This document shows positions 1 through 64,000 of a stretch of 64,000 nt of DNA, in pieces. Source of the DNA: Dermatophagoides farinae (lineage: Eukaryota; Arthropoda; Arachnida; Sarcoptiformes; Pyroglyphidae); NCBI RefSeq assembly GCF_024713945.1, contig NC_134678.1:1736001-1800000 (forward strand). Reading direction: 5' to 3'. A program made the position numbers and the translations under genes. Position 1 is the first letter of the stretch. Each line of letters starts with the position of its first letter. The notes under the pieces were generated by a model that saw nothing but the letters and a program-made list of their open reading frames with translations, had not been told where the DNA came from and did no database searches.

Positions 1-3000
1 AAGTTTTTCTGGTTCAAATTTTCATTCAAAAATTGTTGAGTGTATAGCGCGAACACACATCATACAAAGAAAGTTGATATAAACACTGTGGGATATAGAG
101 AAAATTCTACAAACACACATTGCATTTAAAAACCAGGATTCAGTATACTATGGAGACATATATGTATGGACATCAAACAGAATTCATAGAAAAAAGAGAG
201 AGAACGAGAGAGAGAGAGACAAATAAACAAATCCCAATACAGAAACAAAACAAAAAAAATTCGACAATTCAACAGTGAGCCATCTCTTTTTTTTCATTTT
301 GTTGCTGTTGATAAGTCAGAAAAAAACCAAAATCGATTCTTTCGGATATGAACCATCTGGTTATTGATCTGAACAATTTTTTTTTTGTTTGAAAAAATTT
401 TAGAGTAAAGTAAATGAAAATGTTTAGTTTTTTTCTGTGTGGGGATTCTATGAGGGAATAGAATTTTGAATGAAATATACGTGTGTTGGTTGGAAATATG
501 AATCTCAAATTACCAATTAATTTATATATCAAAATTTTGCAACGATTCATTGTTAGTTACATATATTAGCCTCTAGGGAAATAATCGTTAGGTTTTATTC
601 TATTCTGAGTATTAGGTTTTATTCTATTCTGGCTATTATGTGCAACACGAACAATATAGCACACTGTGCTAGCAGGGATTATCATCATTTTTTTTATTCA
701 CCATTTTTTCTCACTGTATATATCAACAAACAAACCAATGTCATGATTCGATGAACTTATGAATAATTTTTCAATTCAATTTTGGATGAGATAATTATTA
801 CTGTAAATGGACACAAAATGAAATAAAATACCAAACACAAGAGATGACCGGTATGAATGAATTCAATGATTTTTTTCGACAATGAAAAAAAAGAAAAAAA
901 ATCTTTTTATCGATATTCGTTGAAAAAAAATGATAAAACCTGACTCACGATCGATGATGGTGTCTAGGACCTTGATTTTCAGGTGAATGGGTGCCGTATA
1001 ATGAATGAAAAGAAAAAAAAACAAAACCAAAAAAAACGTTGTCCCCATTTTTTTTTCTGGACTAGCATCACCAATGTACTGTCCTAACACCAATTTTTTT
1101 TTTCACTGATTTGTTCCACTAATTATCCGATGAATGAAACATTTTTAAACATATTCACACTATTATCGCGATCATGACCAAACCATTGGATCGGTCAAAT
1201 TTATCTATATGAATGTATGTCATAATTAACTAACTAAAAAAAATGATGATGTGAAGTATGTAGTAATATGTTTGACCTAATCCATAATTAAACATCGATA
1301 TTGGAGTGTGAATAATCATCATCATCATCGTTTTTATTTATTTTCAAAAGCACCCTTCGTATCATTATCATCATGAACATTGAAAATTGCAATCATTTCA
1401 AGTTTTTATATAAGAGTCTTGACTTGAATATAATATAAAACTAACTAATGTAATAATAATCACATGGTGAACACAAAATTGTACAACAAATATAACGGTA
1501 AAAAAATTGAGTTATTCATGAGTTGGAAAACATTTTTTTTTATCGACTCATTTCAAACGATAGACCTGATCGTGATTTGATTGAATAACGGTATTGCCTT
1601 GAAGCATCATGTATTATTGAAATGGCAAAGAATTTACTTGAAACTTGACCAAACAACAAAATTTCAATCCGTTATCGTTTGCAATAACTGCATCTATTGA
1701 TTTCATCTTCCATTCGCGAAGGTATTTGATCACAGAAAAAAAAACAATAAAAAAAAGATTTAAAGAAAACGGAAATAATTAGCCATTGTTGTTCAGAAGT
1801 TTTTTTTCTCATGTTTTTCTTAAATTTAATGATGATAATAAAATCATTTGATTGAAAGAATGAATGACTGAATGAATGAACGATTCTTCATGACATTTTT
1901 TTTCTTCTCATGATTGAATGAGATGGATGTGTCAAGTATCCTAGTATATAAGTAAAATGGATCCCCTGTTGGTTCTGGGCCATTAAATCCAACAAGATCA
2001 TATAGCGTATTTTTATAATTATGAATTAATTCTTGATTGATGATGTAATAAAACCAAAATATATTACGGTGATTATCATTATGGTTCGATGGATATGAAC
2101 AAAAGATTCAATTATTGTTTATCAACCAGAGAAAAAAAAATATACATCGATTTCAATCATGATTTGTTGTTGAAATGCATATTTTTCGTTTTCGTTTTAA
2201 AACAAAATTTTTTTTTTTTTTGAACAAATTCATTTCAAGCAATTGTTTTTTGATTATTTGATTATTATCATTATATAAATATAATGGTCAACTTTAACAA
2301 CAACAACAACAACAACAGGTCAATGAAATAATGCGTGTGTGTGTGTGTGTGTTTCCAATGAAAAAAAAAATTCATACACAACAACAATCAAATCAAATCA
2401 AATCATATCAATCAATCAATCAAAAAAAAAAAAATAAAGGTATTGGTATATATCTCTCTTAAGGGGGTTGTCAATCAAATCATGTCATTTTCTACTATGG
2501 TTCCATCATGACAACCGGTCAAAATTTCGTGATTCACAAACTTAATTCAAACATAAATAATGATGATGATGATGATGATGATAATGTTTATATCTTTAAA
2601 AATCATTTCATTTTTTGTCTGTTTGTTTGTTTGAATTGATAAGAACGAATGAATGATTAAATAAGACAAACAAACAAACAAACAAATCATACAAACATAG
2701 ACATTGCTTTTTTCTCTCTATCTTTTTTTTGCCTTTAGTTTGTGATTTTTACATCAAATAAAAATGAATGAAATGAACAAGATTATGGATAAAGATAATT
2801 TTGTCAGGAAAAAAAAATAAAGAAAATCTTCAAATTCAAACCAAAAAAAAATGATGAAACTTTTATACACGGATATATCCAATATAAAATGTTTGCCATC
2901 ATCATCATTATTTTATTTTAGCGACTACTGGATTTTATGTTGTTTGTAGCAATTCTGTTGACAACAACAACCACAACAACAACAACAACAACTTGGAATG

Positions 3001-4000
3001 TTGTGATATGTGTGTGTGTGTGTGTCTGTGATGTACTTATAAGCAGAATTCTAATTGTAATTCTGCCAAAAATACACGTTGTTACGTAATAGTTTCATCA
3101 TCAAATCATACAGAGTGCACACACACCATAAAGAAAAAAAAACGACGAATCAAATAGTCACCCAACAAACATGAAATGAATGGAAAATAAATAGAAAATT
3201 TTTATTTCATTTCCCTGTTGAGAAAATCATTCGGTTTTCTCATTTATTCAATTCTTAACACTAAGATGTTGACGATGATGATGATGATGATGATATTTTC
3301 AACAACAACAAGAACTAAAAAAATTATGCGGAAATAACAATAATAATTATTATCATCCTCATCGTCATAGTCATCATCATTGGTTTTTTAGAGAATTTCT
3401 GAAAATAATCTTCTTTTTTTTCTCCATTAAGAATGAATTAAATGGAAAACAAAACGAACGAAAAAAAAATCAAATAAATGTCAGACTGAACAGCAGAAAA
3501 AAATATTGTTGACAAGGCATCCAAACAAGATGATGATGATGATGATGATGATGAAACAAGATTTTTTTTTGTTTTGAGAGAAAAAAAAACATCAGCTATA
3601 ATATGAATTGACAAAAAAAAAGAAAAAGAATCAGAATAATGAATTTTTTTTTTAATAATAAGCATTATGCATGATTCAATTATTCGGTATGTTTGTTTGT
3701 GCTGTATATGAAATCAAATTCATGCCATCATCATCATCATCATCATTCATAATTCGTTTGAAGATTGAAAAACGAAAATAACCATATTAGTGAGCAATGA
3801 GCAACCAAAATGCAATTTTATTCTTTTGAATTCTCTTGACTACAGAATCATAAATTCCTCTTTTTTTTACAACGCAAAAGTGAAATTGTCAACACACAAC
3901 AACTTGGTGGGTCAGTAACACACAACACACACACACACACACACGATCCACACCCAAATGAGAAAAATTTATCAATTTTATTATGGAACAATTTATGGCA
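1..4000. other. No recognisable gene; microsatellite-rich tract
   Basis: Holds a GA-rich run (191-220) inside a 42-codon frame at 150-278. There are (AAC)n at 2296-2317 and 2961-2992, (GT)n at 2333-2351 and 3008-3025, (GAT)n at 2560-2584 and 3530-3553, (ATC)n at 3726-3747 and (AC)n at 3926-3944. The rest is AT-rich sequence with many A or T runs. Open frames here are repeat-driven. Confidence 0.6.
588..630 (+). repeat. Two-copy direct repeat, 24-bp period
   Basis: TTAGGTTTTATTCTATTCT occurs at 588-606 and again at 612-630. A short local duplication, unlike the usual di- and trinucleotide runs. Confidence 0.8.
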
Positions 4001-4072
4001 TATATGGAAAAGGAACGACAAACTTATTTTGTCGCAGATCGAATCAATGTCTGGATTTTTTTTTATGTATGA

Positions 4073-4137
4073 GTGTGTGTGTGACGAATGAGTTAATGCA
4101 CTCATTTCTGCACACACACACACACACACACACACAT
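4073..4137. repeat. Nested hairpin of GT and CA repeats
   Basis: A GT run (4073-4083) faces a longer CA run (4111-4136). Between them AATGAG (4087-4092) pairs with CTCATT (4101-4106) around an 8-nt loop. The inner pairing is not microsatellite sequence. Confidence 0.6.
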
Positions 4138-5738
4138 AAAAACAGAAAAAAAAGGAAATAATACAGCATTGCAGTTGTATGTGGTAAGAATGACAAATGG
4201 CATAGTGATTAAATATCATGTGGTCATGTATCATTGATATATATAGATGGGATGTTGATAATAATGATAATAATAAAACCAGGAAATAGATCAGATCATC
4301 ATGGAAACAGAATTGATTTTTTTTTCTTTTCTTTTTTTTTGGTACTAACTTTGTGCCAAAAAGTTAGTGGAAAGAGTTCAAAATGTTTATATTTTGGTCT
4401 TGAACCATCATGTTGATCATGATAATGATGATGATGATGGTCACATTCTGTAACGAAAATGAGTTCTAGAAAGACATCATCATCATCATCATCATTTCTG
4501 AGAAAGAATGTTCAAGAAAAAAAGTTACAATTTATCTGAATATGACTGAGAGACAACAACAAGAATCACAAGTAGCCGTAGAAACTATATAACACTGAAA
4601 CGAAAAAAAAGGTTCATTCATCCTTCCGGAACATTTAACATTTGTTTCTTTCCGAGTTAGAAATGAGAGAAAAAAAAACAAGAAAATAAGGAAAAAAAAC
4701 GACAAATCTTGAAATGAATGATGAAAAATAATCAATTAACTGTAAACATGACTGTCAAAGTTAGTTTTTTAAGCAAGAAAGAAAAAGAGACAATGATAAT
4801 CAAATCAGAATCAAAAAAAAAAAAAAAATTATCATCATAGATGTATTGACCAATATCGTGATCAAAATTTTTCCCGTTCATCATATTTGAGGATGCGGAA
4901 ATGCTATAAACGACAGACATTGACAACAGAAATCAGACAAACAAACAAACAGAAAAAAAATCCAAAATTAATTCATCTTCATTAACATCTTGGTTGCCAT
5001 TTGAATCAGCACCAATGGTCATTGATTTATTATTCATCAATTTCCATTGGGTCAAAATTTCATTTTCATAATGATAATAATAATAATCGCAATGTAGGAA
5101 AGAAATTAGAAATTTGTATCAATTACAATTGTGGTAATTTAATTCAACACTTGAAAAATGATCAAAAATGATCAAAAAAAAAAAAAAAAAATGAAACGTT
5201 TGATTTGCCATAGATAGATGATAACATTGAATTGAAAGTAGTGTCATGTTGGGTTAATGGGGAAAAATTAAATTAATTTTATCAGCTGAAAATCTTCTTT
5301 CATACGAAAAATAAAAATTAATTGAAAAAGTGGATCCAAAAATAGATTTTTTTTTTGTACAGGAAAAAAAATGAAAATTTAAATTTTTCAATTTAGTCTT
5401 TTATTGAATTGTGATGTTTCTTGTTTTCAATTTTTTTTTATGTAGGAAAAAGAATGGATTGAACAATTAATCAAATTTGAATTGCAAAAAGGAGAAAAAT
5501 TGGAAAGAAAATTATGGGCAAAAAAAAAATTTTTTTGTTTTTTTTCTGTTGTTAACAAAAGCAAAATAGAATGGTCAATTCATGATATCACAATATACTG
5601 CTACTACTAGAACTACTACTATTATCTATTATGACGGAAATGTCTTGAAGAAAATATACTAAATAACAAAACAAAACAGTTCAATGTCCGTTTGACGTTG
5701 AAACGATCAATTGGCATGTATAAAAATGTATGGCGATG

Positions 5739-5781
<43 letters not shown>

Positions 5782-8000
5782 CAGATAATAATCGAATAAA
5801 ATGTTTTTCAGCCATCAAAAAAGGCAACAAACGTGGTTCAACAAATATAAATTTTTTTGTTTTTCAAAACTAACCAAAAAAAAAATTCTTGGTCATTTAA
5901 TTTGATTAAAATCATCAATCGATGAAAATTAAATTGTCTAATACAAAATGATCGTCGTTGGATTCAATTCAATATGGAATGGCTCCCGGAATCCAACAAA
6001 ATAAATTCAATGTTTAGCCATTCGCAATCCGGTCAAACAATATATATTGGCAATTATTATGGTTGTAATTTATTCCAAATGGATTAATAAGGTATCACTA
6101 CTACTACTACTAAGTGAATTTTTTTTTTGCATTTCGATTGTCGTTGTTTTTCATGATGTAGATAAAAGAAAAGAAAACAATTACATCACCATTTTTTTTA
6201 TGACATGCTGAGAATATAAATATATTACGATTTGAATAGATAAAATGTGTGTGTGTGTAATGAATGAATGAATGAATGAATAAAACAACAATTGGATAAT
6301 GTAAATTTTCGGCATTATTATGGATAATACAATTCAATACAAGAAGCAAAAAAAAAAAAAAAAAAAAAGATCGGATACAAATACAGATTGATAGAAGAAG
6401 AAGAAGAAGAAAAAAGTTTTTGTATGGCCCCCTGCATGCAATTATTATTAATCAGATTATATCTGCCTACCAACAACAACAACAACAACAAAAACACAAA
6501 CAAACACAAATGGACACAGACATTATTCATGTTTGTGTATATGTGAAACATGAATTATTCCACATTTTTGTTGTTGTTGTTGTTGTTTGTTGCTGATCAT
6601 CTGGTCATCACATCTATGGATGCCCATGAGATAATTTATTCATTTACAAGAAAAAGATACAAAAACAAAAAAAAAATTTTTAGCATTTGAAAAAAAAGCA
6701 ACGATTTGTATGTAATTTTATTAGAGTCATTTTTTTCATACATATATTTCGATCATTGAACCATTATTCATAATATTCGGAAATGATGATAATGCATAAT
6801 GGATGAAAATAAGCATAAAGAATTAAGATTTGAAATGAAAATGAATTGATTTTTAGCGTGAAAATGTTCACCGGAAAAAACCACGAATACTACAAGCTAA
6901 TGATCTGTTTTTTTTCCGGATAAAGCCAGAGAAGAAGAAAAAATAATTTCATGAAAACAAAAAATCAAAATTGAAATTGATCAGACATGATCATAGAAAC
7001 AGAGAGCAAAAAAAAAAAAAAAAAAAACAAAAACAAAATCAATCCATGTGTAGAGAACGGGTGAGATGATCATGATCATTATCCACAATCGACCGACCAA
7101 CAAAAACCGGCATGTTTTATATAGAAAATAATTATTCTTGAAACAGATGTACAACAACAACAAAAAAAATTGACTTATATAGATCACATCTGTATATGCC
7201 GCAGCAGTCGCAGCCGCCGCCGCCATCATCATCATTATCATATTTCAATTATCCAATACAATCAAAAAAAAGAAAGAAAACAAATTTCCGTTACACAATA
7301 ATCTTATTGAATGAATGAATGAATGGATCTAGTTATGAAACGTAATTAGTGCTAGTCTCATCATCATGATCCGGGATCAGATGAGTTTTGTTTTGTTTTT
7401 TTTTTTTTTTTTTTTGATGATTGAAATAAATGGATTGAATCAAGTCATAATGAGAAAGTGTGGTTTGTTGATAAACATCAGGTGAAAAAAAAACTACCAC
7501 CGATTCCATCAATTGCCAGTTGGTTGATTTATGATTTTTATTTTCTGTTTGATTTCAACAATTCAAGTGAATATAGATTTGAAATAATAATAATAGCCAA
7601 AAACTTTACAATTGATTGATTGGTCGATCGATTTGGTTGATAAAATACAATGAACAGTTAGATATAACGACCACCACATATTTTTTTTTTTTTTTTTTTG
7701 ATGATCAATTGACAATGCAATTTTTTCTTATATTGATATTTCAAATGATTAGATATATTTATTGGTTTGATTACTACTACTACTTTGTAGTAAAAGGATT
7801 GACGATCAATAGATAGATTAGACATTGAGCGTTAATGATAGTAATTTTTTTTCTCTTCTGTTATACTCATCGATCTAGTTTAAAAAAAAAAATTTGGTAG
7901 ATTTGGTTCATCTCAATCATCATCAAACAAATCGATCAATCATTCAGCTACCAACATTCCGAATATCAAAAAAAAATATTTTCTTCTTTCTTCCCAAATA
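4138..8000. other. No recognisable gene; microsatellite-rich tract
   Basis: Contains one of the longest dinucleotide arrays, (GT)n at 5740-5780. Also A21 at 6348-6368, (GAA)n at 6393-6411, (AAC)n at 6470-6491, (GTT)n at 6569-6587, and T runs at 7396-7415 and 7681-7699. A GC-rich patch of GCC/GCA triplets (about 7199-7224) reads as poly-Ala after a Met run on the minus strand. Confidence 0.6.
5740..5780. repeat. (GT)n microsatellite
   Basis: About 20 uninterrupted GT units, among the longest dinucleotide runs in the window and a likely polymorphic marker. Confidence 0.9.
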
Positions 8001-11000
8001 TAATAAAACCAAATTACGAATGAATGAATGAATTGAAAAAAAATATAGAATAAATGTATCATCAAACCGAAAATGATGGAAACAAAATTGAAGGTTAAAA
8101 TGATCAAAACGTCATAATCATCATCATCATTGTCCAAGTCAAATATCGATTGATTCGTTCATGTGTATGTTTGATTGAAGAAGAAGAAGAAGAAGAAGAC
8201 GAATCAAACACAACAAACAAACTGCTAATCCATCAATCTATATGAATGGAAAATAAAATTCATTGACATTTTGGGATGAATTTACAGCTACCAAATACTA
8301 ATCTTTTGTTGTTGTCAAGTGCAATTCTAGAAAATGGAATCCATTTTTGTCAGTGAAAAAAAAGTAGGTGGCTTAATATATGGATTTTATTATTATTAAT
8401 ATGAAAAAATACAGTAATTGAAGCAAGCCCAGTCGTAATCTAGAAAATGACAAGTTTTTTTTAAATTTCGATAAAAAAATAATTGATTTTTTCACCCAAT
8501 GTTATGATTAAAAAAAAAATCATATTTCGATTACCGTGATTGAATTCAACAGCCAATGAATGTGTATTGATAATAATTTGTAATTTATTAAGATTGATCG
8601 TGAAAAGAAATAGACTGATAAATAGATTATGAAGACGATAACTTTCACTGGCGGGCAATTTCATATCACCAGTGTGTGTGTATGTGTTTCGTTAATCATT
8701 TCAACAAATTTTTTTTTAATGATTTCATTTACTATTTATTGTCATTTTCATTTTATTATCGTGATGATAATCATGATTATAGTGAAAATAACATGAAAAA
8801 AAAATCATTTAGTCATAGCAATGACAACAACAACAACGACAACGACAAGCAACAGGTATAATGATTTCAAATTAACAATATAATGAAAAAAAGGGACAGA
8901 GGTGTGTGCAACAGCAACAAACAAAAAAAATCTATTTTTAAGATCAAAAACTAAATTAGAAATTTTTTTTCTAGTAATTTTTTTTTTGACAGGAAAAATT
9001 TATGACAATCATTTGTGTACAACAACAACAGCAGCTACAGCAACAATCGATGATGATCATTGAATAAAAAAAAATTTTTTTTTTTTTGGATTTAATGATG
9101 ATACTGACTAATATGAATGAATAGAAAAAAAAACTACAAGATTGGATGATTATTCAATACATGGATGTGTATTGATCACATCAGCATATTGTCATCATTA
9201 TCATCATCATCATCATCATCATCATTCAGGTGAATATTAGAGCAAATTGTTATGATGATGATGATGATCACTGACAATTTGGGTAAAGATAGAGTTTTTT
9301 TTTTGTTCATCATTATTGAAGATTATATTAACATACAGAGTAGTTTTCAGTGTGTGTGTGTATGTAATAATAATATCGATATATATTTTTGGCCATCATC
9401 ATCGTCATCATCATCATCATGATCGTTCGATTGAAAATTGATGTAGTAGCCATAAAATTTATACGTATATATAACCGATAATAATGATTATTTTTTTTAA
9501 TATATATTGAAAATGGTCATCGAAGAAAATGAAATGTTATTTTGGCCTATATTTAGAATTTATATTTGATGTATTTTGGGGCAAAAAAAAAACCATCATC
9601 AATGATGATGGCATACATTGGTGATGTTGTTAGTGGTTGATTGGTTCGGTTCGGTTTGGTTTTAGTTTAATTTTCGTTTTTTTTTCCACCCGTAGGCACC
9701 AATAATAGGCATCAATATATATATATAAACAACAACAACAAAAGGTAATAATAATAATAATTTCCTAATTAGATCTCAATCAATTGAAAAGAAATCAATT
9801 GATTTTGGATTTTTTTTTTTTTGTTAAAGAATGAAAACAGTGATTGAATGATTGATTGATTCAATGTGGACACACAATGATGATCCAAACACAAATATCC
9901 CATATCAGTAGAAAACAACAACAACAACAGAAAAAAAATTGGATGAAATTGATCCAGGAGAAAATGAAAATGAAGCCAAAAAAAATGAATTTTACAATTT
10001 GGATTTTTTTTCCAAATAAATTATTATTTGCAATTATATTTTCTCGTTTGTGATCATCATCATCATCGTCATCATAAAATAATAATAATAATCCGTACAC
10101 ATTCTCAACACATGACAAGATCAATTTGATATGAAAAAGACAGTGAGAGAGACAGAAAAATTATTATGAACTATCTAAATTATTAAACGGGTTCATCATC
10201 ATCATCATCATCATTATTATATCACCATACAAATTGGTTATGAAAAATTCACTATTTTTAGATATTTCAAATATTGAGATCACCATCACCACCACCACCA
10301 CCACCATCACCGTTATTATTAAATGTGGAGTGGGGAAAAAAACGAAAACAAACAAACAAAAAAACAAAAAAAAACAAACAAACACGAATTTCATCAAATT
10401 TTTTTTTCAATTTTGATGATCAAATTGAAAATGATTTTAATTCAATTCTTCATCATCGAATGATGAATAATGATCAGTTCGAAAGTAAGCAAGCAAAGAC
10501 TTGTTACAATGATAATGGTGTTGTTATTTTTTTTTCGTCGGAAATATCGTTCTGATTTTTTTGTTACATTCAATTTCACTGTTATTTATACGAATGAGTT
10601 TGTTGTTAAATTTGGCTAAACTTTTTTTTCTGATCAACAACAACAACAAAAAAAGATTTTGGCCGATAAGCAGAAGAAGAAAAAAAAATTACAACACAAT
10701 TTTCGAAAAAAAAACAAAATAATAATAATAACAGGAGTCACAAAACAGTGACAACAATCCTGACCTAAATTCTTCAATAACCAAGAAAAAAAAGGATGGA
10801 TCATCCCTTTTTCGCGTCAACCATCAACGATCAACAATCATCATCATCATCATCATGTTCGACATCTAAACATAACCATTTGTTGTTGTTGTTGTTGCTG
10901 TTGTTAAAATCTTTGATCAAATCGAAATAAGTTATTCAACAAACATTTCATTCAAACACCAACATTAACCAACAACAACAACAACAACAAGTCGAATAAA

Positions 11001-12000
11001 AAAAAAATTCGGTTCTGATCTTTTGATTTGATTTTCATTTTCAATCCTTGTTGTTGTTGTTGTTGTCTTTAGGATTGTATTTTATATATAACACAATCGG
11101 ATTGTGTTATATAATACTTTCGACTTTCATCAACCAAAAAAAAAAGACCAGAGAAAACAACAACAACAACAACAGCGAAAAAAAATCAAATAACCAAAGA
11201 ACTGTCATCCAAATGAAACGAAAACGAAAGAAAAAAAAATCAAGACACACATCATCATCATCATCATCAAATCACGAATATACAACTAGCGAAAAAAAAA
11301 AAAATAAAAAAAAATCGACGAAGAACTTGTCATTTATTTTTCTTTTTTATTTTTTTATTTAATACAAATACCAAGCAAGCAGGTCATTGACTTTCAACCA
11401 ACCAACAGAAAAAAATAGCCATAATGGTCAATGTATTGGAACAAATTTTTTGGTATTCTCTTCCTTGATCAAAAAGTATCATTGGATGGGTGGATTGATC
11501 AAATATTGATCAACCCAACAATATAAAACAAATTAATCCCTATTTGGATCAATGATGATATCGAACTGGTGTTGGTAACAGCAGCAGCAGCAGCATTATG
11601 TTGGATCTACATTCAATTGAATTATTGGCAAAGTTTGTCAACATAGATAATAGTATCAAAAAAAAGAAAAAAGAAAAACACTTTCAATTAATTGTATTAT
11701 GATTTTTTTTGTTGTTCACATGTATTGATCGATAAAGAAAGAAATCAAGATCATTTACCAACAACAACAACAACAAGATTGATACAAAAAAAGGAAAATT
11801 GATTTTTTTTTTCGTTTTAGGAACAATGTTACTACAAAATAATAACAATCTGCCGTGATATGAATGAATCTCAATATGTGGTGGTCGATGGTGGTGTTGG
11901 TGTTGGTGGCAAGCAATGCGAAAATTCATTAATCATTAATTTCAAGTTTCTTCAAGTTGACATGAAAAACATTGTCGTATAATGGTGGTGGTGGTAACAC
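8001..12000. other. No recognisable gene; microsatellite-rich tract
   Basis: Contains (GAA)n at 8177-8199, (ATC)n at 9199-9225, a CAC/CCA-rich run at 10280-10311, (ATC)n at 10837-10856, (GTT)n at 10881-10904, (AAC)n at 10971-10990, (AGC)n at 11579-11595 and the 29-bp palindrome at 11085. A frame open to 11362 (poly-Asn, Lys/Arg-rich, poly-Ser) lacks an ATG at its start and is largely built from repeats. A minus-strand ATG frame at 8664-8461 is also possible but unsupported. Confidence 0.6.
11085..11113. repeat. 29-bp near-perfect palindrome
   Basis: TATATAACACAATC (11085-11098), one G, then its exact reverse complement (11100-11113). The arms are not simple repeat. Confidence 0.9.
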
Positions 12001-12159
12001 ATTGTGTTTTTAGTTAGTAAAAATCAGTGAGATGAAATCATTCTGGATGGATCATCATCGACACAAAAAAAAAATTTTTGTAAATGAAAAATCTGATGAT
12101 CAAGAAAAATAAAAGCAAAAGGGACAAAATATATCAAGGGAAATCATCGCCAATCGACG

Positions 12160-12246
12160 ATGCGTGTCAAACTTATTCTTCAATTCTATTGGGTTTGTGA
12201 ATTATTGATACTACTCATAATTACATATCAAACAACTGAAGCTTGA
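12160..12246 (+). CDS. Candidate 28-codon micro-ORF with signal-peptide character
   Basis: ATG at 12160 opens MRVKLILQFYWV, continues through a strongly hydrophobic ILLIITYQ core and ends in TTEA before TGA. Positive start, hydrophobic core and small-residue end match a signal peptide. No donor splice site lies before the stop, so it is either a micropeptide, a broken first exon or chance. Nothing else supports it. Confidence 0.15.
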   Translation: MRVKLILQFYWVCELLILLIITYQTTEA

Positions 12247-12434
12247 TGATGATTTTAGGTTGAAATGTTTGAATTGTTGACCAAAAAAAAAAACATTGGT
12301 CTAAATAATGAATCGGTCAATCCAGTAAAGTTGAATTCATAGATTCACAGCAAAAAAAAAAAATGCCATCCACACAACGTAACTCGATGATTATTATTGG
12401 CCTTCAGGGGAAATAAAGCAAAAAAAAAAAATAA

Positions 12435-12790
12435 CACGTGAGCATTTTACATTTCTGGTGCTTGCACGTGCAGTCTAGCGTTCTACATTTTTTTTTGTTT
12501 TTGTTTTGTTTTGTTTTGCTAACAGATTCACATTATATGATTTTTTTTGTAACATTTACATTCATTGTACCCTACAAACCCAACACTCACACACGGATCG
12601 GGGGTCAATGACTATGGAAACAAAAAAAAAATTCGATTATGTGTTACATTTAAAATCCACAAAAAAAGGTAACAACCGATGAGAAACAAAACACGATCCT
12701 ATCCCATCATCAATGGTCGGTCCTACCCAACATAAATAACCGTAATGATAAAATCCGATCTACGGATAAGTCCATGAAAATATGCACGTG
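12435..12790. promoter_or_regulatory. Cluster of three canonical E-boxes
   Basis: CACGTG at 12435-12440, 12465-12470 and 12785-12790. Single copies that I noticed elsewhere are at 25351, 56452 and 63201. CACGTG binds bHLH factors such as Myc/Max and CLOCK/CYCLE. Function here is not shown. Confidence 0.3.
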
Positions 12791-13413
12791 CTTATTCAAT
12801 GTCAAACACACACACACCTCCCATGCTCTTGTTCACAAGATAAAAAAAAAAGTTTTTTCAATAGCAAAAAAAAATCCACCATGTCATTATTATTGTCATT
12901 TAAATGAGCATATATTTCCATATTCATCAATTATCATCATGACATTATATATTATGATCATCGTCATTGGCAAATATTAATGACCAAAAAACAAAAAACT
13001 TGGTAATGAATAAAAGCTAATGATGACAAGACAATACAAAGAATGAATTTAGAGACAATAAAAAAAAAATCATGAAAACCACCAGAAAACAAAAACAAAT
13101 CATTTTATCATCATCATTCATTTCTATTCAACAATTACATCAAAAAAATTTCTTTACAACATTGTAACAAATAAACAGCAGCAGCAGCAGCGGCAGCAGC
13201 AATGTAAAAATTACAAGTGAAAGATGACACACACACATGCAGACATATCAAGATTAAGATTAATTTGAATTCCGTACCATGATATATATCTGTGTGTGTG
13301 TGTGAGTGAGTGTTCACTGAAATCGTCCATAGAAATAATTCATTCACAAACTCTAGATCTACAGATAGTAATGTTAATTAATCAAAAGGTGCTAGGTAGT
13401 AGCGATGTTCAAA

Positions 13414-13468
13414 TGTGTGTGTGTGTGTGTGTAAGCCGACATTTTATTCACACACACACACACACACA
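13414..13468. repeat. GT/CA inverted-repeat hairpin, 19-bp stem
   Basis: TG run at 13414-13432, a 16-nt non-repeat loop, then CA run at 13449-13468. Able to form a long stem on either strand. Confidence 0.75.
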
Positions 13469-15789
13469 AAAAAAGAAGGAAGAAGGAACAAATTAAATTT
13501 ATTTAATTAATAATTGAAAACGACATCAGACAAACAAAAATTTATTCATTTGATGATGTCTAATTGTGTAATTATGTTATCACACACACACAAGTCATCA
13601 TCATCATCTTGGATGCAAATGAAAATGACAATTTTTTTTTGTTTACATGGCTCATAACTCACTGGATTGATGCCAATCAAATCAGTTTGTGTGCGACAAT
13701 GGATTATCAGGATTTTCTTACTTTTTTCTTCATTTTCTGAATTTGGATAGTCAACATTTATTCATTCATTGATTGATATTTAATGATCCGAAAAAGTTCT
13801 AATTTTTTTTCTACTCAACAACATCATTGGATTTGATATATAAAAATAAATCAGTCGAAAAAAAATTGTAGGCAATGACAACAACAACAACAACAAAAAA
13901 ATAGTCACAAAATTGGAGCACCAGAAAAAAAAGGATGGAAAACAAAAATTTCAATTTTTGGCACACCATCTCTAGCTATCTATCTATCCAAACAAATCAT
14001 CCATATATGCAATTATCATGATCACATCACACAGTACGTTCAATCAAATTTTTGAATTAAATTTGTGGAAATTTGGAATAAACATTTTTGTGGCCCATAA
14101 TTTTCGTGTTTCATGCCAAACGGAATAATTTCTATAATTCTAAACAAAAATATCGAAAAACTGACGACAAATCAAAATGAAAATTATATCTTTCTCACCA
14201 TAAATACAAAGCATCAGCCTACGACATTTCAATTCATATCATCATCATCATTCAACAAGAAAAAAAAATCCTGGAACTTCCGGATCAAAACAGCGAGCGG
14301 ACAAACATCTCCATATATACAAAAAAAAATACATATGTTCAATTGGAATAATGGTGAAACTTTTTTTTTTGTTGGCGAAGAAAAAAAAATGAATTGAATG
14401 AATAATAAATAAATTCTCACATAAAACGCAACAACAACAACAACAACAACAACAGCAAAAAAAGGTGTCAATCAAATTCAAACGACAATCAAAAATGAAC
14501 AATGCAACAAACAAAAAAAAAAAAAAAAAAGAAAACAAAAATCATGATTTTGTACGCAGATGATGAGTAGGTGTGTAATGACGATCATTTCATTCGCTCG
14601 ATACACTATCGATACAATGATCAATTTGAGTTGGAAGAAAAAAAAATTTTACTACTCTTAAAATAGTGTCATCATCATCACACACTATTACTACTATTGA
14701 AATAGAAAAAAACCAATGATCTGGTTATTTATTGGTGATCAAATTGTTTGGAGTGGGCAATTATTACAATGATAAGGTTTTATATTATCACTATATATAT
14801 ATATATCGTATAAACAAAATGACAATGTGTCATTCAACAGGTAACACATTGAAAACACACACACACACACACACACACCAATTTAAAATGAATGAATGAA
14901 ATAAAAAATTTCTTTATGGTATTTGTGTACCAGTCACACATACACATAACTATGGCAGAAAAAAAAGGTGTAATCATCTTTTCACATAACCGATTCAGGT
15001 TTTCAATTCTGTCTGTCTGTTTTTTTTTCACTGATTTTCATCATTATTATTATGTATGATCATCATTATATTATGATCATGTACAAAACACGAAATTGAA
15101 AAAAAAATCTAAATCAAAATTGTCGCAAACAAAAAAAATTCTTTCAAAACAAACCGAATGATTGACATTAAATTTGATGATGATAATCTATGTATAATGA
15201 TGATGAAAATAAGCTCATTAAATTGAAAAAATTTATTTATTTTTCTGTGATTCGAGCAGAGAAAACAAATGTCCATTTCACAATTGGACAGTGAAATTAA
15301 TTTATGCATTGTTAAAAAAAATGGCCGTTACATAAAAGTAATCTAGATTCTAGAAAGATTTTCCGTTGTTCATCATCATCATCATCAGAATTAATCTATG
15401 TGAGATGCTCGTGATTCGATACTTATCCATAAACATAACATAATAATGATAACATGATTATAAAATTGACCCTGTTACTGCTGTTTTTTTTTATAAAATA
15501 AAAATCATTGAAGATTATGATGATGATAATGATGATAATAATGACAACCAACCAGAAATGGTCAAGAATCAAGATTCAAGATGAAAATGAATGGAGAACA
15601 AAAAAAAATCTGCATTCATCATTCATTCATTCAAATGATGATGAATTCAATCTATATAAACAACAGAAACGAATGGAACGAATCAAGTAAAGCTAGTTAA
15701 ATGATGATGATGATCTGTCCGAGAATACAAAAAAAAAAGAAATCAACTTTTTTTTTCATTCAACTACCATTTTTTTTTATTACATGATG

Positions 15790-15833
15790 ATTATAATGAT
15801 GATGATGATGATCATCATCATCATCATAATAAT
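15790..15833. repeat. 44-bp GAT/ATC palindrome
   Basis: (GAT)n meets (ATC)n head to head at a central GATC. Twenty-one of 22 base pairs are complementary, and the symmetry runs past the triplets into ATTAT/ATAAT flanks. Confidence 0.85.
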
Positions 15834-15997
15834 CATTTGAATCCAAACGATATAAACCATGTTGAAGGGGAGCAAAAAAAAAAAATAAAATAATCGGTCA
15901 TTCAGATTTATACATGAAAATGGGCTACACTGTTGTTGTTGTTGTTGTTGTTCTCATTCTTGAATGGATTGGATGAAGATTTTCGTCCTACTAAATA

Positions 15998-16000
<3 letters not shown>

Positions 16001-16029
<29 letters not shown>

Positions 16030-19000
16030 AATACAAGAACTACTTATTTGAGAAAGATCGACAAGTGAAAAAAACAGGCAAAAAAAAAAAATCCAGCTAC
16101 ACAAACGTCGGATCAACAACCGAATCAATTCGTGTATGTGTGTGTGTGTGTGTGTGTGGATCAGGTAAACTGTCAGCCATTTTCTTTTTTTTCCTGGATG
16201 ATTGACAGGAATGTAGATCTCAATCCATGATGAACAATCAATACACACACACACACACACAGACATAAACACAAGTCAAATAGGTATATAGTGGGGAAAA
16301 AAATTACAAATCAATTGTCTTATGATTTTCATGTGTGTGTGTGTGTGGTCATAATAATGATGGTAAAAACAACGAATGTTAAAAAATGAAAAAATTTTTT
16401 TTTTTTGGATAAATTGAGATCAATGGGTTTTTCAAAAAAAAAAAAAAAAAACGACGGATGCTACATAAATTAAATGTGTGAGAATGTGAGAATAAAATTA
16501 TATATGATGCCAATGCTTGCAACACGGATGTATGTAAGTGTACAAGGGGTTTAATGGTTTAAAAATGAGCAGAAATTTTTTTTTTTTTTATTTCAAACAA
16601 AAGATGCTAAAAGATTATTTTATCGCTTTTATGTGAATGAATTTTCAATTTTCAATTTTTTTTTTTGGAGTAACGGATCACCATTAACCAAAATGAATGT
16701 GTCAACGATGACCAGAACATGAACAAAAATACATAATTTTGAAATGAAATAACATGACATGATGATCACACGATTATTGTTGGTACAAAATGATGTCAAC
16801 TATTTGCAGTAAATTGTCCAGAAAAAAAACAAAGGATTTTTTCACCTGTTCAATGGTCTGTTTTGGTGATTGAAACAATTGTTCTAATTTAATATATCCG
16901 ATTGATAATAGTCAAAGAAAAAAAAACAATTATGATTCAAAAATGATTCGTGATATAACCAAGTAACAAAATTAAAAGATAAAAAAAAATTTGTACACTT
17001 GTGTACTTGATGACCGACACATCAAAAAAAAATGAAAAAAAAAAAAACAACAACAATAAAACAGGTAACACTATTATAACAAGCAGCAGCAGTAGAAGGA
17101 GAACGAAAAAAAAAAATTTATTTCATTTCATACATTCGAGAATAGATCATCAGTACATTTTCAATTGGCAAAACAACAGCAACAACAAACGAATTACACA
17201 GACAAGATTTATAGTAAATGTAGAACAAATGAAATTTTTTTTTTCTTTACATTCAAGAAAACATTTCTCATGATCATGACGACGACAATCAAATATCATC
17301 ATTAAATCAAAGACGAAGAATAATGATAATGATGATGTAGATGATGATGATGATGATGATGATAATAATGTCTACTTGATTAGCGGGCGTCATTATTATC
17401 ATCCACAACATAATCATCATCATCATCATGATGAACTAATAACCGTTCACCGGCAAAATGATGCTTTCACGGAATTTTTTTTTTCTTCTTCAAAAGTCGA
17501 TTATCAATAATGTCATGACTTGGTAGCTGTGTGTGTGTGTGTGTGATCAAAATCTTTAATCCTTCTAAGGAAAAAAATCTTGTCGATACCATCATCATCA
17601 TCATCATCATCATTATCATCAGGTAGCAAAAAACTAAATTTAACAACAAAAACATAAAAAAAGGCTGGAAATTCGGTGGGTATTTGTGGTGAACAGAAAC
17701 AAAAATTGATGTTATTAACATCTAAATTTATCATCGTCATCAACATAGGGTTTGTGTGTGTGTGTGTTTTTTTTTTTTTTGCTTCTGGGTTTTTTTTCTA
17801 AATTCTCTACCGAATCTTGTTCAATTCGATCAATCAATCGATGTGGATTGATCGGAATGTCAACTGTCAAATAGAAAATATTTGCACAATGAGAATCGAC
17901 ATACAAATAATTGGATTAAAAATTTTTTTTCCCTGGCTATGAAATTATATCATCACTATTCACACACCAAAAATTGAAATTGAAATTTGAAATTGATGGA
18001 ATGTTATAACATATAACTTAGTGGATTTGATTTTATCACTATCATCATCACCATCGTTAATGTGAATTTGTGAATTAAGTATTTCTCAATAATATTGATA
18101 TGTGCTGAAAAAATTCATTCACAATCAAGTTGATGATGATGATGATGATGATTTGAGAAAAGTTTTTCATTTATTCACAAATCCTCATTATCCCGAACAT
18201 TGATGATATGCATACTAAATGGATAAATGAAAAAAAAGTTTTTTCTGGCATCGTTAATCGAAAACAAACGGCCAAAAATGGATTTTGCGTAGGTGAAAAA
18301 AAAAATAATCAAAAGAATTTTTTTTTTCATTCATAAAAATAAAATAAACAGGGTGAACTACTTGACAACAACAACAACAACGATGATGATGCGATGATGA
18401 TGATGATGATAATGATGGTGGTGGTGATGATGACCAAGAGATTTTTTTTTCAAATCTCAACACAGCACAACTCTGGTAACAGCTCGGAATAGTTCAACAA
18501 CAAGTTGAACTCTCTTACTAATTGAATAGAGAGAAAAAAAGAGTTTTTTTTGTGTTCACCCAAACTCATGAAGAAAAAAATGATGACCAGAAAAAAAAAT
18601 TTAATTTACAAAATAAAAAAAAAATTCGGTAAATAAACAAACAAACAAACAACATATTTGGATTTTTTCTTCTCAAATATGATTAAATTATTATGAAGTC
18701 ATTTTTTTTTATCTACAAATGGCCATTGGCACAAATCATCATCATCAGCCATCATTATTGTCGTGATGAGATCAAATAGGAAATCTAACGTATCTGTCTG
18801 TGTGTATGTTGGCTGAACCAAATATAAAATCAAATTGATTCTTGTCTACAAAATTGAGTCAGCATGAAACAAATATCCAAAAAAAAAAAAAAAATGAAAT
18901 CAACGAAAAAACATGAAAATCAATTAATTTTTTTTTGTATTTGTTGATTATATCTGCAAAAAAATCGATAATAAGGCTACCGAAAAATGTTGTGTCTATG

Positions 19001-20000
19001 ATCATATCATCACAGTAAATTAAATGAATAATTAATCAAAATTTTGTAGTTTTTTTCTCTGATTAAAATCATGGGTAAAGTAAGCCTAGCGGCTATTACC
19101 AACACTAATTACTATATCTACTGGAAATCATCACCACAATAATCAAATGCATAAATTCATTGAAAAAACAGACATTTCCACAACCGCAAAGTGAGACAAT
19201 AGCCAAATTGTCACATAATAATCAAACATATTGATCCATCGGGTTGAAAAAAATTCATGGAATTCAGGTGTGTGCAATGATAACCACAAATGGCCACAAA
19301 AACCATCGACTTACCTAGAAATATAAAGAAAAAGAAAAAGAAAAAGAGAAAAAAAATCATTTATTATCAAAATGTAAAACAAAACAAAACGAAAAAAATA
19401 TGTGCTAGTTTGGTCGATTATTTCTGGCTAAAATTGATTGAATTATTAAAATTTTTTTTTCTCCACTCCATAATTGATGATTTATGAAATTTTTTTTTGT
19501 TTTTTTTCTTGTACAATTTGGCCAACCAAACAACCCGAAAAAATAATCAGTTTTTTTTCTTGCAAAAATGTATGTTCGTGAGCATATTACACACACACAC
19601 ACACACACAAAATAACAAACAAGATCATCATCAACATTTTTTTTTGTTTGTTTTTCTTTACATGGTTATGGTGATGTTGGTGGTGGTGGCGGTGGTGATG
19701 GTGATGGTGTGATGCTATACGATTACGATAATTAATTATAGTTTTTTTTTCTCAAAATTTAGTGTTTTTTTTTCTTTTTCCAACATGATGTTACCCGGGT
19801 TACAAAAAAAAAATGGCCACACAACACATATAAACAGGTTATAATCAACCGATTTGATCCAAAGTTTTGCACAAAAAAAAAAACACAACAGGTATGAGAA
19901 TATACAATTGAAGTGTATAATTTGGGACATGAGAGGAATATTATTATTATTATTACTATCATCATCATGTGCGGTCCGCTAAAACGAATCCAAAGTTTTT
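16001..20000. other. No recognisable gene; microsatellite-rich tract
   Basis: Contains (AC)n at 16002-16028, a GT run (16137-16158) facing an AC run (16243-16261) across about 84 bp, (GAT)n at 17338-17364 and 18130-18151, (ATC)n at 17590-17612, (AC)n at 19589-19609 and GGT-rich sequence at 19678-19700. A 65-codon ATG frame at 19290-19487 begins MATKTIDLPRNIK, passes a Lys run and ends in a hydrophobic stretch. It is a weak small-protein candidate. Confidence 0.55.
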
Positions 20001-22555
20001 AATACTATGGCAGCCATTTTTTTATGCATCATTCAGATTGGATGATTGACCTATCCTTTTTCTTTTTTAGAATCAAGAAAAAAAAGGTTATAACATTTGT
20101 AAATTGGTTATTTGATGATGGCGTGAATAAATGAAGAAAACACACACTGATACACAAGCTTATCAAAATCAACAAAATGGACCATCTTTTCAAACAAAAA
20201 ACAGAAAAAAAATCATCCGTTAGGAATCATGTTATATGAACAAACAAAGCAAGCACCCGGCTTTTTGTTTGAATGGATGTTGAATGATGATCAGCTGGGT
20301 GCCATCATTATCATCATCATCACAATCCATGATATAATAACAAAAACAAAAAAAAATGACCAGAAAATCAAATCAACAACATATAACTGCATTGTGTTTG
20401 TATAACAATCATCGTATAAACAAGAGGATCATCATCTTCATCTTCATTTTTTTTTTTGTTTTGTTTTGTTACAACGATATAATCTTATATATACGATGAT
20501 ATATGATGATCTGATTTGATCTGATTTCATCATCATCATTATAATTAAGATTCGTGTGGTTTTCATATGCTTTGTTTAGTAACAAAACAAAAAAAAAACA
20601 AAAAATTCCATTTAATTTCGATGAATTAATTGCGTGTGTGGTATGATTTCTTCATATTTTTTGTTGTTGTTGTTGTTGCCATCAAGTGATCAACAAAAAT
20701 AAAAAAAAAATCATAAACTGAAAGCAAAAATATTTTTGCTGTTGTTGTTATCACTTTGTTGTTTTTTTTTTTGATTCTGAAACAGAGATGGGAACTATTT
20801 AATACAACATAATCATCATCATCATCATTATTAAAATGATGATGATGATAATTAATTACGACAAAAAAAATGAATGTGTGAATGAATGAGGTAGCAACAA
20901 CAACAGGTTCCCAACAACAACAACAACAAAACGATATACAATAGAATCTCGAAACCGGAAAGCTCTATGAGACACATTATTATCATAATCATCGTTTCGA
21001 AAGTCATGAACGTTTCATTTTTATTTAAAAAAAACCATTTGATGACAACTGAAATCAACTAGGATTTGTCAACATTTTTCATTTTTTTTTTTTTTTTTTT
21101 TGACAAAAAAAAATGAAAAATAAATTACCCGAAAATGAATTAAAACAGCGACGACGACGACAACAACAACAACAACAACAACAACGTTTCGTAGGTAATG
21201 TGCTACATCATTTTCTGTAATTTTAATGAACAATAAAAAAAATAATAAAATAAAAATAATTTCAAAAGTGTTGACAGGTCATCAGAAAGAAATTTTTTTT
21301 TTTTTGCTTCATTTTCTTATGTCATTTTAATGGGGATAAAATGAATGAATGAATGCAATGATTAAATGATGAGATTAGATTTTACTACTTTTCAAACAAA
21401 TTTTGAATGAATGAATTCGGTGAATGATGCAAATGGTAACCATCTCAATATATATGTGGATAAATCATCAGAGAAAAATTCAAAAGTTTAAAAATTTGTC
21501 AAAAGAAAAAAAAAATTCCGGTCATTTTTTTCCATCTTATTCGATTCTATCATTCACTTTCTCTCTATATGCTACCAAAAATAGTATCCAACATTTTTAA
21601 CCACCATCCAAACAACAAGTTGATGAACGATAGATGTGTCCAAATTCAAGTGAGAACCGTCATGAATGATATATTCATGTAAAGAATGTATATTTTTAGA
21701 TTTTTTTTTTTGGAGATTTTTCAAACACACAACTATTAAATAGACATATAAATGGTGATCTTTTTCGAACACAATGATAATGATCATCATCAAGTCAAAA
21801 AAGAAAAAAAAGAGAGAGAAAAGTAAAGTTATTCTGTTGTTATTGTAACAAAAACAATCATAAGTCAAAAAGTCATGATGATGGTGATCACCACACACAC
21901 ACACACATTAACATCATCAAACAACATCATTATTAGAAGAAGTGAAATGAAGTGTTGTTGTTGTTGTTGTATCAACTGAATCGAAGAAAATTAATGTTTA
22001 AAACGTTTTTTTAATGAATTCTACATATCATATGAATCTGAATAAATAAAAAAAAGAAAAGAATAGCCTAGTCGACAGAATAGAAAAATTTATGATGATG
22101 ATGATGTTAAAGTTTAACGAGAGAGCAAGAGATAGACGTCCCGTCACTTATAATGAATTTTTTTTTCTTCTTTATAAATAACCAAATGTGGGGACCCGAC
22201 CAAAACATCACCAGCTTGACAAACCGCCCATGTGTCAGGATATAATTTATTTATGTTTTCGTAAAAAAAAGAAAGAAAAATTTTTTGGACATTTCAATCT
22301 CGAATGAACAAACATTAACGATAATAATTCTGTTTCATCATCATCATCATCATCGTCATCATCATCGATGAGAACTATCTAACAAACAAACAAACAAATA
22401 TCTCGAATGGATACAATAATCGATTTGTTGCGTGAAATAATTATATTTATATATTGTATAACAATAATCATCATCTATATTTATTAGAATAAAATGGGAA
22501 TAAAAAAAAGAATCCATAAAACTTTATGGTTCAAGTTATCATCACTCAATCTATA

Positions 22556-22597
<42 letters not shown>

Positions 22598-24000
22598 TGA
22601 AAAGTTGAAACACACACACATATGGCCATATATGTTTTGTTTGTTTGTTTGTTATTTAGCTTATTATACCTATAGTAATCATCATCATCATCATGATGAT
22701 CGTCACTTGATAGTGTTTTTTGTTGTTGTTGTTGTTGTTTGTTTGTTTGTTTGTTTGTGTCAGGACTTGAATCGATCAAAAAAAAAAAAAAAAAAAAAAT
22801 CCTAGAAATAGAATCAGAAAAACTAAAAATTTATGATCGAAAATCAAACAAACACACATACACACACACACACACACGTTGATGATAATCTGTTTGTCGC
22901 TTTCGAAATTTGTTTCCCAATTCAGAGTGGTGGAAAAAAAATAAATTAAGAGATCAAACAATGACAAATCATCATCAACGTTATGGAATCAAGATAAAAC
23001 GATTCTTGATTCTGTTTTTTTGATCAAAAAAAAAATGCCTTAAATGCATCATAAATTATGTATATAAACAAGATCGCATGGAAAAAAAGAATCCCGAAAA
23101 AGACGGAAATCCAATTTAGTTTTATTTTTTTTTTGGCCAATATTTAAATTGGCCTCATATCCAGGAAAAAAAGGATGATGATAAGAAATAATAAAGAGAA
23201 AGAGAGAGAAAAAAAAAGCCGCAAGATATGTAAATTGTAATTTGGTTGTGGTCGTAGACAAGACCTCCACAACCACCATTACAAATAGAATCGTTATCAC
23301 TAGAAACTTCAAAAAAAAACTTTATGTAATGGTAATGATGCACGAATAGTTTACAAAATGGCTCGAAGCATATCGAAAAAAAAATTTTCTTTTTTTCATC
23401 GTATCCGATATAATCATAATAATAATTGGATTCACAAATAAAAAACGGTACCATCATTTGTATGATGTGATGATGAGATCTGAACCAATTATCGTCATAA
23501 AGTTTCGACATTTCAAATTGCCAAAAAAAAAAATAATATTTATGTGTGTGTGTGTGTGTGTGTATGTGATGATTTGACGCCTTTAGGCATTCAACATTGC
23601 CATTCGATATTGAAATGCCAAAATGAATAGATCATTGAAGAAAAAAAAAATATTTTGAATACATTCAAAATAGCCTATTATTATTATCATCATCATCATC
23701 AACAAAGAATTAGGCCACATCTGACTAATTCATTTGACTTTTTTTTTTTGCTTTCTTTGGCTGATTTAATTATGATCCATAGGCATGATATATAAATTGT
23801 GATTGAATGTCCACCCCATTTTTTTTTTTAATTTTATTGGTTCAGATTCGTAATCAGAAATGAATTTCAACACACCAGAAATAAAAGTTTTTTTTTCGCA
23901 GATCAATCATCAGCATATTGAAAAATTGAAACAAATTATAATGCGTTTCAGATGACTTTTTGTTTCATGTTTTTTTTCACAGTTTATTACATAATCAAAT
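20001..24000. other. No recognisable gene; microsatellite-rich tract
   Basis: Contains a (GAC)n/(AAC)n compound run at 21148-21186, (TG)20 at 22557-22596 followed 15 nt later by a short CA run, GTTT repeats near 22735-22755, A22 at 22778-22799, (AC)n at 22855-22877 and (GT)n at 23543-23562. A minus-strand frame at 21904-21572 ends in a non-repetitive stretch but starts in a CA repeat. Not supported as a gene. Confidence 0.6.
22557..22596. repeat. (TG)20 microsatellite
   Basis: Forty bases of uninterrupted TG, comparable in length to the array at 5740. Confidence 0.9.
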
Positions 24001-24533
24001 AGTGTGTGTGTGTGCAAATGTTTATTTTTTTTCTTCATTTCTCTTCTGCCCCTCTGTTATATATATCCAGTTGTTGATCACCAAAAAAAAAAAAAAAACG
24101 CAACAATCTTTGATTTGTGTGTGTCAAAAAAAACAAAACGATTGATACATGAACAAAAATATCTTAACGATCATCGATCTAACGATGAAATCAAGTAAAC
24201 GAAATGAAATTGAAAACATTGTAGTTCGACGAAAATAGCGCCAAAATAGATTTTCTATTTCTATTTTTTTTTTCATCCATTCATTCTCCCCCCTTACCAT
24301 TTTCTCGTTTGTTTTGATTTTGATCCGCAGTAGAAAAAAAAAGAAAATAAAATGCCCAAAAAAAAAGTTTCGGATTCAGAACGAACGAATCGATTTGTGA
24401 TTATAAAAAACCAACCAACCAACCAATGATGATGAAATTGTAACCCAAAATGAATGTTCAGTTAAAAACCAGATTCAGATGAAAGACAACTAGATGAAAA
24501 GAAAACAAAAACTTCGACAAAGTAGTCCATCAA

Positions 24534-24536
<3 letters not shown>

Positions 24537-24572
<36 letters not shown>
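24537..24572. repeat. (CT)18 microsatellite
   Basis: Thirty-six bases of CT. CT/GA arrays this long are rare in the window, and in arthropods GA repeats can bind GAGA-type factors. Confidence 0.9.
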
Positions 24573-24575
<3 letters not shown>

Positions 24576-27285
24576 TTGATATATGAATTCCAAATAATAA
24601 ACGAATATAATGATGATTGAGTAAAATATTAATATGAAACCAGAAAATTCAGTTTCGGTTATTTAATCTATAATATTGAATGTGATTATAAGAATATATA
24701 TCCATCAAGAGATTGATGAACATGATGAAAAAAAAACATAAAATTGACGAGAAAAGAAATAGAAAAAAAAATTTTGTGATGCCGCCGACGCAAAAAAAAA
24801 CTATACCATATGAAATGATGATGATGAAGATGATGGGTAAACGATGATATAAACGACGAATGATAATGAATGATCGTGTCGGCACGAAGTTACGAACAAT
24901 TTGTTACAAATCGACATGAACAAAAAAAAACAAAAATAATTTTGATTTTAAACGACAACAACAACAACAACTACAACAACAATCATTTCCTTTTATTCTT
25001 TCATCTGTTGCTATTTTAAATTTAACCATTACCGAAAAGAATTCTGAAAATAAACGTAATAACGACGATGATGATGATGATGATGATGGATAAATTATTT
25101 GGTCATTTTTAGATAATAATACAATTTACAGTGCTACAACGAAAAGATTAGATATAGCAATGGCGATAATTTTTGTTTGTAAAATAAATTTAGGCATTTA
25201 TTTTTATTTTTTTATTTTTTGGCAGATAAAAACGGAAAAATTACCGAAAAAAAGAGCGAATTCACCATCATTGAATTTTGAAAATAAAAATCTCAAAAAA
25301 AAAAAATTTCAATTCATATAAAAGCTGAAAACAACAAAAAAAAAATGTTTCACGTGACCAGTACCGGTGTAGCCATTGTTGTGCCATCATAATGATCAAT
25401 CGGACACATTCAATCTCATTATGAGCAACCAAAATGATGATGATGATGACAATCAATTTATCATAGGAAAAAAAAAATTACATTTTATATATGTGACAAC
25501 TAATTTGTTAGATTTGATTAACTATTTCTCATCATTATCATCGTATACGACCAAGATACAACCAAGATAAAATGTGTCACACACACACACACACACGCAG
25601 ATATCTAAATCAGTGTGAATTTCACATTTTTTTTTCTTCAATTTTAATATTAACGACAATTGCTTGTGGTAGATTTTTTTTTCTCATGTACCACCTAACC
25701 AATGAGATAACAACAACAACAAAAAAAAATAACAATTCTGCTTTCGCTTTCACACAAATGTGACAATTTCAAAATCTGATTAATCATGAATGAATGAATG
25801 AATGAATGAATGCAAGGAAAATATCACCAACCACAAACATTGTACGATATAATAAAAGAAAAAAAAACCAAAACTAATCAATCGAATCGTCAATAATATT
25901 GACAGATCAATAAAATAGAATACAATAGAATGAAATGATTCGATCAAATTGGTTTGTTGTCAATGAATAAAAAAAAACAATAGAATGAAAACAGTAAACG
26001 AGAATGAAAAAAAAAATTGTTTTCAGTTGTTAAGCCAAAGAAAAACAACCATAACATGACCAATTTCACAATGATTTTGTATTTGTTTGTAAATAAACAC
26101 ACACATAGACATAACAACAAAAAAAAAAACAATGTGCTGATTGGATTTAATGTGTGATACTGTGTGTCAGAAACAAACAAACAAACAAAAAAAGAAGGTG
26201 AGACATGAAACTAATTTTAAACAAATGAAACAAAAAAAAAAACAAATAATCCATGCCAGGTATATTGTTGATGTCGTCGTCGTTAAGATTATCAAACGCA
26301 ATTTTGCAATTTAGAATTAGTATATAAAGTCAATTTTTCTAAATATTCACTGAACGATTGATCATAATGATGATGAAGATGAAACAATCAAAACAAAATG
26401 TTTTATATATATAGGCCATCATGACACACACACACACAAAAAAAACGAATTTGAATTTGATTGTTACACACAAATTTTTTCCATTGAAACAATGGTCAAT
26501 CAATTTGAGATATTAAAAAAAAATCGAAACGAAACAAATAAAAATTGATTTTCATATAAATGGATTCACGAAAAAAGAGAAATTTAAAAAAAAAATTTTC
26601 AAAAAAAACACTCAATATATAGAATCAATCAGATCGATGATTCAATGATAGATAATGATGATTCATGTTATCGATTTCACCCTTTGTTGTTACTATTGAT
26701 AAATAAATAATGGTCAAGCGGAACCAATCAAACATACACACACACACATACAATGATAACAATTTTTTTTTTGGTTCTGTTTTTCATTGCCGAAACCATA
26801 ATAAAAATACGAACCAATCGATCGATCGATCAATCAATCAATCAATTTTATTTTCAAATTTTTTTCGTTTTCCAAAATTCTCCAAAAAAAAAAAACACAA
26901 TGAACACTTAGTGGACCAGAAATAGTTTTTTAATCATAAAAATAACATGATGATGATGATGATGTCAGTTTATTGGCCCCTATTATAACGAAATGGACAC
27001 CCATGCTAATTTAAATTTAAAATTTCTTTTTCCACCATCATCATCATCGTCATCATCGTCATCATTATTATTGAATCAAACAATCAACAATGAATGAACA
27101 TGAATGTTGAAAACAATAAATTTTTGTTCTACTCCTCAAAAAAAAAATAAGTATCATCATCATAGTAAAAGGGAGATTGTTGTTAATATAATTCATCAAA
27201 TGAAAAAACAAAACAAAAAATTGTTTCTCGAAGAAAATGGGCTGCTATTTTTACTTGTTTCAATAAAATAGCATCTTCATCAGGG

Positions 27286-27402
27286 TTGCCAGATTGGCCA
27301 AGAGGCCAAAAAAAAAAATTTTTTTTTTTTTGTTAGGTGAGAAAGTTGCTGAAAGGGGGACCGACCTGTCCACCTGTCCTCTCTGGGTCTGATGGTGTAA
27401 TC
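27286..27402. other. GC-rich anomalous patch, possible mobile-element remnant
   Basis: GGGTTGCCAGATTGGCC and GAAAGGGGGACCGACCTG flank an A/T homopolymer block. It is clearly richer in G+C than the surrounding DNA and free of microsatellites. No inverted ends, target duplication or coding homology could be found. Confidence 0.3.
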
Positions 27403-29114
27403 CTAATCTTCATGATGATGATGATCATCATCATAAACATCAAAATGTTTATCTGATGGATGATGATATATTATTATTACCGTATATTGTTATTTGGAAT
27501 GGAATAATCAAGGCAAAAAAAAAAATTACAAACAAACTAACTTAATCAAATCTCTCTCATTATCAAACTCATTATCACTGAAATCAAATGGATTTTCATT
27601 TTGAGTGCAAAAAAAAAAACACCAGAGATAAACCAGAAAACAGAAACATATCTGATGATGATTAGGGGGTTGAAATAAAACACGATGATGATGATTATTA
27701 TGTTAGATTGTAAAAACAAAAACAAAAAAAAATTTTCGAATATATAAAAGGACCAAATTGGCATTCAACATTGAAATGAAATAATCCCTTTATATGTTCA
27801 TGGCATAAATAATAATAAGCCATCATGATGATCATCATTTTAGACATCGACAACTGTGTGTGTGTGTGTGTGTGTGTGGAATAAAAATCATGAAATGAAC
27901 AATCAACATCGACAACATTAATGTTATTATTATTATTATGAAAAAAAACGGGCAAGTTTATTATCATCATCACCATCATTATCATTATTATCATGATGAT
28001 GATAACAATAAAAATGGTCATTTCATTTGACATTGTAAAGAAATTCAGGTTTATATATACGTTTTAGGTACAAGTTCATTTTTTTTTTTTTTTGGTGCCC
28101 AATTGATCATTCAAATTTCAATACTGTCTGTCTAGCTTCTTGTCTGTCTCACTCTCCCTCTATATATATATATATGTATATGTTAACAATCCTTTCATTT
28201 CCGATTCAGGTCAATTAATCAGCGTATGAATAATATGTTTTTTTTTTGACGAAAAAAAAACTAACGACGATGCGTTGGATGTATGAATAGAAAATTATCG
28301 TAAAAAAAAAAGAAAATTTCTCCATTCATATATTCAACCAGATACTAAAAAAATGATGATTAATCAAACTAGAATATATGGTGGTTATTATTCACAATCA
28401 ATTGTTAGAATGAAAATAAAAAAAAAATTTTGTAAAGAAACGCGAATATTTTTTTTTCGTCAAAAATGAGTACAAAAAAAAATTTGTGGATTCAAAATTC
28501 ATACATACGCCCTGAATTCATTTTTTTTGAATTCTTTAAAATGTGTGTGTGTGTGTGATCGATGGAGTATATATTGATATGATATGATATAACCGATAAA
28601 ATGTTTTTTTTTTTTACTTTTGAAAAAAATGAACTCTCGAATAAGATTGATGAATTGTGAAATTTTTCCAGTGTGTGTGTTTGTGTAGGTGGGTGGTTAG
28701 TTAGTCGGTTGGGTAGATGGTTTTTTTTCCAATTATAATGTTCAAATCATATTTTCTTCGAAATGGATTATGTATATTTGTGAATAATTTCTCGGATTCG
28801 TGGTCATCATTCCCATCATCATCATTTATATGGCTAATTATTATATGTCCGAAAAACAAAACAGAACAACAACAACAACAACAACAAAAATGATTTCAAT
28901 GTCAGACAGAAAACAACAAGGGTGTTCACCAACAAAAAAAAAAAAAATTCCATTTTCGAGTGTGTGGGTACACATCATGTAATCATCATCATCAACAACA
29001 AGAAAAGACAAGACAAGACAAGACAATTTAAATGAATTATTATGATCCGTTAGAAAATTCAAACTTTTCCATACACATTACTTGATTACTACCTGGTTTC
29101 ATATCATCACATAG

Positions 29115-29309
29115 ATGAGTGATGACAAGTTGATGTTACTAGAATGGATAAATTACATTGAATTGATGACATTACCATTTTCATATACAAAAATTTACAA
29201 TTGTTTACAGTCTTGTCTGTCTATTCCACAAAAAAATAGACAAGATCATCATCATCATCATCATCATCAAGAACATCAATGGATGATGTTGATGACGGGA
29301 AAAACATGA
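29115..29309 (+). CDS. Candidate small ORF, 64 codons, poly-His near C terminus
   Basis: A true ATG opens a frame whose first 40 or so residues (MSDDKLMLLEWINYIELMTL and onward) are not repeat-derived. A seven-His run from (ATC)n follows, then EHQWMMLMTGKT. A good-looking donor CAG/GTACC lies just past the stop. No homologue recognised, and frames of this length are expected by chance. Could be an exon fragment or nothing. Confidence 0.2.
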   Translation: MSDDKLMLLEWINYIELMTLPFSYTKIYNCLQSCLSIPQKNRQDHHHHHHHQEHQWMMLMTGKT

Positions 29310-29919
29310 CAGGTACCATATTATCATCATAATAAAACTCTTACGGTTTACTATAGACAAGACCACAGAAAGAATATTAAAATCTGACATCCATAAGCAA
29401 TGGAAAACAACAACAACAACGAAAAAAAAGTGATGAGTTCTAAACCAAGAAAAAAAAGGGGCAGTAAAAAATAATCAAAAAAAAATCCAATTTTCCACCA
29501 CAACAAAAAAAAAACGGGACAGCAGGAGAACGCACACACACAATTCTTTTCTCCATTTTTCACAAACTGAATATTAATCTTACATTAATGAGTAAAGTTC
29601 CCATTATATCCGAAATGATATTCATGATGATTATTATTGAAATAAAATAATTAAAAAAAACTTCAAACGCCAACCAACAAACCACCTTTATATCATTATA
29701 AACAAACATACGATTAAACGGAAACTGATGAAAAAAAAATGAGAAAGAGAGAGAGACAGACAGACATAGACATGATAATCTTTTTTTTTCTTGTCGTATT
29801 GTCGGGGGTATTTATTTATTATTAAGAAAAATTGACAATTTGACCTACAAATTGATGTTGGTTGGCGGTCAATTCAACAGACTGAATTCATCATCGACAA
29901 CAACACAAACTCTTTTTTG

Positions 29920-29954
<35 letters not shown>

Positions 29955-30310
29955 GATCATCACCGGTTGATGATGATGATGAGAATGGTGATGACCTTCA
30001 AAATCATAGCAAAAAAAAAAAAAATGATTGAAGATGTTGATATTGTATAATATGAGATGACCACCAAGTAAATATGGATATACGTTTTTTTTGTGTCTGA
30101 TAGTAATGGTATTTTATTGACTAAACACAGATACATAAACAAGTAAATGGACAGTCACCAAAATAAAAAAAAAACCTATGCAATTGATGATGATAAAATG
30201 GCTGTCCGATGAAAAAAAAGAGCATTATTTATATTGAATGAATATATAAATGGATAATGGGATAAATGATGAAAATCTTTTTCATTTTGTTGTTGTTGTT
30301 GTTGTTGTAG

Positions 30311-30495
30311 GTCGGACAGGTTGCAACTGGTCAACTTTTAACCATAATAATAATAATAACAACAACAACAACAATAACAATAATCACCATCATCATCATC
30401 ATCATCCACGGTGGTCATCAGATGTGGATGAACCAAGCCAAATAGTTGATGGCCATTTTATCATGATGATGATGATGATGATGATGACAATGTAA
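30311..30495 (+). CDS. Candidate 3'-terminal exon with poly-Asn/poly-His
   Basis: After an acceptor-like T-rich tract ending GTTGTAG (30304-30310) the frame reads GRTGCNWSTFNH. About a dozen Asn and seven His follow, then PRWSSDVDEPSQIVDGHF, a Met run and a stop at 30493-30495, with AATAAA at 30505-30510. The Asn run mixes AAT and AAC and the His run mixes CAC and CAT. Non-repeat sequence on both sides stays in one frame, so it looks more coding than other repeat-made frames. Homopolymeric Asn/His tracts are common in arthropod transcription factors, but no domain is visible. Confidence 0.25.
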
Positions 30496-31853
30496 TTTGG
30501 AACAAATAAAAAGAGAAAGAAGAAAAAAAAACCGTGAAAGTTTTCATGTTAACAGTGGTCAATGGAGAAATTCTTTATTGGAGAAAAAAAAATCCTTTTT
30601 CCAATTATAGCTGAAATGTATGAATATTTCAGCACTATATAATCATCATCAAGATCAAAACAAAAAAAGAAGAAGCTTAGGTAGAGAAGAAAAAAAAATT
30701 TAAAATTTAAACACATGAAAAAAAAATTATCATTAATTGCCACTGCTGAACACTAGAAGAAAAAAAAACATGCAAATGCACTTAGAACAAATATATAAAT
30801 CTAAATCTAAATTTAAATATATGACTGACAACAGCAAAGTTTGTGTTGTGGATGAAAACCAAAAATCAAAATCAAAATCACAAAAAAAAATTATGAAGTA
30901 TTTGCTATTCAATAATTAGATCAAACTATCGTATACTATCTGATGATGATGTGATGATTAAAAAAAACAACAACAACAACAACAAAATAACGGTGATGAT
31001 TAGATCAGAACAACAACAACAAAAAAACAAAATCTAGGCCATAGTGAGAATAGGCAAACACGATTTTTTTTTCTCCAACCAAAAAAAAAAAAAAAAAAAA
31101 AAAAAAGAGGTAACCAATAATGATAAAAATAAGCAAATTATAAATGTCAGTCAAAATGATGGCCGATGATCATCATCATCTCTACTTTGCTCATCATCTA
31201 GCGATGAATTTCATAATTTTTTTCCTTTTTTTTTTACTTACAATCTCCCAAATATACTCAACGTTAAGATTTTCATCATGGTCATCATCACATTAACATC
31301 GAAACAAATAAGCAAAAAAAAAAAACCATTGCCATCATAGTCAATGTGATTGGCAAAAAAAAAATAGGAGAAGCGGCAAAAATATTATTATTATTATTAT
31401 TAACCTGCCGATATTAAGACCAAGAAGAAAAGATGAAATTATACAACACATCCACCAAATATAACCATTGATTAAAGGTATAGATTATAATTATTATTAT
31501 TGGCATCATAAACACCATTCATGGTGATGTTGATGATCAAGATCAAAAAAAAAAAAAACAAAAAATTCTTGGAATCCCGACACTCAACATACATACACAT
31601 ACATGTAGACATGAATAGTGATTTTTTTTTCTCATTCATTCATTCATTTCAATCATAACCATTCGATTTGATTCGATTAGTGAAAGAGAAGAAGTAAATC
31701 AAATCGAAATTTATGAAATGAATTTGTTTTTCTTCTTTTTTCCATTTATAAATCTTCTGGTTTAGGTGTGATTTGATTGACAATTATTTACGAAGAAGAA
31801 GAAGAAGTGATAAAAACAAGATCAATGATAACAAGTTGAAAAAAACCACCCTA

Positions 31854-31879
31854 TTTTTTTCGCATATATGCGAAAAAAA
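31854..31879. repeat. 26-bp perfect palindrome
   Basis: Seven T, CGCATATATGCG, seven A. The self-complementary core is not a simple repeat. Confidence 0.9.
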
Positions 31880-32078
31880 ATGATGGATTATGCATATCTA
31901 CTGCCGAGAAGAGGGGAGAAAGCCAACAACAACAACAATAATCGATTTTCATAAATCGATTTTTTAATGCTCTTTTTTTTGGTAATGAATCTTATTCATT
32001 TTGGTTTTTTTTAAATTTGAATGACCAAAATCGAATTTGATGATTTTTCGATAAAATATTATGTATTTGGAAACGTTA

Positions 32079-32092
32079 TCGCCATCTATTGA
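32079..32092 (-). promoter_or_regulatory. CTCF-like core motif
   Basis: On the minus strand the 14 bases read TCAATAGATGGCGA, matching 11 of 14 positions of the insulator consensus CCASYAGRKGGCRS, including the whole AGRKGGCR core. A match this short can arise by chance, and I do not know that this organism carries CTCF. Confidence 0.2.
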
Positions 32093-33373
32093 CGAGAAAC
32101 AAAAGTGACAAGAAAATAATTTCCAAAATTTACCTTGATGATGGCCGATTACCAAAAATGCCAACGTGAAATTCTGTTGAAGTCATTGTTGCTGTTGTTG
32201 TTTGATGCTTTAAAAATCTTTGAAAATTTTGAAGGCTTGAATACTCCTAAATGTTCTAAATTTTTTAAAAAAAGAAAAGAAAAGAAAAATGAGAAATACA
32301 AAATAAAAAAATTAAATATCAAAAATCATTACCTTTTGTGGGATAATTTTTTTTCCAGCTAAACAAACACAAAAATGTGAATGAATGAAAAAACAAAAAC
32401 GAAAACACACACACACACAAACACAAAGATACACTGATGTAAAATGAAACACACGGCTGTTTATTGGTTTTTGGTTCAATGAAATAAAATCTATTTGGAA
32501 AAAAAAACAAAAGTTAAATTAAAAATGATGGAAAAATAAAATCAATGACATTACCTTTTGTCGATTAATGGTGATTATGTAGACGGCAAAATGAAAAAAA
32601 AAAATTCAATTAACGATAATCAATGATTCTGCAATTTGAGAAAAAGAGAAAAAGAGAGAAAAATAGATTAGCAAATACAATCAATCAGATGAAAAGAAAA
32701 AACGTTTCACAGTTCAATAATAATGATGAAGAAATCAATCAAAAAGTACGTGCACAATTAAAACATTATATATATCGGATGACTAAACATAAAATGGAAT
32801 GTTTGAAATTTTTTTTTTAGAATTCTTTTCTGTTATAACCACGTCAGTCAGTCAGCAAGTTTAGTGTTTAGTTTAGTTTACTTTACTTTACTTTATATAT
32901 GATTAAACACGAACATCATTTCAACAACGGATACATCTGAGAACTGAGAAATTTTTTTTTTTTTTTTGTTATCAAATTGACATCTTGTTGAGAATTTGAC
33001 ACTTTATTGTTCATCAAAACAACAGTATTCAGTTCAGAGTTTAAAACTTTCAAAATGAAATAATAAAATCAAAAAAAAAAAAAAAGAAAATCCGAAAAAA
33101 ATAAACAGCCTATTGTCCGAATCACTTTTAACCTTTTTTTTCTCTTATTCTTTTTTTTTGCTTCATTGAATCGTCGTTGTTTTTCTTTTGTTCTCTTCCT
33201 GGAACAACGACTGGACACTCTTGAAACACACCACCACACACAAATGGACAATAAAATCTTTTTTTTTTTTTTTTTTTTTTTGGTGGTGGCATTGCACTAT
33301 TACAATTCAATCATATCAAATAATGATTGAATGAATGAAAAAAAAATAAATTGCCTATTTTTTTCCTTTGATG

Positions 33374-33464
33374 AATGCTGTTGTTGTTGTTGTTGTTGTG
33401 GTTGTCAACGTTGTGTTTCGATGACAACAAACAACAAAACAACAACAACAACAACAACAGCATT
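33374..33464. repeat. Long inverted repeat (hairpin) with 26-bp uninterrupted stem
   Basis: Left arm 33374-33406 (AATGCTG followed by a GTT run, then GTTGTC) and right arm 33423-33464 (GACAAC, an AAC run, then CAGCATT) flank a 16-nt loop. Pairing includes unique AATGCTG/CAGCATT ends and a GTTGTC/GACAAC base near the loop, so it is not only a microsatellite accident. Confidence 0.75.
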
Positions 33465-36000
33465 TAGATTGAGAAAAAAAAAAATCCAATAGAAATCCAA
33501 AGTCCGAAATATTCAATAGAAAATTATCATTATTGCAAATGAAAACAATAATCAAGTTGTTTATATCGTAACAACACACACACACAAAACAATTTCACAA
33601 ATTCATGCATTTTAGTTATTGCACGAATGAAATTGTGTTGCCATGTTGTTGTTGTTGTTGTTGTTGTGTTCCACACACACACACACACACCACCCACAAA
33701 CAAAAAAAAAACCACACAACAACATCATTATCATCAACGAAAAAAAAAATATCACCAGACTGAATCATTTTCAATTGTAACAATATTGTGTGTATACAAT
33801 TGAAGAAAATTGCCAACAATACATATATACACACACATAAATGAGTTGAAATGAAATGAATTTTCAGACAGAAATGAAAAAAAAATGAATAATAAAGAAA
33901 AAAAAAGATTCGTCATATAGCATCCTTTTTTTCATCATCATCACCATCATCATCATTTACTGTTTTGTCCATGCTATGTAATTACATTATCGCATTGAAA
34001 TAGTGAAAACATAATGAAACAAACATCGACCGACACAAATCAAACATCAAGATTGATGAATGAAAACAATGATGATGATGATGATGAATTATAAAGAAGA
34101 AGAAGAAAAAAAAATTTCACACACACACACACACAGAGACGCAGAACAAAGTGAAAGTCAGTTTTTTTTTCTTCAACCATAAATGACAGTAAGAAAAAAA
34201 AAGAATAATACAATTCGATTTCGAAGAAGCGAAACAAGACAAAACAAAACAAAAAAAAATCGTGATTGACCAATTGAAATTGTAATTATGTTGCAGGATT
34301 TTTTTTTCATACACAGACAAAAAAAACATCAATTGAACAAACGGTAGAAGCTAATTTGGCTGGCTGACGATCCTTTATTTTCGCAACAAAATTGATACCT
34401 ATTCTCACCCTATCCCGCCAATGACAACGAAAAAAATTGTTTCAAATGTTGTCACAAATGATATAATGATTATTATTGGTTCGGAGAGGATAATTTGTTT
34501 GAAACAAAAATGAAAAAACTAAATCTAATTACATATATCTGTGTTTGATGATGAACAAAAGTAGCGAAAAAAAAAATCATTATTATAATTACGCATTTGT
34601 TTTTTTTTTATCATCAAACAAATTTTCAACTAAATCCTGTAAATCTGATCCAGGTATATATACTGCTTGTTTTGAATGATAATATAATGCAAACGAAACA
34701 AAACAATCAACGTTATGGTTTTTTTGTTTGTTTGTTTGTTGCTAAAAAAAACATGTCATTATTATTATCAGGTATGAATACTATAGTAATCAATGACGAC
34801 GATGACAACGAAATGACAGAAATATCCCATATTTTGCTGCTGGATTAAAGGTTCTCAGTTATCATGATGATGAACCGGATGACTGAATCTTTCTCTGGGT
34901 GCAAAAACGATAAATTGTGTGAATTTTTTTTTTGTTTTGTTTTTCAGTTCCATTCGATAAGTAATATGACGAAACTTGAAACCAATAATTTTCAAACAAT
35001 GATGTAGACAATAAGCAGAGAAAAATTCTTTGTGAAAATTGATCTCATCATCATCATCAAAAAAATGTGGGAGGAACTAGGAAGAAATTGTTTCGAATTT
35101 TGATGTTTCAATTTCTATCATCATGATCATCATCATTTTGATAATGTACCGTTTGTGTATGGTTAATGTTCTTTTTTTTGTAATGACAAAAAAAACGATA
35201 AAAAATAACGAAGAAAATAAAAACGTACACTATCATCATTCTGTTATGAATGTTATGAATTTTTTTTTTTGGTCTACACAAAGCATTCATGCACATCAAC
35301 AACACACATACAAACACACCTTGAAAATGTTGTATAAAGTAAGTGAGAATCTTGAAAATGATCCATATCGATGATTGCAATAAATATCACATTCATTCAT
35401 TCATTCATTCATGACATAACAATTTTGAAATTTAAAGCATAAAAAAAACCATTTTTTTTTGTCATTTGAAATGACCAAAAAGGAATGCAATAAAAGAAAA
35501 CGATTTACAAACATCGTGTATGGATGCCAATCGTGTGATGATTGTTTTCGATATATAAATCGACACCAAAGAAGATCTTTATCAAAAAAACGCTCGACTA
35601 TACACAGTCTACACAGTCTAGGAGATTTTATTAATTTATAACAATTTATTTTGTGGAAAAATGTCATCAACAAAAATTTGCTGACATTCCATTCTTATTG
35701 AAAACAAACTCATTCATTACTTTGAATGGATGAATGGGAATTCATTTGATGAAAATCGAATGGTCGTTAAATGATAATGGATGACAAGATCAAGTTCAAC
35801 GATAAATGGACAATTTTTTTCGCAAAATAAAAAAATCAAATGGATGAAATGGATATCACACGATTTTTTTTCATTGATCTCAATATCATCTCGATTTCCT
35901 ACACTGCATTATTATATATTGGCTAATCACGTTGACTACTTTACTTCATCAAACTAAATCATTAACGTTAATCCGAAATAAAAAAAAATTGATTTTTTGG

Positions 36001-39000
36001 AACAAACAAACATTATTAGCAATAAAAATCAACGTTGATTGAAAACAGAACAGAAAAACAGAACAGACAGATGTATTGAATTAATTTTGCACGAAAACAA
36101 AAATTGAAATTATAATTCAGATGCCGTTTTGTATCAACAAAAACAAAACAAAAAAAATTCAAAGAATTACCATAATCATGATTAATTATGATGAAAAACA
36201 AGCATCTTAATGAATAGGATCTTGTCTTGTAGCGAAACAACTTATCGAGCTTGAAATTGAATGACCTTTTTTTCAAAAAAAAAATTGGAGCCAAAGAGTC
36301 AATTATAAATTATATCATAGAAAGTCTTGAAGAACAGAAAAATTTCAATTTCTATCGATCAAATCTAATCTCACAACAATTATATTGTATGAGAAACTTG
36401 GCAGCCAATTTTTTGTCATCAAACAAAAACCAATAAATCATCAATGATGATCAATTTATAGCAATGAGTAATTTTAGTTAGATATATTTGACATGCAATA
36501 TATTTATATAATTAAAATGATCAACTGTCGATTGAAATTGTCAATCTGATTTTGATTTATAAATATGACAAAAAAAATTACAATTTATGGTTAAAAATAT
36601 ACACAAAATTAGTTTGTCATCATCATTATGATGATAAAATCCAAACAAGAGTGTAATTACACTCAAGATTATTATGATTTATTTATTTGATATTTTGGTA
36701 CACGACAATAATAATAATAATTCAGCTGAATTCAGCTAATTATAATCAAATTAGTCAACAACAACAACAATGATGATGATTTGAAATTTAAAATTTGGAT
36801 CGAAAAAAAAGATGCTTGAATTTGATGCTATGAACAAATTTTTATTACGTTTACGGCATATGGAATTCAAACCAAATGTTTTGTTGAATAAACAAAACAA
36901 AATAGGCTATAACCATTAAAATGATTTACGTGTGGGAACATGGTCAACATGCACACATACTAAATCATCATTATGACCAGTAATAATAATTATAATGAAT
37001 GGACAGAAATTAGATTACAACAATCAACAAATAGACAATAAAAAAAGGGGAACAAATCAAAAACTACTACTACGTAGTAGAAGTGAGAAAAAACAAAAAC
37101 CACATGATGGAACAATAAATTCTTAAGTCGCCTTTTGACAGTGATGGTTTGCAATTGTCATTGTCTACTTGTTGTTGTTGTTGGCCATAATGGTTTTTCA
37201 TTCAACTAATTTATTGTCACAAAACAAAAACATCAAGTAATAAACTCTTGGAACATTAATTAATGGTATATGACAAACAACGTACAACAATGATAATTGG
37301 CAATGATAATGATAATGTTGATGATGATGATGATGATGGTCAACAGAAAAGAACAACAAAAAAAAATCCAGGAAACAACAAAAAGAAAAAGGTTAGGCTT
37401 TTTTTTTGTTGCTAAATGTAAAATGACCATCAACATTAACAGTGTGTGTGTGTGTGGTGCTGGTGGCTATCATCTTTTAAGTTTTATTGTTTTTGTTGTT
37501 GTTGATGAAATAATTAGTCTATCATTTTTTACCTCGAAGTTCAGTTTTTTCGTTTTGTTTTATTTGATGTCATTTTATTTGTGGTAATTGGTTCCAGGAA
37601 AACAATATTTTTTTTTTGTTCATTCGCGTAACCAATCGACAACAGCAGAAAAAATGAACCTATCCCTTGTCGTATTTTTTTTTCTGTGTTGTTAGGCAAA
37701 TTATGATGATAGGATGTTCTCCAAAAAAAAACAGCCTACAGCAACAGCATTGCATTGACCACACAGACACAAAGAATTTCAATTATAGAAACAAAAAAAA
37801 AATGAAAGTTAATAGTTTAACTCATTCATCATCAATTGGTTCATTTTTTTTATGATTGACAGGAACCTTGAACAAAAACAACAACAACAACAACAACAAA
37901 AAATCAAGAAAAAAGAAATAAAAACCTGGTTATCAAGTCAGAATCTCACAGGAAGAAATTAATGACAATTTCGACTCACACACACACATGAAGGATGTGC
38001 GTTCAATAATTTAGTCTGAAAAATGAATTTAAACAAGAGAAAGTCAATGCAAATTGTATTTTTTTTTATTTTGAACTAGACAACAAAATCAATAATTATT
38101 TGGGTGTAATTTTTTTTTTGTTCCATTGAAAACACATTAACACACACACACACACATCAAATTGTGATGAATTCATTTCACATTACAATCATCCATTCAT
38201 ATCATTGAACAATGGAAAAAAATACGTGTCAAATCTTGAAATTTATCGAGGTGGCAACAACATATGATCCACATGTGAACAACATAGGCCACATCTTTAT
38301 TCAATATATCAGAATGAAATGGAAACAATTGTATGACATACCTTTGTTGTTGTTGTTGTTGTTGTTTTATGAACTAATTTTTGTCAATGTTACATTTGGA
38401 AATAAAAATTATCTAGAACAAATGGATGAAAATTTGAAATTAAAATGATTACAAATCGTAACAAAAGTTGACGAAATGATTGAATGAAAATCAATATTCA
38501 CGAATATGATAAATGAAGAAAGAAAAAAAAAAACAATCAATGAACACACAAAATACAAACAAAAGAAGAAGAAAAAAAAATTAAATCTTGAAGAACAATT
38601 GTTGTGGAGAGAAAAATATTTGGAAAATGTGTGTGTGTACAAGAGAGAGAGAGAGAGAGAGAAAATTGATCAAAATACAATAAAACAGACAAACCAAATA
38701 ACGACGAAATGATAAAATATTTTCAAATATTATAAGTCTTATATATCTTTTGATGATTGATATCAATCACACAAATGATGATCATCAACAAAATAAATCA
38801 ACAGGTCAAGTCAATGAACGCAGTAAATATGATTTCAAATCAATGTTTTTTTTATCTATTTATTTATTTTGGATCGAATTGATGCAATGAGCACAAGCAC
38901 AAACAAATGCACAATAAACACATACAAAATCAACAAAGCATTATCAGAAAAAAAAGAAAGTTTGATCTCGTTGACCGTCGTTGAATACGGATGTTGTGAT

Positions 39001-40000
39001 ATGAATCTTGTTATTCAATGAATTTTTTTTTGTTTTGACGAAGAATTTTTGATGATATGAATTGATAGAAAGGAAATAAAATAAAGGATATGATTTTCAA
39101 TTTTTTTTCTTGTTTCGTCGTCGTCGTCGTCGTCGTCGATGTTCATTTGGCTAAAAAATGATTGTGTTTATGAATTGTGTGTGCGTGTGTTTGTTTGTTT
39201 CAAGATTTAATGGATCTGCATGTGCATGAATTTTGCGTGTGGTTGATCGTCTGTTTTTTTTCATGTAATTCGTTATTTCTTTCTCTCTCTCTTTTTTTTT
39301 CTTTATTTCTTTTCATATGTCACCCTTTTTTTTGTGGTTCCATGAATTTTGGCTTTTGTGAGAAGATCACTATGGAGATATTACATCAAAAAAAATTGTG
39401 TGTGTGCGTGGCCCACGGATGTAAACATTCGCGCATGCTATTACCTTATGGGGCTTGATCATCATCATCATCATTATTCTCGTTATATAACAAATATATA
39501 TATAAAATACAAAGTGGAAACGCCAGTTTTTTTTTCTCGTATTCACATCTCTTATTTGTTAGTCATTTTTTTTTCTCGTATACTTTCAATTTAAACAATG
39601 ATAATGACGATTTCAACCATTTTCCACCATCATCATCATCATTATTATACATAGGTAGTGGTGTTTTTCGTTTTCGATTATTAACTAAACTAAACTGGAC
39701 ACACATGGAAACTGGCTGAAAAAAAATAAACGTGTTTTTTTTCCACATTGCCACTACCGATTGAATATTTTCAAAATGAAAAATATAAAATAAAAAAAAA
39801 ATTCAATTCGAAAGTGGCAGGCGTGTCAACATGTCGACAATTCATCGTTACGTAATTATGCTTTCGCTTACTATTGTCGATAGTAGATGTGTATGATGAA
39901 CAAATCATCAACATCATCATCAGTAGAGGCTAGGCTTTTCTAAATGAACGAGTTTCTTCGTTCGATTCATTTTGTTTTTCGATAGAACCTGAATTCTTGA
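36001..40000. other. No recognisable gene; microsatellite-rich tract
   Basis: Contains (GAT)n at 37318-37338, (AAC)n at 37876-37899, (GTT)n at 38345-38365, (GA)n at 38646-38662 and (TCG)n at 39115-39139. Two ATG frames on the plus strand at 38212-38448 and 38506-38712 sit close together and are noted below. Confidence 0.55.
38212..38448 (+). CDS. Candidate ORF, 78 codons, one hydrophobic segment
   Basis: ATG opens MEKNTCQILKFIEVATTYDP, then a Leu run encoded by (GTT)n that continues into FYELIFVNVTFG and a polar tail. A second, Lys/Glu-rich frame follows at 38506-38712 (EEQLLWREKYLENV). No splice pair joining them is evident and neither resembles a known family. Chance frames remain likely. 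Confidence 0.15.
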   Translation: MEKNTCQILKFIEVATTYDPHVNNIGHIFIQYIRMKWKQLYDIPLLLLLLLFYELIFVNVTFGNKNYLEQMDENLKLK

Positions 40001-42396
40001 AAAAAAAACCAATTTAACTTCAATATATCCCTCATCCCTCACTCTTATTTATAACCCTCTACAACAACCGATTCGCTTGTTGTTGTATTAACGAGTTTAG
40101 ATTCCACAACAATCATCATCATCATTATAAAATCGCTAGGAACCTGAAACCTGACTTCAAGTTCAAGTGTAAAGCTAAACCATTCATTTGTATATATTTG
40201 AATCAAACCAACGAACCAGACACAAACAACAAACACGAACACACACACGCAAATATCGACTAGCAATGATCGTTGTCATTGTTACCTGTTGTTATATTTG
40301 ACTTTTTGTTGTTGTTTATTGTTTGATATATAGTTGATTTGGCTGGTTTTTTTTACCTCGGTTGTTTTTTTTTTGTTTGTTTCGGGTTTGATTTTTACCT
40401 TTTATTTTTTTTTTATTATTTGTGATGGTTGAATGTCGATCATCAAAATTATTATCATCATTATCAACAATAACTATGACGACATCAAACATGATCAACA
40501 TTGTTGATTTATTGGTCGATCATCAATTCCTAAGCCAGTGTTGTCTGGTTTATCGGTAATTGATATCCGGTTTTTTTATTATTTTTTTTCAGAGAAAAAA
40601 AAACCACAAACAATAGTTCATTGATCGATCATCATCATCATCATTATTATTATTAACGTTTAATATTTTCAATTTATTATTATCCAGATGGATAGATTAA
40701 TGATGATGATGATCATCATCATCATCATAAAATGACCGATCAACGATGATTATATCATACATATGGCCATAGTGTGTATATAAAGTGCACATGACCTTTG
40801 GCACACACCTCAGACAATGGTCGACCTTTAACCAAATACAAATATAATGGATAAATGTCACCCTATATATATAAATACAATACAATGTAACACAAAAGGC
40901 TAAAATCATTATCATCATCATCATTATTAAAATGATCATTATATTTAAATGGGATATATAGTTTTTTTTTCATTCATTTAGAAATTATAATAATGATGAT
41001 GGTGGTGGTAGTTGGGTTTGTTTTTTTTTTATTTTGTTTTGTTTTGCCCGATTAATTTGGTTCAAACCAATGTCGTTTGGTTGTCGGCCAGGTTGCCCAA
41101 TTTTCATTGTGTTTGGTTAAAATAATTTTCGAGGTATTTTTTTTTGTTTTTGTTGGAAAAAGACAATTAAGGCATCATCATTATCATCATCATCATCATC
41201 GTCATTGTATTACCTGTGTGTTTTGTGTAAATGCAAAGATTAATTTTCATATTTCTATTAGATTGTACTCTATTCATTTTTTTTTCTTTAGTGCGAGATA
41301 TAATTAGCAATGATGAAAACACACACAAACACAGACACGCAGACACACACACACACACACAATTGCTCATTGCAAAATGAATTCAATGAACTTTTTTCAT
41401 CATTCTTCGTGATCAATGAATTGAGATTCGATTAAAAATAATCCAATTATTTTTAGTGGAGAAAAAAAAAGAATTTTCTCGTTTAATTGTCGAATTGTGA
41501 TTGCCAATGTCGATTCTGTGAATTATTTTTTAGGTAAAAATTGATAGGCTAATAACTTGTTCCAGAAGGTCATGATTAATTTGAATTTTGAATTATGAAA
41601 TAGGTGACGAAATTTATCGTAAAAAAATAAAAATCCAACCAACCAACAACCTGTTATTAGTTAGTTATCATCATTCGAACACACAACATATTACTGATGA
41701 ATAATTTTTTATTATTGAGATGAATTTTCATTGAAAGAGCCATTAATTTCATGAATTATAAATTATCGCCCATAATTACCATAATTTGCAATATTTGATA
41801 TTCAAACATTGCACGTTTTTTTCCATTCTCTTTCTAATCCTTCGTCAACAGACGATAGAATATTAATTCAATTTTTAATGATAATTAATGTTATTTGATC
41901 TTGATCAACATGACATTCATGATTTGATGATTTATCCATTTTTTTTAGCAATGAAAAAAAAAACATTAAAATCTTTTCAATTTTTCCACAATTCAAATGT
42001 TCAATCATTCAATTGTTTCAAATGTTTGGTGTGGTCTTGCACTGGCCAAACATGATGTGTAGATGAGATTGAATCATTACTGGACAAACAAACAATATTG
42101 TTGTTGTTTCAAAAGATTTATGATTAAAGATTCATCTTAATTTCATTGTGAGCAAACGAAAGCAAAAAAAAAAAAAAATCATTCCAATAATGAACTCTGA
42201 ATTGAAGTAACAATTTTCTTGGAACAAATTTTTGTTTTCTCTTTAAATGACAAGTTTAAAGTTTATGTTTTTTCATGTTATATGGAAAAATATGGAAAAT
42301 GAAAATTCATTTCATTCTACAAAATTTGAATTGAAAGACCATTCATCATTGTGTCAATGATGAAAATTTATTTATTTCTAACTGTGTCTGTGTCTG

Positions 42397-42427
<31 letters not shown>

Positions 42428-44496
42428 TCAAGAAGATCCCTGCTATGAATTTTTCTTTGAAAGAAAATGAAATGATTGAAATATTATTCAAATAACCATA
42501 ATATAATGGCAATATGCAATGATAAAAACAGAGGAACAAAAAAATTTAAATAAAATTTTGGTCATCCTGATGAAAACAAAACAAACAACAAACAGAAACG
42601 AAATTCATTCATTGATTCATTCAATCATATATAGGAAGTGTATCTAGCCCTTATTGCCTAGAAAGATAAGTAGCTTTGATTCAAACTAAATCATCATTTT
42701 AAGATTATGTGTTTTTTTTTGTTACATCATCAGTTCCGCATTTTTGGATATATTGAACAAATATGGATATATATCATTGCACAAATGTGGAAAACAAGAA
42801 TGATTCACTTGTTGCAATGTTTCCAATACTTTTGACACAACGGAAATGATGGTTGTGGTTGGTTCTTTTTTTTCTTTGATCACAGGGTTCCTCAATCACA
42901 ATCGTAGAATTATTTCATTTTTATCAAGAATTTCCAATCTGAAAATTGTTTTTTTTTTCTCTCTCTTTCTCTCACAAATCATCTGTCAATATGGAAACCA
43001 AAAAAAAAAAAAAAAAATTATTGTTCCGACTTCTTGGAAGATGATCATTTAAATAAATCTTAAAACAAGTTTATGGACAGTCTGAATTGTCTTTTTTTTG
43101 TGTTTGTCTGCCTGTTTAATTGTGTGTGTGTGTTCCAAGAAAATGGCTCTGAAGATTAAGAACAGAACAATTGAAACGAAAAATTCAATATAGAGTGACC
43201 TTTTTGTTTTGTTTTGTTTTGAAAATCATAAAATTTCTTTCTTTTTTTTCTTCTTTCCACATCGTCCCTTAATCGATGAATTCAATTCAAATCGTTTCAT
43301 TTCATTCCGATAATCGTTATTCAGTTTTTATTTTTATATTGATTAATCAATTAATTAATTAATCAATCAGCCTTAAGTCTTTGTTTTTTTTTTTGGCCAA
43401 TTTCAATTCTTTTGACTCAATGTTGTTTTTTTTCTTGTTCTCATTACGAAATTCATTCTGAAAATTAATTATGAAGAGTTGATTGTTAATGTATTTTGCA
43501 TTATTTCAATATATTCATCATTAAAATATCCAAAAAGACAATGAAACAATTTCCGTTCAAGACGCCAGAGTGAAAAAAAAAACAAAATCCATGGATGCAT
43601 GTATCACAAAAATAGAATGCAGACACACACACAGACACACAGACAACAATCATGTTCAATGGATTTCGGCAATGTTGTTGTTGTTGTTGATGATGATGAT
43701 GATGATGATGATTAATCATTATTAACCAAATAACTCAAGTGTAACATGACATCCACATTCGATACACTCATACACACACACACACACACTAGATTACATT
43801 ACACTTTTTGCTCATCTTGAAATTTTATTATTATTCACCTTTTGTATGCCTACCTGTTTAAATTTAGATTCATTTTTTTTCAGTGTATTTTACTCGATTC
43901 ACACACACATAAAAATTTTGTTTTTTGTTATTGAGATTCAATTTTTTTTCATTTATGAAAAAAAAATAGAAAATGAAACAAACAATTTATCATCTTTACT
44001 TGTGTGGATATCCGGTTAAGAAACAAAACAAAAAAAAAAAAAGAAAAGAAAATCATTTTGGGCTAAGAATCTATGAGCTATGAATGATAATTATCAATGA
44101 TGATTGATTATGTTGAAAACGTTCAAATTAACAATTATCAGAAAAAAAGGAAAATTTTCATTTGTTTATAAATGATGATTCGATATGATTATGAACATGG
44201 GATTTTTTTTTGTTATCCGTAACCAATCGACATAACAATGGTTGTTGTTGGTAACACAATAAATTCAGAGAAGAAAATTGTAAATCTTTCATTTGTCATT
44301 TTTGTTTGTTTGTTTGATTCACACCATTCAATTCAATATCTTTATCATCATCATCATCATTGTCACATATGAAACGCGTGAATAATTGTTGTTGTAAACA
44401 TTTGTTGATTATAAGAAAAAAAAATAAAAATTTTTTTTTTCACAGACTAAAAATCGATTATTGGAAAATCATCATTGAATTTTTCAGATAAAGGAT
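40001..44496. other. No recognisable gene; microsatellites, then plain AT-rich DNA
   Basis: Contains a 26-bp perfect GAT/ATC palindrome at 40700-40725, (ATC)n at 41174-41205, (AC)n at 41338-41361, (GT)n at 42404-42427, A18 at 43000-43017 and (GAT)n at 43688-43711. Between 41400 and 42400 there is little repeat and no frame worth naming. The last few hundred bases should hold the AGK 3' untranslated region. Confidence 0.6.
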
Positions 44497-46120
44497 TTAT
44501 CCTTGATTCATGATTTGATGATGATAAATAAGGACACTTCGAGGTAGGAGGCTAATTTTAAATTTTGATGGCAATTCATAGCATTCATTATCGATGGATA
44601 TCCATCCAATATTTTCATCAACATTGCCAACATCATTATCATCATTATCAGGATCTTGAATGTTTTGTTCCGTTTGATCAACGACATGGTTGTCATCCCC
44701 ATCAATTTCTTTGATTGCATTTGGTCTGTGTTGTTTGATTTGATCGACCAATTTGAAATGCGAAACCACAGGTTTGTCATCGTCAAACATTGTTTGAATT
44801 CGACAGTCTTTAGTTTGGATCACTGTACCACTTTCGAGTGATTCGTTTCGATACATTCGAGCTCTAAATTTGGGATTTGATAGATTAATTTATCAATTTA
44901 ATTAGTAAATAAAATACCCACCCTTCTTGGATGAATGACATTCGATCCATATCTGCAGGATGAATGGTCAATTGTATTGAATTATTAAATGTATCCTCAA
45001 CTAAAATGTTTTTGGATTTGAGTTTAACTGTTTCCCATTTATCACAATCATCGTTTGTAGTATTTTTCATTGTTTCAATCAAACGTTTTTTAGCTTCAGC
45101 CACTGGATCAACAACAGGTGGTGTCTGTTTTGGTAATGGCATGAATGAATGCCACCAACGTTTATTAGTGGATTTTAATATTGGTTCCATTTCTGGTTTT
45201 GTTGAATCCGTTTCATATCTTTGAAAACATTTGGAACAACCTGTACATGGTTTTGTATATTCTATGGATATTTCTTCGTTATCATCCCATTGTGAAGCTA
45301 AATTTTTAAATGATTGGAAAAACATTGCCAAATATGGTTTCATTCGTTGTCCTAGATACCAATACTGGTCAACTTTACGAAGCACATCTTGTAATTGGCC
45401 AATATTCATGAATCCAATCGAATAAACAGGCCGACCACGTTCACCTTCGATTTTCATTACATCGACATTATTGAATGTTTGTCTTATGACAGCCATGGAA
45501 CTTTCGGCAAGAATTTTTGCTTTCTTATCTTTTCGGGGATCATAGATTTGTGAATTCAATTTATAAGATATAGAATTATTTTTTCCAATAGGCAGAATGC
45601 CAATTGGAAATCTTCGTATGGCATCCGATGAATCTGTTCGCCTTAATAAACCGGTGATTGCTTCATGAACGGTACCATCACCACCGGCCACAACAACACA
45701 ATCAGTATTATCCATAATTTCCATCAAGTCTTTCACTTGTCCTTCAGCTTCGATTATTACCAATGAAACTTTTAAGCCAGCCAAATGAAATAATGGAGCA
45801 CAATATTTTTCATAATCAGCTTTTCCTTTTCGTTTATTAGCCACTGGATTCAATAATACAGTCACATGACGAGCTGTTTCCATTGGACCAATTTTTTCTT
45901 CACCATATTTCTATAAATTACAGAATATAAAACAATGAATCAATTTTATCATCATCATAATTAACATTACCAAAGCTTCTTGACAATAGGCTTTCATTAA
46001 ATTGAATTCTAAATATTTTCCATATCCATAATGGGTTCCCCAAACAGTCAGACCGGTGAAAAAGATGCTCTTTTTCCAATGATTTCTCAGTGTTTGAAAT
46101 ATTTTACCGATTTTAGACAT
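44497..46120 (-). CDS. AGK: Acylglycerol kinase, mitochondrial (AGK/MuLK-like), 3 exons
   Basis: Coding exons on the minus strand are 46120-45971, 45910-44922 and 44863-44497, with GT-AG introns of 60 and 58 bp, giving about 501 residues. Seen: an N-terminal hydrophobic stretch at about residues 18-33. A diacylglycerol-kinase catalytic domain follows, with LLNPVANKRKG at about 69-79 and the nucleotide-binding GGDGT at about 126-130. A CxxCxxC cysteine cluster lies at about 272-278, and the C-terminal WISIDNECYELP...LLPR segment is typical of the family. Known of the family: AGK phosphorylates mono- and diacylglycerol to lysophosphatidic and phosphatidic acid, and in animals also serves the TIM22 carrier-import complex of the inner mitochondrial membrane. 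The product is longer than human AGK (422 residues); part of the excess is an acidic Asp/Asn-rich segment in exon 3. The start was chosen because exon 1 supplies the membrane segment and joins exon 2 in phase 0. The AKR gene ends 178 bp upstream on the same strand. Confidence 0.96.
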
Positions 46121-46173
46121 TTTTTTATTCGTTGCAAATGTTCAATCAAATAATTTTATTTCAATTGAATCAT

Positions 46174-46184
46174 TTTATTTTATT
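46174..46184 (-). promoter_or_regulatory. Candidate poly(A) signals of the aldo-keto reductase gene
   Basis: Two overlapping AATAAA hexamers on the minus strand (plus-strand TTTATT at 46174-46179 and 46179-46184) lie 115-125 bp beyond the AKR stop and about 55-65 bp before the AGK start. The AKR 3' end and the AGK promoter must therefore share the 178-bp spacer. Confidence 0.5.
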
Positions 46185-46298
46185 TTTTTTTTCAGAAAAA
46201 AAACTTCATACAAATTTAAAATTCGCGTCTTCATAACACATGTGTGTGTTTTGGTCATATGTTGCCAAAACAAAGGCACTATTCAAATAGTGGATGAC

Positions 46299-47417
46299 TC
46301 AAAGAATAGGTTCAGGATCCCAACAGAATTTATGATTCTCATTTAATCCATCAATTTGGGCCATATCTTCGATGGATAATTCGAAATCAAAAATTTGAAA
46401 ATTAGATTTCAATCTCTCAACTTTGGATGTTTTCGGTATGATGCCTAATTTTAAAAATAATGATTATTAGAATACGAAAATTACAAAATCGACAAAAATT
46501 AAACATACATAAATCATGTTGTAAAGCCCATTTGAGTAGAATTTGTGCAACAGTTTTCTCATATTTTTGGGCCATTTTTTTCAGCGTCAAATTTGTCGAT
46601 AAAATTGGCCAACCATCACGAGCTCCAAGTGATGAATAAGCTTGCACTATGATGGAATGTTTTTTACAAAAATCAATCAATTCTTTTGAATGAAACAATG
46701 GATGTACTTCAATCTACAAGATACAAATCAATAAACATATTAGATATCATTTGATTCATTGGTTCCAAAATCTTTACCTGATTAACAACGGGTTTGATTT
46801 TAGCATAACCGAAAAGTTCTTCTAAATGTCTTATAGTGTAATTAGAAACGCCAATATTTTTCACAATTCCTGCTTGCTGTAATTCTTCCAGATCTTGCCA
46901 ACTTCCACGACGATTTTCAGGATTTTTTGGACTTTTAGGTGTTGATCGACTACTACCAGGAAAATGTATCAATACAAGATCAATGTAGGATAATTTCAAA
47001 CGTTCAAGTGAATCCATAATAGCTTTTTTACATTTATCACGACCTTGATCAGCTGGACTTAATTTTGTCGTAATGAAAATATCATCTCTATTCAGATTGT
47101 ACGACGAAATATTGGAAATAATTTTTCCAATTATCGTTTCATTACGATAAACAGCGGCGGTATCTATTTTTAAATAACGAAAGGATTACATACACAAATT
47201 TTAGCTATACGAGATGTATACTAACCGATAAGCCTGTACCCGATTCGTAATGATTCGCCAATAATTTGGGACAATTCATGTTCATCTTTCATTAGATAGG
47301 TACCAACTATAGAAATAAAGAAAAAATTTACATAAAATCTGATTTTTTTTCTCATTCTCTTTCTCTCATACCTCCAATGATTGGAATTTTATTCCCATTG
47401 TTCATTTCAAATTTCAT
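46299..47417 (-). CDS. Aldo-keto reductase family protein, 5 exons
   Basis: Minus-strand exons are 47417-47372, 47306-47226, 47163-46778, 46713-46509 and 46444-46299. All four introns are 62-65 bp with GT-AG ends, giving 287 residues, normal for an AKR. Seen: the full catalytic tetrad Asp43, Tyr48 (GYRLIDTAAVYRNE), Lys76 (FITTKL) and His109 (LVLIHFPG). Later come the family motifs GIVKNIGVSNY, the PVVNQIEVHP junction across exons 3 and 4, and a C-terminal IPKTSKVERLKSN followed by FDFELSIED. Known of the family: NADPH-dependent reduction of aldehydes and ketones in a TIM barrel, usually cytosolic. The exact substrate cannot be told. The C-terminal substrate loop is short, ending CWDPEPIL. A second in-frame Met lies four codons in (47405-47403). 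Overlapping AATAAA signals on the minus strand lie about 115-125 bp past the stop, just ahead of AGK. Confidence 0.95.
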
Positions 47418-48492
47418 TGTGTTGTCAAAATTTTCAAAATTAAACGAAAAAAAAATTCTTATTGATCATGATCACTTGATTTATTCGAAAAAAAACAACT
47501 CAAAAATTCATAAATGACGTCACACAGAATTTTTTTTCAAAAAATGATTCGAATTTTTCCTGAATTTTCCACCTAAAGTAAAAATATCCAACAGAAGAAC
47601 GATTCCAACCGAATTTTGATTGTTTTTTTTTTGATTTGATCGATTTATTGGCCATAAAAATAAATGATTCGCCGCCTATTCAACAGACACAAACACAAAA
47701 AAAATGTTACACTTTTTTTCATTCTCAATGTAATTAAAATAAGCAAAAAAAACAACATCAAAATCACATGAATATAACGCGTCACCAATCTAATCCATGG
47801 ATCTATAATCACGGTTTTACACCTTTTGTTTGTGTGTGGATTAAAATTTCCTGATATTCAATCACTTTATTTTGTAGATGTAGACAAATTCTATATGTTA
47901 ATGATCCATACACTAATCCAACAATTGAAATCATAACAAATTTTCAATCAGCAGTTGAAATTTCTAAATTGTTAATTTTAATCATTGATTTATCATTTTT
48001 TCAGTTGTTCACATTTTCTTCTAAATAGATATTGAAAACAATCAAATGTTGTTTTTGTTTTACTATGACCACCATCATACCATTTTCATTTCATTGTTTC
48101 AAGTGTTTTGTTATATAAAACGAAACGGAAAAAAACCAAAAACACCGATTTGATGTGTCCAGTTTGGATAAAAATTTGATTGATTGAATATTTGCTAATT
48201 ATTGATAAATTGATACCAGTTTTTTGTTGTTGTTGTTGTTAAAAGAAAAATTCATTGGGTTGCGTTGATAATGTCGTTAACCGAAATTGCAACATCGAAA
48301 CCTTATTATTTGTTTGTGGAATGACGATTAAGATTAATCAAATTTTTTTTTATGTATTCTTTACGTATACTCTCTATCTCTTTCACAAAAAACATATAAA
48401 CGTCAATCAAATGTAAAAACATTAAGAAAAAAATCCATGTCTGTGGCAAAAAAAAAATGATTTTTTTCTGGTTTTTTTTTTGGTCTCCAACA
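47418..48492. other. Spacer between the aldo-keto reductase and secreted copy 1
   Basis: AT-rich, with no gene seen. It contains the AKR 5' flank, the opening block of duplication unit 1 at 47614 and, from about 47875, promoter-proximal sequence shared with copy 2. Confidence 0.5.
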
Positions 48493-48500
48493 TATATAAT
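48493..48500 (+). promoter_or_regulatory. TATA box of secreted-protein copy 1
   Basis: TATATAAT inside a block (CCAACxTATATAATGG...CCACC) that is conserved in the second copy at 50521-50528. It lies 112 bp before the start codon, so transcription probably begins near 48525 and the leader is about 80 nt. Confidence 0.6.
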
Positions 48501-48604
48501 GGCCACCTTTCAATTTGTCCTACCGTTATTATGTGATTTCATGTTTTAATCAATATAATTTTTTTTTGTGTATGATTGATTTTTTTCTGAATGATTCTCA
48601 AAAC

Positions 48605-49089
48605 ATGGCCATTCTATCACTTTTGGTCACATTTACTATCCTCACAATGACCATCATTCCAAATGATTCGAAGGCTGCACCACAATTTGCTATTCGAAAT
48701 AATGATGGTCAAGATCAATCACAAAGGTTGGTAGTGTCAATAAATAGTGTCCGTTTTGTTCTAACTTTTTTTTTATTTCACTGAATTATAGTGGTAATAA
48801 TCATCGCTTGTATCAATACTTGATATTGCGTCGTAAGATTCATTGTTCATTGAATCCAGAACTTTGTTCAACAGCTAACAAACATCATGGAAATAAAAAT
48901 GATTCACCAACCGTTAAGCCAGATGTTAATGTAATGCAATCGGTTGTTATGTTTGATATTTCGGTCATGATTCGTTATCCACCTTGTTGTATGAGCGGCA
49001 TACCAATCGGAAATTGCATCAATTGTAATGATAAAGGTGAAGATTTCAATCATCATTACATTGTTGATCCACATAATCCGGGCAGATAG
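48605..49089 (+). CDS. Small secreted six-cysteine protein, copy 1 (family unknown)
   Basis: Two exons, 48605-48726 and 48792-49089, with a 65-bp GT-AG intron (phase 2), encode 139 residues. Seen: a hydrophobic signal peptide at about residues 1-24, ending near NDSKA/APQ. The mature part holds six cysteines spaced C-x6-C ... CC-x8-C-x2-C at 59, 66, 106, 107, 116 and 119, enough for three disulfides. The C terminus is polar, ending DPHNPGR. I do not recognise the fold or family. An upstream in-frame ATG at 48572 would add 11 residues, but in copy 2 the matching ATG opens a frame that stops after six codons, so 48605 is preferred. The gene has its own TATA box and poly(A) signal. It differs from copy 2 at 8 of 139 residues. 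Secretion is inferred from the signal peptide; a role such as allergen, effector or antimicrobial would be speculation. Confidence 0.85.
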
Positions 49090-49293
49090 AATAGATGATA
49101 ATCATGGAATTTATCATTCAATTTTTTTTAAAAAATTCCGATTTTAAAAATCGTTACAAATTAAATTATGATTTTCCAAGCAAACAATAATCAACAATCA
49201 AGTATTATATTGAACTGTATTTCGATTCTTTTGATTTGTTCAATGTTAAACTTTATCCATAATTTTTTCTGTCTGATAAAATTTTTTTTAATG

Positions 49294-49299
49294 AATAAA
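49294..49299 (+). promoter_or_regulatory. Poly(A) signal of secreted-protein copy 1
   Basis: AATAAA about 205 bp after the stop, within ATGAATAAAAATCAACAACA. The same hexamer and context recur after copy 2. Confidence 0.6.
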
Positions 49300-49816
49300 A
49301 ATCAACAACACCGAAAAAAATTCATGATTGTTAATTTTATTTTGATTGTTTTTTTTGATTTGATCGATTTATTGATCAAATCAAAAAAAAAAAAAAAATG
49401 TACATGCATGTAAATGATTAAATCAAACAAAAAAAAACCCATTAGCATTGATCCGATACAAATTCCTTGATTCATTTTCAATGGCAATGTAAAGGTAATC
49501 GTTTTTTTCCAGGCCAGGTTTTTTTCCAAAATTTTCGAATATTAAATATTAGGTAGATGTAGTCAAATTCTATATGATAATGATCCATATCATTAATCAA
49601 ACACTTGAAATCATATCAAATTTTTAATCAGCAGTGATTTTCTAAATTGTTAATTTTAATCAATAATTTAACACTTTTTCGCTTGTTGATTGGAATTTTT
49701 TTTTCTCCCAAATAGATAATAGTAATCAATCAATCAATCAATCAAATGTTGTTTTTGTTTGCAACAAAATTTTGGTATACCACCATAATTCCATTATCAT
49801 TTCATTGTTTTGAGTG

Positions 49817-50110
49817 TTTATGTGTGTGTGTGTGTGCGTGGCAAATTTTAAGGTCAATATTTTTATTTATTATATATGCTAGTGTCATATGAAAAATTAA
49901 AAAACAACAACAACAACAAAAACAACAAAAATTTGACCTCGTGGCAAAAAAAAAAAAATAAGATCAATCAATGATTAAATTGTAATTACGAAACATCCAT
50001 TTTTGGTCAAACACACAGGCTAAATACACTTGAAATTTTTTTTTGTCGGCATAATAAAAGAATTCCTTGATAACAAATCAATGTTGAGATTTATGTGTGT
50101 GTGTGTGTGC
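49817..50110. repeat. Insertion bounded by 21-nt direct repeats in unit 2
   Basis: An identical 21-nt string, TTTA followed by eight TG units and C, occurs at 49817-49837 and 50090-50110. The segment between is absent from unit 1, where the flanking homology is nearly continuous. Either a microsatellite-mediated duplication or insertion in copy 2, or a loss from copy 1. No transposase or convincing terminal inverted repeat is visible. Confidence 0.6.
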
Positions 50111-50520
50111 ACAAATCTGTTATATAATGAAACAATGGTAACAAAAAACACCAATTCAATGTGCCCAATTGAATAAAAATTTGATTGATTGGATATTTAA
50201 GTAAATAAAGATGCTGATTATTGATAAATTGATACCAGTTTTTCTGTTGTTTTTTGTTGTTGTTGTTGTTGTTGTTAGAAGAAGAAGAATTCATACCATT
50301 TTTGGGTCGTTGATACTGTCGTTAACCGGAATTGCAATCTTGAAGCCTGATTATTTGTTGTTGGAATGGTGATTAAGATTAATCAAATTTTCTGTACGTT
50401 TACTCTATATATCTCTTTCTCATAAAAACATATATACGTCAATCAAATGTAAAAACATTGAGAAAAAAATCCATGTCTATGACATGGAACAATTTTTTTC
50501 TGGTTTTTTGGTTTCCAACG

Positions 50521-50528
50521 TATATAAT
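50521..50528 (+). promoter_or_regulatory. TATA box of secreted-protein copy 2
   Basis: TATATAAT at the position matching the copy 1 TATA box, 133 bp before the start codon. Confidence 0.6.
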
Positions 50529-50653
50529 GGGCCACCTATCAATATGTCTTATCGTTATTTTGTGATTTCATATTTTAATCGATATAATTTTTGCTTTCAT
50601 TTTTTGTGTATGATTGATTTTTTTTTCTGAATTATTTCTCAAAACAAACAATT

Positions 50654-51136
50654 ATGACCATTCTATCACTTTTGGTCACAATTACTATCATCACAATGAC
50701 CATCATTCCGAATGATTCGAAGGCTGCACCACAATTTGCTATTCGAAATAATGATGGTCAAGATCAATCACAAAGGTTGGTGATGTCGATAAAATATCCG
50801 TTTTGTTCTAACTTTTTTTTTATTTCACTGAATTATAGTGGTAATAATCATCGCTTGTATCAATACTTGATATTGCGTCGTAAGATTCATTGTTCATTGA
50901 ATCCAGAACTTTGTTCAACAGCTAACAAACAACATGGAAATAAAAATGATTCACCAACCGTTAAACCAGATGTAAATGTAATGCAATCGCTTGTTATGGT
51001 TGATATTCCGGTCATGATTCGTTATCCACCGTGTTGTATGAGCGGCATACCAATCGGAAATTGTATCAATTGTAATGATAAAGGTGAAGATTTCAATGAT
51101 CATTATATTGTTGATCCACATAATCCGGGCAGATAG
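50654..51136 (+). CDS. Small secreted six-cysteine protein, copy 2 (family unknown)
   Basis: Exons 50654-50775 and 50839-51136, joined as in copy 1, give 139 residues. The signal peptide and all six cysteines are retained. Differences from copy 1 by eye are A2T, F10I, L13I, H72Q, V92L, F95V, S98P and H128D. I count 8 replacement and 6 silent changes over 420 coding bases. The intron (50776-50838) is 63 bp, a multiple of three with no stop, so an unspliced message would encode a 160-residue variant with a 21-residue insert after residue 40, in the segment before the first mature cysteine. Splicing is preferred as the main form because donor, acceptor and flanking protein match copy 1, whose 65-bp intron would break the frame. 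Function unknown. Confidence 0.85.
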   Translation: MTILSLLVTITIITMTIIPNDSKAAPQFAIRNNDGQDQSQRLVMSIKYPFCSNFFFISLNYSGNNHRLYQYLILRRKIHCSLNPELCSTANKQHGNKNDSPTVKPDVNVMQSLVMVDIPVMIRYPPCCMSGIPIGNCINCNDKGEDFNDHYIVDPHNPGR

Positions 51137-51341
51137 AATAGATGATAATCATGGAATTTATCATTCAATTTTTTTTTTTAAAAAAATTCCGATTTTAAAA
51201 ATCGTTACAAATTAAATTATGATTTTCCAAACATACGATATTCAACAATCAAGTATTATATTGAACTGTATTTTTTTTTATTGTCGGTCAATCTTAAACC
51301 TTTTCCATATTTTTTTTATGTTTGATAGAATTTTTTTAATG

Positions 51342-51347
51342 AATAAA
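51342..51347 (+). promoter_or_regulatory. Poly(A) signal of secreted-protein copy 2
   Basis: AATAAA about 206 bp after the stop, in the same local sequence as in copy 1. The gene converges with p23, whose stop lies about 490 bp further on. Confidence 0.6.
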
Positions 51348-51839
51348 AATTAACAACACCGAAAAAAAATCCATTAAGTTTGTTAATTTTATTCAAAATC
51401 ATCAAACTTTTTTTATATATTGTTTGTTGTTGCAAATTTTCATCACACACACACACATACAAAAAGAGACAAATATTTCATCATGATCAACATTTAGTCC
51501 ACTGGGAACGAGGGTGGAGGTGTTGGTGGTGATGATGAAGGAAATTGCAAATTAAAAAGGTATATGAAAAAAGGTGTTTTCTGATTTTAGGGTTTATGTG
51601 TGTGTGTGTATATATGTGTGGGTAAGTGTATCTAGGTTTATAATTGTGGGTAGTTTTTTTTTGTTTTGTTTTAAATTTAAAAAAAAGAATGACAGAATAT
51701 TTGAAAATGAATATGAAACATTGATTCAGTGTCATTTGTTTTTTCCATAGTGGTATTACGAAAGAAAAAAAAAACAAGGAATAGAAAGGACATTATAACT
51801 GTTTCTGGTTCAAATGTGAATAGTAAATGGCCATCAACA

Positions 51840-52741
51840 CTATTCTTTATTAGAATTTTTGTTATCATCGCCATTCTTTTTAGCATCATCACCATCTTCT
51901 AGATCGGGAATATTTTCATCATCGCTATCTTTTTCATCCTGTAAAAAAGATTTTAGAAAGAGAAAAAAATTAGAATTTCAACAAACACCAAAATAAATCA
52001 ACATACATCTTCTAGATCGTCGAAATTTCCGCCCATGCCTGGCATACCCATTCCACCCATGCCTGGCATACCCATTCCACCCATTCCTGGCATGCCCATT
52101 CCACCCATTCCTGGCATACCGCCCATACCACCTCCTAGACCTCCCATTTGTCTCATCATCTAAAAAAAATAAAATGATTATTTTATTGTCTTTTGAACTA
52201 CAGTAATAACATTAGATATTTACATCTTCGAAATTTGTACCACCACCACCAGCTTCATCATCACTTTCATCTTCATCTTTCCATCGATTAAAATCAACTT
52301 TGAGCCAATGATATTTAGTATCTTCTTTCAACAAACGTTTCCAATATGGTCCGGATTCAGTTTTGATCAATACGAATTCCGCACCACGATCTCGATTGAT
52401 CCATTTTGATTCCTCTGGTTTAATTTCACCATACAAATTCAATATGGATTCATATTTCTGTTTATCTTTGGTTTCCGCTCTACAATAATCAATAATAATA
52501 ATGATGGTTAACAAATTGTTTCAAATCATCAATATAAATAAATACCTATAGATGATTTTATCCTTTTCAACCACCACTTCAGGATTGACTACATCTTGAA
52601 CTTGAAAATTCAAATAAACCAAATCTTTACGTTGGGCCCATTTTAATGGTGCTGGTCTGTAATTTAATAATATAAATAAATGTAGTATATGACAAATTTA
52701 AAAACAAAAAATTTTGACAGATTCACTTACATCGAAGTCAT
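51840..52741 (-). CDS. PTGES3: Hsp90 co-chaperone p23 / prostaglandin E synthase 3-like, 5 exons
   Basis: Minus-strand exons 52741-52731, 52656-52546, 52479-52224, 52159-52007 and 51938-51840, separated by GT-AG introns of 64-74 bp, give 209 residues. Seen: a CS (p23-like) domain at about residues 5-108, beginning [15 protein letters not shown] and ending in the p23 signature [13 protein letters not shown] (99-111). An acidic linker follows, then a 51-residue exon made of Gly-Met repeats (MGMPGMGG units), and an acidic tail [15 protein letters not shown] like that of animal p23. Known of the family: p23 binds ATP-bound Hsp90 in the cytosol, slows its ATPase and steadies client complexes. The Gly-Met block makes the protein longer than human p23 (160 residues) and recalls the GGM-rich tails of plant p23. 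The first exon codes only MTS and part of the next codon, but it is supported by a good GTAAGT donor. PTRH2 starts 770 bp away on the other strand. Confidence 0.95.
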
Positions 52742-53486
52742 GATGAATGGAAAAAATGGTTATTTTATGTTTGCTATATGAATACGATGTAAAATTATAA
52801 TGAGCTAGGCAAATGGTTGTTTTAGAAAAAAGCAGGTGACAAAAAGATTCGAAATCAAACAATACGAATGTTATGGAAAATGGCAAAGAAAATCGATTTT
52901 TATTAATTATCGTTGATAATGTATTCAGGGGTAATTGTGTGAACATGAAACAACGAAAGAACCAAAAAAAAAAAATATAAACTCAAGCACACACACACTC
53001 CTCGTGGTTTTTTTTCTAATATAATTGTCCGGCAAAATCAAACGCAAAAGATCCAACAATAAGAAAAAAAAAACACCAATGAACATGAATGAACTGAAGT
53101 GAAAATGTGCAGTGCTTCATATAATGATGATGATGATGATGATTGGATACAATATTGTGGCCACCACAATTCAGATTCAATAATCACATTCATAAAGTAT
53201 GTTACAAAAAATGACTCATCATCGTTTTGTGGATAATAATAATATTTTTAAAAGATGAATTCTCCATTTGATAATTAACTTTGAAATTATTAAAAAAAAA
53301 TTATGAGAATGGAAATTCTTTCCTCAAATAATACGATTAATGGAAAAAATAGAATTTCATGATGATATAACACAATAATATTATCACAGTTATCATGTCA
53401 TTTATGAGTGGTCATTGTATATGTATGATGAAATTCTTTTTTTTTTGATGATTTTTTTTCAAAATTTTCTGTTCCTGGATTATTAT
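52742..53486. other. Divergent p23/PTRH2 upstream region
   Basis: The two genes fire outward from this stretch. It has no clear TATA box and contains a (GAT)n run at about 53126-53142. By position it should hold both promoters, but no factor site can be named. Confidence 0.4.
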
Positions 53487-53519
53487 ATGATTGCATCATT
53501 TGCATTCGACAATGATTGA
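53487..53519 (+). CDS. Upstream ORF overlapping the PTRH2 start
   Basis: A 10-codon frame ([10 protein letters not shown], then TGA) begins 25 bp before the PTRH2 ATG and ends 8 bp inside it in another frame. If the transcript starts upstream, ribosomes would have to skip this ATG or step back, which would dampen PTRH2 translation. The transcription start is unknown. Confidence 0.3.
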
Positions 53520-54107
53520 TTTGCCTCAAGTGTTTGTCTCAAAAGGATTAGCTTCAATATTCACTGGTTTCGGTATCGGTTTTACGCTCGGTATATTTGT
53601 TAGAAATCTATTTGTTCGATCATCAGTGATTGCCATCGTGGATACGATGGATTCATCATGCACATCAAATGCTACCGGTGGTGATGAAGAATATAAAATG
53701 GTTATGGTCATACGAAATGATCTTAAAATGGGCAAAGGAAAAGCCTGTGCACAATGTTCTCATGCTGCTGTTCGTATTGCTTATTTTTTTTTTTCATTGT
53801 TTTCAAATATTAATTTTTTTTTTCATTTTTATATATCCAGGTTCTTGCTTATAAACAAGCCCGAAAATCAACAAATTTGATGAAAAAATGGTCTGAATGT
53901 GGTCAACGTAAAGTTGTACTAAAAGTGGATAGTGAAAAAGAATTATTGGATGTTATGCATAATGCACGAAAAAATGGCCTAATTAGCGTTCTAATACAGG
54001 ATGCTGGACGAACACAAATAGAAAGCGGTACGAGAACTGCCATTGCAATAGGACCAGCAAAAGGTTCATTAATTGATCAAGTTACTGGGCATTTAAAACT
54101 TTATTAA
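53512..54107 (+). CDS. PTRH2: Peptidyl-tRNA hydrolase 2, mitochondrial (PTRH2/Bit1-like), 2 exons
   Basis: Exons 53512-53769 and 53841-54107, with a 71-bp intron (donor GTTCGT, acceptor TATCCAG, phase 0), give 174 residues. Seen: an N-terminal membrane anchor at about residues 12-34. The PTH2 domain runs from about residue 60 to the end, with [20 protein letters not shown] at 65-84, AAVLAYKQ across the splice, [10 protein letters not shown] at 137-146 and the terminal VTGHLKLY. Known of the family: PTRH2 frees tRNA from stalled peptidyl-tRNA; in vertebrates it sits at the outer mitochondrial membrane and is also described as the anoikis factor Bit1. Length and both termini match the animal family (human 179 residues). 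An in-frame stop just upstream (53488-53490) makes 53512 the first usable ATG. An AATAAA follows 75 bp after the stop. Confidence 0.97.
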
Positions 54108-54139
54108 TTAATTTTTTCATCAATTATCCTCAATTATTT

Positions 54140-54472
54140 ATGTTTTTTATTGCAACAACAAAAAAAAAATTTCATTTTCTAAATAAAAAAAAAACAATTA
54201 TTTTTGATGACAAAAGATGTCGCCACGTTCTTGATAATTATTCTGTTTTGTTTAAAATTCGAATATTTTTGAATCATCAAAATTTTATTTTACTATTAAT
54301 TATAATTTTATTTGATGATGAAATAATTTTTTGCAATTGTTTCTTTTTCTCAAAAATTCATTTTATTATCATCAATGTTTTGTTTTTTAATTTACTACTA
54401 ATGCAAAAAAAAAATAATATCGATAATTTGAAAGAAAAAGTCAACGATCGATTTGATGGCCAAGAACGGTGA
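54140..54472 (+). CDS. Candidate ORF, 110 codons, hydrophobic
   Basis: The longest ATG-initiated frame outside the recognised genes. It is low in repeats, with two or three hydrophobic stretches (LLLIIILF, IHFIIINVLFF) and a charged end LKEKVNDRFDGQER. It begins 33 bp after the PTRH2 stop and overlaps that gene's poly(A) signal, so on the PTRH2 transcript it would lie in the trailer. At this base composition roughly one frame of this size is expected by chance. No family recognised. Confidence 0.12.
   Translation: MFFIATTKKKFHFLNKKKTIIFDDKRCRHVLDNYSVLFKIRIFLNHQNFILLLIIILFDDEIIFCNCFFFSKIHFIIINVLFFNLLLMQKKNNIDNLKEKVNDRFDGQER
54182..54187 (+). promoter_or_regulatory. Poly(A) signal of PTRH2
   Basis: AATAAA within TCTAAATAAAAAAAAAA, 75 bp downstream of the PTRH2 stop codon. 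Confidence 0.55.
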
Positions 54473-56441
54473 ATGACAACAAATGAAATGAAATGAATGA
54501 ATGAATGGGAAAAAAATTACAAATTCGATGATTACAATCGCCAAAAAAAAACAGACTCTCACTTTCTCTTTCACGGTAAAATTTCAGATTTTATTTGTTT
54601 GTTTATTTGTTTACCAATGGCTTGTAATTTGTATATATTTATATGCAACTCTTGTGAGAAAAAAAAACAAATTTCATAATTGAGGACAAGGATTTCTGGC
54701 CGAAAAGACAAAAATCGTATACAAAAAAAACATGAAGTGAAAAAAAAATTAACAAACAAACTTTCTAGTTTTTTGTTTTGTTTGATTCTTTCAATTTTAC
54801 AACAATCACCTTCCTCATTTTCTGTGATGATGATGATCATCATCATTGATGTCAATGGCTTTGGCTAGTTTTTTGTTTTTGTTTTCGTTTTTTTTTTATT
54901 TCATTCAATCATTTCAATTTCCTATATACCTGATTGAATTCATTAGTTTTGTCATCATCGATTGTTAGTTCATCGTTCGTTCATTTGTTCATCATACGAT
55001 GGCAATGGAATGCACGCGTACATACAACAGTAGTTTGAATTTGGTCTCTCGATCCATTTGATTTGACAATATAAATATGTATAGTTTTTTTTTTTGTTAT
55101 TTTGATTATGAAAATAATAATCTCATCGATCACAATGAATAAATGATTATTTTGCCATTCGGCAACCGAATGTTTTTTTGTGTGTGTTTTTTCAGTCCAA
55201 TGTCAAACAATAATAAGAAATACGAACAAATAATCGGGTCGAAAGGTTTTTCTTTTGACGACGATGACGATGATAATAATATCGCGATGATTATGTGTCG
55301 TGTGTCATTTTTTTACCTTCATTTTTTTTTATTTTCTGGCCATTTTCAATCGAAATTATCCAGAATAAATAAATTTTTTTTTTTACTAACCAACAAAGCA
55401 ACGATTTACAAGTGGAACATGCACATAAATGGCCAAAATTTTTCATTTTTTTTTTTTGATTGCCTAGGATGATGATGGTGATGATAATGATTATGGTTGC
55501 CAAGCGATTCGATGTCAAAATATAAATTAAATTGATTCAACAACAACACATATTTCGAGGTTGAAAATTTACTACTACTAATTCAGTTTGGCTACTAATC
55601 ATGTTTAGCAACTTTTTTAACCAGTTGAAAAAAAAACAAAGATCCGTTATATGATTAACATGTGCATATTCGTAATCATAATTTCTCATGTATATGGATA
55701 ATAAATCATTGTTATTAATGGGAATGGATTAACAGTGGAAAAAGAAAGACGAATTTTTTTTTTTGATAAATTCGAGCCAATTTTTTCACTCTACCATGGT
55801 TAGCCGGTTTATATTGTTGAATCATCATCAATGCATATATAAAAAAAAATTCAAATTTATTCAATTTTGCATAAAATCAACCAACCCGATTCATGTCATG
55901 ACATCGATTTTATTCATATTGAAACTGAAAAATCGGTCAAATATATAAACTATTTACATTCAAAAAAAAAAAAAAAAAAAAAAATTTTCATACTCATTAT
56001 ATGATGACATTTTCAAATAATTATTACCGCACACGCATACACACTAAATGCATACAATCGATCAATCTATGATGATATAATCTTCTGTATTCCAATAAAG
56101 AAAGTTCCAAATCGTGCATGTGGGTCTTGTTCTCTTTTTTTCCCCATTCCTTTCTCTTTTTTTTTATTTTATTATTATCTATTATCATCAGCATCGTTTT
56201 TGAGATTGTTCCGTGTGCATGTTTCTGTGTGTGTGTGTATGATTGTTGTACTCACCACCGCCACCGCCACCACCAACAATCAACTCGTGCAACCTCGTCC
56301 TACTTAACGGACATTAAACCTCTTTTTTTCCATTTTTTTCCCTTCATCATCATCATCATCATCAATGATTCAGAATGATGTACGAGTGAGAGAGATGGGG
56401 GAGTAAAAAAAAATCATCTTTCGTGACCGGCCCTGTATATT

Positions 56442-56603
56442 ATGATGAATGCACGTGTAACCAATCTCAAAAAAAATGAATGGCAGCTAAAGGATGCATT
56501 GAATGTAACAACCGTTGTCATATCAATCCAAAATCTCATCAATAGGCGTTTCCTTGTTGCCATTCCACCTCCGATTGACATTTTCCTTGAAACACCACAC
56601 TAA
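56442..56603 (+). CDS. Candidate small ORF, 53 codons, repeat-free
   Basis: ATG opens MMNARVTNLKKNEWQLKDAL, then NVTTVVISIQNLINRRF, LVAIPPPIDIF and LETPH before TAA. The region lacks microsatellites and is richer in G+C than its surroundings. The opposite strand is open as well (56581-56414, 55 codons), so strand choice is uncertain. No homologue recognised. Could be a decayed exon or a micropeptide. Confidence 0.2.
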   Translation: MMNARVTNLKKNEWQLKDALNVTTVVISIQNLINRRFLVAIPPPIDIFLETPH

Positions 56604-57500
56604 CATGCATATACACAAAGGCTCTTTTTTTACCTTTTCAATACTCATCTTTTTTTTGTTCACTTATTATTATTGACTCTGTTGTCGATGAATCAAAGAT
56701 ATCTTTTCAAGATTTGCATCTAAAACACTTGTTCATTCACCTGAAAATATTTCATCATCATCATCATGATTATGATTATGATTATAATGGACGAACAAAT
56801 GTTAATGGACAGACATGATTTTTGACCACCTTCCATCATAATAACAATCATCATCATCATCATCATCATTAACATTATGGAAATGATTTACAATTATTAT
56901 TATTCTGATCATAAACGGAATAATACAACCGATTTTTTTTCCTATTCGTATTGTTTTTTATGGCCGCCATTCAATCCATACACAATCGTTACATTAACAT
57001 ATAAGTTATTAATAAAAATTGTAATTAAATTAAATGATGAAGATTGCTTTGTCATCATCATTTGAATTACAGAAAAAAAACTACCCCAATCATCCAGTGG
57101 CTAGATTATGGACAATGGATATCAAGAAAAAAAATTTGATAAATTTAGTTGTTGGATTGAGCATGTACACAAATTATCTACAGTAATATAATATATTGAA
57201 TTTGCATAATTCAAACAAACAAACAAAAAAATTGAAGAAGCCACACACTTATTCCAACGAAACGGAAATAATTTTGTTTTCCATTGAAAATTTGATAAAT
57301 TTAATTTTGATAAACCATAAAATTCAACGGAGGGGAGGGGGGGAAGGTGAATATAATTTGAATGTGGGAAAAATGTAGAAAAAAATAAACCAGAAAATAA
57401 AAGATTCAATTACTGAAACTGAATTTTCATTTTTTTTTTTTTATTTGAACAAAAACAGAAAACAGAACAACAACAACAACAAAAAATTTAAAATTAAAAT

Positions 57501-60500
57501 TTCATTATTGGCCATGATTGCCGAAAATGGTTTCATATTGCATAATAGTTATCCATTTATAGTTTTTAATAGTAATTTTTTGTTGTTGTTGTTGATTGTA
57601 AATTAATACGCTCAACATTATCCTGGATGACGCCCTAAAGGTATTATTATTGTCTAAAGTTTATTTATTTATTTTTTTTTTTTTTTTTTTTGATTGCAAA
57701 CTTGATCATGATGATGATGATGATGATCAAATCCTGTCATCATTGAACTCTTCTTGGAATCCTTTTTACATCTCTTTCTCTTTTGGATCGATTTCATCAT
57801 CATCATCGTCGGTTCTTTCTGACAAAATCCAAATTTTTTTTTCAAGCAATGAAAATGCCAATGAATTGTGCGAGGTTATTTAACACACACACACACTCTC
57901 ACGGCATGCGGTTCAATGTATTATTGGCTGCCTCAAAATTTTTGTAGTGAAGAGAGTCCATTCGTCTAGTTAAAACCGTTATACGATGTTGGTGGTGGTT
58001 GTATTGTTGATTTCTTTATTGCGTAAATTGAAACACGGACAGCTATAGCTATATATCAAATAGATAAAAGGTGGATGAATAAATGAACAAACGAACAAAT
58101 AAGCATCGACAACTTAAATAATAATAATAATCGATTTTATTTCACCTTCAATAATGACAATTACCTTCTTTTTCATTTGAAGTTAAGAAAAAAAAAACGT
58201 TCAATGATTGTCTTTCACAATTATTGGTAGCTCAATCTGAATCGATCCTACCAGTTCATTATCATTATTTATGAGAAGGGCCAAGAAATCTTTTTATTTT
58301 AGTCAAGTCCAATATTTCACCAAAAAAAAAAATTGTCCTGATTACATCATCAGGTCATATTATCAAATCATTTTGGATTTAATGATTGATTTCATTGTGT
58401 GTGTGTGTGTGTGTGTGTGTGAATTAGAATTCAATCAAAATTTTCAAGGATTCATTATTGGAACCAACCTGTGTACAGGCACCTGTGTGTGTGAATGGAT
58501 TTTTTGATTTTTCGTTTCAAACAAATGATGCTGGTGGTGACATTTCGTCAAGATTTTTTCTTTTGTTGTTGTTGCTGAAATTATAAAATTAATGATGATT
58601 GATAAAGATTCCTTGAATATTTCCGGGTGATATTTCTGAAATCATTCAACAAGTGGCTAAATGGCTACCACTTATTGATTCATAAATATAGAAAAAAGAC
58701 AAGAAAACATCTATATCTAGATTATCAGATATGATTATGATGACCATCATGATACTCGATTGCATTTAATAGATAATTTTATAATTTATTACTCTTGATG
58801 TCTGTAAATCAAAAATGATCAGAAATTTTTTTTTTCATTTTCTGCTTTTTTTTCAGTGGAAACTGTGATTGTCACCATTCATGGGGAACATTTCACCACC
58901 ACTACCGTCTTTATTGAATTTGAAGATAAATTATTAAATTTTCCTGATATAATTATCATTATTGATAATATAAAACGTTGTCGATTGATTATGGAGAATT
59001 ATCGGAATTCACAATCGTGTAGAATGCATATGTAGTGTAAATGTTCATTTTATTTTTCTTGAGAAAATTTTTGTACAAACACACAACGAAAAAAAAAATG
59101 TCATAATATTACTGAAGGGTAACTGTTGATCACCAGAAAGATGAATCTATAATTCAACCTGTTTGATTGACATGTTTTGTGTGAGAAAATTTCAAATAAA
59201 AAAAATTTTTTTTTTTGCCTGAATTCTCAAGAATTTTTTCTTTTCTCTGTTATGAATGAATTACAAATATCAAAAGATAATGATCATCATCATCAACAAG
59301 TTATAATGAGAAATTTTTCAACCCTTTACATTGGAAAAAATGAAAATATTCAACAACAATTCTTCAATATATATAGATTTGATTTTTTCTTTTCCTACCC
59401 AATTTTCATTTGAATTTTGATTATTCATCGAGAATTATTGCAACATCCTGTGTGTACATGTATGTGTGATATTTACTTTTGTTTTTTTCTCTCTCTCATT
59501 CTCATTCTTTTTCTGGGTAATAACGGCGACGACGACGACGACATTTTTCCTCATTTCTTTTTTTTTCATTTAGATAATAGGGTAGAACAAACAGTAGCAG
59601 TAGCAGTAGCAGCTGCAGCAGGGAAATGCTTTTGATTATTTAATGAATTTTTCGATGAAAATGTGAAGGAAAAAAACAAACAAAATTATGCACTAAAATC
59701 CTAGCGATTTTTTTTTCTATGGATAAAACGGAAACCGGTAGTGAAATTTATTCCTTTTTTCTGTTCAATCATTCTATTATTTGGTGGTATCAATGGAAAA
59801 GAAAAAAAAATTATCGAATTCAAATCCAGGAAATGTATTCATATAATCTACACACAGACACACACACACACACATTTTGGGTTATTGGTGCCACATATGT
59901 TATACATGATGTGGATACTATGGTGATGCCAAGATGTTAATTTTTTTGTTATGTTATGTTATGTTGTTTTTTCTCATCATGCTGTTCAATATTTGAATCT
60001 TTGGGTATAATGATGATGATGATGATGACGCCCTCGATTTCTGTTTTAACGGATTGAGCAGATTGAATTTAACTCAAATTCTAGATCAACATCGATGTAA
60101 TGTCGTGTGATGTCGTTTGGGTGTTTTCACACACACACATACACAAGAATTGTGTGAAAAATCATCATAAACCATATTTGGATACATTACACACATTGAC
60201 ACACACATATATGAAAAAAAAAATGTTGTTTGCATGTCAATTTCAATCACTCACTCCAATCGAGCTAGGAATATTCCAAATACCATATGGCATAATCGTT
60301 AGACAATATTCTGCAATGTTTGGTTCCGGTTGAGGGTTTAGGATCCATTTAAAGCATTAAAAAAAATTTATTTTTTCATTTTTCAAATCATTCTTATCAT
60401 CATCATCATCATATGCAATTGTGTTTGTGTGTGTGTGTAATCATCGTTTTTTTGCATACCCGATTTATTTAAACACACTGGGCGTCATGCACTTTTGATC

Positions 60501-60700
60501 ACCATAGTCACACACATATTTAAATGCATCTGGATGCACTGAATTTTCCTTTCATTATTATTATTATCATTACTGAATTATTTGAAATTAAAATACATGC
60601 GCGACAATCCATCGCGAACAAAAAAAAAACTTCATCATGAAACGATGAATGTAGGCTATGTATATACTTTTGATATAATCTTCATACCATGATGATGATG
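57501..60700. other. Desert with one terminal-exon-like frame
   Basis: Contains T19 at 57673-57691, (GT)n at 58396-58421, the frame at 58857, (GAC)n at 59525-59542, an AGT/AGC run near 59593-59620 and (GAT)n at 60010-60028. ATG frames at 57713-57883 (within a longer open frame) and 60100-60333 end in non-repetitive stretches but have no recognised homologues. Confidence 0.5.
58857..59035 (+). CDS. Candidate 3'-terminal coding exon
   Basis: A strong acceptor (a long T-rich tract then TTTCAG at 58851-58856) leads into a frame open for 58 codons: ETVIVTIHGEHFTTTTVF, IEFEDKLLNFPD, a run of Ile, then NIKRCRLIMENYRNSQSC and a TAG at 59033-59035. AATAAA follows at 59195-59200. The stretch has no microsatellite. 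No upstream partner exon could be picked and no family is recognised. Confidence 0.25.
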
Positions 60701-61031
60701 ATCATCATCCTCATCATTATGACATAAAGGATGACGCCCAGGAACTGTTTTATAGTTCGATTCTCTCTCTCTATGTATCTCATTTACCATTCAAATTACT
60801 ATTGAATGCAACAGGCTATATTGAATTTGAAAACAATCAAGTAATAAGTTTACTGAAAAACAATCAAAAGATTATATAATTTTTATTTTTTCATAGAATT
60901 TTAGGATCATTTTTTTCCATGGCACCTGTTTCATCATCACCATTGTTACAATGCTAATGATGATTCTTAGTGTTTTCTTTTTTTCTTTTTTTTGAGGGAA
61001 AATTGATTTTTTTTTCTCTATCAATCGGCCG

Positions 61032-61067
<36 letters not shown>

Positions 61068-64000
61068 AAACCGGAAAACTCTTCATTTTTTTTGTTCCTT
61101 CTTGTTCTTCGTCTTCTTTTTTTCTGTTGATTACACTGAACATTGTCTTTTTTTTGTCGTTTGTATTTCCGCTGTTCTCTTACTTATCTACATTGAACAG
61201 ATCCATTCATTTATCCATTCAAATATGAGAGGGAGCGATATAGAGAAGAAGAGAGAGAGAGATGCAGCCAATTTTCTTCATTTATTTACTGTTGCTGCTG
61301 CTACTTTTTTTGAAACCTTTTTTTTGTTTCTGTATTTTTTTTTTTAAATGTGACCTCATTTTGATTCATTCATTATGTTGTTTCCTTGTGTTACAAACAG
61401 CATCCATGCACTAACTTTTTTTTCACAACAACAAATTAACATGCAACAGGGGATCTAGGAGTAGGCATTATTTTACACACACACACACAATTATTATTGG
61501 TCAGTAATATTTTTCCAAATTGAATGGCCTGGAACCTGGATTCAATCATCATCATCATGATCATGTGAATGCCGTCAACTGTTAACGGGGGCATTCATGC
61601 GTATTGCATAGATTCGATAATGGTGATGAAGAAAAAAAAAGAGAAAAAAACGGGTTAGATTTATTGCATCGTCAATGATTTGATGCAACCTGATTGCCTG
61701 TTACATAAACGGCTGTTTTACGCGCCAATTTTATGAGAAGAAAATTTTATGTTTTGAAAAAAAACCAACCCACACACACATACACACACACACAATGATT
61801 GGGACCTACATTGCATGGGCGCCAATTATCAGAAAAAAAAATTGCATACACGGCGTCATACATTCCAACAATATGCTACCACTACTACCACCGATAAAAT
61901 GTGGATCTTGAGAGTGACACAATTCTTTCTCTCTCTCTCTTCATTCATTCATTTGATAGAAATTCGGTCGATCCTCAGCAACGGGTATTATGTATGGTTT
62001 CTTTGTCTGGCTATAGTCTAAAATAATTCATCTCTCAATGAATCCATATACTGACACATACACACACACACAGATCATTCATTTGTCTCTTACAATTGGT
62101 ATTTTTATATTTCTGGCGTGAGAGTCACATATACATACACACAACTACAACAACAATTGGCAAAAAAGCATAAAAGATCGAGAGTGTGTAACGGTAGCAT
62201 TGCACATATACCGCTTTCCCCTATTTTTTTTTCTCTTTATTTCTTTAAAAATACCATATGCACTTTGGAGCCAATGTTGCTGCCTGGATCTCTTGTTTTT
62301 CTTTTTCTTCTTCTTCTTGAATATGGCCAATGATGAAAGAGAGACCTGAGTTATAGAAAACTTGACTGATAGAAAAAAAAATTTTTCTTTTCACGATTAA
62401 ATAGATAGATAGGCCAAAAAAAAATTTCTAAGTCATTTCAGTGTAGTTTGTGTGTGTTCACTCTGTTTTATATGGTGCCATTTATTCGTTTCCGTAACGT
62501 TACCCTGTTAGGTTGTTGTCGGTGTGTCCGTAATTTTTTTTTTTTTTTGGCGTTTACATGTTGCAACATGTCGAGACTTTTCTCTTCTGATGACGATGAT
62601 GTGTGTGTGTGCGATCCGTTACCAATAATGTGAATGAAATGTGAATACCGCTAGGAGGAAATATTTTTTTTTTTTTTTTTTTGATGCAAGAAGAGAAATC
62701 TGACTGACTGACTGACGATTTTATCCACCACAAAACAAAATACACTCACGTTTTATACATGCACATACAAACATAACACACAATACACAGACGCCGTTGA
62801 TGCCGACAATATTTTTACAACAACAACGACAACGATTCTTTGGTTATGCGTGTTGTTGTTAATATACAAAAAAAAAAAAAAATAAAAAGAAAAAAATCAT
62901 TCAATCGTCAGTGTGTGTATGGCTGCCATACGATTTGTTACTCCCTTTGTACATGTGTGTTCTATGTGTATGTATAGGAAATGAAATTCTTTTTTTCTTG
63001 TTATAAGAATTTTATTGTTCCGTATTTTGAATTTTCCGTTTCATTTAAAATTTTTTTTTTTTTTTGTTAATGTAAAAATTGATTTCTTGTTTTTTTTTCC
63101 ATTCATCGATTTTTTTTTTGTTGATCAAAATCGTTCAGTGCATATTCATGATCTGCATTGTTTTTTTTTTTTTTTTTGTTAATTTTCACACTCCAATAAA
63201 CACGTGTTGCACATATCAAGAATTTCAAGAACAATATTCAAAAAAAAAAATCGTACATTGTGAATGCACTAATAATCTCCAGTAACTCACCATCATCATC
63301 ATCATTTATTTATCGTTGAAAAAATTCGAATCGAATGTTTTTGTTTTGTTTTGTTATTGTTGTTGTTGATCGATTTGAATGTGGAGATTGTCAACAAAAA
63401 AAAATTTATTTTTTTTTCGTCTCCCAAATTCGGCGTTTCATATTCATCAACAACAAAACTAAGATGACCAATGAAATTCGAAATTCGAATGTGATTGGAA
63501 CCCACAGACACATTAATTCAATCAAAAACACATGAAAATCACATGAAAATCGAAAACATTCAACAATAGATTTTTCGAATTGTTGTTGCCTTGGTCATTT
63601 TTTTTTTTTTTTTTTGAAAATTTCATCCATTCAAATAACTATGTCAACCAATTTAGTGTGTGTGTGTATGTTTATGAAATGTAATGAAAAACAACGATTA
63701 AAACGTCTGTTATCATCAAATGCCTACTAACCCAAATTTTATTTCTTATGATTTTTTTGGTGGTGCTGCTCATGACTAGATTGGTTCAAGACTCGTGACA
63801 TGAACTTTTTTCTTGATTCTCTTAATCTGTTCGGTATTTTTTCATGTGTGTTTGTGTGTGTGTGTTTAAATTGTGATTGAATTTCCAATGAAAAAAAAGT
63901 GAAACTTTGTACACGAATCATCATCATAATTATGGACTAATATTATATTCTAATTTAAATGCCAATTATGATACAATAATAGATGTCAAGTATCGGAAAT
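60701..64000. other. No recognisable gene; microsatellite-rich tract
   Basis: Contains (AC)n at 61033-61062, AC runs near 61473 and 61771-61794, (GA)n at 61251-61262, T runs at about 62532-62549, 63050-63065 and 63160-63177, and an E-box at 63201. Near 63420-63515 both strands are open over non-repetitive sequence (minus strand NHIRISNFIGHLSFVVDEYE), but there is no ATG or splice support. Confidence 0.55.

Follow-up and report, generated by a model that had tools for sequence, protein, structure and literature searches.

A 64,000-nucleotide window of the Dermatophagoides farinae genome contains two similar stretches lying side by side, which raises the questions of whether these are a pair of intact genes, what kind of protein they would encode, and how old the duplication is. 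The direct duplication spans approximately positions 47614-51395 of the window and encloses both genes, and these limits, proposed in a first-pass annotation, agree with both self-BLAST and the breakpoint sequences. The main self-BLAST block extends over 1285 columns at 85.7% identity with an E value printed as 0.0, and the duplication is therefore beyond chance. Each unit starts with a stretch of 38 columns that is 94.7% alike between the two, and because of A/T-rich similarity at the breakpoints their positions are approximate to a few bases. The two units, of which that of copy B is a net 322 bases longer 5' of the ATG, are as follows.

47614..49340, + strand: duplication unit of copy A, with promoter region, gene and 3' region (self-BLAST, pairwise alignment and breakpoint sequences)
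49341..51395, + strand: duplication unit of copy B (self-BLAST, pairwise alignment, breakpoint sequences and offsets)

Translation recovers a complete two-exon gene in each unit, at 48605-49089 (copy A) and 50654-51136 (copy B), placed head to tail and with a single predicted intron in each, as the first-pass annotation had described.

48605..48726, + strand: copy A exon 1, with the predicted signal peptide and the start of the mature/pro part (translation)
48727..48791, + strand: copy A predicted intron, 65 nt, GT-AG (splice signals and frame)
48792..49089, + strand: copy A exon 2, with all six cysteines, stop codon counted in (translation)
50654..50775, + strand: copy B exon 1 (translation)
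50776..50838, + strand: copy B predicted intron, 63 nt, in frame and without stops
50839..51136, + strand: copy B exon 2, with all six cysteines, stop codon counted in (translation)

The predicted intron is supported by its length in copy A, where 65 nt is not divisible by three and disrupts the frame, and by exons that are open in both copies and gap-free in the alignment. The copy B intron is in frame and stop-free, so that an unspliced open reading frame of 160 aa also exists. Splicing gives a product of 139 aa from each copy, and our recount arrives at exactly the 131 identical residues of 139 that had been estimated by eye. The 14 codon differences between A and B comprise six silent and eight amino-acid-changing ones (A2T, F10I, L13I, H72Q, V92L, F95V, S98P and H128D). 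The six cysteines reported earlier, in the arrangement C-x6-C and CC-x8-C-x2-C, are present at positions 59, 66, 106, 107, 116 and 119 of both products, with an interval of 39 residues separating the second cysteine from the CC pair.

The duplication had been called young, and this fits one part of it, a core in which the copies differ by about 3%, and not the rest of the alignable region.

48609..49160, + strand: low-divergence core (scan statistic; 18 mismatches in 550 aligned columns)

Divergence is 3.3% in the core compared with 15.0% in the remainder of the alignable region (47874-49320). The low divergence of the core was reached in 0 of 2000 shuffles in the scan statistic, a test that treats every column alike although the core is mostly exon, and constraint thus accounts for part of it. 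Silent sites differ less in the core (12 of 241, made up of synonymous sites, the intron and the first 91 bases past the stop) than in five upstream blocks (50 of 475; p = 0.0115), a value that is indicative only because the blocks and the 91-base stretch were picked after viewing the alignment, estimated synonymous sites and raw columns are pooled in the core count, and other segments were left out, among them 48040-48110 (60 matches, 11 mismatches), 49181-49220 (37 matches, 3 mismatches) and 49221-49320 (74 and 23). The silent-site comparison suggests gene conversion or non-coding constraint acting over a duplication that is older than the coding identity implies, and the contrast between core and flanks may likewise derive from constraint or gene conversion on an older duplication. 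The passage of PMC11074847 that deals with the matching D. farinae assembly reports a heterozygosity of 0.52%, and the copies are therefore unlikely to be alleles placed side by side.

Residues 1-18 of the products are strongly hydrophobic and the junction SKA/AP conforms to the -3,-1 rule for signal cleavage, in accord with the signal peptide that had been assigned to each gene, so the protein is probably secreted. The sole dibasic site in either copy is RRK at 54-56, and every cysteine is C-terminal to it; residues 57-139 make up 83 residues of 9.2 kDa with six cysteines. The order of signal peptide, cysteine-free segment, RRK and finally the cysteines is that seen in many processed secreted peptides. 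Between the copies none of the 32 residues at 25-56 is changed, compared with five of 83 at 57-139 (p = 0.32). These five changes (H72Q, V92L, F95V, S98P and H128D) are all outside the two cysteine cassettes, although the difference between the cassettes (0/22 changed) and the other positions of 57-139 (5/61) is not significant (p = 0.32).

We compared the products with known families and with the rest of the genome. Neither the two proteins nor three fragments of copy A give a Pfam-A match above the curated cutoff, and neither copy A nor a two-row profile of both copies matches any PDB sequence at E <= 10, in line with the earlier remark that the mature sequence resembled no familiar family. 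Sub-cutoff matches to PF03689, a plant-virus coat domain, were obtained with full-length copy A and with two of the fragments, and not with the third fragment or copy B, and at 12.5 to 14.7 bits (cutoff 27.3; E 0.031 to 0.15) we attribute these to chance. Structure prediction, which the first-pass annotation had proposed as a check, was run with AlphaFold on the two copies and yielded a mean pLDDT of 36.5 and no usable model, and the fold search was left aside for that reason. With exon 2, exon 1 and two pieces of exon 2 as queries, a search of 62,435,336 bases in 22 contigs of the mite's own genome turned up the two copies only, so the notion of a tandem expansion is limited to the pair itself; the search scores only seeded candidates, two per query, and may thus miss distant relatives. 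Elsewhere in this genome one locus is identical to Der f 21 over a run of 111 residues, with two or three differing residues, presumably from expression tags, at the N-terminal edge of the alignments, and another locus matches Der f 2 at 107 of 108 residues, as expected of D. farinae. A looser pattern search of the genome gave 864 forward and 838 reverse matches compared with 266 and 266 for the controls, and is too loose to interpret. Profile-guided scans of viral and prokaryote contigs with two short peptides each gave 30 and 136 pattern-matching stretches respectively, none confirmed by tblastn, and tblastn of plasmids with the 98-aa exon 2 product found nothing, as expected of an animal gene. 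Rfam gave nothing at gathering score in 46000-53000. The pair thus appears to be a real and probably secreted, disulfide-rich pair of orphans, with 'orphan' meaning relative to Pfam, PDB and the mite's own genome.

Several candidates were set aside on cysteine spacing or layout, including elevenin, trissin, eclosion hormone, insulin-like peptides and 7B2, as well as Spaetzle, TGF-beta, PDGF/VEGF, the ML domain and the defensins. The group 2 mite allergens, which have an ML domain (PF02221), are similarly small and secreted with six cysteines, but the pair has no PF02221 match and a different cysteine spacing. The inhibitor cystine knot has the same C-C-CC-C-C order as residues 59, 66, 106, 107, 116 and 119 and a first loop of six residues, although order alone does not prove membership, and the pair differs in the 39 residues that separate the second cysteine from CC, in a last loop of only two, and in giving no Pfam or PDB sequence match. 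Membership would require 1-4, 2-5 and 3-6 disulfides within a knotted fold, a point on which the AlphaFold run gave no usable model. The six letters NPELCS also occur in papers on cone snails or their toxins, which we read as a chance similarity.

The reading that we favor, and in which we have moderate confidence, is that a tandem duplication in D. farinae gave rise to two intact genes for a small, secreted, extracellular disulfide-rich protein. The signal peptide, at about residues 1-24, would most likely be removed, trimming at Arg-Arg-Lys 54-56 may take away the cysteine-free stretch (25 to about 56), and the resulting domain of about 83 residues and 9.2 kDa, with three disulfides, would act outside the cell as an inhibitor, an antimicrobial-type peptide or some other extracellular binding protein. 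Two copies would probably raise the dosage of one product, and may be held alike by purifying selection and perhaps by gene conversion. Secretion, processing, disulfides and activity are properties that we infer from the predicted product, and the pair may have an effector, allergen or defence role, as the first-pass annotation had supposed. Two observations fit less comfortably: the unchanged stretch at 25-56 runs, if anything, opposite to the usual fast-evolving pro-region, and the C-terminal PGR kept in both copies would suit a hormone. A more elaborate proposal, which we regard as rather doubtful, is that the pair founds a family of secreted peptides, specific to mites, whose six cysteines form an undescribed framework (C-x6-C, a 39-residue loop, CC-x8-C-x2-C); the peptides would be released at RRK and perhaps end in a Pro-amide, and gene conversion over the coding region would keep the copies alike while their flanks drift.

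A structural or reproductive extracellular protein, such as of cuticle, egg shell or seminal fluid, instead of one acting in signalling or defence, is somewhat unlikely, but it is the best of the alternatives. Tandem pairs are common among small, poorly conserved genes of this kind. The parts of a 2025 account of D. pteronyssinus that bear on this (PMC12105342) describe many small genes with poor homology and without known function, with 157 of 521 of up to about 100 aa expressed at higher levels in males, together with 24 putatively AMP-like genes that carry the annotation of cysteine-rich peptides, 11 of which are male-biased. Small, poorly conserved genes are therefore common in the genus and a reproductive or defence role is plausible, although these counts are uninformative on the two genes themselves, and at 139 aa the products fall outside the size class that was counted there. 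The resemblance to these AMP-like and male-biased orphans of the same genus, which are likewise small, poorly conserved or cysteine-rich, is one of description only.

A hormone or neuropeptide precursor, in which cleavage at RRK would free a chain from Ile57 with the C-x6-C ring near its N-terminus and PGR would be converted to a C-terminal Pro-amide, is unlikely. Arthropod calcitonins are in general laid out with a ring near the N-terminus and a C-terminal Pro-amide, and have about 30 residues, as in one locust example, and only two ring cysteines. The sole dibasic site being just N-terminal to the C59-C66 ring, and the PGR ending, the only Gly-basic pair in either copy, both fit this layout, with the processing predicted only. 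The freed chain departs from it, as the 83 residues after RRK carry six cysteines, four more than the ring; moreover, there is no Pfam match to any hormone family, and a two-residue ending may arise by chance. As far as the excerpts of PMC4237046 describe them, arthropod calcitonins resemble the pair in the cysteine ring near the N-terminus of the presumed chain and the C-terminal Pro-Gly-basic ending, and are unlike its chain of more than 80 residues with four extra cysteines, a six-residue ring and no Pfam match.

The ring itself reads CSLNPELC, at 59-66 of 139 residues, and N-P within a six-residue ring is also found in CYFNPISCF, the core of allatostatin C. Allatostatin C has a C-terminal ring of the form C-x-F-N-[AP]-x-[ST]-C-F, and shares with the pair the six-residue ring with central N-P and a dibasic site before the ring; it is unlike the pair, whose ring is not C-terminal and has four extra cysteines alongside. 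We rejected this identity, as the ring is internal and has neither the Phe of ring position 3 nor the final one, and a canonical CYFNPISCF site is present elsewhere in the genome, on another contig (one forward match, no reverse matches, and none in the controls).

The case for coding function comes largely from the comparison of A and B. Their alignment has no gaps in 420 coding columns, compared with gaps in 416 of 1124 columns upstream, two of 65 in the intron and seven of 235 downstream. By codon position the 14 coding differences are distributed 7, 0 and 7, with none at position 2. A simple Nei-Gojobori count gives dS of 0.072 and dN of 0.025, a ratio of about 0.34, and dN below dS is an only suggestive signal of purifying selection between the copies (p = 0.085). 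That copy A and/or copy B is non-coding, with mere chance frames within a duplicated stretch, is very improbable: the gene models rest on sequence, short introns and A/T-rich motifs turn up easily and dN against dS reaches just the p value above, but the coding columns are indel-free amid heavily gapped surroundings, the six cysteines are preserved together with a hydrophobic start, and GC is 0.36 in the coding sequence compared with 0.288 across the window. The pair thus consists of intact, apparently protein-coding genes.

Candidate promoter and poly(A) motifs are at corresponding places in both copies.

48493..48500, + strand: TATATAAT, candidate TATA motif of copy A, 112 nt 5' of the ATG
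50521..50528, + strand: TATATAAT, candidate TATA motif of copy B, 133 nt 5' of the ATG
49294..49299, + strand: AATAAA, candidate poly(A) signal of copy A
51342..51347, + strand: AATAAA, candidate poly(A) signal of copy B

Each gene thereby has a candidate for the TATA box and poly(A) signal previously ascribed to it, although both motifs are frequent in this A/T-rich window, in which TATATAA occurs 30 times on the + strand and 27 times on the - strand and AATAAA 142 times on the + strand, and they carry little weight alone.

In the searches made, our interpretation reaches only as far as a probably secreted protein without known family, and the pair appears to be intact but fairly ordinary as orphan genes go. 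If expressed and secreted, the products could be unstudied body, faecal, hormonal or reproductive proteins of a major house dust mite; otherwise, the pair would be one among many small orphan genes in the genus. With its conserved core and diverged flanks, the pair would in addition be useful on a small scale for the study of gene conversion in tandem genes.

On the minus strand, a frame at 52212-52514 is reminiscent of the p23 co-chaperone, without Pfam confirmation at E <= 0.001. The pair is preceded on the minus strand by genes for an acylglycerol kinase (PF00781, with PF19712 barely above its cutoff) and an aldo/keto reductase, and is followed on the plus strand by a gene for a PTH2 peptidyl-tRNA hydrolase.

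The predicted intron of copy B (50776-50838), the second of the two head-to-tail genes for the predicted secreted six-cysteine protein, has a length divisible by three and contains no stop codon, so that a copy B transcript, if left unspliced, would code for a predicted protein of 160 aa with one cysteine more. Copy A is without an equivalent readable unspliced form. On the 3' side of the genes, the 91 bases directly following the stop codon (49090-49180) differ between copy A and copy B at a single position, whereas divergence between the copies is much greater in the distal 3' region, and the 49090-49180 segment could mark a tract of gene conversion or serve as a regulatory element. Upstream, copy B carries about 300 additional bases (49820-50130) that are absent from copy A and that include GT runs and AAC runs.

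A minus-strand frame at 52212-52514 is reminiscent of the p23 co-chaperone; nothing was found for it in Pfam at E <= 0.001.

Elsewhere in the same genome, a canonical allatostatin C core (CYFNPISCF) lies on a different contig (locus L015, 1501-1527). Another locus (L018, 1501-1830) holds a frame resembling group 2 allergens; this frame is clearly separate from Der f 2 and scores 102 to 108 bits against chains of Der p 2 and Der f 2.
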